Source: an uncultured bacterium | GTDB taxonomy: Bacteria > Bacteroidota > Rhodothermia > Rhodothermales > UBA10348 | DNA length: 64,000 bases | NCBI GenBank assembly: GCA_943788505.1 | Contig: CALSQR010000002.1 | Location: forward strand, 379,323-443,322 | Direction of reading: 5' to 3' | Shown: positions 1-64,000 of the stretch, one piece after another | How the letters are laid out: each line of letters starts with the position of its first letter | How positions within the stretch are numbered: the stretch's first letter is position 1 | The notes under the pieces: generated by a model | What the model saw: only the letters and a program-made list of their open reading frames with translations | What the model was told of the DNA's origin: nothing | Databases searched by the model: none | Program-made: the position numbers and the translations under genes

Positions 1-235
1 GGATGTACGCATTGGCATGACTGTCAAACAGGTGATGGACGACTTGTCGAACAGTCCACCCTTCTTCCCTGTATCGCGTGTCGAGCATAGAATCCGTCAT
101 ACCACGCACGGCATCCCTCAATGCGTTTGGTACCGAGGCTATTTGGAGGATATACCCTCTCCTATCCTCGATCGATGGATTTGGCTTGAACGAAAAGCGC
201 CCAATTGGGAAGCGGGGATCTGACGAAGAGTCCAT
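1..235 (-). CDS. DinB/YfiT-like metal-dependent (bacillithiol-type) transferase, 3'-truncated
   Basis: Translating the minus strand from an ATG at 235 gives 78 codons that stay open to the window edge, so the C-terminal half is missing. The peptide opens with DPRFPIGRF, then has VPNALRDAVRGM, LDTRYREEGWTVRQVVHH and LFDSHANAYI. These are the characteristic N-terminal blocks of the YfiT/BstA branch of the DinB superfamily, and the HH of VRQVVHH includes the first metal-ligand His. Characterised members are Zn- or Ni-dependent thiol S-transferases acting with bacillithiol. A YpdA-like bacillithiol disulfide reductase candidate sits at 24172-25152, which fits the same redox chemistry. The plus-strand reading frame over this stretch shows nothing recognisable. 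Family assignment is confident; the exact substrate is inference. Confidence 0.8.
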   Translation of the reverse strand, partial: MDSSSDPRFPIGRFSFKPNPSIEDRRGYILQIASVPNALRDAVRGMTDSMLDTRYREEGWTVRQVVHHLFDSHANAYI

Positions 236-323
236 TTGTCGTATCATAAAATCTAGATGGGCATTGCGCTGGTAGCGACCAGACTTTCCAATGCCGCTCT
301 GGCCGTTACATGCAGTTTCTCTC

Positions 324-674
324 TTAAAACGGCTTCATTACTCCCGTCCAGGCAGCCAGGAGAATCAAAATGATGGCAATCCACCAGCCCTTGCCTGCAT
401 CCACACGCTTTGTCAAGGCAGGGAATCCGCCCAATACCAGAAACAGGACTAGTTTGACATACATCCAACCTGGCCACGGCCAGTTGATGCCAAGTCTGGC
501 TAGCATACCGAATCCTGCTACTAAAATGAGCAGCAGTCCGACGCCATGAAATACAGAAAGTATACGAGGGCGATCACCAGCACCCATTTGACGGTGCATG
601 AGCAAACCGCCCAATGAAAGCGTGAGCAATACCAAACCGCTCAGATGCATGAGCAAGTAGAATGAATGAGGCAT
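324..674 (-). CDS. Small four-helix membrane protein (SirB2-like?)
   Basis: This 116-residue protein is almost entirely hydrophobic, with about four membrane segments (residues 4-24, 39-60, 69-87 and 95-113). Short loops carry the charges (HRQMGAGDRPR, TKRVDAGKG). The pattern, including a conserved-looking FHGVGLLLILVAGFGMLARLG stretch, resembles small membrane proteins annotated near the SirB family, but I cannot confirm this by eye. It lies 31 bp downstream of the unknown 706-1440 gene and upstream of the YfiT-like gene, all on the minus strand, so co-transcription is likely. No enzymatic residues are evident. Function unknown. Confidence 0.7.
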   Translation of the reverse strand: MPHSFYLLMHLSGLVLLTLSLGGLLMHRQMGAGDRPRILSVFHGVGLLLILVAGFGMLARLGINWPWPGWMYVKLVLFLVLGGFPALTKRVDAGKGWWIAIILILLAAWTGVMKPF

Positions 675-705
675 GGGTCAGTAGATGAATTCGGAAGGGT
701 TGGGC

Positions 706-1440
706 TTATTCGAAAAATAGGTCGGTAAACCCGTGCATGCGTGAAGCTGCATCAAATATCGCATGCAGCACTCCAGGCCCTGGCAATAGCCAGTGTTCAG
801 GTTCAGTGATGTGGTGAAGCTGGCAATCAGCTAGATAATGAGCAAGCCCGTCTGCCTCACCAGGAAGTGCATAATTTGACTTGGTACCCATCAAAAAGGC
901 ATGATCCACGCGACCACGTATCCCTGACAAAACACCTTCCGTGACCTCGATGTCACTCGTATCAACTTGGTGCAATGGATCGAAAGCTGCTGCTCGATCC
1001 AATAAATCAGGTACCCATCGCCCTGGGGCTATCCATTGTTTACCGGTCCAGACGAGGGCAATAGCAGTAGGAAGGTCAGCTGGCACCGCAGTCCTTTCGA
1101 TACCGATACGCTCCCGAAGGTGGCGCAATTGGGCTTCCTGACGCGCCAAGCGCTCCATAGCCTGATTGAGCAATCCGGCATGTCGACCCATTGAAAGAAC
1201 ACCTGCCACTACCTGCTTCAGGGTCTGAGGCGTAAAATGGCTGATTACATCATTTAGATCGGAATTTGTGCCAGAAGAACCATTACCGCGGACATCCGCC
1301 TGATGCCTCTGGTTCGAATCAAACGTACCCGTCTTGGACGTTTCCGCCTCTGGGAAGCCTTCCGCAAACGTACTAATCCATTCCTTTGCCGCCTCTGGAA
1401 ATGGGCCACCCGTAATGAATGCAGACGTGTCTGAGCTCAT
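706..1440 (-). CDS. Hypothetical protein, coupled to the amidase gene
   Basis: This 244-residue soluble protein is not recognised. The first ~65 residues are Ser/Gly/Asn-rich and probably disordered. Residues ~65-115 look helical (TLKQVVAGVLSMGRHAGLLNQAM, then a charged RQEAQLRHLRERIG stretch). The C-terminal ~120 residues are Trp- and His-rich (GKQWIAPGRWVPDLLDRA, LADCQLHHITEPEHWLLPGP). It has no signal peptide or membrane segment. Its ATG overlaps the stop of the upstream amidase by 4 nt (ATGA), so the two are almost certainly translationally coupled. This suggests a function linked to the amidase or its product, but nothing in the sequence names that function. Confidence 0.65.
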   Translation of the reverse strand: MSSDTSAFITGGPFPEAAKEWISTFAEGFPEAETSKTGTFDSNQRHQADVRGNGSSGTNSDLNDVISHFTPQTLKQVVAGVLSMGRHAGLLNQAMERLARQEAQLRHLRERIGIERTAVPADLPTAIALVWTGKQWIAPGRWVPDLLDRAAAFDPLHQVDTSDIEVTEGVLSGIRGRVDHAFLMGTKSNYALPGEADGLAHYLADCQLHHITEPEHWLLPGPGVLHAIFDAASRMHGFTDLFFE

Positions 1441-3128
1441 CGAATCGGTGGCCGCTGCTTGTGATGGTTCGTGTTCGACTGGAAAAGAGAAGCCACAGCT
1501 AAGGCAGATTCGTCTTCCCAGAGTCCACCAACAAAGGTGATGGATGCAGGATTTCTGCGTTCAGGAATGGGCGAATCATCAACTTCATTGAAATGGTGAG
1601 GCACCGTGACACTTGGATGCCCAGTGAGATTCGTAATGCTAAGCCCACGATTACCAAACGAAGGCATTACCAATACATCTATCTCATCGAACATGAGCTT
1701 CATTGCACGCATAAGTACTGTCCTGACCCTGCTTGCATTTACGTATTCAACTGCAGGAACGAATCGTGCACGCCTAAATGTGGTCGGCCAAGCTCCTTGA
1801 TCTTGACGAACCAACAAATCGTCCCGGTTGGTAAGCGTAAGCTGATCGAACGCCGCCGCCGCTTCAACGCGCAGCATCATCAGAATGGGGCCGGGATCGA
1901 TGTCTGGGAATTCAACAGGTTTCAAATCGACCCCTGCTTCACGTAAAACATCTAATACGGCCCTGTCTTCTAAGTTTTCAAAGGCGCCGCTTAGCATTCC
2001 GACGCGCAGTTCCTGCGCCGTGCGGTGCACTGGCCAATTAAAGGACGTTGTCACCGTTGTAGGTTCTCCCGGATCATGGCCATGTATGGCATCGAAAACG
2101 AGGGCACAGCCATCCGCGCTTCGACACATGGGACCAAGCTTATCCATCGTCCAGCTCAATGCCATCGCCCCACTTCTACTTACCCGCCCAAACGTTGGGC
2201 GAAAGCCACTTACCCCGTTGCGTGTCGATGGGGAGACAATGGAGCCGAGCGTTTCAGATCCAATAGCAAAACCCACAAGACCTGCTGCCACCGCGGCTCC
2301 TGGGCCTGCTGATGATCCGCTTGATCCCCGCTCGATATTCCAAGGATTGTTAGTCCTACCTCCATACCAAACATCGCCCATGGCCAACGCTCCCAGCGTC
2401 AGCTTAGCCACGAGCACAGCTCCAGCGGCATCCAAACGTTGAACAACCTCGGCATCGGACTTCAATTCTTGATCCCGGTAAGGCTCTGCGCCCCAGGTTG
2501 TTGGATATCCTTCAACATTCAGCAGGTCTTTTGCCCCCCATGGAATGCCATGAAGTGGACCGCGCCATTGCCCAGCAGCCAATTCTGCATCGGCTGCTCT
2601 AGCTTGACGACGGGCTCTTTCTTCTGTTACATGAACGACGCATTCCAACACCGGATCATATTGTTTTAATCGGGCTAGGTATAGCTCCGTGAGCTCGAGG
2701 GAGGTCACCTTGCCAGCTTTCAGGAGTGATGAAAGTTCAGGTACAGTGAGAAAAGCTAGTTCCTCGTCGCTCGGTGGACGCTCCATTGGCGATGGCTGCC
2801 AAGATACTGGGAGCCTAGAAGGTTGAGTTGGTGCCTTCTTGCCGCCGATAGAAGGGTCGAACACAAGTGACGGAGGGATACTATTAGGCAAGTCATATGC
2901 CCGAATAGCGGCGTAATCTTCTACGGCCCCCTGGAGTCCTGCGAGCATCAACTCCCGTTCCGCGTCCGTGAAGGAAAGCCCGGAAAGAACCTCTGCCGCC
3001 TTTATGGTATCTATGGTGATCTCCGCTCCGGCTTCTGAGGCAGCAAAAAGAGTGGCGGGAAAAATGCTAGAAGTCACTCCGATGACGGCAGCGGATTCGA
3101 AAAACGCGCGACGGGACAAGTTTGACAT
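1437..3128 (-). CDS. Amidase signature family hydrolase with Tat-like signal
   Basis: This 563-residue protein has the amidase-signature core. The catalytic Lys lies in GIPWGAKDLLN (about residue 200), the cis-Ser in RGSSGSSAGPGAAVAAG (about 269-273), and the nucleophile Ser in GSETLGSIVSPS (about 296). FRPTFGRVSRSG follows, as in GatA and other family members. The N-terminus reads MSNLSRRAFFESAAVIG and ends near ALFAAS-type residues, a twin-arginine style signal, so it is probably exported folded; tatA is at 41424-41705. It stands alone with no GatB/GatC neighbours, so a stand-alone secreted amidase is much likelier than a tRNA amidotransferase subunit. The substrate cannot be read from sequence. 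It is coupled to the downstream unknown gene by a 4-nt overlap. Confidence 0.88.
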   Translation of the reverse strand: MSNLSRRAFFESAAVIGVTSSIFPATLFAASEAGAEITIDTIKAAEVLSGLSFTDAERELMLAGLQGAVEDYAAIRAYDLPNSIPPSLVFDPSIGGKKAPTQPSRLPVSWQPSPMERPPSDEELAFLTVPELSSLLKAGKVTSLELTELYLARLKQYDPVLECVVHVTEERARRQARAADAELAAGQWRGPLHGIPWGAKDLLNVEGYPTTWGAEPYRDQELKSDAEVVQRLDAAGAVLVAKLTLGALAMGDVWYGGRTNNPWNIERGSSGSSAGPGAAVAAGLVGFAIGSETLGSIVSPSTRNGVSGFRPTFGRVSRSGAMALSWTMDKLGPMCRSADGCALVFDAIHGHDPGEPTTVTTSFNWPVHRTAQELRVGMLSGAFENLEDRAVLDVLREAGVDLKPVEFPDIDPGPILMMLRVEAAAAFDQLTLTNRDDLLVRQDQGAWPTTFRRARFVPAVEYVNASRVRTVLMRAMKLMFDEIDVLVMPSFGNRGLSITNLTGHPSVTVPHHFNEVDDSPIPERRNPASITFVGGLWEDESALAVASLFQSNTNHHKQRPPIR

Positions 3129-3232
3129 GGGGCCAGATCATTAATCATTGATGACACTGGAAGTGTAGGACCCATGCACGAGCGGTGCAATGGTCGGCAC
3201 CTATCCATCCATTTATTACGCACCAAAATCTC

Positions 3233-3754
3233 CTAACGGCCCGGTATTAACCATTCTACAGTTAGCCCGCGCAAGCCCAGTTCAGCGATGGGTTCCTCAT
3301 CTGCGAACGGGACCCAATACAACCCTTCTGCATCGCCAGTAAGCAGGCTCTCTGGTGCGATTTCACCACGCACTTCTTGCTCAAAAACTGATTCCGTGCC
3401 TTTCACAATCAGTACGAATCGCCAGGACAGCGCTTTGGTGGAGTGATTGACAAGTCGCATAACAACGGCATTATCTACAGACCCCTTGTCGGCATAGAAG
3501 ATGTAATCAATTTGCAGACTGTCTGCAGTTGTTACTGGGCGCCATGCCCAATCCGAACTAGTCGTAACCGGTTTGGGAGAGTGCTGGCCCGCTAGACTGT
3601 CAGCCGACTGAGCCAGCACCGGTGATAACACACACAAATGCACGGCGAAAAGCACGGCAATAGGCGCGGCAATAGGCGCGGAAAAAAGCCAGTTATAGCG
3701 TTTAGCCCATAACCGAGCGCACGGTTGTAGCCACGTTCTCAGCTGTGAAGCCAA
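3233..3754 (-). CDS. Secreted protein of unknown function, overlapping tkt
   Basis: The reading frame is open from 3931 but its first part lies inside tkt. Plausible starts are TTG 3754 (173 aa, 53-nt overlap with tkt) or GTG 3655 (no overlap). Both keep a hydrophobic signal region ([18 protein letters not shown], cleavage near PVLAQS). The mature ~120 residues are beta-rich ([40 protein letters not shown]) with no recognised domain. The signal is partly encoded by a 12-bp direct repeat (GGCAATAGGCGC, 3656-3680) giving API-A twice. It probably shares the tkt transcript. Secretion is likely; function is unknown and the start is uncertain. Confidence 0.6.
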
Positions 3755-5726
3755 ACTTCTCGAACAAGGTTTCTGCAGGTGCGGAGGCTCCAAAATGGTC
3801 GATTCCCACGCTAGCGCCTTTGTCTCCAACCCATTGCTGCCATCCCATCGTGATACCTGCCTCCACGGAAACGCGTGCAGAGACGGCACTCGGCAAGATT
3901 GATTCACGATATGAAGCATCCTGTTTGGCAAACAACTCCCAGCTTGGCATTGAAACTACCCGAACACCGGCTCCTTCCCCGCGAAGCAGTTCAGCGGCAT
4001 CCAGAGCCGTCTCAACTTCACTTCCGGTCGCAATGATGATGGCATCAGGGGTGCCTTCGCAATCCTTGGCCACATACGCCCCGCGCTTGACCTTGGCTAC
4101 GACTGCAGCCGTATCAGGATTCACCGTAGGGAGATTCTGACGAGATAAGGCCAGAAGCGTCGGTCCTGTCGTGTTCTCGAGCGCAGCCACCCATGCACCC
4201 GCTGTTTCCACCGCATCGGCAGGACGAATAAATGTGCAATTGGGTATGGCACGCAATGCCATGAAATGTTCAATGGGCTGATGAGTTGGTCCGTCTTCTC
4301 CTAGTCCGATAGAATCGTGCGTCAAGACATACACCACGGGCTGCTGCATCAACGCGCTCAACCGGATGGCGGGACGCATGTAATCAGTAAAAACCAGGAA
4401 CGTGCCGCAATACGTTCGAAGACCACCATGCAATTGCATACCGTTGCACATCGAGGCCATTGCATGTTCTCGGACTCCGAAGTAGAAATAGCTACCACCA
4501 GGCGTATTTTTTTGAAAGTCGACTCGGCCCGGAATGTCGGTTTTGTTCGAACCGGTCAGGTCAGCAGACCCACCAATCAGGTTTGGTAGGTGCGCATCTA
4601 GAGCAGCAAGTACTTTCCCGTTGGCGCTTCTTGTCGCTACAGATGACCCCTCATCAAACGAGGGCATGAAGGATTCGAGATCCGAAGGCATGTCTCCAGA
4701 CATCCAGCGATCCCATTCAGCTGACGCATCAGGGTGCTCACTGGCATAGCGTGTCATCATATCCTCCCAGGCTTGCCGAGCAGACTTGCCTCGGGTGGCA
4801 ATTTCCTGCATGTGCGCAGAAACTCCGTCTGGCACATGGAATGTGGCACCATCTGGCCATCCCAATTCTTTTCGGGTCAATACAATTTCATCTTGACCAA
4901 GGGGGGATCCGTGACTTGACGATTTTCCAGCCTTATTGGGGCTCCCAAATCCGATGACCGTATGAACCCGAATGAGGCTCGGCTTGCCTGTTTCCGCCTT
5001 TGCTTCTCGAATTGCTGCATCGATAGCCTCAACATCATTGCCGTCAGAAACGTCCAACACTTGCCATCCATAAGCTTCAAAACGGCCTGTCACATCCTCT
5101 GTGAAGGCAAGACTCGTCGAGCCATCAATCGTAATCTCGTTGTCATCATACAAATAGATCATTTTCCCAAGGCCGTAATGCCCGGCTAGGGAAGCTGCCT
5201 CATGGGAAATGCCTTCCATGAGATCGCCATCGGAGACGATTGCAAACGTGTGGTGATTTACCACCTCAAAACCAGGACGGTTGAATCGAGCCGCGAGGAA
5301 CGCTTCAGCTACCGCCATCCCGACGCCATTAGCAAATCCTTGCCCGAGCGGACCCGTTGTCGTTTCGATTCCTTTGGTGTGGAAGTTCTCAGGGTGCCCT
5401 GGCGTCCGACTGCCCCATTGCCTGAAGTTTTTCAGGTCGTCCATCGTCAGGTCGAATCCTGTGAGATGGAGCAGCGAATAGAGAAGCATCGAACCGTGCC
5501 CGGCCGACAGGATAAACCGATCCCTGTCGGGCCAATCAGTATTACTGGGGTCGATTCTCAAGTGCCGATGCCAAGCAGCATACGCCATCGGCGCGGCACC
5601 CATTGGCATCCCAGGATGACCAGAATTAGCCATCTGAACCGCATCGATGGCCAAAAAGCGGATCGTATTGATCGAAAGTTGCGAAAACGAGGAGTTTGAG
5701 GAGACGGCCTGAGCGTCGTTGGGCAT
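3702..5726 (-). CDS. tkt: Transketolase
   Basis: This 674-residue, full-length transketolase interconverts pentose phosphates with triose/hexose phosphates using thiamine diphosphate. The N-terminal block [20 protein letters not shown] carries the substrate-binding His. The ThDP/Mg motif is seen as [13 protein letters not shown]-like residues (SDGDLMEG, ~155). The pyrimidine-binding domain has [18 protein letters not shown] (~470), and [14 protein letters not shown] contains the catalytic Glu. The C-terminal domain ends with FGFTAENV, typical of the family. It is the main minus-strand gene here; the secreted protein at 3233 follows with overlap, and a DsbA-like gene lies upstream across a 205-bp gap that probably holds the promoter. 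No strong Shine-Dalgarno precedes the ATG. Confidence 0.97.
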
Positions 5727-5931
5727 CGCCGGAAAGGGGGTTGTAGTACACGTTTTGCGAATAGTGCGTCGAACCTCCGGGCGATCAAACTCTGCCAGGA
5801 ATCAATTCGGTCCGACGTGCCGCAAAAGTACAAAAGGACATCGGCTGAAAGGAGCATAGTGGATATCTTTCCGCAGATCCTACTGGAGAGCACCCAGCCA
5901 GCCTAACGAAGCCAGCGAGCCCATCAAACCA

Positions 5932-6633
5932 TTAGCCCTCCGATGCCTCTGTGGCTACCTGCGCGATCAGCTCGTTCATGCACAAGGTTGATTTCGAATC
6001 CGAAGAGATGAACCGACCATTGATCATTACGCTAGGTGTTCCGCGGACTCCCAGGTCTGAAATCTGCTGGCGTCGTTCTAAGATCATACGCTGATTCAGC
6101 CCCCGCTCTAGACGCTGCCTAAAGGTTTGCTTATTCAAACCAATGTCGCCAGCTAGGACCATGAGCTCATCCATATTCATTCCGCCCTGCTTCTGGTTGT
6201 CATACTGCGCTTGAAGCATTTCGAAATACAAGCCATCCTGCGCGGCCACAAACAAGGCTTCAGTCTGCAGCAAGGAATACTGCCAGAGCACAAATGGAAT
6301 CATGAAAAACCGAGCATGAGCGCCACTGTCATCCACTACTTGTTTCATCATGGGATGAAATGTGCGGCAATGCGGGCAGTTCACATCGAAAAACTCGATA
6401 ACGGTTATATCAGCATCAAAATCTCCCAGATACGGATCGCCAAACGACACCAGGCTCATGTAATCATCTACAACTGCAATCTCATCGTCGAAAGAGCATT
6501 CCTCGACCACTGAAAACGGGGCATCAGCTTCGGATGAGGCCAACGTCTCAACGGATGTCGAAAAAGACATCTGCAGAGTGAACCAGAGAGGCAGAAGAAC
6601 AAAAAGTGGTAGCAGGGAGAATCGGAGTTTCAT
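5932..6633 (-). CDS. DsbA-family thioredoxin-fold oxidoreductase, exported
   Basis: This 233-residue protein has an N-terminal signal or anchor (LRFSLLPLFVLLPLWFTLQ). It is followed by a thioredoxin fold with the active site VNCPHCRTFHPMMK (about residue 83) and the cis-Pro loop GVRGTPSVMINGRF (~200). The insert between them is helical, as in DsbA/DsbG/BdbD-type disulfide oxidoreductases. It should act in the periplasm on protein thiols. No DsbB or VKOR partner is adjacent. The CPHC dipeptide and the fold are clear; whether it oxidises or isomerises cannot be told from sequence. It is transcribed toward tkt with a 205-bp gap. Confidence 0.85.
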   Translation of the reverse strand: MKLRFSLLPLFVLLPLWFTLQMSFSTSVETLASSEADAPFSVVEECSFDDEIAVVDDYMSLVSFGDPYLGDFDADITVIEFFDVNCPHCRTFHPMMKQVVDDSGAHARFFMIPFVLWQYSLLQTEALFVAAQDGLYFEMLQAQYDNQKQGGMNMDELMVLAGDIGLNKQTFRQRLERGLNQRMILERRQQISDLGVRGTPSVMINGRFISSDSKSTLCMNELIAQVATEASEG

Positions 6634-6832
6634 AGTCCGGTCGCGAGCTCCAGAATAGTGGGCAAAAAATGGGTTTCCCTAGAGGAAGGTCTAGACAGCA
6701 ACCTGAGCAGACCCGTGCGGGTTCCGCACCCACAAACGATAGCGATGCTTCCCGACATGCTCATGTCATTCAAACGACGTTTTGACCGTACAAATTCCAT
6801 AGATTCCTAGGTCCCACGACATCTAATTGACT

Positions 6833-7741
6833 ATGCAAGAGATTCTGGAAAACCCGTTTTCGACTCATCTATTGATCACCGCTGTGATCATTTTGATAGG
6901 GTTTGTAGTCGTCAGACTGAGCCACCGTGTTTCGCGCCGGTTCCTCGATGACCCGGAGCGCATTTATCGATCGACCAAATCTACTCGGCGAACGGTAGCT
7001 TTTCTGGCTATCATCGCGATTGCCATCGTCTGGTCGCCCGGCTTTGGGGATCTGCTCACGCTCATTACCGTCATTGGTGCTGGTCTGGCTATCGCCCTGA
7101 GAGAAGTACTGCTCTCCATCGGTGGCTGGGCCCGGATTTCCCTGATGACGTCGTTTCGCGAAGGTGATCGCATCGAGATAAATGGAATCCGAGGCGATGT
7201 CATCGACATTCGGGTATTACGAACAACCCTCATGGAAATCGGTGGTTGGGTAGATGCCGATCAGAGCACTGGCCGAATAGTCCATTTTCCAAACAGCTGG
7301 ATCTTCCAGCATGGCCTATTCAACTATACGCGTTCGTTCAAATTTATCTGGAACGAAATTCCGTTTACCTTGACCTACCGCAGTAATTGGCGCGCAGCTC
7401 GAGACATTATTATGTCATATGCTGAGGAGTCTGCGACTATTGTAGAGCAGCAGGCTCGCCAGGAAATACAGCAGATTTCCCAGCAGTTCCTAATTCATTT
7501 CTCTGTACTGACTCCATTCGTGTATGTGCGAATCGTTCCTGACGGTGTTCAACTCACGCTGCGCTACCTGTGCGAAGCCCGCAAACGTCGAGGTTCTGAG
7601 CATGCAATGAATCTGGTTGTGCTCGATGCATTCAAAGATCATCCCGAGATTGAGTTGGCACACAGATCATTAATGGTACGTCCTCCCGATGCACGGCAAT
7701 TCGGAGACTTGCCTGCTCCGCCTGATCACGCAGATCCATGA
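6833..7741 (+). CDS. MscS-family mechanosensitive channel
   Basis: This 302-residue membrane protein has three N-terminal helices (residues ~10-28, ~49-64 and ~68-90). The last contains VIGAGLAIALREVLLSIGGW, the glycine/alanine-rich pore helix pattern of MscS. The beta domain follows with FREGDRIEINGIRGDVIDIRVLRTTL and FPNSWIFQHGLFNYTR, both standard MscS blocks. The start is set at ATG 6833; an in-frame TTG two codons earlier is less likely. It should release solutes on hypo-osmotic shock. It is monocistronic as far as visible: the trp promoter begins only ~30 bp after its stop, and a small GCGG/CCGC hairpin near 7753-7766 lacks a U-tract. Confidence 0.9.
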   Translation: MQEILENPFSTHLLITAVIILIGFVVVRLSHRVSRRFLDDPERIYRSTKSTRRTVAFLAIIAIAIVWSPGFGDLLTLITVIGAGLAIALREVLLSIGGWARISLMTSFREGDRIEINGIRGDVIDIRVLRTTLMEIGGWVDADQSTGRIVHFPNSWIFQHGLFNYTRSFKFIWNEIPFTLTYRSNWRAARDIIMSYAEESATIVEQQARQEIQQISQQFLIHFSVLTPFVYVRIVPDGVQLTLRYLCEARKRRGSEHAMNLVVLDAFKDHPEIELAHRSLMVRPPDARQFGDLPAPPDHADP

Positions 7742-7769
7742 GGCTATCGGGGGCGGCTGAAAACCGCAC

Positions 7770-7798
7770 TTGCCCTATCAAGCAGACGACGCTATCTT
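7770..7798 (+). promoter_or_regulatory. Putative trp operon promoter
   Basis: TTGCCC at 7770-7775 and TATCTT at 7793-7798 are separated by exactly 17 bp, a sigma-70-type arrangement with 4/6 matches at each element. TTG-N20-TATCTTTA also fits the Bacteroidota -33/-7 style. Transcription would start around 7804-7806, at or just before the ATG of the trp leader peptide, so the leader mRNA may be nearly leaderless. This is pattern-based; an upstream promoter inside the MscS gene is possible. Confidence 0.4.
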
Positions 7799-7805
7799 TA
7801 TCTCA

Positions 7806-7886
7806 ATGACTCATCTCAGTACCCATATCGCTTCTGTCTCCCACGGTTGGTGGTGCAGCCGCTCCAGCGGGTACGTGTCTGAATGA
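7806..7886 (+). CDS. trpL: trp operon leader peptide with tandem Trp codons
   Basis: A 26-codon open frame starts at ATG 7806 and ends at TGA 7884-7886. It reads MTHLSTHIASVSHG, then WW, then CSRSSGYVSE. Trp is rare, and two consecutive TGG codons (7848-7853) in a short frame just upstream of trpE and just ahead of a strong terminator are the signature of a leader peptide that senses charged tRNA-Trp. Stalling at the TGG pair would cover the left arm of the following hairpin (7859-7862). No Shine-Dalgarno is visible, and the putative -10 box ends only 7 nt upstream. The peptide is presumed to have no function beyond being translated. Confidence 0.75.
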   Translation: MTHLSTHIASVSHGWWCSRSSGYVSE

Positions 7887-7928
7887 ATGGCCGGCTTTAG
7901 CCGTCCCCATCTGATCTGCACAGCCCGT
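7859..7928 (+). promoter_or_regulatory. trp attenuator: competing pause and antiterminator pairings
   Basis: Three alternative pairings can be drawn. CCGC 7859-7862 pairs with GCGG 7867-7870 across a TCCA loop and would act as the pause/1:2 hairpin right after the Trp codons. GCGGGT 7867-7872 can instead pair with GCCCGT 7923-7928 (four GC pairs plus two G-U), which would destroy the terminator stem. A small CGGC/GCCG hairpin (7892-7903) lies between. A ribosome stalled at the TGG pair would mask 7859-7862, free 7867-7872 and favour antitermination. The logic matches classical trp attenuation; pair strengths were judged by eye. Confidence 0.6.
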
Positions 7929-7952
7929 AACCTCTTGGTTTCGGGCTTTTTT
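7922..7952 (+). terminator. Intrinsic terminator of the trp attenuator
   Basis: AGCCCGTAACC (7922-7932) pairs with GGTTTCGGGCT (7937-7947) around a TCTT loop, giving ten pairs with one T-T mismatch. The transcript then has six U residues (7947-7952). It lies 35 nt after the leader peptide stop and 61 nt before trpE, so it must be read through for the operon to be expressed. Among the terminator-like structures in the window, this has one of the clearest U-tracts. Confidence 0.8.
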
Positions 7953-8013
7953 GTTGTTCATGCTTCTGCATCCACTATTTCCTTTTACTTCATTTTCGAT
8001 CACGTCTAGCTGA

Positions 8014-9501
8014 ATGCTCTCTCTTGACGAATTTAAGGACCTTCTCGTCACCTACCGGACCTTCCCCGGAGAACGGATCATCATTCCACTGCACCGCCGC
8101 AGAAGTGCCGATCTGCTGACACCGGTAAGTGCGTTTCTGCAACTTCGAAAAAATGCTCGGATGCCGTTCCTTTTCGAGTCAGTGGAGGGCGGAGAAAAGA
8201 TGGCGCGGTACTCGTTCCTTGGCCGCAATCCCTACATGACCGTGACGGCTGAGGGCGAAAATACCCTCTTAGAAAGGGGTGGCCAAGCGCAGTCGCTCAA
8301 CAAACCTGTCTTCGATGTTCTCTCCGAACTCATGGCTACCTATCGGGAGATCGAAATACCTGATTTACCTCGACTAACCGGTGGAGCCGTCGGGTACTTC
8401 TCATACGATTGTGTTCGTTTAATCGAGCGACTCCCAGATTCAAACTCTTCTAGCGATCAGTTGCCAGATGCAATCTGGGCCTTTCACGATACAATTTGTG
8501 CATTCGATCACGTCAAACATCAGCTCGTGTTGATCGCCAGCGTATTTCTGGATGAGGATACAGATCCAGAACAGGCATACATGGATGCCTCTGCGAGATT
8601 GGACACGCTAGAATCTGCTTTTTCGAACACGGTTCGTCCTGATACAGCGCCTGTGCGTCTCGATGCCGATATCCGTTCGAATGTTGAGAAGGAGGAATTC
8701 GAAGCAGCCGTAGTAAAAGCCAAACACCATATCCATGAAGGGGACATCTTTCAGGTTGTCCTATCTCAGCGATTCTCTACGGGCTATTCCGGAGATCCGT
8801 TCAATTTATATCGGGCGCTACGCCAGGTGAATCCATCACCGTATCTGTTTTATCTCGAATTCGGTGATTTTAGACTTGTTGGATCCTCACCGGAAGTCCT
8901 TGTCCGCGTCGAAAACAGAAAAGCTGAGCTCCTTCCTATTGCCGGCACCCGCCCTAGGGGCGCTTCTGCGCAGGAGGATGCAGAATTGGCCGAAGAGCTC
9001 TTGGCAGACCGAAAAGAACGGGCTGAACACCTGATGTTAGTGGACCTCGGTCGTAATGATCTGGGCAGGGTAAGCAGCTACGGATCTGTTGAAGTTGAGC
9101 GATACGCATATATCGAGCGCTACTCGCATGTAATGCATATTGTATCCTCTGTAGCATCCCGCTTGGCGGACGGTTTTTCGTCAATGGATGCACTGAAAGC
9201 ATGTTTTCCAGCTGGAACGGTGTCGGGAGCACCGAAAGTGCGAGCCATGGAAATTATTGATGACCTAGAGCCAACTCGCCGAGGTCCGTACGCGGGCGCA
9301 GTAGGGTACCTGGACTTCCGAGGTAATCTTGACACGTGTATCACGATCAGAACCATGATCGTCACCGAAGACACAGTACATTTTCAAGCTGGAGCCGGAA
9401 TCGTAGCTGATAGTGTGCCCTCTTCCGAGTACGAAGAAACGTTAAACAAGGCCCGCGCACTAAGAAGCGCTATGAACATGGCCGCATCGGACCTTTTGTG
9501 A
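8014..9501 (+). CDS. trpE: Anthranilate synthase component I
   Basis: This 495-residue chorismate-utilising subunit converts chorismate plus ammonia to anthranilate. The N-terminal feedback site shows FLFESVEGGEKMARYSFLG (about residue 52), the region where Trp binds in TrpE. The catalytic domain has DIFQVVLSQRF, SPSPYLFYLEF-type residues (PSPYLFYLEFGD), LPIAGTRPRG and GTVSGAPKVRAMEIID (~405). The retained Trp-site motif and the trp context favour TrpE over PabB. It is first in the operon, and its glutaminase trpG lies three genes downstream rather than adjacent. It is expressed through the attenuator at 7806-7952. Confidence 0.97.
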   Translation: MLSLDEFKDLLVTYRTFPGERIIIPLHRRRSADLLTPVSAFLQLRKNARMPFLFESVEGGEKMARYSFLGRNPYMTVTAEGENTLLERGGQAQSLNKPVFDVLSELMATYREIEIPDLPRLTGGAVGYFSYDCVRLIERLPDSNSSSDQLPDAIWAFHDTICAFDHVKHQLVLIASVFLDEDTDPEQAYMDASARLDTLESAFSNTVRPDTAPVRLDADIRSNVEKEEFEAAVVKAKHHIHEGDIFQVVLSQRFSTGYSGDPFNLYRALRQVNPSPYLFYLEFGDFRLVGSSPEVLVRVENRKAELLPIAGTRPRGASAQEDAELAEELLADRKERAEHLMLVDLGRNDLGRVSSYGSVEVERYAYIERYSHVMHIVSSVASRLADGFSSMDALKACFPAGTVSGAPKVRAMEIIDDLEPTRRGPYAGAVGYLDFRGNLDTCITIRTMIVTEDTVHFQAGAGIVADSVPSSEYEETLNKARALRSAMNMAASDLL

Positions 9502-9595
9502 TGCTTTTTAAACGATTTGTTCAAGCGCCGGACAACCTCCTTGCGGTATCTTGCGACTTGCTATCTCCACCATTTTCAATCGCCGACTGAGCGCC

Positions 9596-10030
9596 ATGGG
9601 TATCAAGGAACTGTTTTTACAGAAAGGCTGGGCTGGTCGCACCATCGACCGGGCACAAACTATTGAGCGGATCAACCCCATGATCCACACAATGAATGAG
9701 CTCATGCAGTTATACAACGCTGCAGAACCAAAAAATGATACGCTCAGGACGGGGCTAGATGAAAGCCTACGCACGCTGAGAATGGACATTGGGAAGATGT
9801 GCGAAATCGTGTTTTCATGCGGTGGCGTGGCCTACAACGGTACTGACCTGAATCCGGCGGACTTCCGTCTAGGAGATAAACTATCTGCAGCCATCGAGAA
9901 GAAAGAAGAGCAGTTGACTCAGGCCCTTTCCGAGGAAGGACGCATCGAACACCAAATGCGGTCCAGAGCTATCCTAATGAATGTTGACGTTAACCAGAAA
10001 ATGCGCCTGAATACGGTGCGTGGCCTCTGA
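9596..10030 (+). CDS. Conserved-looking unknown protein inside the trp operon
   Basis: This 144-residue soluble protein starts at ATG 9596 (MGIKELFLQKGWAGRT); the frame extends 15 codons further upstream without a better start. It looks mostly helical, with a cluster MIHTMNELMQLYNAA, then DESLRTLRMDIGKMCEIVFSCGG, then a charged coiled-coil-like LSAAIEKKEEQLTQALSEEG. It has two Cys and no signal peptide. It sits between trpE and trpS on the same strand, and its stop is 16 nt before the preferred trpS ATG. I do not recognise a family. Its place within a biosynthetic operon makes a role in Trp metabolism or translation possible, but nothing in the sequence says so. Confidence 0.65.
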   Translation: MGIKELFLQKGWAGRTIDRAQTIERINPMIHTMNELMQLYNAAEPKNDTLRTGLDESLRTLRMDIGKMCEIVFSCGGVAYNGTDLNPADFRLGDKLSAAIEKKEEQLTQALSEEGRIEHQMRSRAILMNVDVNQKMRLNTVRGL

Positions 10031-10046
10031 CCCACGAATCCAGACC

Positions 10047-11066
10047 ATGCCTCCGACCCAGACCGCTTCTACTTCTACCTTCCCCCGCATCGTCGTTTCA
10101 GGAATACAGCCATCCGGAACGCTTCATCTTGGCAATTATTTCGGTGCCATCCGGCAACATATCGAACTGCATCAGCAATTCGAGTCGTACTTCTTCATCG
10201 TCAACTACCACGCACTGACGACGTTGCAAGATGCGGAAGCACTGAAAAAGTATTCATTAGATGTCGCGCTTGATTACCTGGCGCTCGGGTTCGATCCAAC
10301 GAAGTCGAATCTTTTCCTTCAAAGTGACGTGCCCCAGGTGACTGAGCTATCGTGGATATTTTACACGATTACTCCCGTTTCCCAGTTAGAAAAGGGTGTC
10401 TCTTTCAAGGACAAAGTGGCACAAGGCCTGTCTGCCAACGCGGGTCTATTCAACTACCCGATTCTTCAGGCAGCCGATATTTTAGTATATGGTGGCACCC
10501 AAGTCCCTGTAGGTGCTGATCAGAAACAGAACGTAGAGATTTGCCGGGACCTAGCCCTGCGGTTTAATGACCGATTTGGCAATGGAAAGGATATCCTACC
10601 TGTTCCGGAGCCGTACATCTTGGAAGATGTGGCTGTGGTGCCGGGTGTGGATGGCCGGAAGATGTCCAAGAGTTATGACAATACCATCGGCATATTCGAT
10701 GAGGGCAAGGAGCTAAAGAAGAAGGTGATGAGCATCGTCACTGATTCCACGCCACTGGAAGAGCCCAAAGATCCTGACACATGCAATGTCTTCTCTCTGA
10801 TACGACTTTTCGCAGATGATGCAAAACGCGAAGAAGTGGCCGCTGCTTATCGCGCAGGAGGCTATGGTTACGGGCATGCCAAAAAGGATTTACTGCAGTT
10901 GATCACAGATACCTTTGCAGAGGCCAGAGAGCGCCGTCATGAACTCTCGAACCATCCTGATGATGTTATGGATGTTCTTCGAGAAGGTGGCCGAAAGGGT
11001 CGTGAGCAAGCTGAAAGGTTCATGGAAAACGTCCGTTCCGCTACAGGACTCATCACGACCTACTGA
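10047..11066 (+). CDS. trpS: Tryptophanyl-tRNA synthetase
   Basis: This 339-residue class I aminoacyl-tRNA synthetase charges tRNA-Trp. The HIGH-type signature is GTLHLGNYFGAI (about residue 24) and the KMSKS loop is GRKMSKSYDNT (~207). VPVGADQKQNVEICRDLA is the standard TrpRS tRNA/ATP-site block. ATG 10047 is preferred; an in-frame GTG at 10020 would overlap the previous gene. Finding trpS between trpE and trpG places the charging enzyme under the same Trp-sensing attenuator as the biosynthetic genes. That is a sensible feedback loop but not the usual gene order. Confidence 0.96.
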   Translation: MPPTQTASTSTFPRIVVSGIQPSGTLHLGNYFGAIRQHIELHQQFESYFFIVNYHALTTLQDAEALKKYSLDVALDYLALGFDPTKSNLFLQSDVPQVTELSWIFYTITPVSQLEKGVSFKDKVAQGLSANAGLFNYPILQAADILVYGGTQVPVGADQKQNVEICRDLALRFNDRFGNGKDILPVPEPYILEDVAVVPGVDGRKMSKSYDNTIGIFDEGKELKKKVMSIVTDSTPLEEPKDPDTCNVFSLIRLFADDAKREEVAAAYRAGGYGYGHAKKDLLQLITDTFAEARERRHELSNHPDDVMDVLREGGRKGREQAERFMENVRSATGLITTY

Positions 11067-11072
11067 GCTGAT

Positions 11073-11654
11073 ATGGTTCTCATTATCGACAATTACGATA
11101 GCTTCACGTACAATCTGGTGCACCTTGTGGCCCAGGGAACGGATGATCTGCAGGTCCACCGCAACGATACGCTAAGTCTCGAGGATATTGAATCTATGAT
11201 GCCTTCGGGGATCCTCATTTCTCCAGGTCCAGGTCGGCCAGCTGAGGCTGGTATCACTTGCGATGTTATCCGCACGTTTGGAGGCCGAATCCCGCTACTC
11301 GGGGTATGCTTGGGACATCAGGCAATTGGAGAAGTCTATGGCGGTGATGTGACGTACGCCTCTCGGCTGATGCATGGCAAAACCAGTGAAGTCCATCATG
11401 ATGGAATGGGCGTCTTTACTGGTGTTTCTAATCCGTGCGTTGCTACCCGATACCACAGTCTAGTCATTGACCCTGCAACCATACCCTCTGTTTTGAGTGT
11501 TTCAGCTCGCAGCGAAGATGGAACGATCATGGGTGTTCGACACGAAAACGGCCTGGTAGAAGGAATTCAGTTCCATCCGGAAAGTCTTCTCACAGAAGAA
11601 GGTCCGCGCATGATTGCTAATTGGATGAGCACATTGACGATACAGGCTGCCTGA
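11073..11654 (+). CDS. trpG: Anthranilate synthase component II (glutamine amidotransferase)
   Basis: This 193-residue class I glutamine amidotransferase supplies ammonia to TrpE. It begins VLIIDNYDSFTYNLVH, has the nucleophile Cys in LLGVCLGHQAIGE (about residue 76-80), and the His-Glu pair in IQFHPESLLTEEG (~170). The oxyanion region SPGPGRPAEAG is present. It starts 6 nt after trpS. As in many bacteria it might also serve para-aminobenzoate synthesis, but the operon context argues for tryptophan. Confidence 0.96.
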   Translation: MVLIIDNYDSFTYNLVHLVAQGTDDLQVHRNDTLSLEDIESMMPSGILISPGPGRPAEAGITCDVIRTFGGRIPLLGVCLGHQAIGEVYGGDVTYASRLMHGKTSEVHHDGMGVFTGVSNPCVATRYHSLVIDPATIPSVLSVSARSEDGTIMGVRHENGLVEGIQFHPESLLTEEGPRMIANWMSTLTIQAA

Positions 11655-11706
11655 TCCGACGCACATCATAGCATAGTAACATCAAAGCAAAAAACTCCTA
11701 AGACCA

Positions 11707-12738
11707 ATGAAGGACCTGCTGACAAAGTTGGTGGAACACCGCCCGCTTACTAGAGACGATGCCGCGGGTGCGATGCAAGAAATGCTCTCGGGCAACGCCT
11801 CCCCGGAACAGATTGCAGGGTTTTTGCTGGGCATTCGTGCTCGCGGAGAAACACTAGACGAACTCGTCGGCATGACGCAGACTATGCGCGAGTTTGCGGT
11901 CCCAGTCTTGGCGCCGGCGCATGCCATTGATATCGTTGGAACCGGCGGAGACCGTAGCGGATCATTCAACGTCTCGACGACAACAGCTTTCGTCTGCGCC
12001 GGCGCCGGAGCCATCGTTGCAAAACATGGCAATCGTTCTGTTTCGTCCAAGAGTGGTGCTTTCGATGTTCTAAGCGCTCTTGGTGTTCAGACCAATCTTG
12101 GCAAAGCTGGAGCTGAATACTGCCTTGAACATGCAGGAATGGCGTTTCTGTTCGCTCCTTTCTTCCACCCAGCAATGAAGCACGTTCAGCCAGTACGCAT
12201 CAAACTGGGCGTGCGAAGCGCATTCAACATTTTGGGCCCATTGTGCAATCCTGCCGGTGTTAAACGCCAGTTGGTGGGCGCCTTTTCGCTTGATGTTGCC
12301 CGTATGATGGTAGAAATACTTCACGCCTTGGGTTCGGAATCCATTGCATGTGTGCACGCAGACGATGGTATGGATGAATGTTCGATCAGCTCGCCAACTA
12401 CTCTTTTTAGTTTCTATGCCGCGGGTGACCCCATCCTCGAAGAAACCATCACTCCAGAACAGTTCGGATTGGAGCGAGCACCTCACGAAGCCATCCTTGG
12501 TGGCGATGGAAATCGCAATGCTGTCATTTTGCGAGAGATTCTCTCCGGGCAAGCTGGCGCACCCAGGGATATCGTGCTTTTCAATGCTGGTATTGCCCTG
12601 CGTTGTGCAGGTAGTGCTTCCTCGATAGAAGAAGGAATCGCACAGGCTGCCGAAAGCATCGATTCTGGCAAGGCATTGGCTGCTTTGGACGGTCTAATTC
12701 GCGCAAGTCAGGATGCACCACCGCTAGAGGTGGCCTGA
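11707..12738 (+). CDS. trpD: Anthranilate phosphoribosyltransferase
   Basis: This 343-residue enzyme transfers phosphoribose from PRPP to anthranilate. The PRPP-binding loop GTGGDRSGSFNVST is near residue 78, KHGNRSVSSKSGA near 103, and the anthranilate-site block HVQPVRIKLGVRSAFNILGP near 158. The hinge and C-terminal domain run to the expected family length. A 52-bp spacer separates it from trpG, and trpC begins 5 nt after its stop. Confidence 0.96.
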   Translation: MKDLLTKLVEHRPLTRDDAAGAMQEMLSGNASPEQIAGFLLGIRARGETLDELVGMTQTMREFAVPVLAPAHAIDIVGTGGDRSGSFNVSTTTAFVCAGAGAIVAKHGNRSVSSKSGAFDVLSALGVQTNLGKAGAEYCLEHAGMAFLFAPFFHPAMKHVQPVRIKLGVRSAFNILGPLCNPAGVKRQLVGAFSLDVARMMVEILHALGSESIACVHADDGMDECSISSPTTLFSFYAAGDPILEETITPEQFGLERAPHEAILGGDGNRNAVILREILSGQAGAPRDIVLFNAGIALRCAGSASSIEEGIAQAAESIDSGKALAALDGLIRASQDAPPLEVA

Positions 12739-12743
12739 TTTGT

Positions 12744-13544
12744 ATGATTGCGTCCATTCGGGATACCATACTTGGGCAGATTGTTCGTGACACGGAGGCG
12801 CTTGTTGCGAGTCGAAAACGTGACATTAAACGTTCCGACCTGGAGTCCATGGAGGGATTCGAGCGCGTACCCTTATCCTTAGCAGACGCCTTGCGCGCAA
12901 AAGGGCTTTCGATCATTGCAGAAGCCAAGAAAGCTTCCCCTTCCAAGGGTGTTATAAGGGAATCGTTTGATCCCATTAAGATCGCGATGGCGTATCAAAA
13001 AGCTGGTGCAGCGGCTATCTCGATGTTGACGGAGCCGTTGCATTTCCAAGGCAGCATTGACTTTCTACAACTCGTCAGGCCTGAACTCCAGATTCCCCTC
13101 CTGAGAAAGGATTTCATTATTGACCCGTTCCAACTGCTTGAAGCAAGGGCCTATGGTGCGGATGCTGTGCTTCTAATCGCCAGTTGCCTCGAGCGCCCTC
13201 ATCTAGCTGAACTCCAAGAAGCAGCTCGTGAACTGGAGTTATCCGTACTCCTCGAACTTTACGACCCCCGAGAATTGGATCGAGTCGATATGGACAGTAC
13301 AGAGATCATTGGTGTAAACAGCAGAGATCTACGCACGTTTGAGGTGGATCTAGATGGCGCACTCTCCGTTCTTGGAAGCCTTCCTAGCTCTATTGTGCGA
13401 GTGGCGGAAAGCGGTCTTCGTGATGTTGACGACTTTGTGAAAGTGCGCGATGCGGAGATCGACGCAGCCCTCGTAGGAGAAGCATTTATGATTGAGGACG
13501 ATCCTGGGGCAGCCCTCGAACGACTGAAGGAGGAACTGGCATGA
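12744..13544 (+). CDS. trpC: Indole-3-glycerol phosphate synthase
   Basis: This 266-residue TIM-barrel enzyme closes the indole ring from CdRP. Diagnostic blocks are IAEAKKASPSKGVIRE (about residue 58), LRKDFIIDPFQLLEARAYG (~118), LLELYDPRELD, IIGVNSRDLRTFEVDL (~187) and VAESGL. The N-terminal ~45 residues (VRDTEALVASRKRD) form the usual extra helix. Its stop overlaps the trpF start by 4 nt (ATGA), so the two are translationally coupled. Confidence 0.96.
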   Translation: MIASIRDTILGQIVRDTEALVASRKRDIKRSDLESMEGFERVPLSLADALRAKGLSIIAEAKKASPSKGVIRESFDPIKIAMAYQKAGAAAISMLTEPLHFQGSIDFLQLVRPELQIPLLRKDFIIDPFQLLEARAYGADAVLLIASCLERPHLAELQEAARELELSVLLELYDPRELDRVDMDSTEIIGVNSRDLRTFEVDLDGALSVLGSLPSSIVRVAESGLRDVDDFVKVRDAEIDAALVGEAFMIEDDPGAALERLKEELA

Positions 13545-14179
13545 CACATATCAAAGTCTGCGGAATAACAAACCTGGCCGATGCACGATATGCATCAGGT
13601 GCTGGAGCGGATTTCCTCGGATTCATACAGCATCCAGAAAGCCCTCGCCATATTGAGCCAGGACTGGCTCGCGACATTATCGCATGGGTGTATGGATCGA
13701 AAAGCGTTGGTGTTTTCGTGGATTGCCCTGCTGACGAAGTCAATGGAATCTGTGATCGAGTAGGCTTCGATTTCGTGCAATTACACGGTTCAGAAACTGT
13801 AGCCTACTGCCACACAATTGATCGTCCAATCATCAAAGCTTTCAAAGTGTGGAATCACACTGAGGCTGCGGAGCTGGAAATGGCGATGGAAGCGTACAAA
13901 GACGTCGCTGAATATTTCCTACTGGATACCGGATCAGCAACTGCGGCCGGCGGTACAGGTGAGTCGTTCGATTGGAAGGTGGTTGAAGATATCGTCGTGT
14001 CCAGACCGTTTTTCCTTGCCGGAGGCCTGTCCCCAGACAATGTGGCCGGTGCGGTTGATCGAGTCAAACCATTTGGGTTGGATGTCAGCAGCGGGGTTGA
14101 AGAATCGCCAGGCATTAAGGACTTTGGGCGCATTGACACGTTCATCGAGCAAGCTCGGGGAACGGTTTCCAATCGTTGA
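13541..14179 (+). CDS. trpF: Phosphoribosylanthranilate isomerase
   Basis: This 212-residue TIM-barrel enzyme isomerises PRA to CdRP. It opens with KVCGITNLADARYA, with the general-base Cys, then has FLGFIQHPESPRHI, VGVFVDCP, VQLHGSETV, LLDTGSATAAGGTGESFDW with the acid Asp, FFLAGGLSPDNV and GLDVSSGVEESPGIKD at the phosphate-binding end. It overlaps trpC by 4 nt. A GCAGCA/TGCTGC hairpin at 14191-14207, without a U-tract, lies in the ~110-bp spacer before trpB and might tune expression of the trpB-trpA pair. Confidence 0.96.
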   Translation: MTHIKVCGITNLADARYASGAGADFLGFIQHPESPRHIEPGLARDIIAWVYGSKSVGVFVDCPADEVNGICDRVGFDFVQLHGSETVAYCHTIDRPIIKAFKVWNHTEAAELEMAMEAYKDVAEYFLLDTGSATAAGGTGESFDWKVVEDIVVSRPFFLAGGLSPDNVAGAVDRVKPFGLDVSSGVEESPGIKDFGRIDTFIEQARGTVSNR

Positions 14180-14288
14180 TCCGGAACCGCGCAGCACCGT
14201 TTGCTGCTCAGACAAACGGGGTCAGTGCCGCCGCACTTCCCAATTTGATCTGCTCAATTATTTACAAGACGCGTAGACATATTTGCCA

Positions 14289-15515
14289 ATGGGCACCTTA
14301 GATACATCGCCTTCAAATGCGCCTTCAGTCGCGCCGTACGATTTGCCCGATTCACGCGGGTACTTCGGCGAGTTCGGCGGATCATTCGTTCCCGAAATCT
14401 TGGTCCCGGCGCTGGGAGAACTGACGAATGCTTTCGACGAAGCTCTCCATGATCCGGCCTTCCAAGCTCGGTATCATAGTCTACTCAGAGACTATGTTGG
14501 ACGGCCAACCGCACTAACATTTGCCGAGCGCCTTACCGCCCATTTCGGAGGTGCCCGCATCTATCTCAAGAGGGAAGATCTTTGTCACACAGGTGCACAC
14601 AAGATCAACAACGCCATCGGGCAGATCCTTCTTGCTCGGCGCATGGGTAAAACGCGCATTATCGCGGAAACAGGTGCTGGGCAACATGGTGTTGCGACTG
14701 CGACTGTATGTGCCCGATTCGGTATGGAGTGCATCGTGTATATGGGAGCCGAGGACATGGAGCGACAACGCCTCAATGTCCACCGAATGAATCTTTTAGG
14801 AGCCGAAGTCAGACCGGCAACAAGTGGGTCTCAGACTTTGAAAGACGCCACAAATGAGGCTATCAGAGACTGGGTGACAAACGTCAGGGATACTTTCTAC
14901 ATCATTGGATCGGTGGTTGGGCCTCATCCCTACCCAAGAATGGTTCGTGCCTTTCATACCGTCATTGGCGAGGAGGTCAAAGCGCAGCTTGAGTCACGAG
15001 AGGGCCGGCCGAACCCGGACATCTTGATCGCCTGCGTAGGTGGTGGGTCAAATGCCATTGGACTCTTCCATCCCTTCCTGGATGACAAAAACGTTCGTTG
15101 CGTCGGCGTGGAAGCATCAGGAGAAGGACTTGAGGGCCGTCATGCTGCGACGCTGACGCTGGGCACTCCCGGGATCCTTCATGGTGCTTTGTCCTATTTG
15201 CTGCAAGATGATCAAGGCCAGATAGAGCTGGCACATTCAATTTCTGCTGGCCTTGACTACCCAGGGGTAGGTCCAGAGCACGCGTGGCTAAAACAGTCAG
15301 GCCGAGTGGAATACATTTCTGCCACTGACACCGAGGCAATGGAGGGTGTAAAGCTGCTTTCCAGAACCGAAGGTATCATTCCTGCGCTTGAAACCGCTCA
15401 CGCAATTGCAGGGCTGTCTCAAATTGCACCTGGAACTCCACACGACGAATTGATCGTTCTTAATTGCTCGGGTCGTGGGGATAAAGACATGCAGACTATC
15501 GCGGAGGCTCTTTAA
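14289..15515 (+). CDS. trpB: Tryptophan synthase beta chain
   Basis: This 408-residue PLP enzyme condenses indole with serine. The N-terminal [15 protein letters not shown] block, the PLP-Lys in [17 protein letters not shown] (about residue 100), [15 protein letters not shown], and the phosphate-binding [14 protein letters not shown] (~245) are all present, as is ECR-type [13 protein letters not shown] near the C-terminus. ATG 14289 is chosen over a TTG two codons earlier. The stop codon overlaps the trpA start by one base. It is the standard TrpB1 type that partners TrpA. Confidence 0.97.
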
Positions 15516-16333
15516 TGTCGCATTTCTCAGATCTGCTTAGCCAGGTAAGCAAACGAGGCGAGCGCTCCCTCGGCATGTTTGTGACGAGTGGGTTTCCGGA
15601 TATGAAAGCTACGCCTGACTTGTTACGGGCAATTGATGCCGGCGGCGCGGACTTCATCGAATTAGGCATGCCATTTAGTGACCCTCTCGCCGAAGGATTA
15701 CCTATTCAGCGATCCAGCGAGCGGGCCCTCAAGAACGGCGTCACAATGCAGGCAACCTTGGCGTTCGCCAAGGAATTCACGAGTCAGTCAGAAACTCCCC
15801 TTCTCTTGATGGGATACGGAAACCCGGTGATGCGCTACGGGATCAGCAACTTTTTCCGTGATGCTCGCTCTTCAGGTGTACAGGGTGTCATCTTACCAGA
15901 TGTCCTGCCAGCGGAGGACTCACCCTTCTTTAAGGCAGCTAAGGGGCACGATGTGGATCTTGTCTGCCTGATTTCTCCGACCACTCCTGAGGCACGCATG
16001 GCGTTGATTGATGAAATGTCCTCAGGATTCGTGTATGCTGTCTCTGTGACTGGCATTACGGGTACGGATACTGGAGATGCTTCACCGATCCTTTCGTACC
16101 TGCGACAGGCAAAGGCGACTATGCGAAAGAACCCGCTACTGGTCGGATTCGGAATCCGGACGGCAGCCGATGTCAGGCAGCTTTCCGAACATACAGATGG
16201 AGCTATTGTGGGCTCAGCCCTCATTAACCACATCGAAGCCTTGTGGAATGATATTTCGATTTCAACCGAAGATCGGCTCAAATCAGTTGAGACATTTGTC
16301 CGAGAGTTGAAAGCGGGAACGCTCGCCTTATGA
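15515..16333 (+). CDS. trpA: Tryptophan synthase alpha chain
   Basis: This 272-residue TIM-barrel enzyme cleaves indole-glycerol phosphate to indole and G3P. The catalytic Glu is in FIELGMPFSDPLAEGLPIQ (about residue 49), and the second acid is in GVILPDVLPAED (~127). SPTTPEARM, YAVSVTGITGT and VGFGIRTAADV follow in the expected order. It starts at the last base of trpB. Its stop overlaps the start of the DUF4837 lipoprotein gene (ATGA), so the transcript continues. Confidence 0.97.
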   Translation: MSHFSDLLSQVSKRGERSLGMFVTSGFPDMKATPDLLRAIDAGGADFIELGMPFSDPLAEGLPIQRSSERALKNGVTMQATLAFAKEFTSQSETPLLLMGYGNPVMRYGISNFFRDARSSGVQGVILPDVLPAEDSPFFKAAKGHDVDLVCLISPTTPEARMALIDEMSSGFVYAVSVTGITGTDTGDASPILSYLRQAKATMRKNPLLVGFGIRTAADVRQLSEHTDGAIVGSALINHIEALWNDISISTEDRLKSVETFVRELKAGTLAL

Positions 16334-17562
16334 ATCCTTACCGCAGTTCAAAGAGACGACTTGCTATGCTACATACCCAGCACCAGATGAACCTGAACTT
16401 GCCGTCGATACATCAACCGACCTCTACACGACCAGCCGTTCACCGGCTGATTTTCTCCGCCATCCTGGCCTCTATGCTGTTTCTGACGGCCTGCGAATCC
16501 CTAGAGTACCGTCCGCCGGCCGTTGGCCGAGAAGGGGATGTCGTTGTGGTGATGGACTCAGCTCGCTGGAATGGACCGATTGGTGATGCCGTAAGAATGC
16601 ATGTTTCCCCGTACTTAGGAACGTTGCCGGCTCCTGAACGCGAGTTCTCATTGAATCAAATGACAATTACGTCCCAGAGCGTGCTTGAGGGTATCCAGAA
16701 GCAGAAAAACGTGATTTTTGTCGCGCCTTTATCTGACGAATCCCGAGAAGCCGCCTTTTTGCGGTCCCGTCTCGATAGCACAGCCCTGTCGGCTATTCGT
16801 GGAGGTCAGGCCTCAGTTATTCCGCGTAGAGATCTTTGGCGCACTGAGCAGCAGGTGATTTACGTTTTTGGAGACACAGAAGAAAGCATTCTGCGTGAGT
16901 TGGAAGCTCGTGGATCAGACATTCGGTATCAATTCAACACGATTACCCGGGAGCGCGTGCAGGTTGACATGTTCGAAAAAGGACGTCAATTCGATATCGA
17001 AAGGGCGATTGAAGACAAGCACGATTTCTCCATCCGCGTTCAGCACGACTATTTCACGTCTATTGATACCACCAATTTTGTTTGGCTACGCAGAGTTGTC
17101 GATTCAAACTCCTGGCGCTCGCTTTTTGTGTACTACATCGACAATTTCGATCCTACCAACCTGACCCCCGAATGGGTGTACGCGGCGCGTGACCGGATTA
17201 CAGAAACAAACGTCCGTGGCAATGCGGACGGTTTCGTATTAATCGACTACCGCCGAGAATTGAATACCGAAAACATCGACTTCTTGGGTAGGTTTGGATA
17301 TGAAACCCGTGGGCTGTGGCATATGGTTGAAGAAAACGAACAAACTGGCGACCTGATGGAATTTGGCATGGGCGGTCCGTTCGTTAACTACACGTTTTAT
17401 GATGATGAGTCTCGCCGACTCTACATGATCGATGGTATGGTCTTCGCTCCTGGCTATGACAAACGTGAATTCCTGCGCCATATGGAAGTCATCGCGCACA
17501 CATTCCGCAACGGAACAGAAGTAGCAACTGCTCGGGCCGCTTCTGGCGAGGGAGTGGATTGA
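16330..17562 (+). CDS. DUF4837-family lipoprotein
   Basis: This 410-residue protein has an N-terminal lipoprotein signal, SAILASMLFLTAC, so Cys near residue 54 should be lipidated. The long pre-sequence has alternative Met starts at residues 13 and 20. The mature part starts VGREGDVVVVMDSARWNGPIGD and has FVAPLSDESREAAFLRS and VYYIDNFDPTNLTPEWVYAARD, matching DUF4837 proteins common in Bacteroidota as I know them. Function is unknown; it should face the periplasm from a membrane anchor. It overlaps the trpA stop by 4 nt, so it shares the trp transcript. Confidence 0.82.
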   Translation: MNPYRSSKRRLAMLHTQHQMNLNLPSIHQPTSTRPAVHRLIFSAILASMLFLTACESLEYRPPAVGREGDVVVVMDSARWNGPIGDAVRMHVSPYLGTLPAPEREFSLNQMTITSQSVLEGIQKQKNVIFVAPLSDESREAAFLRSRLDSTALSAIRGGQASVIPRRDLWRTEQQVIYVFGDTEESILRELEARGSDIRYQFNTITRERVQVDMFEKGRQFDIERAIEDKHDFSIRVQHDYFTSIDTTNFVWLRRVVDSNSWRSLFVYYIDNFDPTNLTPEWVYAARDRITETNVRGNADGFVLIDYRRELNTENIDFLGRFGYETRGLWHMVEENEQTGDLMEFGMGGPFVNYTFYDDESRRLYMIDGMVFAPGYDKREFLRHMEVIAHTFRNGTEVATARAASGEGVD

Positions 17563-17606
17563 CCGTACTCGACTACAAAGCCGTCTGCACACGCTGGGTG
17601 CCAAGG

Positions 17607-17951
17607 ATGCAAAAGCCCCAATTTGGTATGCCTCTCGTTATCGTCCTCGCGGCTGGGTTATTTCTTGTTGGATGCAAGGCGCCAGAAAACTCAAGCGACC
17701 TTGTCTTGACTGCGTCCGATTCTGCGCTGGCCTCTATTCTCCATGACTTACATAAAGCAGATGCCGTTGCTTTCGAAACTAGCGTAGACAAGGGTCCGCA
17801 AGTTGTCAGCGCGGTTGCAAGAGATTCTGTTTTATCGGCGCACTCAATGACGGAAGAGACTTTTACCGCAGCAATTGACGCTCGCGTTCTCGATCCCTCG
17901 CGTCTTTTGGCCATCTACAATCTGACACTGGATCTAGCCTCGCGCAACTGA
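17607..17951 (+). CDS. Small DUF4296-like lipoprotein
   Basis: This 114-residue lipoprotein begins MQKPQFGMPLVIVLAAG with lipobox FLVGC. The mature part contains ALASILHDLHKADAVAFE, then RDSVLSAHSMTEETFTAAI, then ILDPSRL-like residues ending in IYNLTLDLAS. This layout (short lipoprotein, LxDLHxAxA, then a helical pair) matches DUF4296 proteins of Bacteroidota. ATG 17607 is preferred over a TTG at 17559 because it gives a normal signal. It follows the DUF4837 gene by 44 bp and converges with recQ 6 bp after its stop. Function unknown. Confidence 0.7.
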   Translation: MQKPQFGMPLVIVLAAGLFLVGCKAPENSSDLVLTASDSALASILHDLHKADAVAFETSVDKGPQVVSAVARDSVLSAHSMTEETFTAAIDARVLDPSRLLAIYNLTLDLASRN

Positions 17952-17957
17952 TCATCG

Positions 17958-18890
17958 TTATTCAGGGCGCGCCTGGCAGTGGTCACATCGGTTACATTGC
18001 GCCGGTGCTAGTTCTCCAAAGTATCCCAGCAAGCCCCATCGTCTACACATGGACCGATCTACCCAGCGAATGAACGGCCGATAGAGTCGTAACGCCCTTC
18101 GTCTAGCCTTCCAAGTCCCCTTCTCGATCAGAGACTCTCGTGTTTTTCGTCCATCAGGGGAATCAAAGAGAATAGCTTGGGCGGGCCGGCCGTCCCGGCC
18201 GGCCCGCCCAGCTTCTTGATAATAAGATTCTATAGAATCAGGCATGCCAGTGTGCGCGACTAAGCGTACATCGGGACGATCGATACCCATCCCGAAAGCG
18301 TTCGTGGCCACCATTATCTGTGTCTTTTTACGCATCCACCTCCGTTGCATCACTTCCCGCATAGATTTTGACATTCCCCCGTGGTACGCGGAACACGTAA
18401 ACCCAGCTCGCTCCAACTTCGCTGCTCGGATTTCTACGCCCTCACGCGACGCTTCATACACAATGATTGCTCCTTTTACCCCTTGAAGCTCCCTCACAAG
18501 TCCCGGATGCGGATCCACAACTCGATGAACCCCAATGGTAATATTGGTCCGCTCGAACGAAGCTTTCACGATGGTTGGGTGATCTAGACCCAATTGCCGG
18601 CAGATGTCTTTAACTACTCTAGGTGTCGCGGTGGCGGTAAAGGCTGCCATAACAGGGTTTCCAGCTGCACGAGCATCGGGGGGGATATTGGCTAAGGCTG
18701 GGGCGGTAGCGGGTAGCGGTAGCGGTAGCGGTAGCGGTAGCGGTAGCGGTAGCGGTAGCGGTAGCGGTAGCGGTAGCGGTAGCGGTAGCGGTAGCGGTAG
18801 CGGGGACCTGAAGATTACTGCGCAGATTGGCAATCCTGCGGAATGCAGGACGAAAATCGTGCCCCCATGAACTGATACAATGAGCCTCAT
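17958..18890 (-). CDS. recQ: RecQ helicase, C-terminal piece (frameshifted)
   Basis: The recognisable sequence begins just after the hexanucleotide tract (below about 18711). It has [19 protein letters not shown] (motif III), [30 protein letters not shown] (motif V), [14 protein letters not shown] (motif VI), then a zinc-type Cys cluster [12 protein letters not shown]...CNRCDHC. There is no RQC winged helix or HRDC, so it is a short RecQ. The N-terminal ~60 residues of this frame (a Leu-Pro repeat and the stretch before it) are an out-of-frame reading of the N-terminal piece. Removing one C at 18711 joins both pieces into one continuous ~490-residue helicase. As written, the gene is broken. 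Confidence 0.8.
18178..18210. repeat. Perfect GC-rich hairpin inside recQ
   Basis: Bases 18178-18192 are the exact reverse complement of 18196-18210: 15 bp, all GC except one terminal pair, with a 3-nt TCC loop. It encodes helicase motif VI ([12 protein letters not shown]), which is conserved, so the palindrome was made by codon choice rather than by an inserted element. With one bulged base an adjacent AGCT/AGCT can extend it by four pairs. Confidence 0.85.
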
Positions 18891-19449
18891 CTACAACAAC
18901 CATGGTTGGTGACCTAGCGTCAAGAAGCCCGTTAAGTAGTGGCATTCCTATGCGTTCAGGCGCCGTATATAGCAGGAAATGATCTGACTCCCGGATTCGT
19001 TTGCCTAGCCATGCAGCAACACCTCTATCGATCCTCCCAGAAAGAGCAAAGCAAGGCACTCCTCGTCCAGACAAGGCCGCTACCTGATCCTGCATTAGAG
19101 AAATCAGCGGTGAAACAACAACCGTCAGCCCACCTAGAAAGATTGCTGGTACTTGAAAGGCTATAGACTTGCCGCCTCCCGTGGGAAGAAGCGCGAGCGT
19201 GTCTCGTCCCTTCAAAATGGACTCGATGGCCTGGAGTTGATCAGGTCGGAAATCTGCATAACCCCAAACAGACTGGAGAACCATTCTAGCTCGCTCAACT
19301 TCATTCGCTAGAAATGAATCGCGGTCGTTTATTAAAGCAGAATCAGGAGGGTCCGAATTAGGAATGTCAGAATCAGGAGATGACCATCCCCATCGCCCCC
19401 AATCCTTTCTGAATGTCCGAGGCCACTGTACTTGGCTCTTTACCATCAA
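18619..19449 (-). CDS. recQ: RecQ helicase, N-terminal piece (frameshifted)
   Basis: This frame carries the first helicase motifs of an ATP-dependent 3'-5' DNA helicase: [15 protein letters not shown], Walker A LPTGGGKS (residue ~88), [11 protein letters not shown], and DEAH in [20 protein letters not shown] (~186). Right after NLRSNLQVP it enters 15 Ala-Thr pairs (residues 217-246) encoded by the GCTACC repeat. It then reads an extra base into nonsense ([12 protein letters not shown]) and stops. The frame is open to 19449, overlapping aroK by 77 nt; an internal ATG at 19284 ([12 protein letters not shown]) is a plausible true start. The partner piece is 17958-18890. Confidence 0.8.
18705..18801. 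repeat. GGTAGC hexanucleotide tandem repeat, 15 units plus one
   Basis: Fifteen uninterrupted copies of GGTAGC run from 18712 to 18801 (90 bp). One further copy lies at 18705-18710, offset by a single extra G at 18711. Read on the coding strand it is GCTACC, giving Ala-Thr in the frame of the recQ N-terminal piece and Leu-Pro in the frame of the C-terminal piece. Unit length is a multiple of three, so changes in copy number lengthen or shorten the protein without shifting frame; the lone extra base is what breaks the gene. Confidence 0.97.
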
Positions 19450-19930
19450 TATCTACTACAAGGTGAGCCTTTTCGTAAATGTCTTTGCGCTCACTAAGAA
19501 GCGAACGGACACGTGCAAGCAATGCCTCTCCTTGAAGCATTGACTCCTGTTCATCAAACAAAAGTGGTCTGGGTTGGCGAGACCTCGAAAGCCGCTTGGC
19601 AAGGAATTCCGGCGTCGCGCGCAAATAGACGATGACTCCTTGGCTCTGACAGTATTCGAGATTCCCTTCCTGCATAATCGTGCCTCCGCCCAAGGAAACA
19701 ACAATCCGAGAACGCTGAGAATGCTTACGAAGTATTTCTTGCTCTGCCTTCCTGAACCGATGTTCACCAAGTACAGCAAATATGCCGGACACAGACATCC
19801 CCAGCCAGGACGTAACTTCCTCGTCCAGATCCACATGTGTATATGCAAGACACAGAGCGAGTCGTGGTGTAACCGTCGATTTACCGGATCCCATGAAGCC
19901 GGTCAGATATATTCTATCAAAGTCGGGCAT
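19373..19930 (-). CDS. aroK: Shikimate kinase
   Basis: This 185-residue P-loop kinase phosphorylates shikimate at the 3-OH. Walker A is [15 protein letters not shown] (about residue 12). The shikimate-binding Asp/Arg lie in [12 protein letters not shown] and [12 protein letters not shown], and the glycine-rich SLGGGTIMQ is near 80. The lid Arg is in [12 protein letters not shown]. It is a monofunctional AroK-type enzyme rather than an AroK-AroB fusion. Together with aroA (42963) it supplies chorismate for the trp and men pathways. It diverges from truA with a 65-bp gap if truA starts at GTG 19996. Confidence 0.95.
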
Positions 19931-19995
19931 TTGCTACCTTGTTTTCACCTGCTCACAGGCCAAAGTACACCGAACTCACCTTCTTCCCCAGCCAC

Positions 19996-20742
19996 GTGTC
20001 GACCTACCGAATGGATATCGAGTATTTAGGGTCTGATTGGCATGGTTGGCAAAGTCAGCCGGGGCTGGACACGGTTCAGGGCGCCATCGAGTCCGCACTT
20101 AAAACCGTCCTAAGAGAGCACGTATCCATTATTGGCGCTGGACGTACCGATACTGGAGTTAATGCTTCGGGGCAGGTGGCACATTTCACTACCCAAGCGG
20201 ACATAGATCCGTTTCGTTTGCTTGCCTCAATTAATGGCATCACTCCTTCTTCCATTGCCGTTTCCTCGATTAGACAAGTAGATGATGGGTTCCATGCCCG
20301 ATTTGATGCTCGATCGAGAATGTACCGTTACCGGATTGGGACAACGCCGTTTGCCCTCGAATCAGCGTATAGATGGTGGGTGCGACCAGCGCCAGATATC
20401 AACCGAATGAATGAGGCAGCGAACTATTTAATAGGTCGACATGACTTTACCTCGTTTTGTCGAGCTCAGTCTGAGACGGAAAATAAAGTTTGTGACGTCT
20501 CAGAAGCCACTTGGACGACTGTTCTAGGTACTAGCGACCATGCTGATTTTATAATCTGTGCCGATCGTTTCTTGCATGGAATGGTCCGGGCCATCGTCGG
20601 AACGCTTATTGAAGTAGGACATGGCAAGCGCGAACCCTCAGAAATCCCTGCTCTTCTGGAGAAAATGGACAGGACAGCGGCAGGCTTCGCAGCCCCGGCT
20701 TTAGGCCTTACGCTCGAACTTGTTTCATACGATGAAAATTAG
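19996..20742 (+). CDS. truA: tRNA pseudouridine(38-40) synthase
   Basis: This 248-residue pseudouridine synthase modifies the tRNA anticodon stem-loop. The N-terminal YRMDIEYLGSDWHGWQSQPG and the catalytic Asp motif GAGRTDTGVNASGQVAHF (about residue 52) are standard; Asn replaces the common His in GVHA. C-terminal HDFTSFCRAQ and MVRAIVGTLIEVGHGK match the family. GTG 19996 gives a normal N-terminus. An ATG at 19939 is in frame but adds 19 unusual residues and leaves only 8 bp to the divergent aroK start, so I prefer GTG. Confidence 0.93.
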   Translation: MSTYRMDIEYLGSDWHGWQSQPGLDTVQGAIESALKTVLREHVSIIGAGRTDTGVNASGQVAHFTTQADIDPFRLLASINGITPSSIAVSSIRQVDDGFHARFDARSRMYRYRIGTTPFALESAYRWWVRPAPDINRMNEAANYLIGRHDFTSFCRAQSETENKVCDVSEATWTTVLGTSDHADFIICADRFLHGMVRAIVGTLIEVGHGKREPSEIPALLEKMDRTAAGFAAPALGLTLELVSYDEN

Positions 20743-20952
20743 TAGCCAAAAACGATGCCTGAAAGAGCGGGCGAAGGCCCCTATAGTGCCGTTCAAGGTT
20801 TACTATCTATTGATTCAGACATCTCCATCACATGTTTTCAGGTGAAACGCGTACCTTCACGCATGGTCTAGCAGTGCGTTGCTCGACTAAAATGTTGCCA
20901 CAAATCATATTGCTGCCAGCCGCTACTTTTAGGTACTCATTAATTGATAATC

Positions 20953-22296
20953 ATGCGACGATGTCTCCTTTTGACCCTGCTCAGTGTGGTCCTTTTGTTA
21001 GCTGGATGTGATCGAGGATTCAGTGATGTCGGGAAGGCAGAGATTGAAGTGGTCTCACCTGACGTCCGAGAAGCCACTGCTGAATCTGAAATCACTCTAG
21101 AAGTAAATGTGACCAGTGTACGGGAGGTCACAAAAGTATCGATCGGTCAAATCGAATTAGTCAAAACGGGAGCATTGGATACCTGGCGAGCAGTAGTACC
21201 GATCGTTCCAGGATTAAATCGACTTGTTGTTGAGTCGATCGTTGACGACGGCCCCATTTCCAGCGATACGGTTGATGTCCTGAGAATAAATTGGTCATTT
21301 GAATCAAAAACTACTCAACGCCCAATCCGCTTTACTACCGGTGGACATTCTGCTACTCTTCTCGATGATGGGGCTCTGCTTCTCATCGGTGGAGCAACAC
21401 AACCTGGCAGCGGTGGCACTTTCGACGGATGGATACTAGAGCCCGGAGCTGTTCAGTTTTCGCCGGTAAGAAGTCAAACGATAGCTCCGAGAGTAGGCCA
21501 TACGGCATCACTTCTTCCTGATGGCCGAGTACTACTTGTAGGTGGCGGGACGTTGGGGGATGTAGGTAGCGTCCAAGACCTTGTAGATATTGTAGAGGTG
21601 TACGATCCAGTTGATCAGTCGTTTACTCAGATTCCGGTTGTGGGCGAGCCTATTCGGCGAATGTACCATTCAACAATCGTTAGAAATCTAGAAGGACAGA
21701 CTTTTCTAGTCTTACTAGGAGGAAGAGGCGACACACAATATGTGCCTCAGTCGGTGTTGGATATCAGAGAGGACATGCGCACTTTCCAGCTTGCCCAGGA
21801 TACACTTTATGCATTGTCCCCAGCTGTAGGACCATTCATTGAACCTCTGGCTGGTCATACGATGACTCCACTGGATGGTGGAAATCCGTTCTTCGCCAAC
21901 CGATTCCTCATCGAGGGGATTAAATTTGATTCCGAATTAAGCGGAACGGCTTTGACCATGGACTTTGCTAGCCCCGTGGGGATAGATGTTCAGGAAAGCA
22001 TTGCGATGATGACTCCTCGATTACGTCATGCCTCAGTCCTCGTGGACGATGGTATCGTCGTCCATTTCGGAGGAAGAGGAGAGAACATATCGGACGTCTA
22101 TAACGATGGTGAGATATGGATTGATCAGGCGAGGAAGCATTTTCGACTACCTACTGATCTCACAGATCGCATGACTGCTGCGTTTGGGCACTCAGCAACC
22201 ATAATGGCTGATCGAAGCATTGCGCTAATTGGCGGATTTGACGAAGAAGGCACAAGTCTGTCGACGGTGGAATTCGTATCATTGAGCTTCTACTGA
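20953..22296 (+). CDS. Kelch-type beta-propeller lipoprotein
   Basis: This 447-residue lipoprotein has signal MRRCLLLTLLSVVLLLAGC (lipobox LLAGC). An N-terminal Ig-like stretch (residues ~30-110, AEIEVVSPDVREATAES) is followed by kelch-like repeats: GGHSATLLDDGALLLIGGA, VGHTASLLPDGRVLLVGGG, RMYHSTIVRN...LLGGRG, LRHASVLVDDGIVVHFGGRG and FGHSATIMADRSIALIGGFD. These suggest a single beta-propeller on the periplasmic or outer face. Such domains usually bind proteins or carbohydrate; no catalytic residues are evident. A 210-bp gap precedes it. ATG 20953 is preferred over TTG 20944. Function unknown. Confidence 0.8.
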   Translation: MRRCLLLTLLSVVLLLAGCDRGFSDVGKAEIEVVSPDVREATAESEITLEVNVTSVREVTKVSIGQIELVKTGALDTWRAVVPIVPGLNRLVVESIVDDGPISSDTVDVLRINWSFESKTTQRPIRFTTGGHSATLLDDGALLLIGGATQPGSGGTFDGWILEPGAVQFSPVRSQTIAPRVGHTASLLPDGRVLLVGGGTLGDVGSVQDLVDIVEVYDPVDQSFTQIPVVGEPIRRMYHSTIVRNLEGQTFLVLLGGRGDTQYVPQSVLDIREDMRTFQLAQDTLYALSPAVGPFIEPLAGHTMTPLDGGNPFFANRFLIEGIKFDSELSGTALTMDFASPVGIDVQESIAMMTPRLRHASVLVDDGIVVHFGGRGENISDVYNDGEIWIDQARKHFRLPTDLTDRMTAAFGHSATIMADRSIALIGGFDEEGTSLSTVEFVSLSFY

Positions 22297-22365
22297 CGGG
22301 AAGTCGTAGCTCTTGGCGAGTTGCCAAATCTAGCGAGTCTTCCGACATTGTCACCGCTGCCATAC

Positions 22366-23607
22366 ATGAAGCCAGTTGAATTGCGCATCGAGTCGGAAAC
22401 CGACCACCTGCGACAGGTCATAGTTCATACGCCAGGTGCTGAGATGGATATGGTCTCCCCTCTTGACAGGGAGGCGCTCCTGTTCGAAGATATTCTATTC
22501 CTGAGCCATGCTCGCAAGGAGCATGAGCTCATGTGTGCAGTCTTCGAGAAAGTCATTGGAGGCGAAGAAGGAGTCCTACAGATTTCCACACTACTTCGCG
22601 AGTCATTTGATCTGGAAGACGCTCGTGCGAGTTTCATTGACCAGTTGTGTGAGGCATCGCATCAATCCAATCTTCGTGCGTTTGAAGGAGAACTTTCTAG
22701 GCTCTCCCCCGATCAACTTTGCCATTTTGCTCTAACCGGCTCTTCGCCGCTGCGAATAGAAGCAAGTCCGATCCCAAATTTGATGTTCATGCGGGATTTA
22801 GCGGCCGTTGTTGGGGACCACATTGTGCTGAGCCATGCGGCCACCTCCGCCCGTGCTCGTGAGAGTATCATCATAAACGTGGTCGTACATCACCATCCTA
22901 CGTTTGCTGCGTATCGGGATAAAATCATTAAACTCCCGAAAGGAGTCACGTTTGAAGGTGGGGACCTGCTCGTTGCTTCCAAGAATACTGTGATTATTGG
23001 CAATTCTGAGCGTACGTCATTTGGTGGGTGCGTATCAGTTGCTCGCGAGCTTTTTGCTAGAACAGACATCCGGAATGTCATCATGGTGAACCTGCCACCA
23101 GAGCGCTCATGTATGCACCTCGATACGGTATTCACGTTTGCGGCTCCCAATGAATGCGTGGTATTCCCGCCCTTAATCGAGCTAGAGGGGTTGAATAACG
23201 TTGTTTCATTTTCTCCAGGAGAAGATCCTGATCGTATCCAAACGACGATCTGGAAGAATTTAAACGAAGCCTTGCAGGTGCTACTGGATCGTTCGATTAC
23301 GTTTACCCCTTGTGGCGGCTCCGACCCACTCAGTCAGATTCGAGAACAGTGGACGGATGGCGCAAACCTATTTGCAGTAGCTCCAGGTGTTGTTCTCGGT
23401 TACGAGCGTAACCAACGTACTTTTGACGAAATGGCTCGCATCGGATATCGCGTAGTCTCCTCTGAGGGCTTTCTCTCTTACTACCAGACGAGTGATTTCC
23501 TTCATGGCGAAAAAATCGCGATTAAACTGGATGGATACGAACTTTCTCGTGGCAGGGGCGGGCCTCGTTGTATGACCATGCCGATCTCTAGACTGAATTA
23601 TAGCTGA
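22366..23607 (+). CDS. arcA: Arginine deiminase
   Basis: This 413-residue guanidino-modifying enzyme hydrolyses arginine to citrulline and ammonia. Motifs in order are PNLMFMRDLAAVVGD (about residue 145), FEGGDLLVASKNTVIIGNSE (~205), CMHLDTVFTF with the catalytic His (~250), WTDGANLFAVAPGVVLGYER and the nucleophile Cys in GRGGPRCMTMP near the C-terminus. ATG 22366 is preferred over TTG 22321. No arcB or arcC follows, so the classical ATP-yielding arginine pathway is not encoded here; it may feed citrulline elsewhere. The stop overlaps the tadA start (TGATG). Confidence 0.92.
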   Translation: MKPVELRIESETDHLRQVIVHTPGAEMDMVSPLDREALLFEDILFLSHARKEHELMCAVFEKVIGGEEGVLQISTLLRESFDLEDARASFIDQLCEASHQSNLRAFEGELSRLSPDQLCHFALTGSSPLRIEASPIPNLMFMRDLAAVVGDHIVLSHAATSARARESIIINVVVHHHPTFAAYRDKIIKLPKGVTFEGGDLLVASKNTVIIGNSERTSFGGCVSVARELFARTDIRNVIMVNLPPERSCMHLDTVFTFAAPNECVVFPPLIELEGLNNVVSFSPGEDPDRIQTTIWKNLNEALQVLLDRSITFTPCGGSDPLSQIREQWTDGANLFAVAPGVVLGYERNQRTFDEMARIGYRVVSSEGFLSYYQTSDFLHGEKIAIKLDGYELSRGRGGPRCMTMPISRLNYS

Positions 23608-24101
23608 TGGCGCTTGAAGACATGGTGGCGGATCACCGCCGATGGATGAAGATGGCCATACGGGAAGCCGAAAAAGCTCTCGATGAAGGCGAAGTACCCG
23701 TTGGCGCTATTGTCGTACATGGAGGACAAGTCGTAGGTAGAGGACACAACCAGGTAGAGCGACTGTCAGATCCGACTGCACATGCGGAGATCATTGCCAT
23801 TACCGCCGCGTGTGACCGCCTGCGAGACAAGTTTCTCACAGAGGCAACCCTGTATGTCACTCTGGAGCCCTGTCCAATGTGTGCGGGAGCTATCACCTTG
23901 GCTCGTTTAAAGCGTGTCGTTTATGGTGCGTTTGACGAAAAAGCTGGAGCAGCATCGACTCTGTATAACATTCCTCAGGATCCACGGTTAAATCACTATG
24001 TCGACCTGGTTTCCGGAGTGGAAGAACAAGTATGTGCTTCTCTTCTGACTTCGTTTTTCAGAAAAAAGAGAAACAAAGACTTGCCGCAATCAACGCAGTA
24101 A
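23607..24101 (+). CDS. tadA: tRNA-specific adenosine deaminase (wobble A34 to I34)
   Basis: This 164-residue zinc deaminase has HAE in SDPTAHAEIIAITAA (about residue 59) and PCPMC in LEPCPMCAGAI (~92), with VPVGAIVVHGG and GRGHN upstream as in TadA. The C-terminus ends in a basic FFRKKRNK tail. It should convert A34 of tRNA-Arg(ACG) to inosine. It starts one base inside the arginine deiminase stop, indicating translational coupling. This is a coincidental but neat pairing, since one gene consumes arginine and the other affects arginine decoding. Confidence 0.94.
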   Translation: MALEDMVADHRRWMKMAIREAEKALDEGEVPVGAIVVHGGQVVGRGHNQVERLSDPTAHAEIIAITAACDRLRDKFLTEATLYVTLEPCPMCAGAITLARLKRVVYGAFDEKAGAASTLYNIPQDPRLNHYVDLVSGVEEQVCASLLTSFFRKKRNKDLPQSTQ

Positions 24102-24171
24102 CGATGGGGGTCAGGAGCCCTTGTCTTTGGGACGTCCCCAGCGCCTTGGCTGGAATTGATAAAGAGAGTTA

Positions 24172-25152
24172 ATGACTACATCAGCCCCAACTCCCAACTT
24201 AGAAACGGACGTCATCATCGTAGGTGCAGGTCCTGTGGGTCTTGCATGTGCAATTGAAGTTGGTCGCACAGGAAAGCGATGTCTCGTCGTGGACAAGGGA
24301 GCCTTAGTCAACTCACTTACTGGATATCCGACGAATATGGAGTTTTTTTCAACTCCAGACTTGATTGAAATTGGTGGGTATCCATTGGTTAGCTCTCGAT
24401 ATAAACCTATCAGAGAAGAGGCTATAGATTATTATCGACGTGTGGCATCCAAAGAGAAACTACGTCTTCTGCTGTATGAAAGCGTCGAGGACCTTTCAGG
24501 TGAAAAAGAAAACTTCACTATTAAGACAAGTAAACGGACCATTTCATGTAAAGCCGTCGTGATCGCGACCGGTTTTTTCGACCAGCCAAACCTACTTAAT
24601 ATTCCTGGTGAAGACCTTCCCCATGTTTCTCACTATTTCAGGGAGGCGTTTACTTTCACTGGACGCAACGTATGCATTGTAGGCGCCAAAAACTCTGCTG
24701 CACTGGCTGCACTCCAGTGTCATCGGAGAGGCGCGCACGTAACAATGATCATCCGCGGTGAACAAGTAGGTCCGAACGTTAAATACTGGATTAGACCAGA
24801 CCTCATGAACAGAATTGAGGAGGGATCGATCAATGCACTATTCAATTCTACAATCACCCACATTCGTGAGTCTGAAGTAGACATCCAGAGTCCTGAAGGT
24901 GCAAAAACTTTGTCTTGCGATGTTCTTCTTGCTTTGACAGGATACCATCCAGATTACACACTTCTAAAGAAATTGTCTGTCGACATAGCTGATGACCACG
25001 CTGCAACACCGTTATATAACGAGGAAACATTTGAGTCCTCCCGCCCGGGCGTATTTCTGGCCGGAACGGTATGTGGAGGACGGCATACGAGTCGTTGGTT
25101 TATCGAGAACGGGCGCCATCATGCAAAATGCATAGCGAATGCCCTTGCCTAG
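24172..25152 (+). CDS. YpdA-like FAD/NAD(P) reductase (putative bacillithiol disulfide reductase)
   Basis: This 326-residue flavoprotein has an N-terminal FAD Rossmann motif (DVIIVGAGPVGLACAIEVGR, about residues 13-32). A second nucleotide-binding motif, NVCIVGAKNSAALAALQCHRR, is near 168. The family block VNSLTGYPTNMEFFSTPDLIEIG and C-terminal GTVCGGRHTSRWFIENGR match YpdA enzymes. There is no CxxC active site, as expected for YpdA and unlike thioredoxin reductase. YpdA reduces oxidised bacillithiol with NADPH in Firmicutes. The YfiT-like gene at the left edge supports a bacillithiol-using cell. Confidence 0.85.
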   Translation: MTTSAPTPNLETDVIIVGAGPVGLACAIEVGRTGKRCLVVDKGALVNSLTGYPTNMEFFSTPDLIEIGGYPLVSSRYKPIREEAIDYYRRVASKEKLRLLLYESVEDLSGEKENFTIKTSKRTISCKAVVIATGFFDQPNLLNIPGEDLPHVSHYFREAFTFTGRNVCIVGAKNSAALAALQCHRRGAHVTMIIRGEQVGPNVKYWIRPDLMNRIEEGSINALFNSTITHIRESEVDIQSPEGAKTLSCDVLLALTGYHPDYTLLKKLSVDIADDHAATPLYNEETFESSRPGVFLAGTVCGGRHTSRWFIENGRHHAKCIANALA

Positions 25153-25225
25153 TAAATCGATTAGGGGCATCCTTTATCGTCGCCCTCCCAACCAGTCCGA
25201 GTAATCGCATCAACGACTTCGAACG

Positions 25226-27088
25226 ATGATTTGGACCGTTCATACCCGATCTGATCTCTCCATAATAGGCCTGTTGCTGGGTATTTGCCTGACCCTATGC
25301 GATGCAAAGAGCGGAGCTGCACAACGTTATGACGAAGTTGCCTCAACTGCCGGGCTTAATACGGCATGGGAAGGAAACGGAGTTGCTGTCGCGGATTATG
25401 ACCGTGATGGAGACCTTGATCTCTACTATGTATCCAGAAAATCCCAAAATGCTCTTGATTCGCGTTCGTGGAACAGACTCTTCCAGAATCAGGGCGATGG
25501 GACATTTATTGATGTTACTATTTCAGCTGGTGTTAGGGCTGATTTCTTGCCAGAAGTTGGAATTCATCAGTTTGGAAGTAAAGTGTCCGCGTCATGGGCG
25601 GACTACGACAACGATGGGGATCCGGATTTATTTCTTGCAAATGTCGGCCCAGAAGTCCTGTTCAGAAATAATGGTGATGGTACATTTACCGATGTCGCTA
25701 ATCAGGCAGGATTACAGGTCGTCGAGCAGGCCGATAATGAAGCAGAAAATGTCGGCGGGTTGTGGTGGGATTATGATGTTGACGGTTTCTTAGACCTGTA
25801 TATCAGTTCATGGACTGGCAATAATAGATTTTATCGCAATTCAGGAGATGGTACGTTCGAAGACCTAAGTACTGAAACTGGTTTAGGGCTGGCAGACAGT
25901 ACTTGGATGGCGATGCCCTATGATTTCAATACAGATGGTCTTCCCGATCTTTATCTAGCAAACGATTTTGGACCGAACCAACTCTTCTTGAATCAGGGGG
26001 GTAATCAATTTTTGGAGGCAACGGCAGAGTTTGGCCTTTATGACGCCGGAGAAAGCATGGGTATCGCCTTTGGCGATGTAAACCACGATTCTTTCCCCGA
26101 ACTGTTCATAACCAACAACACTGCTGCACGCAGATATTTCAACTCCTTTTTCCTAGCCCGTCCAGGGCTTCCCTATCAAGAATCAGCCGTAGCTTTTGGA
26201 CTCGAGGATACAAATTGGGGTTGGGGTACAGAGTTTTTTGACGCCGATAATGATGGCGATCTAGACCTGTTTGCTGTAAACGGAGCTTTCCTAGAAAACG
26301 ATACTCCAAACCGCTTGTTTAAGAACCTATTCCTGGAAGATGGCCTGCTTTCATTCGACGATATTTCGGAATCATCGCGTACCGACGGCCGGGCAGAAAG
26401 CCATGGTCTTGTTGTTTTTGATCTAGAGAACGACGGGGACCTCGATATGCTAGTGTCCAATTATAGCGAACCGGTATACCTTCTTCGCAACCGTGGCGTC
26501 ATCGGAAAATGGTTTAAGGTGGATCTTGAAGGCACTCTATCAAACCGAGACGGATTGGGGGCCAGTCTTATGCTACGATCAGGAGGCGTAACAATGTATC
26601 GGGAAAACGATGCTATAGATTTTCTCGGCCAAAGTATCCAACCCGTTCACTTTGGTCTTGGCACAGTTTCGCAGGTCGATGAACTACATATTAAGTGGCC
26701 AAGTGGTCGGGTGGATACGTGGTTAAACTTGAGTATAAATCAGATTTTTCGGGCCGTTGAGGGGTCTGGAATAGGTGTTGACGTCGAATCACCCGATAGT
26801 CGGGTACCAAATTATGGGATATCCAATTCGATGCTTAAAACGTATCCCATGCCTGCCTTGGATAACGTAACCATTCAATATGAAAACAGTGAAGACCACG
26901 AAAAGGAGCTATCTGTGTTTACCATCTCGGGGCAGGAAGTCCTTTCTCTTCAAATCCCTCCCTCTTCATCAATCCTAACGGAAGTCAAACTAGATGTGAG
27001 TGAACTGCCCAATGGGCTTTATCTCATTAGACTCGCTGGAAATCGTGGCACTTCAATCGGAACAGGAAGCTTCCTCGTTCTTCGTTAA
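25226..27088 (+). CDS. Secreted FG-GAP/VCBS-repeat protein with UnbV domain and T9SS-type C-terminus
   Basis: This 620-residue protein has an N-terminal signal (LSIIGLLLGICLTLCDA). Calcium-type FG-GAP repeats follow (ADYDRDGDLDLYYV, ADYDNDGDPDLFLANVG, DADNDGDLDLFAVNG, DLENDGDLDMLVSNY), probably forming a propeller. Residues ~430-500 are ASPIC/UnbV-like (NRDGLGASLMLRSGG, VHFGLGTVSQVDELHIKWPSG). The last ~85 residues (TYPMPALDNVTIQYEN, LYLIRLAGN) are a T9SS type A sorting domain, so it is likely exported through T9SS and anchored or released. It converges on the multiheme/TPR lipoprotein gene with a 13-bp gap. The ligand is unknown. Confidence 0.88.
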   Translation: MIWTVHTRSDLSIIGLLLGICLTLCDAKSGAAQRYDEVASTAGLNTAWEGNGVAVADYDRDGDLDLYYVSRKSQNALDSRSWNRLFQNQGDGTFIDVTISAGVRADFLPEVGIHQFGSKVSASWADYDNDGDPDLFLANVGPEVLFRNNGDGTFTDVANQAGLQVVEQADNEAENVGGLWWDYDVDGFLDLYISSWTGNNRFYRNSGDGTFEDLSTETGLGLADSTWMAMPYDFNTDGLPDLYLANDFGPNQLFLNQGGNQFLEATAEFGLYDAGESMGIAFGDVNHDSFPELFITNNTAARRYFNSFFLARPGLPYQESAVAFGLEDTNWGWGTEFFDADNDGDLDLFAVNGAFLENDTPNRLFKNLFLEDGLLSFDDISESSRTDGRAESHGLVVFDLENDGDLDMLVSNYSEPVYLLRNRGVIGKWFKVDLEGTLSNRDGLGASLMLRSGGVTMYRENDAIDFLGQSIQPVHFGLGTVSQVDELHIKWPSGRVDTWLNLSINQIFRAVEGSGIGVDVESPDSRVPNYGISNSMLKTYPMPALDNVTIQYENSEDHEKELSVFTISGQEVLSLQIPPSSSILTEVKLDVSELPNGLYLIRLAGNRGTSIGTGSFLVLR

Positions 27089-27101
27089 GAGAAGAGGTAC
27101 A

Positions 27102-29279
27102 TCACAACGCCTGGAGAATCTGACTTGCAAGAGGATGATTTGGCGACAATGCGATCGCTTTCTGAGCAGCAATCCGAGCGTCATCGAATCTTTCAGCTCT
27201 AAAGAACGCCAATCCTAGCTTCGCTTGGATATCTGATAGATTAGGGTTTAGCTGAATTGCAATTGAAAGCATCTCAATTGCTTTAGCATTCTCCTCGAGA
27301 TTAAGATAAAGCGTTCCAAGATTCTCAAAAGACTCAACATGATCCTTATCTCGTAAAACAGAGGTCTCTAAGATCTCCTGTGCTTCATCCAACCGTTCTT
27401 GCTGAAGCAGAATGAGGCCTAAATTACTCATCGTAGGGCCCGAGAGGGGATCTAGCATTAAGGCTTGCTCAAGTGTTTCCTTTGCTGCGTCCAGTTTTCC
27501 TTGTTGCAACTGAAGAGTGCCTAGATTATACCAACCAAGAGCGTTCCAAGACTCGTTTGAAATAACTTCTCTGTAAGCACTTTCAGCAGCATCCAGTTTT
27601 CCTTGTTTCTGAAGGAATAGTCCTAGATTTAGCCGAACATCTGATAGTTTAGGCTGAATACGGAGTGCCTCTCTATATAAGCGTTCAATTCGGGATGCAT
27701 CCTTAATGCCTACGGCCTCATATGCTTGTGCAAGTGTATTTAGTCGCTCTGTTTTGTTCGGCTCTAGCTTCAATGCTTCTTCTAAAGGCGCTATTGCCTC
27801 CGCTGGTCGTCCCAACAACACGAAAGCATATCCCAATAGATACTTAGCTTCAGACATGGTACTGCCATTACTAAATTCTTCTTCAAGAATAGCAATGCCT
27901 TGCTCTATGGCTTCATTCTTTCCAGCTTGATAACCCCGAGTGATATAAGCCATTCCTTCATACAGACGGGCTTCTGGCGTATCTCTTTGATCCTTTGCAA
28001 AATGCGCCTTCAAAACATCTTTTTCCTGCGTTAATACAGGGCCATCCTCATTGTCTTTATCTACAACTTGAATGAAATGATCAGTGAAGGATGAATGGGG
28101 TGCCTCGATCAGGTCGGCTTTAGGCATGTGACAATCGATACAGTTTGCCTCTGTTGTATGAACTGATATTGGCTGATCTATATCGATCTCCTTAAGCTGT
28201 ACAGGAGAATGGCACGTCATACAGGTAGAGTTAAAGTACTGTGGACCCTCCGTTCTAAATCCCTCATGAGGATCATGACAGGTCGTGCATTCCAACGGCT
28301 TTGGTAACTGTAGTGTCTCTGTGAAGCATGCGCTCATTCGCATCCTGTCTGCATGGGAAATCACTGAAATCCCCTCCTCGTCTATGCTTTCCAATCCGTT
28401 AAACAGAGCAACAAAATCATCCAACTCTTGCGACGGACGAAAATCATACGGAGTCCGTCCCTCCCTCAAGAGAGAAACACTTCCGTTGAGATGACACTGT
28501 TGACAAACATCTAGTCTTAGATCTAACTCGAGATGAGATGGATTAACAATTGTATGGTCGATCCTACTCACTACATCGCCACCAGACATGCGCTCTTCTA
28601 CGTGTAGTTGACCAGGCCCGTGGCACCTCTCACAACTAATACCAAGGGGCATTTCAGTATACATGCCGTTGGTCTGTGGCACAGGCGATGGATACCCATT
28701 ATGGCACGCTACACACCGGTCTGCAATCTTGCGATCGAAACGCTTATTCGCTACTCGATACCCCGGGCTAAAATCCCATCTGCCCTTTTGCGTATACCAT
28801 GTAACTGGCAACTCATAAAACCAACCGTCTTCTTCCATGACATAGGTCCTAGCAGAAGTACCGGAGCCGACGACATACTCCATGGGTCGCTTGAGTTCAT
28901 GAACTCTTTTTCCCTCCTCGTCAAGTATGTACTCGACCATGAAAAAACCAGAGTCTGCTGCAACAGTTTCGTAACGCAGACCTGTAGTAGAATCAACGAC
29001 AACTTCTGAACCAAAATCTTCTACTGCTGTGTCTCTTGTGAGCAGGTACATGGAATTGGCCATACCATGCTCCTTAAAACCGCGATACTGATTCTCATGA
29101 CAATCGAAGCACGCTATGTCACCTACGAAAGAGGTGCCACTATCCAAATTTCGGAATACAATTGATTCGATGTCATTTTCAACATCTTCCTGACTGCTTG
29201 AACCGTTTACTGTGCAGCCCGCGAGAAACACGAAGGGCATCACAAAAAACAGAAATATCATTGCTGCTGTATTCCTCAT
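27102..29279 (-). CDS. Multiheme c-type cytochrome lipoprotein with TPR domain
   Basis: This 725-residue protein has a lipoprotein signal (MPFVFLAGC). Its first ~420 residues contain seven CxxCH heme sites: CFDCH, CVACH, CERCH, CQQCH, CTTCH, CMTCH and CIDCH. The C-terminal ~290 residues are tetratricopeptide repeats (YLLGYAFVLLGRPAEAIAPL, LGWYNLGTLQLQQGKLDAA and others). ATG 29279 is preferred because AAGGAG lies 6 nt upstream; the frame extends to a TTG at 29297. The heme half suggests periplasmic or outer-surface electron transfer; the TPR half suggests a partner protein. The ccm genes at 46749-49132 could mature it. The redox substrate is not evident. Confidence 0.9.
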   Translation of the reverse strand: MRNTAAMIFLFFVMPFVFLAGCTVNGSSSQEDVENDIESIVFRNLDSGTSFVGDIACFDCHENQYRGFKEHGMANSMYLLTRDTAVEDFGSEVVVDSTTGLRYETVAADSGFFMVEYILDEEGKRVHELKRPMEYVVGSGTSARTYVMEEDGWFYELPVTWYTQKGRWDFSPGYRVANKRFDRKIADRCVACHNGYPSPVPQTNGMYTEMPLGISCERCHGPGQLHVEERMSGGDVVSRIDHTIVNPSHLELDLRLDVCQQCHLNGSVSLLREGRTPYDFRPSQELDDFVALFNGLESIDEEGISVISHADRMRMSACFTETLQLPKPLECTTCHDPHEGFRTEGPQYFNSTCMTCHSPVQLKEIDIDQPISVHTTEANCIDCHMPKADLIEAPHSSFTDHFIQVVDKDNEDGPVLTQEKDVLKAHFAKDQRDTPEARLYEGMAYITRGYQAGKNEAIEQGIAILEEEFSNGSTMSEAKYLLGYAFVLLGRPAEAIAPLEEALKLEPNKTERLNTLAQAYEAVGIKDASRIERLYREALRIQPKLSDVRLNLGLFLQKQGKLDAAESAYREVISNESWNALGWYNLGTLQLQQGKLDAAKETLEQALMLDPLSGPTMSNLGLILLQQERLDEAQEILETSVLRDKDHVESFENLGTLYLNLEENAKAIEMLSIAIQLNPNLSDIQAKLGLAFFRAERFDDARIAAQKAIALSPNHPLASQILQAL

Positions 29280-29297
29280 AAAACTCCTTACACACAA

Positions 29298-29331
29298 AAA
29301 GCGGGGTGGATCCTTCGATCCACCCCGCTTT
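29298..29331 (-). terminator. Strong intrinsic terminator of the PorV-like gene
   Basis: AAAGCGGGGTGGATC (29298-29312) and GATCCACCCCGCTTT (29317-29331) form a perfect 15-bp stem with a 4-nt loop. On the minus strand it is followed by a run of five T. It lies 23 bp after the PorV-like gene stop and before the cytochrome lipoprotein start, so it should end the TonB/sorting-protein/PorV transcript. Confidence 0.9.
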
Positions 29332-29354
29332 CAAGACTTTCAGCCTTAGTCGCC

Positions 29355-30398
29355 TTATAGACTCACGGCTGCCGTGATCATGGAGACGTTGCTAAAGTAG
29401 TCGGTAGAGCGCAAGGCATAGTCGATCTGCAGGCGTGTGCCTGACAAATCTAGATCTACACCAGCACCGAAATTCGTTCCAGTAAAGAACGACAGATCGT
29501 TATCACCGATGATGTCTAATCCACCACGCAGGTAAAGCATGTCGAACAGACCCAATTCTACACCACTCGAATACTGATCCTGATCGAACGAGTTCGAACG
29601 GAAGTTTCCGAGAACTGTCAGAACAGCACTTTCTGCCATCTGACGAGTGTAGCTCACACCGAAGTTGAGCAATGAGGGAAGTTCCACACCTTCACTTTCA
29701 AAGGTCAGAGCGTTGTTCGTCGCATTGCCAGGCTGGCTCGGGAGCTGCACCTGCTGCGTTAGACCAACACCTGAGTACTGGATGTCTGTACCAATGTTTT
29801 TGAGCGCAACACCCAGACGAAGTCCGGTTTCACCGACGACATAGGTCATACCCATATCTACGGCAACGGCGCTAGCCGATACATCATCAATTGACTCACT
29901 AACAACTTTGAACGTAGCACCGGCTGAGATACGATCCGTGAAGACACGGGCGTAGCTAAGACCAGCGGTGATGAAAGATGCATTGTAGGTCACTGATGAG
30001 ATTTCAGGAGACTCTTCCGTTTGTAGCGGAATGTCACCAAAGTCCCAAGAATTGACTGTAAATGCGATGTTATTGTTACCGAAGTTCTGTGCAACACCGA
30101 AGTAGTTGACACCGATATCGGCAACGTAGTCCATGCGGCTAAAAATTGCCGCTGTACCTTTATTAAGAGCAAGACCGGCTGGGTTTGCATATAGCGCTTC
30201 CAATCCGTTCATGCCTGTCAAGCCACTCGTCATCGAGGTGCCTAGCGAAGCAGAGCGTGCCGTTACTGGCACGAGCAGTTGAGATGCACCCGCCGTTCCA
30301 CGACGTTTGTCATCACCTGCATTCGCGTCCAGCACACTCATGCCCAATAGGGCAATGACTACGAGCGCGTTCAGAAAATTTCTGGACAGCTTGTTCAT
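29355..30398 (-). CDS. PorV/PorQ-family outer-membrane beta-barrel protein
   Basis: This 347-residue protein has a signal peptide (LNALVVIALLGMSVLDANA) and a beta-barrel layout. Family blocks are ARSASLGTSMTSGLTGMNGLEALYANPAGLA (residues ~40-70), FGVAQNFGNNNIAFTVNSWDFGDIP, and a terminal strand ending in Leu. ATG 30398 is chosen because AAGGAGG at 30408-30414 lies 9 nt upstream; an ATG at 30404 would be only 3 nt away. PorV shuttles T9SS cargo on the outer membrane. This one sits directly downstream of a giant sorting-domain protein, so it is a plausible partner for it. Whether it is true PorV or a paralogue cannot be told by eye. Confidence 0.85.
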   Translation of the reverse strand: MNKLSRNFLNALVVIALLGMSVLDANAGDDKRRGTAGASQLLVPVTARSASLGTSMTSGLTGMNGLEALYANPAGLALNKGTAAIFSRMDYVADIGVNYFGVAQNFGNNNIAFTVNSWDFGDIPLQTEESPEISSVTYNASFITAGLSYARVFTDRISAGATFKVVSESIDDVSASAVAVDMGMTYVVGETGLRLGVALKNIGTDIQYSGVGLTQQVQLPSQPGNATNNALTFESEGVELPSLLNFGVSYTRQMAESAVLTVLGNFRSNSFDQDQYSSGVELGLFDMLYLRGGLDIIGDNDLSFFTGTNFGAGVDLDLSGTRLQIDYALRSTDYFSNVSMITAAVSL

Positions 30399-30459
30399 AT
30401 CCATATTCCTCCTTGTAAAAATCGAGTTCGTCATGATTCGTGTATTTCGGGCACCATCT

Positions 30460-30485
30460 GGTCCCGACCCTTTTGGGCCGGGACC
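30460..30485 (-). other. Intercistronic hairpin between sorting-domain and PorV-like genes
   Basis: GGTCCCG (30460-30466) pairs with CGGGACC (30479-30485), with CCC/GGG continuing inside after one A-C mismatch and a TTTT loop. This makes ten pairs. There is no U-tract on the minus strand, so it is more likely an mRNA-stability or attenuating hairpin than a full terminator. Confidence 0.7.
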
Positions 30486-30501
30486 TCGGCGCCCAATTCA
30501 A

Positions 30502-33500
30502 CTAGAATGTGTTGAGCTGTACACGCTTCTTGACCACACCAAACTTGAGGACCTTCTCGCCAAATTCCGTGTCGATGTGGATGATGTACATACCACTAGC
30601 GACTGGAAGTCCTTCTTCCGTTACGAGATCCCAAGGGAAGCTTGCGCTTGCACTGTTCTTCTCAAGAGTACGGATTAGCGTACCTGCAACGGTGAAGATG
30701 CGGATGGTTGCCTGGTTAGGCATGTTCGTGAAACGAACCTGATCAACAAGCTGGCTAACTTCGTATGATGAAGCGCCCTTGTATGGGTTCGGGGTAATTC
30801 CAATCAGATCGATGGCGTCTGTGTTTTCCTCTATAGTACGATCACGAGCGCCTAGTCCGTCAGTTGAGAACGAGAATGCGTCACCTGGTTGGTTTGGCTT
30901 CGTCGTTTCAATACGGAATACCGTTCCAGTCTCTGGCATACATTCGCCAGCAGCACAGTCAACTGCATCGAGAGTTCCGTCAGAGACGTCACCACCGTTC
31001 CAGTTAACAAATACTGTACGACCGAAAATCTCGTCCGTCACATCAGAAAGATCACCGCCTACAGCTGCGTCGTAGCCATTTGCTGTATCGTACCAGTAGA
31101 TCCAGTCCGTATACGGATCATTGGATGCTCCTGAGACTGGGTGATCAGCTGCGTTAAGGTTGAATGCGCAGTTATCGTCGACGTCGAAGAGCAGTGGAAC
31201 GTACCTACGATCATCCGAAGGATCATTAGGAGTACCGATTCCAGCATTCCAGATTTCAAACGGAACGTCGATCCATTCGCCACAACCCCACTGGTTGAAG
31301 CCTTTACCAGCACCCGTGAAACGGATCTCGTAATCGTAAGCTCCATAAACAGGGCCGTTACGTGCCCAACGTGATAGGAACTGGGCGTAAGGACCTGTAC
31401 CGCCACCGGCTTGAATCATCCATGCTCCGCCGCCTACCTGCTGGTCAGCACCCGGACGACCAAGTCCAGGGAAGCCATACCAGTCAGCAGCAGCACCAAC
31501 AGGTGTTGCAAGAGGACCAGAAGCGTTCGCTGTGACTTTGAAGTCAAGGAAGCCAGGTGCCGGACCGAGAACGTTCATGGCCATACCGTCAACTGTAAGC
31601 ACATTATTGCCAATTGGCACAACGTGCGTAGCAGCGAATGCGGCATTACCGTCAAACACCTTCTCTCCAGTAGCGCTATTCATTACGTCATAGACAGTGA
31701 CCGAAGCGGAAGAAGATTTGGCGCCACGATCCCGCAAGTCGGGATACATAGCTTCTGCTGGATCTAGATCGCCACGCTTGTGACCATCGTCCTCTACTTC
31801 GATGTCGTAGAATTCAACAGAATATGCATCACCAGTTACGGCAGCGGGGTTTACGATTGATGCGGAAACTGATCCGTTTCCGATATTCGTACCTGCTCCT
31901 TCGCCAGTAACGTCAACATCAGCCGAAGATGCTGCTGCAACAGCGGCATCACTTACGATTGTAGTTGAAATCTGAGGCGTTACCGTTACACGAGCAACTG
32001 GACCAGCATACACTTTCTGTCCTGAGGTTGCGTTGTAGGCGTATGCCTGAACTCCAAACTCATAGTCAGTGTAGTTAGTCAGACCGTTCGCACGGTGAAA
32101 TGTTTGGACACCAGAGTCTGTACCTTCAGCGGTTACAAACGTTAGGTCAAGTCCTTCAATCACACGTGTAATACCGTTCGGTACATCATAGACAGCGATG
32201 AGCTTGCCATCCTGATCTGAACTATTCGAATACTGAAATACGTTATATCCTTCAAAGACATAGTCGTTGTCAGTAACGTCGTCAGACAATAACGGATCAA
32301 TCACGTTGTATGAGTTCAGGTAGTTGTTGTCCGTTGAGCGGTATCCCCACTCTAGAAGAACAGTACCATCGTCAATCGTAGTTGTGATGCGTGGACCAGC
32401 TGGAGGTGACGGTAGCTCAAAGTTGATGTCGAACACTGCCTGAGCTAGTGCATCATCAGCTTTCATCTTCTGAACCGAATCGAGGTTGTCAGCTCCAAAG
32501 CTCGTTACGATACCAAAGACAAGCGTCTGCTCATCATTCGGCTTGACCGTAAACGGACCGGTAGCCATAACGAAACGGCGGTCAGCTGGGGAAATGGCAG
32601 AACCGTTTCCATCAGAGTCAAACTCTGACCAGAAACCTGGAGGATTGCCAGGAAACATGAACGATGTCGGGATATTAGAAAATCCGAGCCCGTTTCCACC
32701 TAAGGTGAAACGCTGACCGTCTTTCCAACGACCCTTCATGTAGTTGTACATGTCAGCACCGTTACCCGGGTCACCTTGAACACCACCACCGTTGTTGTAG
32801 AAGGCAAAAGCTGTCATTTTCAGACGCTCATTGTCTTCATCGATCTCTCCGTTGCCATTGTCGTCAAGACCATTGTCGTTAACGAGAGGGCCCTGGAAGA
32901 AGTCGTAGCCAGCGGCTGGAGGTGCAGCACCGTAACCTTCGCCACCTTCGTCATCGTCATCCGCATTATATACGAATCCCATTCCGAGAGTAGTGTCAGA
33001 TCCAACGTAGTCATCATCAAAATTACCAAGATCCGGATCAGAGAACAGACCCATATAGGTGTTCTCTAGAGGACTCGAACCTTTGTACATGATGCGGTAC
33101 TTGTAGAACGTTGTGTTACCAATTGCACCTGCCGTATTAAAGGCAAAAGCTGACCCATGAACCTCAATACCCATTGCAGGAGTATCGGTACGGGTATGTT
33201 GGTTTCCACGGTCGTTCATGACCCACCAAAGCATCTGGTCTCCCAAGATGGCAGGACGCTCACCAGCAGCTAGGTTGACCTTGCGATCAATCCTGCTTGC
33301 AATAGGCTGGTCCGTAAGGTCAATCTGATCTCCGTTAGCATCGAGAGTTGGTGCTCCCAATCCTGTGGGCCAATCCTGAAGGTCAGGAGTAGCGATTCCA
33401 CTTCCTTCGTAACCTACAACGTCTTCTTTCGAGACTTTGTAGACACGATCAAAGACAGAACAGTCCGCTGGAGGCGTACCGTCATCATTTAGTGGGCCTG

Positions 33501-33816
33501 CCCAGAACTCGTAAGGACCGTACGTCGATCCAGCGAGACGGAGCTGACCATTTACTTCGCCACCCATCCAGATACCGGATGCGAAGATTGCGTTCGACGC
33601 GCCGCCCTTAGGTACTTCATATACGTGAGGACTGCCTCGCCAGAACAGGTTACCGTTGTTGAGGATTCGAGCCCGGACATTGTTGATGTCGAGATAACTC
33701 TCGCCAATGGCCTGCTCGCAGCTGCCAACCGTTTGAGCTTGAGCAGGAGTGCTCAAAAGCCCAATCGCGAAGACAGCGAGTAGTAAACTAATTTTTCTAA
33801 TGTAGTGCATAGTCAT
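30502..33816 (-). CDS. Giant secreted protein with T9SS-type C-terminal sorting domain
   Basis: This is a ~1104-residue secreted protein. After a signal peptide (ISLLLAVFAIGLLSTPAQAQ) comes a large unknown region with many Asp/Gly/Asn-rich loops. One segment (LNDDGTPP, NGLDDNGNGEIDEDNERL) looks calcium-binding. A fibronectin-III-like part lies near residues 480-620 (PRITTTIDDGTVLLEWGYR, NYTDYEFGVQAYAYN). The C-terminal ~90 residues (IGITPNPYKGASSYE, ATIRIFTVAGTLIRTL, GMYIIHIDTEFGEKV) form a FlgD-like/T9SS sorting domain. The start may be ATG 33816 or 33810; no Shine-Dalgarno is evident. It lies between the TonB receptor and the PorV-like gene, so it is likely co-secreted with that system. Function unknown. 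Confidence 0.85.
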   Translation of the reverse strand: MTMHYIRKISLLLAVFAIGLLSTPAQAQTVGSCEQAIGESYLDINNVRARILNNGNLFWRGSPHVYEVPKGGASNAIFASGIWMGGEVNGQLRLAGSTYGPYEFWAGPLNDDGTPPADCSVFDRVYKVSKEDVVGYEGSGIATPDLQDWPTGLGAPTLDANGDQIDLTDQPIASRIDRKVNLAAGERPAILGDQMLWWVMNDRGNQHTRTDTPAMGIEVHGSAFAFNTAGAIGNTTFYKYRIMYKGSSPLENTYMGLFSDPDLGNFDDDYVGSDTTLGMGFVYNADDDDEGGEGYGAAPPAAGYDFFQGPLVNDNGLDDNGNGEIDEDNERLKMTAFAFYNNGGGVQGDPGNGADMYNYMKGRWKDGQRFTLGGNGLGFSNIPTSFMFPGNPPGFWSEFDSDGNGSAISPADRRFVMATGPFTVKPNDEQTLVFGIVTSFGADNLDSVQKMKADDALAQAVFDINFELPSPPAGPRITTTIDDGTVLLEWGYRSTDNNYLNSYNVIDPLLSDDVTDNDYVFEGYNVFQYSNSSDQDGKLIAVYDVPNGITRVIEGLDLTFVTAEGTDSGVQTFHRANGLTNYTDYEFGVQAYAYNATSGQKVYAGPVARVTVTPQISTTIVSDAAVAAASSADVDVTGEGAGTNIGNGSVSASIVNPAAVTGDAYSVEFYDIEVEDDGHKRGDLDPAEAMYPDLRDRGAKSSSASVTVYDVMNSATGEKVFDGNAAFAATHVVPIGNNVLTVDGMAMNVLGPAPGFLDFKVTANASGPLATPVGAAADWYGFPGLGRPGADQQVGGGAWMIQAGGGTGPYAQFLSRWARNGPVYGAYDYEIRFTGAGKGFNQWGCGEWIDVPFEIWNAGIGTPNDPSDDRRYVPLLFDVDDNCAFNLNAADHPVSGASNDPYTDWIYWYDTANGYDAAVGGDLSDVTDEIFGRTVFVNWNGGDVSDGTLDAVDCAAGECMPETGTVFRIETTKPNQPGDAFSFSTDGLGARDRTIEENTDAIDLIGITPNPYKGASSYEVSQLVDQVRFTNMPNQATIRIFTVAGTLIRTLEKNSASASFPWDLVTEEGLPVASGMYIIHIDTEFGEKVLKFGVVKKRVQLNTF

Positions 33817-33876
33817 CCGTGCATTTCGATCTATAACAACTGCTTGAAATCCTGTTGTAGCTGATTGAAGCACTTT

Positions 33877-33904
33877 CTGGGGGCGGGTGGTAACCCGCCC
33901 CCAG
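33877..33904 (-). other. Intercistronic perfect hairpin after the TonB receptor gene
   Basis: CTGGGGGCGGGT (33877-33888) and ACCCGCCCCCAG (33893-33904) form a perfect 12-bp, nearly all-GC stem with a GGTA loop. It lies between the TonB receptor stop and the sorting-protein start. No U-tract follows on the minus strand, so it probably stabilises or processes the mRNA, or partly terminates it, rather than being a classical terminator. Confidence 0.8.
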
Positions 33905-33922
33905 ATGCCACAATCAATTCAA

Positions 33923-36133
33923 TCAGAAGTCAAGACGAACACCGATGCGCGTCATCCGTGGGATACCGAAGTTACCCAACGAGCGATTACGGTGGCGATA
34001 GAGCGTCTCGGCTACTGGAACACTCGATCCCAAGAACTGCTGACCACCTGCTGTAGCAAGGTAGCCATCATCATCCGGGAGACCCGTAGCGCGGTAGACA
34101 CCATTCGTGTTTTGACTGTCCAGAAGATTCTGAACCCAGACAAACGCGGAAAGTGTTGAGCGTGAACCGACAGAAAACTTGCGATCGAAGCGAACGTCGA
34201 TACGATTTTTCCACGGCATACGAGCAGAGTTAATTCCACCGGAAGGTACCGGAGCTTTCGAGTCGATCTGGCTGAAAGGCTCAACCTGTGGTGTGTAAGG
34301 CTGGCCAGAACTGGCTGTTGCCAATACGTTTACACCAAAGTTTTCAAACAGCTTCGTTCCACCAACAGATGGGCCTTCACCTTTGCCTAGACGATAATCC
34401 ATTGACACGTTAAACGTGTGACGCTGATCAAAGTCGAGTGGCGAGATGAAGTTCGGAGGTGTTTCATCAATCCAGACGATCGTGCTCGTGGTACCAGATG
34501 CAGATCCGGTGCCTTGTGCAAACGACATCGTGTAATTGACTTTAGCAGCTACGTTGTTCGTACGACGAAGGTCGAAATCGAACTCAAAGCCTTTAACAGT
34601 TCCGAAGTCCTTGTTGGAATAGGTCGAATAACCTTGCGGGAATGATTCACGCAGGTCATCAAGCTGGATCAAGTTCTCGATCTGACGGAAGAATCCGGAG
34701 ACGGTGAGAGCTGAACGCGCGGTTAGGCGCTGACGGAAACCGATTTCGTATTCAGTTGTCCGCTCTGGCTGCAACGCGTTGTTGTTGATTCTTCCTGTTG
34801 AATTCGACATCGAAGCAAGCGCCGAGAACGAGTTAGACGAAGGACGCTGAGCAACTTTACCGTAACGGGCAAAGAAGAGCGCCTGGTCTGTAACAGGGAA
34901 AGAAACACCAATACGAGGCATAACCGTTACCTGAGGCTCGTAGTCGACAAAGCTTTCTTCCGTGACTTTACCACTCTTCGAAACAGGTTTAGCACCCGTT
35001 AGGAGAATGTCACCACCTGGTACTTCCTGGCCATTTGAATCATAGAATGTTCCGCTACGATCGCGATATCCTTGAATATCGCTAGCGAGGTAGTACGGTA
35101 CGAAGTCTGAGCCGATGTTACCAGGATGTGTTCCGCCAACGTCGCTGATGCGCTCAAGCGGAAGACGAGAGTAACGATCGAATAAGGTACGCGTGTTGTT
35201 GTCAAAGACATCAATACGAAGACCTGCGTTCAGAACGATGTCACGGAATTCGATTTTGTCCTGGATGTAACCACCATAATAAATCGGCTCATGAGGAGCG
35301 ACGTTGTATGCGCTGTCTCCGCCAATGTCATTGGTGTAGTTATCTAGGTTTTCAGTGTCGACTTCCGAACCGCGGAAATTGTAACCAACATAACCGGTCA
35401 CACCTTCCAGCTGCTCCCAAGAGAGCTGACCGAAGCTGGTAACAGCCGTGTCTAGTTCTTCGTTGGAGATTCCTTCTGGTCCCGGTGAATACGGATCAGT
35501 AGCAGTGTCCTCAACGAAACGAGACAATGTGAAACCATTCACACCGTAGTTACGGTTGGTCTGCGTTTCAAATTCTCCACCAAACTCTAGTTGGTGTAGA
35601 CCAACCTGAGTTGTAGCAGTCGCGTTGAAACGGAGCTGAGAATTTTTGTATTCGCTGTAACCGTTTGGTCCGTTACCACCTGCGGTGTAGATCAGACGAC
35701 CAGCTGTTTCGGAGGTCGGGAAACGACCATCCTGCCAGCGGTAGTCATACGTCGGACGCGGTCCCATGATAGGAGTGTCGTCAGCCGGATCATCAGGAGT
35801 ACCATGATCGTCAGTGCCGACCTGGACAGATTCGTACGCAAGATTCTTGTACCCACGAACTGTTGACCATGCATCCTGGCTCAGGTCACCCTGAAGCAGC
35901 GTGCTTTCTTTGTTACAGCTAAAGCGGGCATCACATCCATCTCCGGAACGATCCGTGTAATCAACCTGAAGCTGATAGAACGTAGAGTTCGAGAGGTAGT
36001 GAGTCCAAGAGGTAAAGAACTGAAGGTCCCGGCTCGTGTTGAGTGTGCGATCTTCAGGGGCAAAAACTGCCCATGTAGATGCGCTTTCACGTCTCAGCTG
36101 TGACAACGCGAGCTCCAACACGCATACGGACAT
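33923..36133 (-). CDS. TonB-dependent receptor, C-terminal barrel piece (frameshifted)
   Basis: This frame carries most of the 22-strand barrel: FFTSWTHYLSNSTFYQLQVDYTD, ALFFARYGKVAQRPSSNSFSA, ERTTEYEIGFRQRLTARSAL, FDQRHTFNVSMDYRLG and a C-terminal strand GIPRMTRIGVRLDF ending in Phe. Its first ~20 residues (MSVCVLELALSQLRRE) are an out-of-frame reading of the N-terminal piece. Real homology picks up near SASTWAVFAPEDRTLNTSRD. Skipping one base in the overlap (36087-36133) fuses it with the N-terminal piece into one receptor of about 1145 residues. As written it lacks its own signal and plug, so alone it could not function. Confidence 0.85.
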   Translation of the reverse strand: MSVCVLELALSQLRRESASTWAVFAPEDRTLNTSRDLQFFTSWTHYLSNSTFYQLQVDYTDRSGDGCDARFSCNKESTLLQGDLSQDAWSTVRGYKNLAYESVQVGTDDHGTPDDPADDTPIMGPRPTYDYRWQDGRFPTSETAGRLIYTAGGNGPNGYSEYKNSQLRFNATATTQVGLHQLEFGGEFETQTNRNYGVNGFTLSRFVEDTATDPYSPGPEGISNEELDTAVTSFGQLSWEQLEGVTGYVGYNFRGSEVDTENLDNYTNDIGGDSAYNVAPHEPIYYGGYIQDKIEFRDIVLNAGLRIDVFDNNTRTLFDRYSRLPLERISDVGGTHPGNIGSDFVPYYLASDIQGYRDRSGTFYDSNGQEVPGGDILLTGAKPVSKSGKVTEESFVDYEPQVTVMPRIGVSFPVTDQALFFARYGKVAQRPSSNSFSALASMSNSTGRINNNALQPERTTEYEIGFRQRLTARSALTVSGFFRQIENLIQLDDLRESFPQGYSTYSNKDFGTVKGFEFDFDLRRTNNVAAKVNYTMSFAQGTGSASGTTSTIVWIDETPPNFISPLDFDQRHTFNVSMDYRLGKGEGPSVGGTKLFENFGVNVLATASSGQPYTPQVEPFSQIDSKAPVPSGGINSARMPWKNRIDVRFDRKFSVGSRSTLSAFVWVQNLLDSQNTNGVYRATGLPDDDGYLATAGGQQFLGSSVPVAETLYRHRNRSLGNFGIPRMTRIGVRLDF

Positions 36134-37328
36134 TGTCCATAACGTTGAAGTTCAGGTTACCATTCAGAGCTAAACGGCTGGAAGAATTCGCACGCTTCGC
36201 ATCCTCAATAGAGAATGCTGACTCAGGCAAATAGTCTGAGCTAAGTACGAAATCAGGGTTGATCGTAGAAGCAACAACACCATCGGGAACGTTAATCACC
36301 GTGCCGTCTCCAGCAGTGATCGTATTATTCACGATTTCGATGTCTCCATGCGAATCAATCGGCAGGTACGTCGCTCCAAGAGAAGCTGGAACAGGAATCA
36401 ATACCTGATTTCCATCTGCATCATTAGCTGTCATTGATGTCGGTGCTGAACGAAGGTCGCCCAATACTGAATCAGAGACACGAAGCTGCCCAATGGCACG
36501 CGGATTCCTGTCACCTTGATCGAGATACTCAGCAGCGAAGAAGAAGTTGACTTTATCTCCCATCAATGGACCACCTAGGGCCACTGAAGCAAGATTGTAA
36601 CCAAAATCATCCGTTGCTTCTGATGTTACTCCTTCAACAGAACCGAAGAAATTCGGTGAGCCGGATTTCGTGGTGATGTTGATGATGCCGGACATGGCAT
36701 CTCCGTATCGAGCTGAAATGTTACCAATAATCATTTCCTGCTCTTGAACCGCTGACTGTGGAAGTGCCGCAGTACCGACAACTTTAACACCGTCAATGTA
36801 ATACGTTACCTCAGAACCGCGACCACCGCGAACGTTCAGTGTTCCAGATCCTTCGTCAGAAACGACCCCTGCCTGAATCGATGCAACTGCTGCTGCACCG
36901 CGAACCGGCAAGTTTACGATCTCTTCTGCGTCAACAATCTTTGGAACACCAACAGCGTCCTTCTGGATCAGCGGGCGTTCGTATTCGACAACGATTTCTC
37001 CAAGTTCAACACCTTCTTGGAGTACAAAATTAATTTCTGCCGTGTAACCGGTAGAAATTTGTACATCTGAAACTGTTGATTCTTGGTATCCGACGAATCT
37101 CGCTTGTACGTCGTGGACGCCAACAGGAACACCGATGATGAAATAATTTCCATCGACGTCCGTAATGGCTCCAAGCGTTGTACCCACTAACACGACCTGC
37201 GCCCCGGGAATTGAATCCCCAGTACTGGCGTCGGTCACTACCCCGGCAATCTTACCCGTATTCTGGGCAAAGATTAGAGCCGGTGTAGCTAGCAGCATGA
37301 GTACAAGCATGCCCCATTTACGTAACAT
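36087..37328 (-). CDS. TonB-dependent receptor, N-terminal plug piece (frameshifted)
   Basis: This 413-residue piece has a signal peptide (MLVLMLLATPALIFAQ) and a carboxypeptidase-regulatory-like domain (GKIAGVVTDASTGDSIPGAQ, residues ~25-105). The plug domain follows with GTLNVRGGRGSEVTYYIDGV and ISARYGDAMSGIINITTKSG, and then the first barrel strands. It ends abruptly at NVRMRVGARVVTAET. A clear AGGAGG (37335-37340) lies 6 nt before the ATG, one of the best ribosome sites in the window, suggesting high expression. The cargo is unknown. The large downstream sorting-domain and PorV genes suggest a dedicated outer-membrane complex. Confidence 0.87.
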   Translation of the reverse strand: MLRKWGMLVLMLLATPALIFAQNTGKIAGVVTDASTGDSIPGAQVVLVGTTLGAITDVDGNYFIIGVPVGVHDVQARFVGYQESTVSDVQISTGYTAEINFVLQEGVELGEIVVEYERPLIQKDAVGVPKIVDAEEIVNLPVRGAAAVASIQAGVVSDEGSGTLNVRGGRGSEVTYYIDGVKVVGTAALPQSAVQEQEMIIGNISARYGDAMSGIINITTKSGSPNFFGSVEGVTSEATDDFGYNLASVALGGPLMGDKVNFFFAAEYLDQGDRNPRAIGQLRVSDSVLGDLRSAPTSMTANDADGNQVLIPVPASLGATYLPIDSHGDIEIVNNTITAGDGTVINVPDGVVASTINPDFVLSSDYLPESAFSIEDAKRANSSSRLALNGNLNFNVMDNVRMRVGARVVTAET

Positions 37329-37412
37329 AAGCTACCTCCTCTAGTGAATTGATGTGTGGCTTAAAAGTGCTGCATCTCGTTTCCACATCGAAACGGATAC
37401 AATTGGTCTGTC

Positions 37413-37739
37413 GTGCTCAGCACATGTTGTTTGCGTTAAGCAAACATTTTGCAACGTGCAGCCAGTTTGCGATGTGCAAAAAGGCTGCAAAAGCAAAATT
37501 GCTTCGAACAAATTTACTGATGGTCCTGTGGCGGTACACCTCATTATCATCAGCACGCTTGCATCGAGCGCGCAACACGCGCTGTCTGCTCTTTCCGTGC
37601 CAAGCACGAAATTTTTTGACGGAAGGGGAAATGTCCAACAGGAATGGACTGACTCGCGATATGCCTGATCGTCCTGTGTTCAAACACAAACAATCTTTTC
37701 TCCACAGCTCCAACAGGTTCAGTCACGTGTGCTGAGCAC
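37413..37739. repeat. Three dispersed GTGC-N3-GCAC dyads
   Basis: GTGC-TCA-GCAC is at 37413-37423, GTGC-CAA-GCAC at 37597-37607 and GTGC-TGA-GCAC at 37729-37739. The first and last are exact reverse complements of each other in all 11 bases. They could be binding sites for a dimeric regulator or hairpin nuclei in a leader RNA. Confidence 0.6.
37430..37480. promoter_or_regulatory. Phased operator-like array, three TTTGC-N5-GCAAA dyads at 18-bp spacing
   Basis: Site 1, 37430-37444: TTTGC-GTTAA-GCAAA, extendable to 7-bp arms (TGTTTGC/GCAAACA). Site 2, 37448-37462: TTTGC-AACGT-GCAGC, with a degenerate right arm. Site 3, 37466-37480: TTTGC-GATGT-GCAAA. The starts are exactly 18 bp apart. The array ends about 100 bp upstream of the TonB receptor ATG. 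The geometry suggests cooperative binding by a dimeric helix-turn-helix repressor or activator; the regulator is unknown. Confidence 0.6.
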
Positions 37740-37851
37740 GCGCGACTGATTTCAGGTTTCGCTTGAAAGGTGGGGGTTGAAAAGCTGTAACGAGAGAGCA
37801 AAAGCGGTCCTTTCCTGATTCTACATTTCTGTTATTCCGAAACGGTTTTCA

Positions 37852-37880
37852 AATATAGAGGGCCTTGGGGCGTTTGTCAA
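37852..37880 (-). promoter_or_regulatory. Near-consensus sigma-70-like promoter, minus strand
   Basis: Read on the minus strand: TTGACA (37880-37875), a 17-bp spacer, then TATATT (37857-37852), and TATATTTG also fits the Bacteroidota TAnnTTTG -7 box. The predicted start near 37845 is ~517 nt upstream of the TonB receptor ATG. That implies a long leader that would contain the dyad elements. It lies 110 bp beyond the serA stop and points away from serA's own coding. Confidence 0.55.
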
Positions 37881-37989
37881 GCAAAGAAGAACACCATTGA
37901 CATTCATCTTCATTCTTCGATTTCGACCCTTTGACCCCTATTCCTGGAAATCGCTCTGTCAAGAGTGTACGAACTAGCGGGTTGGTAAT

Positions 37990-39585
37990 TCAAGGCATGA
38001 ATTCGAGCATGCTCAAACCACGGACCCCTACTATCGATGAGAGCCTTTGAAGTAGGTTTTCACCCAGTGGTTGGTCTACCGCAATGGCTGTCATGGCCTC
38101 CTCTCCTGGCTGATTTCTGCCTAAAGCCATACTACCGATGTTAATTCCAGCCTCCGCCAGGACAGAACCCACGGCTGCTAACATTCCAGGCCGGTCCTGA
38201 TTGCGGTAAAGTAGCATTCTACCCTCCATTCGTAATTCTATCCCATATCCATCCACCATTGTGATTCTCGGGTCGGATGCACCAAATAGTGTCCCTCCAA
38301 GTTTGAAAGAGCCCGAAGGACCGGTCAACTCCATCACAATTTGGTTGGAATAGCTACTATCAGGATGAAAAGTCTCCACATCAACGACTATCCCAGCCTC
38401 TTCAGCGATTACCGGGGCGTTCACAAGATTAACAGACTCAGTCCACGAGTGCTGGAGGAATCCTTTCAATGCAGAAATACGCAAGACATCCAGATATCTG
38501 CGTGGAACGTCTCCATGACATCGGATACGCACAGATTCTGCGGTACCCTTGAACAATTGGCGTGATGCCGCGCCCAATCGTTCCGCCAACACTATATATG
38601 GTTTCACTTCGGCTTGAGCAGCCATCTTACTAGCCATAGCATTGACTGCTGTCTGGACCGGCTCCCCTTTCAGCGCATGAATGACCTGCTCGGTAACCTG
38701 ACGAGCAACTTTTTCCTGAGCCTCGTCAGTCGAAGCGGCAATGTGTGGTGTGCACACAACATTAGGATGGGCGAGTAATTGTTGCAGGTCCTCTGGCGGA
38801 GGTTCACTCGAATAGACATCAAGGCCGGCACCGCCCACCTGACCAGATTCCAAGGCGCGCAGAAGAGCGGCCTCATCAACGATACCACCACGAGCACAAT
38901 TGATGATGCCCACTCCGCGCTTGCATCGTTGCAACGACTCATCATTCAGCAGCCCACGAGTCGCCGCCACAAGCGGAGTATGAACGGAAATAAAATCACT
39001 TGTCGTAATAAGTTCGTCAACTTCGATCAGATCAACACTGATCCGCTCCGCAGCCTCTCGAGTAAGAACAGGGTCACTCCCGACTACACGCATGCCGAAA
39101 GCCTGAGCACGCGAGGCCACTTCTTTTCCAATTTTACCTAGCCCCACAATTCCCAAAGTCTTGCCATACAGCTCACTTCCAGTGAAACTCTTTCGATCCC
39201 ACTTGCCTGCCTTGAGGGAAGCCGTAGCCGAAGGAATGCGTCTGGCAATGGACAACAACATGGCCATTGTATGTTCAGCTGTTGAAAGCGTGTTGCCTGC
39301 TGGAGCATTCAAAACGAGAATTCCGCGCTTCGTAGCAGCGGGGATATCAACATTGTCTACTCCAACGCCGGCGCGACCAATTACCCGTAGGGACGTCGCT
39401 TTAGTGATCCACTCCTGGCCTATCGTAGTTCCACTTCGAATGATCCATCCGTCAAAATCAGAACAGGAACTAGTAATCTGATCTGAACTCCATTTCGTCC
39501 CATCTACAGATTCGATACCGGCCTCAGCCAGCAATTCTGGACACACGGGATGAACGGAGTCTGTAAGGAGTACACGGATGCTCAT
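37990..39585 (-). CDS. serA: D-3-phosphoglycerate dehydrogenase (long form with ACT domain)
   Basis: This 531-residue enzyme catalyses the first step of serine synthesis from 3-phosphoglycerate. It has the NAD-binding motif LGIVGLGKIGKEVASRA (about residue 145), the catalytic Arg region NCARGGIVDEAAL (~230) and the His in VVCTPHIAASTDEAQ (~280). An intervening ASB domain lies near 310-445. The C-terminal ACT domain has YRNQDRPGMLAAVGSVLAEAGINIGSM (~460), typical of serine-inhibited type I enzymes. The promoter region upstream carries a 4 x 15-bp repeat array. Confidence 0.95.
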   Translation of the reverse strand: MSIRVLLTDSVHPVCPELLAEAGIESVDGTKWSSDQITSSCSDFDGWIIRSGTTIGQEWITKATSLRVIGRAGVGVDNVDIPAATKRGILVLNAPAGNTLSTAEHTMAMLLSIARRIPSATASLKAGKWDRKSFTGSELYGKTLGIVGLGKIGKEVASRAQAFGMRVVGSDPVLTREAAERISVDLIEVDELITTSDFISVHTPLVAATRGLLNDESLQRCKRGVGIINCARGGIVDEAALLRALESGQVGGAGLDVYSSEPPPEDLQQLLAHPNVVCTPHIAASTDEAQEKVARQVTEQVIHALKGEPVQTAVNAMASKMAAQAEVKPYIVLAERLGAASRQLFKGTAESVRIRCHGDVPRRYLDVLRISALKGFLQHSWTESVNLVNAPVIAEEAGIVVDVETFHPDSSYSNQIVMELTGPSGSFKLGGTLFGASDPRITMVDGYGIELRMEGRMLLYRNQDRPGMLAAVGSVLAEAGINIGSMALGRNQPGEEAMTAIAVDQPLGENLLQRLSSIVGVRGLSMLEFMP

Positions 39586-39618
39586 TTGAATTAGCCGCTA
39601 CATATATAATGTGCACTT

Positions 39619-39678
39619 TCTGGGCAAACGTCTTCTGAGCAAACGTCTTCTGGGCAAACGTCTTCTGGGCAAACGTCG
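39619..39678. repeat. Four tandem 15-bp repeats upstream of serA
   Basis: The unit TCTGGGCAAACGTCT occurs four times head to tail at 39619-39633, 39634-39648 (one G to A change), 39649-39663 and 39664-39678 (last base differs). It lies 34-93 bp upstream of the serA ATG, and the nearest copy would overlap a possible -35 (TTGCCC on the minus strand). The unit contains GCAAAC, as does the strongest dyad at 37430-37444. An iteron-like regulator site is the obvious idea. Confidence 0.9.
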
Positions 39679-39709
39679 AATCCCCCAGTAGCTATGATGT
39701 GTATTGTAA

Positions 39710-40303
39710 TCATTCGGCCGCCAGATGGATATCGATCCATTCCAAAATATCTATCCGGCCTCTGCCATCTTTCGCGCTTGTCAAGATGACCGGTTTGTCT
39801 TGGCCTAGGGAGGTCAACGTCTTTTTGACTCGAGCAATAGATTTCCCTCGCTCATTACCAGAGAGCTTGTCTACCTTGGTAAGTAAAATGACGTGCTCAG
39901 CACGGGACTCCGGCATAAGCATCATGATCTCACGGTCTAGTGCCGTCGGTTCATGCCGTGCATCCACCAATTGGAATACAACACGGAGAGCTTCCCGCTT
40001 TAAGACATAGTTGCCGATAAGCGTTTGCCACTTAGCCCGTTGCTTCTTGGAAACCTTCGCATACCCAAAGCCTGGGAGATCCACCACGAAAAACCGTTCA
40101 TTTACACGGAAAAAGTTGATCTCTTGGGTTTTCCCGGGAGTACCGCTGGTGCGCGCCAAGTTTCTTCGCGCAAGCAGACTATTGATTAGCGAGCTTTTGC
40201 CAACATTTGAGCGGCCCACAAAGGCTACTTCGGGAACACCGTCTTCGGGCATATGGCCCATAGCGGTTGCGCCCTGAACAAATTCAACGGAGTCAACCTT
40301 CAT
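39710..40303 (-). CDS. engB: YihA/EngB-family ribosome biogenesis GTPase
   Basis: This 197-residue TrmE-Era-type GTPase is needed for large-subunit assembly in bacteria where it was studied. G1 is GRSNVGKSSLINSLLA (about residue 31), G2 TSGTPGKTQEINFFRV, G3 DLPGFGYAKVSKKQRAKW (~75), and G4 LLTKVDKLSGNERGK. It has the length and compactness of YihA/YsxC. It lies between serA and sucD on the same strand, with 28 bp to sucD, suggesting shared transcription from upstream. Confidence 0.95.
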   Translation of the reverse strand: MKVDSVEFVQGATAMGHMPEDGVPEVAFVGRSNVGKSSLINSLLARRNLARTSGTPGKTQEINFFRVNERFFVVDLPGFGYAKVSKKQRAKWQTLIGNYVLKREALRVVFQLVDARHEPTALDREIMMLMPESRAEHVILLTKVDKLSGNERGKSIARVKKTLTSLGQDKPVILTSAKDGRGRIDILEWIDIHLAAE

Positions 40304-40331
40304 CGACAGGCTCCAAATGGAGCAGCCCGGT

Positions 40332-41207
40332 TCACGCCACGCTTAAATGCGACTTGACGGTTTCGCCGATGGCTGCCGGGTTCTTCACGATTACAGCTCC
40401 TGCTTCTTCTAGAGCGGCAAATTTGTCTTCTGCCGTTCCTTTTCCACCAGAGATGATAGCTCCGGCGTGGCCCATGCGTCGTCCAGGAGGTGCCGTCTGG
40501 CCAGCAATGAAAACAAAAACAGGCTTGGACATGTGATCTCGGATATACTCAGCAGCTTCTTCTTCTGCCGTTCCACCGATTTCACCAATCATAACAACTG
40601 CTTCAGTCTCATCATCAGCCTGATACAGTTTCAGGACATCTATGAAACGGGATCCGATGATTGGATCTCCACCGATTCCAACGGCCGTTGACTGGCCAAG
40701 ACCCTGACGCGTCAGTTGGTCAACTGCTTCATACGTGAGGGTACCACTACGAGAAACCACACCGACAGGACCTTCCGAGAAGATCATAGCCGGCATAATG
40801 CCCACTTTCGCCTGACCTGGAGTAAGAACACCGGGACAGTTGGGACCAACTAACGCAGCGCCTTTCGACTTTACGTACTGATAAACTGGAATCATATCCC
40901 GAACTGGAATACCCTCCGTAATACAGATGATTGTTTTGATACCTGCTTCTGCAGCTTCAAGAACAGCATCTGCCGCGAATGGTGGCGGAACGAAGATGAC
41001 GGAAGCGTTGGCTCCCTCTTCGCGCACGGCATCAGCCACCGTATCAAAAACAGGACGCTTAAGATGCGACTGCCCTCCTTTGCCAGGAGTAACGCCACCT
41101 ACTAGAGGTGTGCCATATTCCATCATTTGCTCGGAGTGAAAGGAGCCTTCTTTGCCGGTAAAGCCCTGAACTACGAGGCGAGTATTCTTGTCAACCAGGA
41201 TGGCCAT
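40332..41207 (-). CDS. sucD: Succinyl-CoA synthetase alpha subunit
   Basis: This 291-residue subunit runs the TCA step between succinyl-CoA and succinate with substrate-level phosphorylation. The CoA-binding domain begins [40 protein letters not shown] is near residue 125 and the phospho-His in [17 protein letters not shown] (~247). ATG 41207 is chosen because upstream in-frame residues ([11 protein letters not shown]) are not family-like. The beta subunit sucC is not adjacent and must lie elsewhere. Upstream is tatA across 216 bp. Confidence 0.96.
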
Positions 41208-41285
41208 GATCCGTCTGGATTGGGTTGGTATCTGTTTGGGCCGTCTGCACAAATAATGCGTGGACGACTTCACTTTCGAACCCCA

Positions 41286-41314
41286 ATGTTAGGGTTCTGA
41301 GTGTGAGCCTTCAA
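41286..41314 (-). promoter_or_regulatory. Putative sucD promoter
   Basis: On the minus strand TTGAAG (41314-41309) and TAACAT (41291-41286) are 17 bp apart, placing a start near 41279 with a ~72-nt leader before sucD. The matches to consensus are moderate, so this is a tentative call from spacing and position only. Confidence 0.3.
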
Positions 41315-41423
41315 TTGCCTTTCTGTAAACACCCGACGAATATTGCCTTTGTGGACTCGGCAATGGGGTATTTGACACGTGAAATCAATGGTCAGCCGTG
41401 GGCGCTAAGCATTGGATTGCACC

Positions 41424-41705
41424 CTACTGAGGATGAGAGCCTTGATCCGTTTCCTGATGAGGTGCAGCGGCAGGAGGCGCTTCGCTCTGACGCGGAGCCG
41501 TCTGTCCTTGCTGCGGAGGATTCGGATGCATCCGGTTGGCCGGCTCATTCACATTCAATTCCCTAGAGATCTCATTTGTAGCAGACTTGAATTCCTTAAT
41601 GCCCTTGCCGAGGCCGCGAGCGATCTCAGGAATACGTTTAGCTCCAAAAATGAGCAGAATGGCCAAGAATATGAGGACGAGTTCGAAAGGTCCCAGGCTT
41701 CCCAT
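41424..41705 (-). CDS. tatA: Sec-independent translocase TatA/TatE
   Basis: This 93-residue protein has one N-terminal membrane helix (GPFELVLIFLAILLIFG, residues 5-21) and then the amphipathic block AKRIPEIARGLGKGIKEFK, the hallmark of TatA. The C-terminal ~45 residues are Pro/Gln/Ala-rich and disordered. It would form the pore of the twin-arginine pathway; no tatC is near. A candidate Tat substrate, the SRRAFF amidase at 1437-3128, is in this window. The gene diverges from adenosine deaminase. Confidence 0.93.
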   Translation of the reverse strand: MGSLGPFELVLIFLAILLIFGAKRIPEIARGLGKGIKEFKSATNEISRELNVNEPANRMHPNPPQQGQTAPRQSEAPPAAAPHQETDQGSHPQ

Positions 41706-41892
41706 GATAGTACGGGTTCAATGATAGGGTGACGGAGTTGGGGACGGTAGTCCCTGTCCGCGGTCTGACAAAATACGCTCCTCAGAAACGACAAACCCAA
41801 TCCGATGTTTGGCAAGCCTACGAAAGGCGGAATTCGCGGTTCCTCCCGCAAGCAGTGGGTATCCTTGATATCATTCTGTGTATTTTATATCC

Positions 41893-42963
41893 ATGAAGCA
41901 CGAAGAATATCTCTCTCCCGACCTGATCCGGAGCTGGCCAAAGGCTGAACTGCACTCGCATCTCGATGGAGCCATGCGACTGGAAACAATGTTAGAAATG
42001 GCAGCTGATCAGGGAAAAATGTCCCTCCTTCCGGCTCAAACGCTCGAGGGCCTTGAGGTCGAACTGGCTAAAGTGGACGACTCCCGCGACCTATGGGACT
42101 ATTTAGCCTGGTTTAAATACACGATTGGCCTCATGCAGACGCCCGAAGCCCTGACCCGCGTAGCTCAGGAAATGGCACTGGATTTTGCGGCCGAAAATGT
42201 GAAATACCTCGAGGTCCGATTCGGCCCGGTTTTGCATACAGCCGAAGGCCTGTCGATGGACGAGGTGATGGATGCAGTTCTCGAAGGGCTTCGTGAAGCG
42301 AAAGAAAAAACGGGCATTATCACGAGAGTAATCGTCTGTGCGCTCAGAGATCGATTCGTAGAAGCCTCCGTCGAGCAGGCTGAATTGGCCACTCGATATT
42401 CCGGACGCGGCGTCGCTGGGTTTGATTTAGCAGGTGGAGAGGCTGGGAATCCCGCAAAACAGCACTTACAAGCTTTCTATGTCGCTCGAAACAACCTGTT
42501 GAATCTCACGGTCCACGCCGGGGAATCCTGGGGACCTGAATCCATCCGCCAAGCGCTGTTTTTCTGTGGATCGCACCGTATCGGCCACGGCGTAACACTC
42601 ATTCAAGATCCGGACCTTCTCGATTATGTGATAAATCACAACATTGCTCTCGAAATATGTCCGACCAGTAATGTGCAGACAAACGTTGTGCCATCGTACG
42701 AAGAACACCCACTACGCAAACTGGCAGACGCTGGAGTCGTCGTGACGATCAATACTGACAGCCGCTTGTTCAGCCATACAACCAGCACAGGAGAACTTTA
42801 TTTAGCGCATACTCGATGCGGGCTGAGTGCAAGGCAGATCAGAGAGGCCGTATTGAACGGATTTCGGAATGCTTTTCTCCCAAAAGCTGAACGTGAAGCC
42901 CTTCTAGCTCGCTACGCTCCCGTCATAATGGGGGAAGAAAACGCAGAGGATCGAACATCCTAA
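41893..42963 (+). CDS. add: Adenosine deaminase
   Basis: This 356-residue zinc hydrolase deaminates adenosine to inosine. The metal-binding HSHLDGAMRLETML is near residue 21, HAGESWGPESIRQAL near 210, the catalytic GSHRIGHGVTL near 232, and the last Asp in VTINTDSRLFSHTTSTGE near 290. ATG 41893 is preferred over a GTG five codons upstream. Asp-Ser instead of the common Asp-Asp/Asp-Asn after NT is a minor variation. Its last base overlaps the aroA start, so they are coupled despite unrelated pathways. Confidence 0.93.
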   Translation: MKHEEYLSPDLIRSWPKAELHSHLDGAMRLETMLEMAADQGKMSLLPAQTLEGLEVELAKVDDSRDLWDYLAWFKYTIGLMQTPEALTRVAQEMALDFAAENVKYLEVRFGPVLHTAEGLSMDEVMDAVLEGLREAKEKTGIITRVIVCALRDRFVEASVEQAELATRYSGRGVAGFDLAGGEAGNPAKQHLQAFYVARNNLLNLTVHAGESWGPESIRQALFFCGSHRIGHGVTLIQDPDLLDYVINHNIALEICPTSNVQTNVVPSYEEHPLRKLADAGVVVTINTDSRLFSHTTSTGELYLAHTRCGLSARQIREAVLNGFRNAFLPKAEREALLARYAPVIMGEENAEDRTS

Positions 42964-44312
42964 TGTCTGAAAAGCACGTTAAGCCTGCCACGTCCCTCGT
43001 CGGGTTGGTGGACCTGCCACCCGACAAATCAATCGCTCATAGGACCGCGCTTTTCTCTGCGATGGCCGAGGGTAAAAGCCGAATTGTAGGTTTTCCCACC
43101 TCGGCTGATCCGCAATCAACCCTTTCATGTCTGCAGGCACTCGGAATTCACACCTCACAGGACGGAGATGCCCTTGTTGTTCACGGGAAGGGTTTGGACG
43201 GCTTCAAGGAGCCAAGAGGCGTGTTGGATTGTGGCAATTCCGGGACAACCATGCGGTTGCTGTCTGGCATGCTAGCGGGACAATCGTTTGCATCAACGCT
43301 AACGGGTGACGCTTCCCTGTCAGTTCGTCCAATGGCACGCATAATTCGTCCCCTCATAGAGATGGGTGCGTCGATTTCTGGCTCGCAAGGCGAGAGTGTT
43401 GGGATAAACCATGCTGGCGAAAACCAAGATGATGGAAGTGGCGGCTCGGGTCACTTCAATCGGCCTCCATTGATCATAAGGCCTCCTGAGCGCACATTGA
43501 GCGGCATATCCTATCGTCTTCCCGTCGCATCGGCTCAGGTCAAGTCCTGCGTCTTACTTGCTGGATTTTGGGCTGAGGGAGATACCAGTGTGATTGAGAC
43601 CGAACCAAGCCGCGACCATACCGAACGTATGCTGGGGTTGGCCTCATTTCAGGCTGGCAATGAACGCATTATTTCCGTGACAGGCAGAACTAAAGTAACT
43701 CCGCGAATGTGGAGCATTCCAGGTGATTTTTCCGCCGCAGCTTTCTTCATGGTGGCTGCCAGCCTTCTGGAAGGATCATTGATCCGCATGTCCCGAGTTG
43801 GCCTAAACCCGACAAGGACCGGTCTTCTTGACGTCCTGAGAGCGATGGGCGCCAATATTCAGCTTGAAAATGAGCGTGAGGTATCCGGGGAGCCAATCGC
43901 AGACATGATTGTGAAGCACGCGGGTCTTTCAGGGGTTCGGATTGAGGGAGACATCATTCCAAATATCATCGACGAGATTCCCATCCTTTGTATCGCAGCA
44001 ACAGCTGCCGATGGAGTTACGGAAATCCGGGGAGCAGGCGAGCTAAGACACAAGGAGTCTGACCGGATCAAGGCCATGGTCACGGGTCTGAGAGCCATGG
44101 GCGCCAACGTGGAAGAATATGACGACGGCCTTGCTATCGAAGGAGGTGTACCGCTAAAAGGTGCCTATATCGAGACCATGCATGATCACCGAATTGCAAT
44201 GTCTTTCGCCATTGCAGCGCTGGCAGCCGAAGGACCCACGCGAATTGCTGGAGCCGATATCGCGGCGGTGTCATTCCCTGGGTTTTTCAACGCGATAGAC
44301 GCTCTCAGGTAG
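42963..44312 (+). CDS. aroA: 3-phosphoshikimate 1-carboxyvinyltransferase (EPSP synthase)
   Basis: This 449-residue enzyme condenses shikimate-3-phosphate with PEP. The N-terminal LPPDKSIAHRTALFSAMAEG binds S3P/PEP, LDCGNSGTTMRLLSGMLAG is the PEP loop (about residue 80-98), and AQVKSCVLLAGFWAEG and DIIPNIIDEIPILCIAATAA with HKESDRIKAM complete the active site. It continues the pathway from aroK. It converges with the MGMT-like gene, and a G-rich 18-bp repeat array fills the gap after its stop. Confidence 0.96.
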   Translation: MSEKHVKPATSLVGLVDLPPDKSIAHRTALFSAMAEGKSRIVGFPTSADPQSTLSCLQALGIHTSQDGDALVVHGKGLDGFKEPRGVLDCGNSGTTMRLLSGMLAGQSFASTLTGDASLSVRPMARIIRPLIEMGASISGSQGESVGINHAGENQDDGSGGSGHFNRPPLIIRPPERTLSGISYRLPVASAQVKSCVLLAGFWAEGDTSVIETEPSRDHTERMLGLASFQAGNERIISVTGRTKVTPRMWSIPGDFSAAAFFMVAASLLEGSLIRMSRVGLNPTRTGLLDVLRAMGANIQLENEREVSGEPIADMIVKHAGLSGVRIEGDIIPNIIDEIPILCIAATAADGVTEIRGAGELRHKESDRIKAMVTGLRAMGANVEEYDDGLAIEGGVPLKGAYIETMHDHRIAMSFAIAALAAEGPTRIAGADIAAVSFPGFFNAIDALR

Positions 44313-44317
44313 AGGTC

Positions 44318-44371
44318 GGATCGGGGTGGCAGGGCGGATCAGGGTGGCAGGGCGGATCGGGATGGCAGGGC
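44318..44371 (+). repeat. Three 18-bp G-rich repeats with G-quadruplex potential
   Basis: GGATCGGGGTGGCAGGGC and two near-identical copies run head to tail (44318-44335, 44336-44353, 44354-44371). Together they supply six runs of three or four G, separated by 5-7 nt loops, which satisfies the usual G3+N1-7 quadruplex rule with tracts to spare. The array fills the gap between the convergent aroA and MGMT-like genes, with the G-rich strand being that of aroA mRNA. It may act as a termination or roadblock element. Confidence 0.85.
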
Positions 44372-44375
44372 GGTG

Positions 44376-44792
44376 TCAGTCAGAATCGCGCGACTGACCA
44401 GGTACCCAAAGATGACGATCGATGTCCACAACCAGTTCGCCTGAGAATTCCACACCCTCGCTTCGCAGCAAGTCTTCCATAATGTGAGGACCACCAAATG
44501 CAGCGTGTCCACTGAGCCCCCCAAATCGATTTACCACGCGGTGGCACGGCAAACCATGGCCAGCAGCCGCCCTGAGCGCCCATCCAACTGATCTGGAGGC
44601 CTTTTTTGATCCCAGATGGGCGGCAATGTGACCGTATGTTGTGACTCGACCGAAGGGTATTTCAGCCACAACATCCCAAACGCGGTCAAAGAAATCCTCT
44701 TTAGAGGAGAATTCTGGAATCTGGTTGGGAGCGTCGCGCCCTTGGCGCGACGCTCCCAACGATGTCCCTTTACGACTCACTTTCCGACTCAC
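44376..44792 (-). CDS. MGMT-type alkyltransferase-like DNA-binding protein
   Basis: This 138-residue protein contains the C-terminal DNA-binding/active-site domain of O6-methylguanine-DNA methyltransferase: FFDRVWDVVAEIPFGRVTTYGHIAAHLG, SVGWALRAA, and the acceptor Cys in LPCHRVVNRFGGLSG (about residue 81). The Cys is present, unlike in alkyltransferase-like (Atl) proteins, but the N-terminal ribonuclease-like half of Ada is missing. The extra N-terminal ~30 residues (GTSLGASRQGRDAPNQIP) are encoded largely by a perfect 17-bp inverted repeat. The GTG start overlaps the SPFH gene stop by 4 nt. It probably repairs alkylated guanine or flags it for excision. Confidence 0.85.
   Translation of the reverse strand: MSRKVSRKGTSLGASRQGRDAPNQIPEFSSKEDFFDRVWDVVAEIPFGRVTTYGHIAAHLGSKKASRSVGWALRAAAGHGLPCHRVVNRFGGLSGHAAFGGPHIMEDLLRSEGVEFSGELVVDIDRHLWVPGQSRDSD
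44724..44760. repeat. Perfect 17-bp inverted repeat in the MGMT-like gene
   Basis: Bases 44724-44740 (GTTGGGAGCGTCGCGCC) are the exact reverse complement of 44744-44760, around a CTT loop. This is the longest perfect stem in the window. It lies in the non-conserved N-terminal extension (coding SLGASRQGRDAPN), so unlike the hairpins in recQ and metH it may be an inserted palindromic repeat unit. Confidence 0.95.
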
Positions 44793-45625
44793 TGATTACC
44801 TAGGATTATCGGTAGACCATCGGAGCCACTTCCGATAATAACGGTTTTGGAATTGGGTGAGTTGGCTAACATCTGAGTGGCCTCAATACCTTTGTAGCGA
44901 AGGAACTGAGAGGAAAGGCTCGCGGTGATGATACGCTGGTATTCAGCCTGACCTGTTGCTTCAATTTCTTTTCGCTGTGCCTCGAGACGTTCTTTCTGAA
45001 TCGTGAATAGGTAGCGTTCTGCTTCCTGCTCTTCTTTCAGCTTGTTTTCGATGGCCGTCCGGATCTGTTCAGGCAATGAAATATCCCGGATAAGAATGGC
45101 GTCAATCGTCACATCTTCACCGGCAACAGCGTCCCGAACCTGAGCGAAAATCCGCTCTTGCAGCTCGGTCCGACGGGTCGAATACAGCTCTTCGGGAGTA
45201 AATTGACCAACGATTTCACGCACAGCACTACGTAGTTCTGGCTGTACGAGCTTGCGGTAATAGTCTCCCCCGTACGTCACATGCAACTTGGCAAGCGCGC
45301 CAGCTTCTGGACGCCAACGGATTGATGCATCCATACCAATGGAGAGTCCATTTGATGAAAGGGCGTCAATATCCTCAAGTTGCTCCTGCACTCTGACGTC
45401 ATATCGAATTAGGTCGACCCACGGCGGATGGATCTGAAGACCCTCTCCGTAGATTTTCTCAAGGTCAGTACCTCCAAAAATACTGTATTTAACCGCGCCT
45501 TCTCCCGAGCCGATGCTTGTGGTCATGCATCCTCCGGCGAGCGTAACGACCATGAGAAAAATGAATCCGAAAAGTCCGAGGCGAAGTGCCGCCTTGGAAA
45601 GGTTAGGGTATTGTGGTTCAGCCAT
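44789..45625 (-). CDS. SPFH/prohibitin-like membrane protein
   Basis: This 278-residue protein has one N-terminal hydrophobic segment (LGLFGFIFLMVVTLAGGC, residues ~14-31). The SPFH domain follows: GEGAVKYSIFGGTDLEKIYGEGLQIHPPWVD, VRVQEQLEDIDALSSNGL, and a long charged helix AIENKLKEEQEAERYLFTIQKERLEAQRKEIEATGQAEYQRI. These match prohibitin/HflK-like scaffold proteins that control membrane proteases. The LAGGC ending could also be a lipobox, which would make it a lipoprotein. ATG 45625 is chosen; the upstream in-frame 54 residues are basic and not family-like. The stop overlaps the MGMT-like GTG start. Confidence 0.88.
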   Translation of the reverse strand: MAEPQYPNLSKAALRLGLFGFIFLMVVTLAGGCMTTSIGSGEGAVKYSIFGGTDLEKIYGEGLQIHPPWVDLIRYDVRVQEQLEDIDALSSNGLSIGMDASIRWRPEAGALAKLHVTYGGDYYRKLVQPELRSAVREIVGQFTPEELYSTRRTELQERIFAQVRDAVAGEDVTIDAILIRDISLPEQIRTAIENKLKEEQEAERYLFTIQKERLEAQRKEIEATGQAEYQRIITASLSSQFLRYKGIEATQMLANSPNSKTVIIGSGSDGLPIILGNQ

Positions 45626-45736
45626 GTTGATTTTGCGATCTTCCGTGAACGAAAACGAGTGTTCTTGATTCAATGCAACGAGGTCCCGACCTCCGGGTTG
45701 CGATTTTGATAACAGAATCCGCCTTAATCGACGCTT

Positions 45737-46708
45737 TTGACCCATATCCCGACCGATTTGACGGCACCTTCTTCCAACATCGCGCATTTGCTACAAAAAG
45801 CACTGGGTTCTGACCGCGTCCAAACGGATCACGTTCTAGCCCCTTACACCACATTTCAAATTGGCGGACCTGCTGATCTATTCTATCAGGCTGGATCTGC
45901 GAGTGAACTCGGCGATGCCATTGATGCGGCGCGCTCACTGGATATTGCGTACTTCGTTCTTGGACTGGGGGCTAACATCCTGGTGGGCGACAAAGGATTT
46001 CGTGGACTCGTGATCCGAAATACCGCCAGCGCCTGCACTATGTCAGACAATGGCATTTTAGAAGCTGAAAGTGGGGCTGTGGTTTGGCCAGATACGATTC
46101 TTTTTGCCGTTGAGAGCGGTTTTTCTGGGCTAGAGCATTACGCCGGGATCCCTTCCACTATTGGCGGAGCACTTTGGCAAAACCTGCACTTCCTCTCTCC
46201 CGCCCCGGAGAGGGAACGGACAATGTTCATCGATGAAGTTGTGCTCGATGCATTGATTCTCAGACCCGATGGCTCAAGAGTGGTCGCACCTCGATCTTAT
46301 TTCAACTTCGGGTATGATCAATCCATCCTCCATCATTCGGGGGATATCGTGCTGAGCGCGCGCTTCCAGTTAGCGACCGATTCAACGGAGCGAATGAAGC
46401 GTATTATCGATGAGAATTTGGCCTGGCGAGCGGATCGCCACCCACCACTTAATACAGAGCCTAGTGCAGGCTCCATCTTCAAAAAAATTGAGGGCATTGG
46501 GGCAGGGCGTTTAATTGATCAGTGCGGCATGAAAGGAACCCGCATTGGAGGCATCGAAATCACCCATCGTCATGCCAATATCATGATCAACCGAGGTGAT
46601 GGAACAGCATCAGACGTGTTGGCTATGATCGATCGCGTGGTTTCCACCGTCCAAAGCCAGACCGGATATACACTCGAACCCGAAATCGCCTTCATCGGGG
46701 AATTCTGA
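45737..46708 (+). CDS. murB: UDP-N-acetylenolpyruvoylglucosamine reductase
   Basis: This 323-residue FAD enzyme reduces the enolpyruvyl group to make UDP-MurNAc. FAD-binding blocks are YTTFQIGGPADLFYQ (about residue 38), FVLGLGANILVGDKGFRGLVI and HYAGIPSTIGGALWQN. The catalytic Ser is in EPSAGSIFKKIEGIGAGRLIDQ (~240). The start is TTG 45737: no ATG occurs before the conserved region, and TTG 45758 is an alternative. It diverges from the SPFH gene with a 111-bp gap and is followed by ccmB after 40 bp. Confidence 0.93.
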   Translation: MTHIPTDLTAPSSNIAHLLQKALGSDRVQTDHVLAPYTTFQIGGPADLFYQAGSASELGDAIDAARSLDIAYFVLGLGANILVGDKGFRGLVIRNTASACTMSDNGILEAESGAVVWPDTILFAVESGFSGLEHYAGIPSTIGGALWQNLHFLSPAPERERTMFIDEVVLDALILRPDGSRVVAPRSYFNFGYDQSILHHSGDIVLSARFQLATDSTERMKRIIDENLAWRADRHPPLNTEPSAGSIFKKIEGIGAGRLIDQCGMKGTRIGGIEITHRHANIMINRGDGTASDVLAMIDRVVSTVQSQTGYTLEPEIAFIGEF

Positions 46709-46748
46709 TCCGTACCTTTGGGGCGATCTTCACCCTCCACCTCACGCC

Positions 46749-47420
46749 ATGAATTGGTTTCGCGGAAGCTGGGCTGTCCTGCAGAAAGATCTCCGACTGG
46801 AGATGCGCAGCAGATATGCCTTGAATATGCTTCTGATGTTTGTGCTGTCTTCCTTACTACTTATCGCATTTTCGGTAGGTAAGGAAGCGGTAAGTGAAAG
46901 AATGCAGACCGCGCTACTCTGGATTGTAATCCTTTTTTCAGCGTCCATTGGCCTGGGAAGGAGTTTTGTAGCTGAAGAAGAGCAAGGAACGGTCCTTCTT
47001 CTGCAGTTAAACGTGCCGGGAAGTCAAGTTTTTGCGGGGAAGCTCATTTTCAACCTGATTCTCCTGCTTGCCGTAGATGTAGTCGGGCTAGGGGTCTTCG
47101 CCATCTTGTTGAATATGCCCATCGAGAATTGGGGCTTGCTAGCGCTAACTCTTCTGTTAGGTTCCGTCGCGTTGGCGGGTGCTACTACGCTTTTGGCTGC
47201 CATCATTGCGCGAGCCACTAACAAAGGGCCTCTACTACCCGTACTTCTTTTCCCTCTTTTGGTCCCTCTACTTCTGTCCGTAGTTCGTGCATCGCGCTCT
47301 GCGCTTGATGGTGGTTTGGGCTTTCCCGGGGCCACCGAGGATTTGCAGACTATCGCATTGTTTGCCGGCGTTGTCATAACAGCAGCTGTTCTGCTTTTTG
47401 ACTATGTGTGGACAGACTAA
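46749..47420 (+). CDS. ccmB: Heme exporter protein CcmB
   Basis: This 223-residue membrane protein has about six hydrophobic segments and the CcmB pattern WAVLQKDLRLEMRSRYALN at the N-terminus, FVAEEEQGTVLLLQLNVPG near residue 75 and GSVALAGATTLLAAIIARATNKGPLLPVLLFPLLVP near 138. It is the permease partner of the CcmA ATPase in cytochrome c biogenesis system I. No ccmA is visible here. The next gene, ccmC, follows after 138 bp with no gene in between. Confidence 0.92.
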   Translation: MNWFRGSWAVLQKDLRLEMRSRYALNMLLMFVLSSLLLIAFSVGKEAVSERMQTALLWIVILFSASIGLGRSFVAEEEQGTVLLLQLNVPGSQVFAGKLIFNLILLLAVDVVGLGVFAILLNMPIENWGLLALTLLLGSVALAGATTLLAAIIARATNKGPLLPVLLFPLLVPLLLSVVRASRSALDGGLGFPGATEDLQTIALFAGVVITAAVLLFDYVWTD

Positions 47421-47558
47421 TTGATCGCATATCCAATCCGCAGTGCTTGGAAAGCCTGCAGCTATTGGCAGAGAATTGATTCCGAGTAGACGGCAAAACA
47501 TAGTCTGAACGGAAACGAACCGGAATGGCCGGCGTGGAACCCCGGCCCGGATGCTCTC

Positions 47559-48311
47559 ATGCCTAATGAGCCGTATTCGTCCGTAGATTCAACCTTCATC
47601 CATTTGCTAGGTGGACCCGTGGTCTCCCTCAAACGATATCTGATTGTCCGCAATATTGTCATCTTCTGGATGACATGCGTGATTCTTGCTGCCTTCCTGT
47701 TGCCCATTCCAAAGATTAACATTTTGGAACACACGGCTAGGAATCTGTATTTCCACGTGCCTATGTGGTTTACGATGATGGCAGCCGTATTCGTTTCTGC
47801 ATGGCATTCCTTTCAAGTCCTCAAGACAGGGGATCTGGTGCCGGACATACGTGCTCTTCAAGCCGCCCGCGTTGGCGCCTTTTTTGGCATTTTAGGACTC
47901 CTAACTGGTATCGTGTGGTCCAAATTCACTTGGTATGTCGGTACCGATGTCTGGTGGAATTTTGACCCGCGGCAATCCATGGTTAGCCTACAGCTACTGA
48001 TCTATGGCGCGTATTTCGTGCTCAGATCGGCGCTGGATGATCCGGATAAACGCGCTCGTATATCGGCTGTGTATAATCTGTTTTCGGCGACAACAACACC
48101 TTTTTTACTCTACGTAATTCCTCGACAAATGGAGAGTTTGCACCCGGGTGCAGAGGGTAATCCTGCCTTCAGTGAGATCACGCATCCAGTAATGCGCCTC
48201 GTCTTTTATCCGGCCATCATTGGCTTCATTGGACTTTTCTGGGTTGTTTATTCTCAGCGTGTCCGCGTGGCCCTCCTGAAATACCGTGTAACCCGCGACC
48301 CGGAACTGTGA
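47559..48311 (+). CDS. ccmC: Heme exporter/chaperone CcmC
   Basis: This 250-residue six-helix membrane protein presents heme to CcmE. The tryptophan-rich signature is YVGTDVWWNFDPRQSMVSLQ (about residue 125). Conserved heme-liganding His lie in NLYFHVPMWFTMM (~68) and ITHPVMRL (~207). Typical flanking helices follow. The stop overlaps the GTG start of the CcmD-like gene (GTGA), indicating coupling. Confidence 0.92.
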   Translation: MPNEPYSSVDSTFIHLLGGPVVSLKRYLIVRNIVIFWMTCVILAAFLLPIPKINILEHTARNLYFHVPMWFTMMAAVFVSAWHSFQVLKTGDLVPDIRALQAARVGAFFGILGLLTGIVWSKFTWYVGTDVWWNFDPRQSMVSLQLLIYGAYFVLRSALDDPDKRARISAVYNLFSATTTPFLLYVIPRQMESLHPGAEGNPAFSEITHPVMRLVFYPAIIGFIGLFWVVYSQRVRVALLKYRVTRDPEL

Positions 48312-48613
48312 TAAATATCCTGACCCTACTACCCCCCTCCCTTGGACAACTTCTTCAGGATGCTCAGGACGCAGCTTCTGGATCGGTGGCAACCGCCTAT
48401 GACAGCGTATGGGCTGGCGCAGCCGTTCCGATTCAAGAAATGAGTGGTCTTGAGGATGTTATGCTCTCGGATGACAAGATTTTTGTGGTACTTGCCGTAG
48501 TCCTCATCATCTGGGTTGGCATCGTGATTCTTCTATTGAGAAACGATGCACGACTCAAAGCGGTGGAACGAAGCGTTGAGGAAAGGATTTCAGCCTTTGA
48601 CGATGGCCTCTAA
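48308..48613 (+). CDS. ccmD: CcmD-like single-pass membrane protein
   Basis: This 101-residue protein has one membrane helix (KIFVVLAVVLIIWVGIVILLL, about residues 57-77) followed by a charged cytosolic helix (RNDARLKAVERSVEERI). That is the CcmD layout and is placed exactly where CcmD occurs, between ccmC and ccmE. The GTG start at 48308 gives a 55-residue leader that is unusual; a later ATG (near MSGLEDVML) would give a more typical short CcmD. CcmD helps release holo-CcmE from CcmC. Confidence 0.75.
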   Translation: MINILTLLPPSLGQLLQDAQDAASGSVATAYDSVWAGAAVPIQEMSGLEDVMLSDDKIFVVLAVVLIIWVGIVILLLRNDARLKAVERSVEERISAFDDGL

Positions 48614-48712
48614 GTACGACTAAACAGGCCTTTTGCACGTATTGCACGGCCTTACCGATTTTACGACCTCATCCTACCTCCCTGATCTCACAGGTATTTT
48701 CCCAAGACTGCC

Positions 48713-49132
48713 ATGAAGCCAAAGACAATTGTCGGCCTCGTTCTTATCGTCGGTTTTTCCTCCATGCTGCTTCTGAATTTTGGACAGCAAGTAGGTGGGT
48801 ATATGAACTTCGCAGAAGCGGAAGAAGCCGGAACGCAGGCTCATGTGGTCGGAATGTGGGTCGATTCAGATGAATTCCGATACGATGCATCCAGCAACGT
48901 CTTTACGTTCCATATGCAGGATGATGCCGGAAATGTCCGAGAAGTGCGCTACGGCAATCCTAAACCTGCCAACTTCGAAGATGCCGAAAAACTGGTAATC
49001 GAAGGGTCGGCTCAAGGAGACGTCTTCATCGCTGACAATATCCTGGTCAAATGCCCGTCCAAATACAACGACGCGCGCGGACTGCAGGAATACGAAGTAG
49101 AAACCCCGGTAGAAACCACATCCGGAAGCTGA
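48713..49132 (+). CDS. ccmE: Cytochrome c maturation heme chaperone CcmE (Cys-type)
   Basis: This 139-residue periplasmic protein has one N-terminal anchor (IVGLVLIVGFSSMLLLNFG), then an OB-fold (HVVGMWVDSDEFRYDASSNVFTFHMQDDAGNVREV). The heme-attachment site reads ILVKCPSKYND: a Cys-x3-Tyr motif replaces the His-x3-Tyr of Proteobacteria. Cys-type CcmE is known in some Desulfovibrio and archaea. A 99-bp gap separates it from ccmD. ccmF and ccmH are not in the window. Confidence 0.9.
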   Translation: MKPKTIVGLVLIVGFSSMLLLNFGQQVGGYMNFAEAEEAGTQAHVVGMWVDSDEFRYDASSNVFTFHMQDDAGNVREVRYGNPKPANFEDAEKLVIEGSAQGDVFIADNILVKCPSKYNDARGLQEYEVETPVETTSGS

Positions 49133-49151
49133 TCATTCGAGCTGCCCGGTT

Positions 49152-50582
49152 CTAGAGATACAACCAATTCGCCAGCAGGAAGAAGACCAAAATTCCGACA
49201 ATGTCATTACTTGTCGTGATGAATGGTCCCGTGGCAAGCGCAGGGTCTATGCCAAACTTGTGCAAGAGGAGCGGGATGCTTGCTCCGATGGTAGTTGCGA
49301 TGACGATCACGATCAGAAGAGCAATTGCAGCCGTATACGCCAGCTGAACGGGGTCGTGCATGCCGCTGGGAAAGAGAGATCCTACAAGTAAGATTCCCGC
49401 ACCCAAAACGAGCGCTGACGCCACGCCATTAATGAGGGCTACTGTGAGTTCTTTCCCTAACCGACGTTTTATGTCTGATGCCCAAACATCCCCACTGGCA
49501 AGTCCTTGCACGGCAATTGCAGAACTCTGAATTCCTGCATTTCCAGCCGTGGCCATCACAATCGGGATAAAACCGGCTAAAATAGAGGCAGCAGCAAGGG
49601 ATTCCTCGAACGCTAGGATCACGAAAGCTGCCAAGGAAGCACCCGCCAGTCCAAGGAGCAACCACGGTAAGCGACCTCTTGAAATTCGAAGTATCGAGTC
49701 AGTGGCTTCTTCTCCACCAGCCACACCGGACATGCGCTGAATATCCTCCTCAGCCTCGTCCCTGATAACGTCCACGACATCATCAATCGTAATTCGCCCT
49801 ACCAAACATCCATCAGGATCTACGACAGGAAGCACGACCAGATCATAGCGCTCCATCAATCGAGCTACATCTTCCTGATCCATATTCGTCGGGACAGAGA
49901 TAATGTCCTCGTTCATGATCTCTGCAATCTTGGCATGTGCTGGCGAAAGCAGCAATCGTTTCATCGAGACTTGTCCCACCAGGCGATCCAAGTCATCCGC
50001 GACGAAAAGCACAAAAATGTTGGCAATGGCGTCCGCATGAGCTCGAACTTCCTCGGTAGCGTGCGCCACCGTAAAGGAAGCTGGGACCACCACGTATTCC
50101 GTGGCCATAAGGCCTCCTGCAGACTCCTCCTCATACGAGAGGAGCTCCTTGACATCTTCCGCATCCTCGAGTTCGGGGATGATCCGCTCGGCCATGTCCA
50201 ACGGAAGATCAGCTAACACATCGGCAGCATCATCCGTATCCAACTCATCGATCATTGCCGTCAGTCGCTCACTCGGCAGCGCATCAGCCAACTCAGCGCG
50301 ATAGTCATCATCCAGTTCAGCTAATACCTCACCGGCCGTTTCTACCGGTAGCCACTGGAGTACATCCTTTGCTAGGTCCCGCGATAAGTGCGACACGATT
50401 CGAGCCAGATCGGCCGGATGCAGATCGACCAATATGTTCAACACCATGCCTTGCTGACCAGCCGAGATCAGTGAGGAAATGTCCTCTACCAATTCGTAAT
50501 CGACCTCGATCACCCCGGACAGGCGTACCTGATCATCTGTCTGTATGGGTGTGATGGGTTCCATTACGGCGGAGTCTGGCAA
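49152..50582 (-). CDS. mgtE: Magnesium transporter MgtE
   Basis: This 476-residue protein has an N-terminal Mg-sensing helical domain (DLHPADLARIVSHL, LPVETAGEVLAELDDDYRAEL, residues ~50-150). A pair of CBS domains follows (MATEYVVVPASF, IMNEDIISVPTNMDQEDVARLM, ~155-280), and then five membrane helices from ~310 to the C-terminus. ATAGNAGIQSSAIAVQGL and TTSNDIVGILVFFLLA are the pore signature region. It should import Mg2+ with gating by cytosolic Mg. It converges with ccmE at a 19-bp gap. Confidence 0.94.
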   Translation of the reverse strand: MPDSAVMEPITPIQTDDQVRLSGVIEVDYELVEDISSLISAGQQGMVLNILVDLHPADLARIVSHLSRDLAKDVLQWLPVETAGEVLAELDDDYRAELADALPSERLTAMIDELDTDDAADVLADLPLDMAERIIPELEDAEDVKELLSYEEESAGGLMATEYVVVPASFTVAHATEEVRAHADAIANIFVLFVADDLDRLVGQVSMKRLLLSPAHAKIAEIMNEDIISVPTNMDQEDVARLMERYDLVVLPVVDPDGCLVGRITIDDVVDVIRDEAEEDIQRMSGVAGGEEATDSILRISRGRLPWLLLGLAGASLAAFVILAFEESLAAASILAGFIPIVMATAGNAGIQSSAIAVQGLASGDVWASDIKRRLGKELTVALINGVASALVLGAGILLVGSLFPSGMHDPVQLAYTAAIALLIVIVIATTIGASIPLLLHKFGIDPALATGPFITTSNDIVGILVFFLLANWLYL

Positions 50583-50645
50583 TGCTGGTTAGTAGGTCTG
50601 GAGCGTTTCGACGAGAAGGCAGTCCTGAACCAATGGTTGAACGAA

Positions 50646-51428
50646 TCAAGCAGTCCGAAGAAGATAGACAGCAAGGTCGACAAAGTCCTCGGGCGCCAGT
50701 TCTTCTGCCCGCCGAGACGTGACATTTTCTGGTAGTGCAACTCCCAATTCTGCCGTGAGTGCTGAAAGGCTGTTTCGGAGCGTTTTTCGACGCTGATTAA
50801 AGGCCATTCTTACCAAACGACGCAGGAATTTTGGATCAACTCCCCCATGCTCTTCCAATTTTTCAGGAAACGACAGCCTGACAACCGCACTTCTGACATC
50901 AGGTCTGGGATAAAAAACATTTCTGGATACGGGAAACAGGAGCTTCGGAGTTGCCGACAATTGGACGGCCACCGAAAGGATGCCGTATTCCTTGGTGCGA
51001 GGGCTAGCGATGAGCCGCGCCGCTACCTCGTATTGCATCATGATGACCACCTCGCTAATCAGCGGCGCGGCATCGAGCAACGAAAAAAGAATCTGGGAGG
51101 TGATGTAGTACGGTAAGTTGCCTATCACACAGAGTCGAGGTGCTTCGAGACGCGTTGCTAGGTCTGCCCATGAGACATCGAGCACATCGCCTTCAATTAT
51201 GTCAACGCCAGGCAGCGTTTCGCGCAAAAGCTCCGCGGCCCTGGGGTCAATCTCAATTGCACTGAACCGATGGTAGCGTTGCGAAAGTAGCCCTGTCAAG
51301 GCTCCTGTGCCGGGACCAATCTCAACGACGGCATCCTCTGCTGCGGGCGTAATGGCATCAACAATCTTGCGGATCGTGTTGGGATCCTGCAAAAAATTCT
51401 GCCCGAGTCGCTTGATCGGCTTCAGCAT
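50646..51428 (-). CDS. rsmA: 16S rRNA (A1518/A1519) dimethyltransferase
   Basis: This 260-residue SAM methyltransferase dimethylates two adenosines near the 3' end of 16S rRNA. It starts KPIKRLGQNFLQDPNTIRKI, has SAM motif VVEIGPGTGALTGLL (about residue 36), and IGNLPYYITSQILF (~105) as the catalytic NLPY-type motif. The C-terminal domain has FNQRRKTLRNSL. It lies between bioY and mgtE on the minus strand. Confidence 0.95.
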   Translation of the reverse strand: MLKPIKRLGQNFLQDPNTIRKIVDAITPAAEDAVVEIGPGTGALTGLLSQRYHRFSAIEIDPRAAELLRETLPGVDIIEGDVLDVSWADLATRLEAPRLCVIGNLPYYITSQILFSLLDAAPLISEVVIMMQYEVAARLIASPRTKEYGILSVAVQLSATPKLLFPVSRNVFYPRPDVRSAVVRLSFPEKLEEHGGVDPKFLRRLVRMAFNQRRKTLRNSLSALTAELGVALPENVTSRRAEELAPEDFVDLAVYLLRTA

Positions 51429-51528
51429 GTGGGCTCCACCTCACGAATTGAATGGTCACGCCCTGCTGCCTGCCTTACACCTTGGACATCGATCCTGGAA
51501 TAACGGTGCCGCCTCGCTAGACCTTGTT

Positions 51529-52119
51529 TTAGTCGCGGGAAGAGAGCGAGCGAGTTCCTTGATAAACGAGCGCTACAAGGAGGATTTTCGCAAGATCTAC
51601 GGGTGCAAAACGCAACCAGCCCTTGTCAATGGACTCGAACCAAGTAGCATGATCTGCCACGTAATGCAGCCAGGTGACTCCCAATGTGAAGAGAACCAGC
51701 GAGCCGCCGATCATCGAAAGCACTGTACCAGTGAGCCCGTTCCAACGCTTGGAAGCAAAGCCAACTAGTGCTGCGGATAGCGGATATGCCAGAAGATAGC
51801 CAGCTGAAATAGCCCCGAACAGATAGGCTGGGCCGAAGCCTTCGCCTGCATACACGGGCAAAAATAGTCCGACGAGTAAATAAAGACCTTGCGCGAGCAA
51901 TCCATTGCGCCATCCCAGATACAGCCCGCTTCCGTAAACAGCGAGAGTCTGAAGAGTAAACGGTACTTCCCAAAGGTAGAGCCGGAACTGGGCACCAAGT
52001 GCTGTCAGAGCCGCAAAACCTACAATACCGGCCACTTGTAGACCGACGGATGCTGATCCGCTGCGCAGATCATCAATGGTGGAAACGCGGGCAGTCCGCA
52101 GGCCGAGCTGTGAAATCAT
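51529..52119 (-). CDS. bioY: BioY-family biotin transporter substrate-binding component
   Basis: This 196-residue membrane protein has about six helices. The BioY signature is VPFTLQTLAVYGSGLYLGWRNGLLAQGLYLLVGLFLPVYAGE (residues ~50-90), with PAYLFGAISAGYLLAYPLSAALVGF following. It is the S-component of an ECF-type biotin importer or a solo transporter; no energising ATPase genes are adjacent. It is transcribed downstream of metH. No riboswitch structure was recognised upstream. Confidence 0.9.
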   Translation of the reverse strand: MISQLGLRTARVSTIDDLRSGSASVGLQVAGIVGFAALTALGAQFRLYLWEVPFTLQTLAVYGSGLYLGWRNGLLAQGLYLLVGLFLPVYAGEGFGPAYLFGAISAGYLLAYPLSAALVGFASKRWNGLTGTVLSMIGGSLVLFTLGVTWLHYVADHATWFESIDKGWLRFAPVDLAKILLVALVYQGTRSLSSRD

Positions 52120-52241
52120 GGGAATGGAACCGTTGATTGGGTCAATTTTCAGAAGATAGGAAGGAAAAGCGATACCGTCGCCACGTCTCTGAGGCTTCGG
52201 GATGAAGATTCTCTGTTAGATAGACAGAATGAATGAACCGT

Positions 52242-55200
52242 CTATGCGTCATATGACAGCCGAGAAGCCAACCATTTCTCCATTTTCTCCGGTGATTGGC
52301 CCTTCCTAGAAGCATAGTCTTCAACCTGGTCCCGAGCGATCTTGCCAATATTGAAATAGGCAGAATCCGGATGACTGAAAATCAGGCCACAAACAGAAGA
52401 GGCTGGATCCATAGCCAAGTGTTCTGTGAGGGTGATTCCCGTGGCCTCTTCGACGTCAAGCACCTGCCAGATCGTTTCCTTCTCCGTATGATCGGGTTGT
52501 GCAGGATAGCCGGGAGCGGGGCGAATACCGCTGTATGCTTCGGAAACCAGAGCATCATTACTAAATTTTTCTCCCTGCTCGAACCCCCACGATTCACGGC
52601 GCACTTTCTCGTGGATATACTCGGCGAAGGCCTCAGCCAACCGATCTGCAATGGACTTTACAAGGATCGAGCGGAAGTCATCATGATCGGCCTCTGCCTC
52701 AGTAGCCAATTCCTTCACTCCATGACCGGCTGTCACCGCAAATAGTCCCAGATGACTCTGCACACCATCTTTTTTAGACGATACAAAATCAGCTAACGCA
52801 CGATTTGGCTTACCAGGAGTTTTTTGAGTTTGTTGCCGAAGTGTATGCAGGACAACGCGTTTCCCATCTATGTCTAACACAATATCATCTCCTTCCCTAC
52901 TCGCTGGGTACAAACCGTATACAGCCTTCAGACGGACAGCCTGCGTTTCTTCCAACTCGTCCAGCAGAGACTGCGCATCGTCAAAAAGTTTTCGAGCCGT
53001 CTCCCCCTTTTTCGGATCAGTCAAAATGGACGGGTACTTGCCCCGCATTTCCCACGCTTGGAAAAAGGGCGTCCAATCGATGTACGGACGAAGGTCGGCT
53101 ATACCAATTTTTGGCAATACGACTCGGCCCAGTTCCTTTGGTGTCGGATCAGTTGACTCCGTGAAGGCCAAACGCTGCGCATTGGCACGAGCCTCTTGAA
53201 TAGATAAATACACCTCTCGTCTGGACCGATTGGCATGCCGGACCCTGAGGTCTTCGTAGGAGGCCCTGGTTGCCTCTACAAAGGCTGAGCACCCTTCATC
53301 CGACAACAGACTACCGACAACACTTACGCTCCGTGAGGCGTCCAATACATGGATGACGGGCTCAGGCCGTGCGGGCTCTATTTTGACCGCGGTGTGCATT
53401 TCCGACGTAGTAGCTCCGCCAATGAGCAGAGGCTGCGTCATGCCACGGCGTTTCATTTCAGATGCTACGTGCACCATTTCATCCAGGGAAGGGGTGATCA
53501 GGCCGCTCAATCCGATCACATCTACCTCATTTCGGATGGCCTCATCAAGAATACGCTCGGCCGTGACCATAACGCCTAGATCTATGATCTCATAGTTATT
53601 GCAACCTAATACAACGCCCACGATGTTTTTACCGATGTCGTGTACATCTCCTTTAACCGTAGCCAATAAAATGCGTGCTGGCCGGTCAACTTCGTCGATG
53701 TCAGCCTTTTCTTGCTCAATGAATGGAATGAGCCAAGCGACAGCCTTTTTCATTACCCTCGCGCTCTTCACTACCTGCGGCAGAAACATCTTGCCAGCAC
53801 CGAAGAGATCTCCTACGCGGTTCATCCCAGCCATGAGGGGCCCCTCTATCACATGAAGGGCCTTTCCTACTCCTTGCCGGGCCTCTTCAGTGTCTTCTTC
53901 AATGAACTCTACGATACCCCTTACGAGGGCATGCTTTAGACGCTCTTCAACGGGGGCGTCACGCCATTCGAGCGCCGCTTTGGGAGACTCTTCCTTGTGA
54001 CTCACAATCCGCTCAGCCAAATCCACCAGTCGCTCGGTTGAATCATCCCGCCGATCGAATAAAACATCTTCAACCGCCTCTTTTAATTCGGCTGGTATTT
54101 CATCTAGTACTTCAATCTGACCTGCATTCACAATGCCCATGTCCATACCGGCCTTGATGGCGTGGAACAGGAAGATGGTGTGCATCGCCTCTCGGACGGT
54201 ATCGTTGCCACGAAAGGAAAAGGACAGATTGGAAACGCCTCCTGAAACACGTGCGCCGGGCAGGTTGGCTTTGATCCATCGCACCGCTTCAATAAAGTCG
54301 ATGGCGTATCGGTTGTGCTCTGGGATACCGGTCGCGACGGCAAAAATATTGGGATCGAAGATGATGTCTTCAGCAGGGAAGCCAATTTCTTCGGTTAGGA
54401 TGTTGTACGCACGTGTGCAGATGTCAATGCGGCGTTGCAGGGAGTCAGCCTGCCCTTGCTCATCGAATGCCATCACGATGACAGCCGAGCCGTAGCTACG
54501 CGCTTTCCGAGCCTGGTCGCGGAAGGCATCCTCCCCTTCCTTCATACTGATCGAATTGACGACCGATTTTCCCTGCACGCAACGAAGTCCTGCCTCGATC
54601 ACCTCCCAACGTGAGGAATCAATTACAACCGGAACCCGCGCGATGTCAGGTTCAGCAGCGATCAAATGTAGAAAACGCGTCATGGCGGCTACGGAGTCCA
54701 GTAGCCCTTCATCCATGTTCACATCAATTAGCTGCGCTCCACTTTCTACTTGCTGCAACGCCACCGAAATGGCCTCGTCGTAGTCGTCGTTCTTGATTAA
54801 GCGTGCGAACCGACGAGAGCCGGTCACATTTGTGCGCTCTCCGATGTTTACGAAGTTCAGGTCCTTGCGGAATTCCAAAGGCTCGAGCCCGGATGTCCTA
54901 AGAGTGCGCTCAGGCTTCGCTATTGCACGGGGCGCTCGCCCTTCAACCGCCTTGGCCATCGCTCTAATATGATCAGGGGTCGTTCCGCAGCAGCCCCCAA
55001 TAATGTTCAAAAAGCCATTTTCAGCATAGTCAATGACCTGCTCCGCCATAAAGTCAGGCGATTCGTCATATCCACCAAATTCATTGGGAAGGCCAGCATT
55101 GGGATACAGACTTGTGAGAACCGGAGCGATATCTGACAGCGTTTCTAAATACGGGCGCATTTGCGCTGAGCCGAGAGCGCAGTTAAGGCCGACAGACAAA

Positions 55201-55934
55201 AGGTTCGGCGTGTGGGCAATCGAAATCCAGAATGCTTCTGTTGTTTGGCCCGACAAGGTGCGTCCGCTCTGATCCACAATAGTACCAGAGATCATAACAG
55301 GCAGCGATGCCTGACGCTCGTCAAAGACCTGGTAGAGAGCGTGGATGGCCGCCTTCGCGTTGAGCGTGTCGAAAATTGTCTCGACTAACAGAATGTCTAC
55401 GCCACCATCCATCAATCCATGGATTTGCTCAGCATACGCCGTGCTCATCTCCTCAAATGATGTCGCGCGATATCCAGGGTCATTCACATCAGGCGACATA
55501 CTCAGTGTCGCATTCGTTGGGCCCAACGCGCCCGCTACAAACCTGGGTTTGTCTGGCGTTTGTTCTGTGAAAGCGTCTGCCGCCGCGCGCGCCACGCGCG
55601 CGGCGGCAACATTGATGTCATACGCTGCTTCCTGCAGGCCATAATCTGCCTGGGCAATCCGAGTCGCCGAAAACGTATTCGTTTCAAGGATATCCGATCC
55701 TGCATCCAGATACCGCTCATGAATCGAGCGAATTAGGTCTGGGCGTGTTATCGAGAGAAGATCATTATTGCCCTTAAGCGGCGTCGGATGATCTAGAAAT
55801 CGGTCACCGCGAAAATCAGCCTCCTCCGGCCCTGCCTGCTGGATAAGTGTACCCATGGCGCCATCCAGTACAAGGATGCGTCGGGATAGGTGCTCATGCA
55901 GCTGCGAAGTACGATCAATCATCGAGGTCGGCAT
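52242..55934 (-). CDS. metH: Cobalamin-dependent methionine synthase
   Basis: This 1230-residue full-length enzyme transfers methyl from methyltetrahydrofolate to homocysteine. The order is: homocysteine domain with zinc ligands [15 protein letters not shown] and [15 protein letters not shown] (residues ~250-325), pterin domain [20 protein letters not shown] (~360), and the cobalamin domain with [27 protein letters not shown] (His ligand, ~755) and [16 protein letters not shown]. The activation domain has [20 protein letters not shown] (~1160). All four modules are present. It follows the esterase gene by 7 nt. A perfect 14-bp hairpin lies inside its coding sequence (55578-55608). Confidence 0.97.
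55578..55608. repeat. Perfect GC-only hairpin inside metH
   Basis: Bases 55578-55591 (TGCCGCCGCGCGCG) are the exact reverse complement of 55595-55608, around a CCA loop. It encodes [10 protein letters not shown] in the homocysteine domain, a helix where Ala/Arg are usual. The sequence fits the protein and the codons chosen make the palindrome. The CG alternation is far above the local base composition. Confidence 0.9.
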
Positions 55935-55941
55935 ATGTGTG

Positions 55942-56706
55942 TCAGCGAGCCAGAAATGATAGCGTCAATTTGGCGAACAATGCAGGATTTTCAGCATGAA
56001 GCCAGTGGCCAGACTCCTCCATCGAGACCATCTCGGCAAATGGAAAGAGTGCCCGAATCGAAGCCATATCGTCTTCCTTCAAGTAGTTGCTTTTGGCTCC
56101 TCGAACAAAAAGTACCTCGCCATCGAATGGCTCCCAACTTTCAACTTCCCGGAGTAACGCTACATACCCATTCCTGATCGCAGGCAAATTTATACTCCAC
56201 CGGTACGAATCACCCTCTCTTTCAAGGTTCTTGAGCAGGAATTGTCGCAACCCGAATTCGGGGACAACCAACTTCATGGCCTGATCAACCGCCTTTCTGC
56301 TTCCGTATTGCGATGGATTAACCGCATCGAACGCGTCAAAAATAGGTCCGTGACTTTCAGGATAAGCCTTCGGGCCGATGTCAGCGATAATCAGCTTGTT
56401 TACTCGTTCAGGATGTTCGAGAGCTAGATGCATGGCCAACTTGCCACCCATGGAATGCCCAAGGATATGTGCGCTCTCCATCCCCTCGTCATCCATCAAC
56501 TCGAGTAGGTCATCAACCATTTCTGGGAATGAAAAACCCGGGTCATGAGGACTTCGACCATGATTACGGAGATCCGGAACCCACGTCCTGTAATGAGGCC
56601 CATACTCTTTTCTGGCGAGCGTCGCCCAATTTCCTCCAGCACCGAAAATCCCATGCAGGATGAGCAAATCAGGGCCTTGTCCGTATGTGGTGCGATACAA
56701 TTTCAT
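55942..56706 (-). CDS. YbfF-like alpha/beta hydrolase
   Basis: This 254-residue alpha/beta-fold esterase has oxyanion region [17 protein letters not shown] (about residue 15), the block [22 protein letters not shown], nucleophile elbow [15 protein letters not shown] (Ser ~93), and the His in [12 protein letters not shown] near residue 235. This matches YbfF-type esterases better than MenH. The men cluster also encodes a separate MenH (61089), so this is a second, distinct hydrolase between menE and metH. Substrate unknown. Confidence 0.85.
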
Positions 56707-56808
56707 CCGCGTGCAACGTCCAGGTAGTGGAGTGTGTCCCGAGTCAGGCTTTTGTTTTCAGAATCTTCGTTGGAACGGGTGTGCGCGCAGGACCGTTTCC
56801 AGGGCCTT

Positions 56809-58290
56809 CTATAAGGCTAGACGCCTAAGAAGGGCATGAGACGGCTTTATTGAGCCCTCAGGAAGATCCGGCCAGGGCAGGAAGCGATCTGGAATCGCCA
56901 TCTTTTCGAGGCGTCCAACGAGCCTCTCATTGAACCATGCAGCATCAGGCATAACGCCATGCATGTCAACAAAGGCGACTGGCCGCTCCCCAAAACGTTC
57001 GTCGGGCACACCTATCACGATCACCTGATACACAGCCGGAAGTTGCTTTATCGCCATTTTAATTTGGGCTAAATCGACGTTTTCGCCGCCAGAAATGATT
57101 ACTCGGTCCAAACGATGAAGCAGTCTGATTGAGCCATCTCCGAGAAATTCGCCTGCATCAGACGTCGAAAACCACCCATCGCTATCCGCAATAGGGTCTT
57201 CGTTCGCCTCTGCGCTCAACGAAAGATAAGCCTCGGCCAGCATGGCGCCCCTTGCTCGAACGCGGCCTTCTTTAACCTCTACTTGAGCGCCCTCTAATGG
57301 ATACCCGGCGGGTGATGGCCCATTGGGCTGAGCTTCGCCTGGGATACTCCAAACGGCCTCGGACGTCCAGCGGTCAGAAAGCGTAACCATCGAAGCCGTT
57401 TCGGACAAGCCATACGTTGTGCGAACAGGCCATTTCGCCTCCACCGCCAGTTTTAAAAGACTTATTGAAAGAGGAGCTCCTCCAACTATTATGTCTCGCA
57501 GAGCCGTCGGCCTAAGGGTGTTACGATCTAGTAGATCTCTGAGCTGAGTAGGCACAAGAGACATCAAGGTGGGCGACTTCAATGACAATTGATCCGAGAG
57601 CGTGCGCCCGCGTGGTTGGATCATGACCGAACCTCCGCTCACAGCCATCCTCCAAAGAATGGCCAGTCCACCGGCGTGAAAAGCGGGAAGGCTCCACAGC
57701 CACCGATCTTGCTGTAAAATAGCTAATCGCTTGGATGAAGCTAAGGCTGAATGGATATGCGCATGTGCGTTGTGACGAACGAAGCGGGGATCTCCGCTAC
57801 TACCAGATGTTAGAATCAGCGTCGATGCTTTACCCAACCCACAAAGCACTGCCGCTGCGTGGTCGATTCCAAGAAGCTTGCTATCATCGGGCAAATCCGT
57901 CCCTGCCTCCAGTTCGATCAAACTTCCGCCCAACAATTTCAGTAGTTGCTGCGGCTGTCCGTAAGGGAGTCGGGGGCTAAGGATGGCCACCGTTTTTGAG
58001 GCGCGCCACGCTCCAATAAGGAAAGCGACAAGAGCGGCTGAATTCCAAGACGAAACACCAACCGGACCTACCGGCAGGTTCGACAGCTTTTCTTCCCATT
58101 TATTTGCCCGTTTATGAAGCGAAAGCCATGTTTCGACCTGGCCTGAGCCATCGATCAATGCCGCACCTTCTGGACGATGAACAGCTTGCCAAGACCAAGG
58201 ACACACACTGCCATCAGTTTCGGTCCAGCTCAACACGGTATCTTGATACTCCGCAGAAGACGAATCTGGGCTATTGGCCGATAAGCTCAT
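56809..58290 (-). CDS. menE: o-Succinylbenzoate-CoA ligase
   Basis: This 493-residue adenylate-forming enzyme activates o-succinylbenzoate with CoA. The ATP motif is STLILTSGSSGDPRFVRHN (about residue 170), TTYGLSETASMV is A5 (~322), DGWFSTSDAGEFLGDG is A7 and RVIISGGENVDLAQIK is A8 (~413). ATG 58290 overlaps the menC stop (ATGA), with GGAGG just upstream; an earlier in-frame ATG at 58353 would overlap menC more and lacks family residues. The context is decisive for MenE among acyl-CoA ligases. Confidence 0.92.
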   Translation of the reverse strand: MSLSANSPDSSSAEYQDTVLSWTETDGSVCPWSWQAVHRPEGAALIDGSGQVETWLSLHKRANKWEEKLSNLPVGPVGVSSWNSAALVAFLIGAWRASKTVAILSPRLPYGQPQQLLKLLGGSLIELEAGTDLPDDSKLLGIDHAAAVLCGLGKASTLILTSGSSGDPRFVRHNAHAHIHSALASSKRLAILQQDRWLWSLPAFHAGGLAILWRMAVSGGSVMIQPRGRTLSDQLSLKSPTLMSLVPTQLRDLLDRNTLRPTALRDIIVGGAPLSISLLKLAVEAKWPVRTTYGLSETASMVTLSDRWTSEAVWSIPGEAQPNGPSPAGYPLEGAQVEVKEGRVRARGAMLAEAYLSLSAEANEDPIADSDGWFSTSDAGEFLGDGSIRLLHRLDRVIISGGENVDLAQIKMAIKQLPAVYQVIVIGVPDERFGERPVAFVDMHGVMPDAAWFNERLVGRLEKMAIPDRFLPWPDLPEGSIKPSHALLRRLAL

Positions 58291-59291
58291 GGAGTTACCT
58301 CCTCGATGCGGATTGTAGCGCCGTTTGGGATAGGCACACCGGCCTCGTCGCATCGGATCAAATCACCTGGTGTTTGGGACACCTCCGATACTGAAATCTG
58401 CGGATTAAGTAAGGCGGTTGAAATGGCGTGGACATCCTCTCTGAAAGGATCAGCATATCCAAGCCCGATCGCTGGGCCTTCGAACCTCGAGGCCATCAGA
58501 ACGACAATAGTTCGGCCAACGACGCTTTCCCATGAAGAAGACAGAACTAGCTGTCTGCCAGTGTTGCTGATGTCCCGTAGCAGGTTCAGTTGTGCTTTCA
58601 ACGACCCAGAAAGCGAGGGTTTAAACACACAGACATCTGCATTTCGCCAATCGTATCGCGACATGCTTTCATCGATCGCCATCGTCAACGGGTAGTCATC
58701 TCGATAGTCTGACTCGAAGCAAGATTCCCAAGGCTCCTCTACGAACTCAATATTTGTGCTAAACGGCATCAACGATTCAGCCAACTTCATGGCATCCGAA
58801 TGAGAAGAAGCCCCGTTTGCATCAAGTCGGATCTTGATGCGAGGATGCTGGTCAATCAACCTCCTGACGGTACGTACATCTTGTTCGATCGATGAACGGC
58901 CCACTTTAACTTTGACTACACTTCTTTGCTCGAACTGATCATCCGGATCCGAAAGATGTGCTACAGAAACGAATCGGCGCTTCAGAGGCCCCAGGACGTC
59001 TGCGAACGTCTCTCCTCTGTATTGTGCCTCAACAGACAAAACCGCACATTCTCGCCCGAAGTCGAGTGAAGGGGTCGAATCCCCGTTTGAAATAGCAGTA
59101 AGCACCTGATCTATGGAGTCCGGACCATATCCATCCAGTGGGGCAGATTCTCCCCAACCAACTAGTCCGTTTTGACCTTCCGCCTTTACTAGTGCTATCG
59201 GCCTCTGCGTCCAGACTGCCTGACCCACGGGCACTGATTGCCGTAAGGACAACAGCAGGTGGAAGTACCGTAGTGAAATGGTTGCGGACAT
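58287..59291 (-). CDS. menC: o-Succinylbenzoate synthase
   Basis: This 334-residue enolase-superfamily enzyme dehydrates SHCHC to o-succinylbenzoate. The base Lys pair is in SVVKVKVGRSS (about residue 125), metal ligands lie in RLDANGASS, FVEEPWESCF and LTMAIDESMS (~205), and the second Lys is in VCVFKPSLSGSL (~225). It is coupled to menE by a 4-nt overlap. The family also includes racemases, but the men cluster fixes the role. Confidence 0.92.
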   Translation of the reverse strand: MSATISLRYFHLLLSLRQSVPVGQAVWTQRPIALVKAEGQNGLVGWGESAPLDGYGPDSIDQVLTAISNGDSTPSLDFGRECAVLSVEAQYRGETFADVLGPLKRRFVSVAHLSDPDDQFEQRSVVKVKVGRSSIEQDVRTVRRLIDQHPRIKIRLDANGASSHSDAMKLAESLMPFSTNIEFVEEPWESCFESDYRDDYPLTMAIDESMSRYDWRNADVCVFKPSLSGSLKAQLNLLRDISNTGRQLVLSSSWESVVGRTIVVLMASRFEGPAIGLGYADPFREDVHAISTALLNPQISVSEVSQTPGDLIRCDEAGVPIPNGATIRIEEVTP

Positions 59292-59358
59292 TCAATTCTG
59301 CATTGTGCGATAAGGAGGGCCAACAAGCAAACAAACCGATCCGGCTTGCAGGTTACCG

Positions 59359-60252
59359 TTACCAACCGATGATCCATCCCAAAGAAAATAGGAGTGAGTG
59401 AATCAGCAAGTTACGAGCTGTCTCTCCCAATACGGGATTGAGCTTGGCTCCGTCCTCTACTGGAATGCTACGAAGCCGCTTCCATGATTGCAGGCACAAT
59501 GGAAGGGCTAGAATCGACAACAAAACCCAGACAGGAGCTAGTCTAGCCTCCCAGAGAAAAACAGGAAGGACACAACCCACTATCACGAAAACTAGATACA
59601 AAGCTTCACCGAAAGACCTTCCAAAGCGAACTATCAGCGTTTTTTTGCCTGACTCTATGTCCTGTTCCACGTCTCTGATATTGTTCACTAGCAGGATGCA
59701 GACACAAAGCAAACCTGGAGAAAGCCCTGCCAGCCAAGCGGTGCTGGGCCAGTACAGGGCTTGAACATAAAAAGTGCCAGCAACGGCGATTGGCCCAAAA
59801 AACGCGAGAACGAAGAGGTCAGCGATACCGAGATACGCCAGAGAATAGCGCCCACCTGTGTAGGCGAGGCCAAATAGAATCGAGGAAAAACCAATGATTA
59901 CAATGGGTAGGCCTCCCCGGATCATGAGATACACCCCGGAGGCTATCGCAAGCATGAATACCGCTACCGTAGCCAAACGCATCGCCCGGCGTGAAATGAG
60001 ACCAGCTGCTACTAGCCGCCTCGGGCCCAGTCGATCCTCCCTGTCCGCCCCCTTCTCGAAATCGGCAACATCATTGTGGAAATTCGTTCCGATCTGAATC
60101 AGGATGGCGCCTGTAAGGGCCAGCAGAGCCGACGGAATGTGCAAGACGTCGTAAGAGGCCGCTATCGCGATACCTAAGATTACCGGACTAATCGCTGCCC
60201 AAAGTGTTTTGGGACGAGCAGCTTCCAGCCATATGGCGGCGGTTGTGTTCAA
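59359..60252 (-). CDS. menA: 1,4-Dihydroxy-2-naphthoate polyprenyltransferase
   Basis: This 297-residue UbiA-superfamily membrane protein has about eight helices. The first Asp-rich motif is GTNFHNDVADFEKGADREDRLGPRR (about residue 57) and the second is VNNIRDVEQDIESGKKTL (~190). It joins the naphthoate ring with a polyprenyl chain to make demethylmenaquinone. It begins immediately after the menB stop. Confidence 0.94.
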   Translation of the reverse strand: MNTTAAIWLEAARPKTLWAAISPVILGIAIAASYDVLHIPSALLALTGAILIQIGTNFHNDVADFEKGADREDRLGPRRLVAAGLISRRAMRLATVAVFMLAIASGVYLMIRGGLPIVIIGFSSILFGLAYTGGRYSLAYLGIADLFVLAFFGPIAVAGTFYVQALYWPSTAWLAGLSPGLLCVCILLVNNIRDVEQDIESGKKTLIVRFGRSFGEALYLVFVIVGCVLPVFLWEARLAPVWVLLSILALPLCLQSWKRLRSIPVEDGAKLNPVLGETARNLLIHSLLFSLGWIIGW

Positions 60253-61089
60253 TCAGGGACGATAGGGAAATTTCGCGAAGTCAGGCTTTCTCTTTTCATT
60301 GAACGCATTGCGCCCTTCCTGACCCTCTTCCGTCATGTAGAACAACAAGGTGGCATTACCGGCCAGTTCCTGAAGTCCCGCCTGTCCATCACAATCGGCA
60401 TTCAATCCGGCCTTCAGACAACGGATTGCCATGGATGAGTTAGCTAGTATCTCGCGGCACCACTGTACGGTCTCTTCCTCGAGGCGCTCAAGTGGAACGA
60501 CCGTATTCACGAGACCCATCTGAAGCGCAGCTTCAGCATCATAGGGACGACAGAGAAACCAGATCTCTCGTGCTTTTTTCTGCCCAACGATGCGTGCGAG
60601 ATAACTCGCTCCGTACCCACCATCAAAAGAGCCAACCTTGGGGCCGGTCTGCATAAAACGAGCGTTATCGGCTGCAATCGTCAGATCGCACATCACATGG
60701 AGGACATGTCCTCCACCGACAGCCCATCCTGCCACCATCGCAATTATTGGCTTTGGACAGGTACGAATTTCACGTTGGAAATCCAGCACATTCAGGCGCA
60801 TGACGCCGGTGCCTTCTTCCTTGTACCCTGCATCGCCGCGAATTTTTTGGTCACCGCCGGAGCAAAACGCTTCTGGCCCTTCTCCCGTGAGAATGATGAC
60901 ACCAATATGGTGATCATCCCGAGCCTCTTGGAGCGCATGGCGCATTTCTGTTACCGTCATAGGACGGAACGCATTCCGCACATGAGGACGGTTGATTGTA
61001 ATTTTTGCGATGCCTTCCGCCTTTTCGTAGCGGATGTCGGTGTAGTCGCCGGCGGATTGCCAATCGACGGTGCTTGATGTGGTCTGCAT
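60253..61089 (-). CDS. menB: 1,4-Dihydroxy-2-naphthoyl-CoA synthase
   Basis: This 278-residue crotonase-fold enzyme closes the second ring from o-succinylbenzoyl-CoA. MenB features are [18 protein letters not shown], the active-site loop [15 protein letters not shown] (about residue 87), [20 protein letters not shown] and [20 protein letters not shown]. The start overlaps the menH stop by one base (TAATG), so they are coupled. Confidence 0.96.
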
Positions 61090-61886
61090 TACCCTTGGAT
61101 GAACTGTTTCAGGACGTGAAGATACGCCTCCGGTTGCTCCCTGTGGACTACGTGTCCGGCGTCTTTCTGGATATAGTGGTGTATTGGACCGGGCCGCGAT
61201 ACCAGCCGTTCCCCAATCTCGCAGTATCGGGTATCCATTTCACCCGAAACAAACAGAACTGGCATTGGAAGGGTTGACAATCGATCAGCGAGCGGATTTT
61301 GACGGCCCGTAGAGAATAATTCCAACGCTACCGAGAGCGAAAAAGGATCCCCGGTCTGTTTCTCCGCCATCAATTCTGACTGTAAATGAGAGCCTTTCAA
61401 AGACGTGAAGACCGATTGCTCATGCCAAGCCTGCACCACCTGCGGCCAATCATTTCTGATTCGCTTTGCCCACTCGGCATCTGCTTGGACTCGCTGATGT
61501 CTCTCGACTTCTGCCTCCAAACCCGGATGGGCAGATTCCAACACCAGACGACGGACCTTGTCTGGCCTTTCTAGGGCAATATGCATCGCTAGACGCCCGC
61601 CCATCGAATACCCTACAAGATCCACCAATTCCACGCCACGCTCCTCCACGAGCTGCCAGAAGGCCGTAGCAACGTCTGAAAAAGGATCCTGGGAGGTGGA
61701 TGGGACTACGTTGGATCGTCCATGACCGGGAAGGTCAATTGCCCATGCGCTTCTCCCACAACCATCAGCGATCTGCTTCCATGTTTGCCCATCACCCAAA
61801 AATCCGTGGAGGAAGATGAGCGCTGGCTCCCCGCCACCGCTGACCGTGTCCGCGATGCCGTGGCTGAGTTCTTCGCAATGAAGCAT
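61089..61886 (-). CDS. menH: SHCHC synthase (alpha/beta hydrolase fold)
   Basis: This 265-residue protein has a hydrolase fold with oxyanion loop [23 protein letters not shown], the elbow [17 protein letters not shown] (Ser ~95), and a C-terminal [14 protein letters not shown] with the His. It eliminates pyruvate from SEPHCHC to give SHCHC. Placement between the menD side and menB, plus GYSMGGR as in MenH, supports this over a generic esterase. Its start overlaps the stop of the upstream DUF7009-like gene. Confidence 0.9.
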
Positions 61887-62287
61887 CAGGTCACCGACGG
61901 AGACGAAGTCTCGTTCAGTCCAACGTCTGAGGCATCCATCCGGTCGGGTCGGGGAATCGCGGGGGCTTCAGAGGCATCATGCCGGCACGGGAAGTCTTTT
62001 TCCACGACGAGGCGAAAGTCTCGGCCATCAGCCGTCTTCACCTGTGTATCGAAACCAACCCGTTCGGAGGCCATCCACCCTTGCACCCATTCTACCGGAA
62101 GTATAACACGCCATTCTCCCTGTTGCGCCTGAATCATCGGACCCTGCCGCGCTGTGAAAAGTCGAACAGAGAGTTGCTCAGGCATGAGGGCTAACGAAAA
62201 CAGCACCTCCTTTCCGGACTCCAGATCAGAGACTTCATCCGCTTGAAGCCGAATACGGATGTTTGATGATGATAGCCTCAGTTTCAT
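61886..62287 (-). CDS. DUF7009-like protein inside the men operon
   Basis: This 133-residue soluble protein begins MKLRLSSSNIRIRLQADEVSDLESG, and later has RDFRLVVEKDFPCRHD. This resembles a small family I know as DUF7009 (N-terminal KLRI...IRLRL and C-terminal VEKDF.C blocks). The last ~25 residues are Asp/Ser/Pro-rich. Both ends overlap neighbours: its start overlaps the menD stop by 4 nt (ATGA), and its stop abuts the menH start. It is therefore translated as part of the menaquinone operon, but no catalytic function can be read from it. Confidence 0.75.
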   Translation of the reverse strand: MKLRLSSSNIRIRLQADEVSDLESGKEVLFSLALMPEQLSVRLFTARQGPMIQAQQGEWRVILPVEWVQGWMASERVGFDTQVKTADGRDFRLVVEKDFPCRHDASEAPAIPRPDRMDASDVGLNETSSPSVT

Positions 62288-64000
62288 TCAGAGCCTCCCG
62301 ATCCGACGCGTTCTCGTAGCGTTCGCAGCAACCTGCGCTGCTCCTCCAGGTTTTCTGTTCGATCTGTCACTACTTCGATAAGTGAGGCTCCAGAGGATTC
62401 AATGGCAGCATCGAGCGCGATACAGAACGTGCCGGGCGAATCGGGCGCTTCATGCTCTAATCCAAACTGACGAGCAACGTGCTCGAAAGACATTCCATGC
62501 GGCGTGCCGAAATATGGCTCAAATACGTCCGTGAACTCGCGAACTGGGAGATAGGAAAATATTCCTCCTCCATCGTTGTTGACCACCACAATGATGGCGC
62601 CTGCCTGCCGGCACAGCATCAACGAATTTAAATCATGAAGTAAAGCTAGGTCACCGATCAGGATTACGGGGCGCTCTTCGCGCGCTTCAGCAAAGCCTAT
62701 TGCCGTAGCGATCGTTCCATCTATTCCGCTGGCTCCACGATTGCAAGAGAGAGCCACTCGGGCACCATTTGCCGATGCACAAAAGTCCATGTGGCGAATG
62801 GAGTTGCTCGAGGCAACCGTTAACGCCATCGAGGACTGGAGCCTCTCGGAAAGTATCCGAGCCGTTCTTTGCTCAGTAAGTTTTTCTGCAGGTTGCGTAC
62901 CAAATTCGGTTTCAGACCACGCCAATGTTGCTTCTCGTACGCCGCGCATGGCCTCCATCCAGGACTCATCACCACCTGACGCAATGCTCTGGATTATTTC
63001 ACCCGTCAACTCTTCCAACACCTCTAACGGGCTTGCCTCAAGGCGAAGTTCTGCCGAATGGTGAGGATCAATCCGGCGAAGCCGGTCATCGACTACGCAC
63101 AGGCGCTTCGACGCGATGTAGGCATTGAGCCGCTTGCCAACCGGGCTAGCTCCAAACAAGATCACCAGATCCGGCTCGGGTGCGTGAGGCGCTTCCGATG
63201 AGAGAAGGGCATCAAAGTGAACGAGATGCCGGTCAGACTGAGAACCAAGACGCACCTGTGACCCAATATCAGCCACAAACCAGCCACCAGTAGCCTTGCA
63301 TAATTCGTGCACTGCCTTCTCGAGCCGCTCCCCATCGGAGCGCAATCGTCCGAGAATAAACAACGGCCGTCGGGACGAGCGAAGCCGTTCAAGCAGCGGA
63401 TCTACATCCTCACGATTAACCGATGAGGCCTTCCTATAGTCTGTGAATGGATGATGTCCATTCATCCACGTGGATAGACGTTCCGACATCGTGGAATCAA
63501 ACGGCTCTACGGTTGGAGCCAATGGCTCACGGAACAGACAATTGACATGCACCGGACCATCGACAGAACGCGCAATGGCTTGATCAATCGTGGTGAGGGC
63601 AACTTCAGCGGGAAGGTCCGAGGAGGGCGGAGCCAACTCCGTAAACCAGGTCACGTATCGACCAAACATGTGATCTTGTCGGATAGTCTGATTGGCATCC
63701 GTGTCGCGCAATTCAGGGGGACGATCCGCAGTCAGGAGCAGCATGGGTACTCGTTCCATAGACGCCTCTACAATTGCAGGGTATCCATTTGCTAGGGCCG
63801 TTCCTGATGTAGTTATCCATACCGCAGGTCGGCCCGTTGCACGCCCAAAGCCCAAGGTTCGAAATGCGGTCCCGCGTTCATCAACGTGCATTGTCAAGGT
63901 TGCCTTCGAATGAGCAGCGGCGGCGGCAATAAGCGGCATAGATCGTGATCCAGGCGCCGCATGAAACATCGTGATTCCATTGCGCACCAGTTCCTCGATC
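62284..64000 (-). CDS. menD: SEPHCHC synthase, 5'-truncated by window edge
   Basis: This thiamine-diphosphate enzyme joins 2-oxoglutarate-derived succinic semialdehyde to isochorismate. The frame is open to base 64000; codons before 63987 read IEELVRNGITMFHAAPGSRSMPL, so the real start lies outside and about 15-20 residues are missing. It has the catalytic Glu in TMHVDERGTAFRTLGFG, GTALANGYPAIVEA, and the ThDP-binding ILIGDLALLHDLNSLML...VVNNDGGGIFSYL near residue 450. It is the first men gene in the visible operon; menF is not seen. Confidence 0.95.
   Translation of the reverse strand, partial: IEELVRNGITMFHAAPGSRSMPLIAAAAAHSKATLTMHVDERGTAFRTLGFGRATGRPAVWITTSGTALANGYPAIVEASMERVPMLLLTADRPPELRDTDANQTIRQDHMFGRYVTWFTELAPPSSDLPAEVALTTIDQAIARSVDGPVHVNCLFREPLAPTVEPFDSTMSERLSTWMNGHHPFTDYRKASSVNREDVDPLLERLRSSRRPLFILGRLRSDGERLEKAVHELCKATGGWFVADIGSQVRLGSQSDRHLVHFDALLSSEAPHAPEPDLVILFGASPVGKRLNAYIASKRLCVVDDRLRRIDPHHSAELRLEASPLEVLEELTGEIIQSIASGGDESWMEAMRGVREATLAWSETEFGTQPAEKLTEQRTARILSERLQSSMALTVASSNSIRHMDFCASANGARVALSCNRGASGIDGTIATAIGFAEAREERPVILIGDLALLHDLNSLMLCRQAGAIIVVVNNDGGGIFSYLPVREFTDVFEPYFGTPHGMSFEHVARQFGLEHEAPDSPGTFCIALDAAIESSGASLIEVVTDRTENLEEQRRLLRTLRERVGSGGSE

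Follow-up and report, generated by a model that had tools for sequence, protein, structure and literature searches.

Evidence for a ribosome-mediated transcription attenuator in front of the trp operon of a Rhodothermales bacterium

Introduction

Attenuation of the trp operon through the translation of a short leader peptide has long been known from E. coli, and the locus described here raises the question of whether control of the same kind operates in front of trpE in a member of the Rhodothermales. The locus lies in a stretch of 64,000 nt, referred to below as the window, which belongs to a genome of 2.75 Mb in two contigs. A survey from 2010 considered leader-peptide systems unknown outside Proteobacteria and Actinobacteria, and itself added the Firmicutes (PMC2965389). 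In Flavobacterium psychrophilum, a member of the same phylum if this is taken broadly, amino acid operons were reported to be preceded by structured 5' regions that hold clues to leader peptides, and attenuation was suggested in general terms; the section concerned does not name a trp leader (PMC9723704). A literature search found no description of a trp attenuator for Rhodothermota, and an earlier comparative prediction for the lineage is possible; the novelty of the present case is limited to a new occurrence of a known attenuator type. The element examined below is very probably a ribosome-mediated transcription attenuator of the trp operon, and its anatomy, its conservation, the coevolution of its strands and its geometry relative to the ribosome were each established by computation.

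Anatomy of the leader and the operon

An initial annotation, made from the letters of the DNA, had described a 26-codon frame with two adjacent TGG codons, a 4-bp hairpin directly behind them, a strong terminator with six U and a competing pairing that would break this terminator, and had read the whole as classical trp attenuation. The elements of the leader are arranged in the window as follows:

7806-7886, + strand: trpL leader peptide ORF (MTHLSTHIASVSHGWWCSRSSGYVSE), 26 codons with the stop TGA at 7884-7886, read directly; WW or WWW is kept in relatives
7848-7853, + strand: tandem Trp codons TGG TGG, the control codons (W15/W16)
7859-7870, + strand: 4-bp hairpin CCGC-UCCA-GCGG, from folding, a possible 1:2-type protector hiding part of the antiterminator strand
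7867-7878, + strand: 5' strand of the antiterminator (strand A), GCGGGU..GUGU, within the leader ORF, from folding and coevolution
7889-7906, + strand: hairpin (GG-CGGC..GCCG-CC) lying in the A-B loop and fitting inside the antiterminator, from folding
7918-7928, + strand: strand B, partner of A in the antiterminator or, from 7922, of strand C in the terminator
7922-7952, + strand: intrinsic terminator with its stem at 7922-7947 and its U tract at 7947-7952 (six T in DNA)

The frame had been described exactly, with its ATG at 7806, and in the list of open reading frames it is nested in a longer TTG frame (7770-7886). The hairpin behind the TGG pair is real, at -4.5 kcal/mol, and 3 of 200 shuffles were equally stable; the terminator is as strong as had been claimed, since its stem folds at -15.7 kcal/mol where shuffles average -5.3 (z -5.2), and none of 200 shuffles was as stable. 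A terminator scanner overlooked the hairpin at 7922-7952 owing to interior mismatches in the stem, while direct folding detects it. Strands A and C have the same sense, and either can pair with B. The RNA from 7864 to 7934 folds as an antiterminator in which the competing pairing of 7867-7872 with 7923-7928 is indeed present, lengthened by a second block (7875-7878 with 7918-7921) and enclosing the loop hairpin; in the window this pairing and the terminator are mutually exclusive.

Taken singly, some of these elements are unremarkable. The TGGTGG motif alone is uninformative, with 54 copies in the window against 30 expected, and the A:B duplex of the window is among the weaker ones, being matched in strength by 67 of 200 shuffles. 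A pattern of TGGTGG with a T run gave 16 matches in the genome itself against 9 with the reversed pattern, and only the trp one is readily recognisable as a leader. The case for an attenuator rests on conservation and not on the strength of the antiterminator in the window.

The genes behind the leader were named with NCBIfam and Pfam, and their order is trpE-(159-aa gene)-trpS-G-D-C-F-B-A:

8014-9501, + strand: trpE, anthranilate synthase component I (TIGR00564, 583 bits, above cut-off)
9551-10030, + strand: conserved 159-aa protein, function unassigned, within the operon; homologues occupy the same place in L032, L034 and L037-L039
10020-11066, + strand: trpS, tryptophan--tRNA ligase (TIGR00233)
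11073-16333, + strand: trpG, trpD, trpC, trpF, trpB and trpA (NCBIfam/Pfam), the probable remainder of the controlled operon

The 159-aa protein had no Pfam or NCBIfam match, and its gene between trpE and trpS is present in some Rhodothermales and missing from others. The trpS of the operon was the single match in the genome, making it the only copy found, and trpS lies within the trp operon in all 9 Rhodothermales loci with sufficient flank, whether the attenuator is present or not.

Conservation of the leader in relatives

The initial annotation had proposed an alignment of trpE upstream regions from related genomes. Such regions were collected from the same order, giving 80 assessable loci, and with the further loci described below the TGG pair, the antiterminator strand and the terminator prove to be conserved class-wide; the opposite outcome, in which the pair or the stems are unconserved in relatives, was looked for and did not occur. 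Of the 80 loci, 51 have a short ORF that contains TGG TGG in frame and a T run that lies 88-122 nt downstream of this pair; the 51 loci span 12 families (f1, f2, f3, f6-f9 and f11-f15). All 51 of these WW leaders have a terminator; over the 80 loci, WW occurs by itself in none, the terminator by itself in 9 and neither in 20 (Fisher p = 3e-12), and the combination of WW with a terminator exceeds chance. The leader peptides of the order have little in common beyond WW or WWW. Outside the order, 20 loci from six more families in the class were compared; a WW leader is present in 19 of them, nearly always as WWW, and among 20 loci from other classes of the phylum W-rich leaders precede trpE in L204, L206-L208, L212-L215, L217 and L220.

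Several of the loci with only a terminator resemble worn or altered leaders, with WGW in L148, WPW in L112, separated W codons in L141 and a single W in L145 and L147. The WW leader is absent where trpE, its start estimated from alignment, comes close behind an mscS-like gene (L004, L013, L014, L017, L018, L023, L119, L144 and L151); L004 is a species of the window's own genus. A large genus of family f15 is likewise without a leader. As about 20 genomes of the order are without the element, the attenuator is dispensable.

A separate observation concerns the flavobacteria-like loci L213 and L214, where the A strand seems to match the loop and the 3' arm of the terminator and not its 5' arm, which would be a different topology.

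Coevolution of the pairing strands

When strands A and B of the leaders are set in a fixed register, 6.62 of 8 positions form standard pairs, against 6.12 +/- 0.09 for permuted partners (maximum 6.50 in 1000), a permutation that ignores relatedness. Changes on both sides of the pairing are seen at position -2 (C-G in 21, U-A in 12) and at position -3 (G-C in 20, A-U in 6). The comparison was repeated with one leader per family, for 18 families, and gave -19.7 kcal/mol for the own duplex against -14.5 kcal/mol for swapped ones, with 0 of 20,000 permutations as low. These comparisons indicate that the antiterminator and terminator strands coevolve. In the window itself, B is not the best partner of A among the families, and the pair is one of the less specific.

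Ribosome position and the choice between structures

The ribosome was modelled as 27 unpaired nt, made up of the first A-site base, the 15 nt before it and the 11 nt after it, and the RNA was cut just behind B to imitate the moment of decision. Over 50 leaders, the mean probability of the A:B pairing, P(A:B), was 0.70 when the A site held the first Trp codon and 0.65 and 0.59 at the next two codons, and it was 0.18 at +4, 0.10 at +5 and 0.06 at +6. The difference in P(A:B) between Trp codons and later positions was 0.59, against 0.06 when the segment from WW to B was shuffled (p = 2e-22), and in this difference the leader of the window exceeds 12 of 12 of its own shuffles. A similar course is followed by the 19 WW leaders from outside the order (0.71 at the Trp codons, 0.24 at +5 and 0.16 at +6) and by E. 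coli trpL, the positive control (0.52-0.56 at codons +1 and +2, 0.00 from +4). The scan of stalled and advanced ribosomes thus places the Trp codons at the switch point: as modelled, a ribosome on these codons frees the antiterminator, and a ribosome four or five codons further on blocks it. With the ribosome on the stop codon the A:B pairing is only partly blocked, with a mean P(A:B) of 0.33 and a value of 0.24 in the window.

Equilibrium folding of the full leader gave a mean terminator probability of 0.93 in the free RNA, 0.76-0.79 with the ribosome at the Trp codons and 0.94 at the stop, and about 0.95 in the window at every ribosome position; when the complete terminator is included in this way, no switch is visible in most leaders, as a kinetic decision would lead one to expect. 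Since termination is favoured at equilibrium in most leaders regardless of the ribosome, the switch must be decided during transcription. Conservation, coevolution and the modelled ribosome geometry together support the classical reading that the initial annotation had given to this leader.

A predicted promoter directly before the leader ATG

The following elements of a predicted promoter lie beyond what the initial annotation had found:

7770-7773, + strand: predicted -33 promoter element, TTGC, with conserved spacing in leaders
7793-7800, + strand: TATCTTTA, predicted -7 promoter box of the TAnnTTTG type, at a conserved position before the leader ATG

This promoter, of the form TTG-N20-TAnnTT, belongs to the Bacteroidota type, which accounts for the lack of a match in a generic sigma-70 scan. 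When 69 leaders from the class are aligned on the leader ATG, 62 have a TAnnnT that begins 7-16 nt (mostly 12-16) before this ATG and a TTG 23-24 nt upstream of the TAnnnT, against 1.7% in the control with shifted positions; the stricter TAnnTT box is found in 49 of the 69. Taking the box position reported for F. psychrophilum (-12 to -5; PMC9723704) as a ruler, the predicted start falls at the leader ATG or up to ~4 nt before it, at ~7805 in the window, 1 nt ahead of the ATG, and as the promoter box stands directly before the ATG the trpL leader mRNA is probably leaderless. Bacteroidota are mostly without Shine-Dalgarno sequences, and the conservation of a predicted promoter immediately ahead of the leader ATG connects leaderless initiation with attenuation in a way that can be tested. 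In the genome itself the leaderless-promoter pattern has 6 matches against 4 in the control, trpL being the sole leader peptide among them, and no second leader peptide with a leaderless-type promoter was found there.

The report on F. psychrophilum places the promoter box at -12 to -5 and gives leaderless mRNAs as rare, at 5.5% (PMC9723704); in B. thetaiotaomicron 5' UTRs of <10 nt make up about 3.7%. A leaderless trpL has been reported from S. meliloti (PMC7298713) and S. lividans (PMC8079986). In family f15, L114, L116, L121, L125, L136 and their relatives are without a trp leader, and in several of these loci a GCGTATAA-like stretch is conserved no more than ~15 nt from the trpE ATG, as if trpE were itself leaderless.

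Proposed mechanism

Transcription would begin at the leader ATG or no more than 1-2 nt from it, with the ribosome probably initiating on the 5'-terminal AUG. When charged tRNA-Trp is scarce, the ribosome would stall on W15/W16 and cover the RNA roughly as far as the Trp region extends; during the stall strand A (7867-7878) would be free and would pair with B (7918-7928), the terminator could not form, and the operon from trpE through the 159-aa gene and trpS to trpA would be transcribed. When charged tRNA-Trp is ample, the ribosome would advance onto A and leave B to C, the hairpin at 7922-7947 would form, and transcription would stop in the U tract near 7952. The transcription start, the translation, the termination and the tryptophan response of the leader are thus all predicted events. 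Expression of trpS would likewise come under the attenuator and, as the sole trpS lies inside the operon, tryptophan supply and tRNA charging would be raised together.

Alternative explanations

The leader has an mscS-like gene upstream of it on its own strand, with the stop at 7741, and this gene is a frequent neighbour in relatives too. The hairpin might be taken as the terminator of the mscS-like gene and the WW frame as chance. Such an arrangement is very improbable, as the hairpin stands 88-122 nt behind the TGG pair in the 51 leaders, even where no mscS homologue was found in the stretch of flank examined, a promoter and an ORF intervene between the mscS-like gene and the hairpin, and where mscS abuts trpE the WW and almost always the hairpin vanish together; the association of WW with the terminator and the coevolution of A and B contradict it as well. 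T-box and TRAP are both established solutions for trp operons in Firmicutes, but there is next to no chance that either controls the present one. No Rfam family matched over the window at the gathering threshold and no T-box is listed at E up to 10; the leader (7806-7952) has zero GAG and one UAG, against the ~11 (G/U)AG triplets needed for TRAP. The sole notable sub-threshold Rfam match is RF00513 Trp_leader at 7842-7954, with 24.5 bits (E 0.0065) over the full model length against a gathering score of 41, a result that implies that such leaders are missed by standard Rfam annotation. Termination would also release a short RNA, and in Sinorhizobium meliloti the leaderless trpL RNA and its peptide (rnTrpL/peTrpL) act in trans (PMC7298713). 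That the RNA or peptide of the window should act chiefly in this way is highly improbable, as the peptide is barely conserved besides WW, which points to the codons and not to the peptide sequence, and action in trans would add to attenuation, not replace it.

It is also conceivable, though unlikely, that the attenuator has two states and no working protector, so that untranslated RNA is prone to read-through and any slow or absent translation is sensed, not tryptophan alone. Without a ribosome, P(A:B) averages 0.49 over the leaders of the order and is 0.45 for that of the window, compared with 0.00 for E. coli, which suggests that an E. coli-type 1:2 protector hairpin is not a conserved part of these leaders, and stalls upstream of WW likewise leave A free. 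Free-state values range from 0 to 1 across relatives, but about a dozen leaders lie at <0.1 and so have a protector, the window carries its own protector hairpin of 4 bp, and whole-leader equilibrium folding favours termination.

Ribosome-mediated attenuation with the Trp codons as its switch point remains the preferred reading, and a wider form of it may be put forward tentatively, its parts being taken jointly. A leaderless attenuator variant would be common to the trp operons of Rhodothermota and apparently to much of the Bacteroidota; the ribosome would start on an AUG at the very 5' end while the RNA is still emerging, with A often within the ORF; a protector hairpin would be unnecessary, the untranslated RNA leaning to read-through; and the leaderless start would be an ancestral, functional design in the phylum, not an accident.

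Comparison with known leaders

E. coli trpL resembles the leader of the window in having a WW leader before trpE, an A strand that lies ~20 nt downstream of the first Trp codon, A:B and B:C hairpins that exclude each other and a U tract, and it behaves alike when scanned with the modelled ribosome. The E. coli leader stop comes ahead of strand 2, whereas strand A of the window lies inside the ORF and the stop comes 36 nt behind the first Trp codon; a stop codon behind strand A is shared by the window and most relatives of the order, where the distance of the stop from the first Trp codon is 24-63 nt, and an earlier stop is seen in some other families of the class. The strong 1:2 protector of E. 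coli is a further difference, this feature being variable in Rhodothermales.

In the trpLE(G) system of S. meliloti, trpE(G) is likewise preceded by a leader peptide, and the attenuator RNA starts at the trpL ATG (PMC7298713); this system differs in phylum, in promoter type, in its 14-aa peptide and in having three separate trp operons, and its leaderless start was measured while that of the window is predicted. Streptomyces trpL1 (MFAHSTRNWWWTAHPAAH) also stands before trpE and combines a WWW leader, leaderless transcription and a terminator (PMC8079986), but trpE is monocistronic there and trpS has a leader of its own, trpL2, whereas trpS of the window lies inside the trp operon. The class-wide trp attenuators would extend ribosome-mediated attenuation to Rhodothermota, with more examples in other classes of Bacteroidota.

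Another locus in the window

Apart from the trp operon, a RecQ-like helicase at 17958-19449 (- strand) is present as two overlapping frames, one with the DEAD part and one with the Helicase_C and zinc-binding part. The split falls at a hexanucleotide array, GCGGTA x 16.7 (18703-18803), and represents a frameshift, a phase-variable switch or an assembly error.
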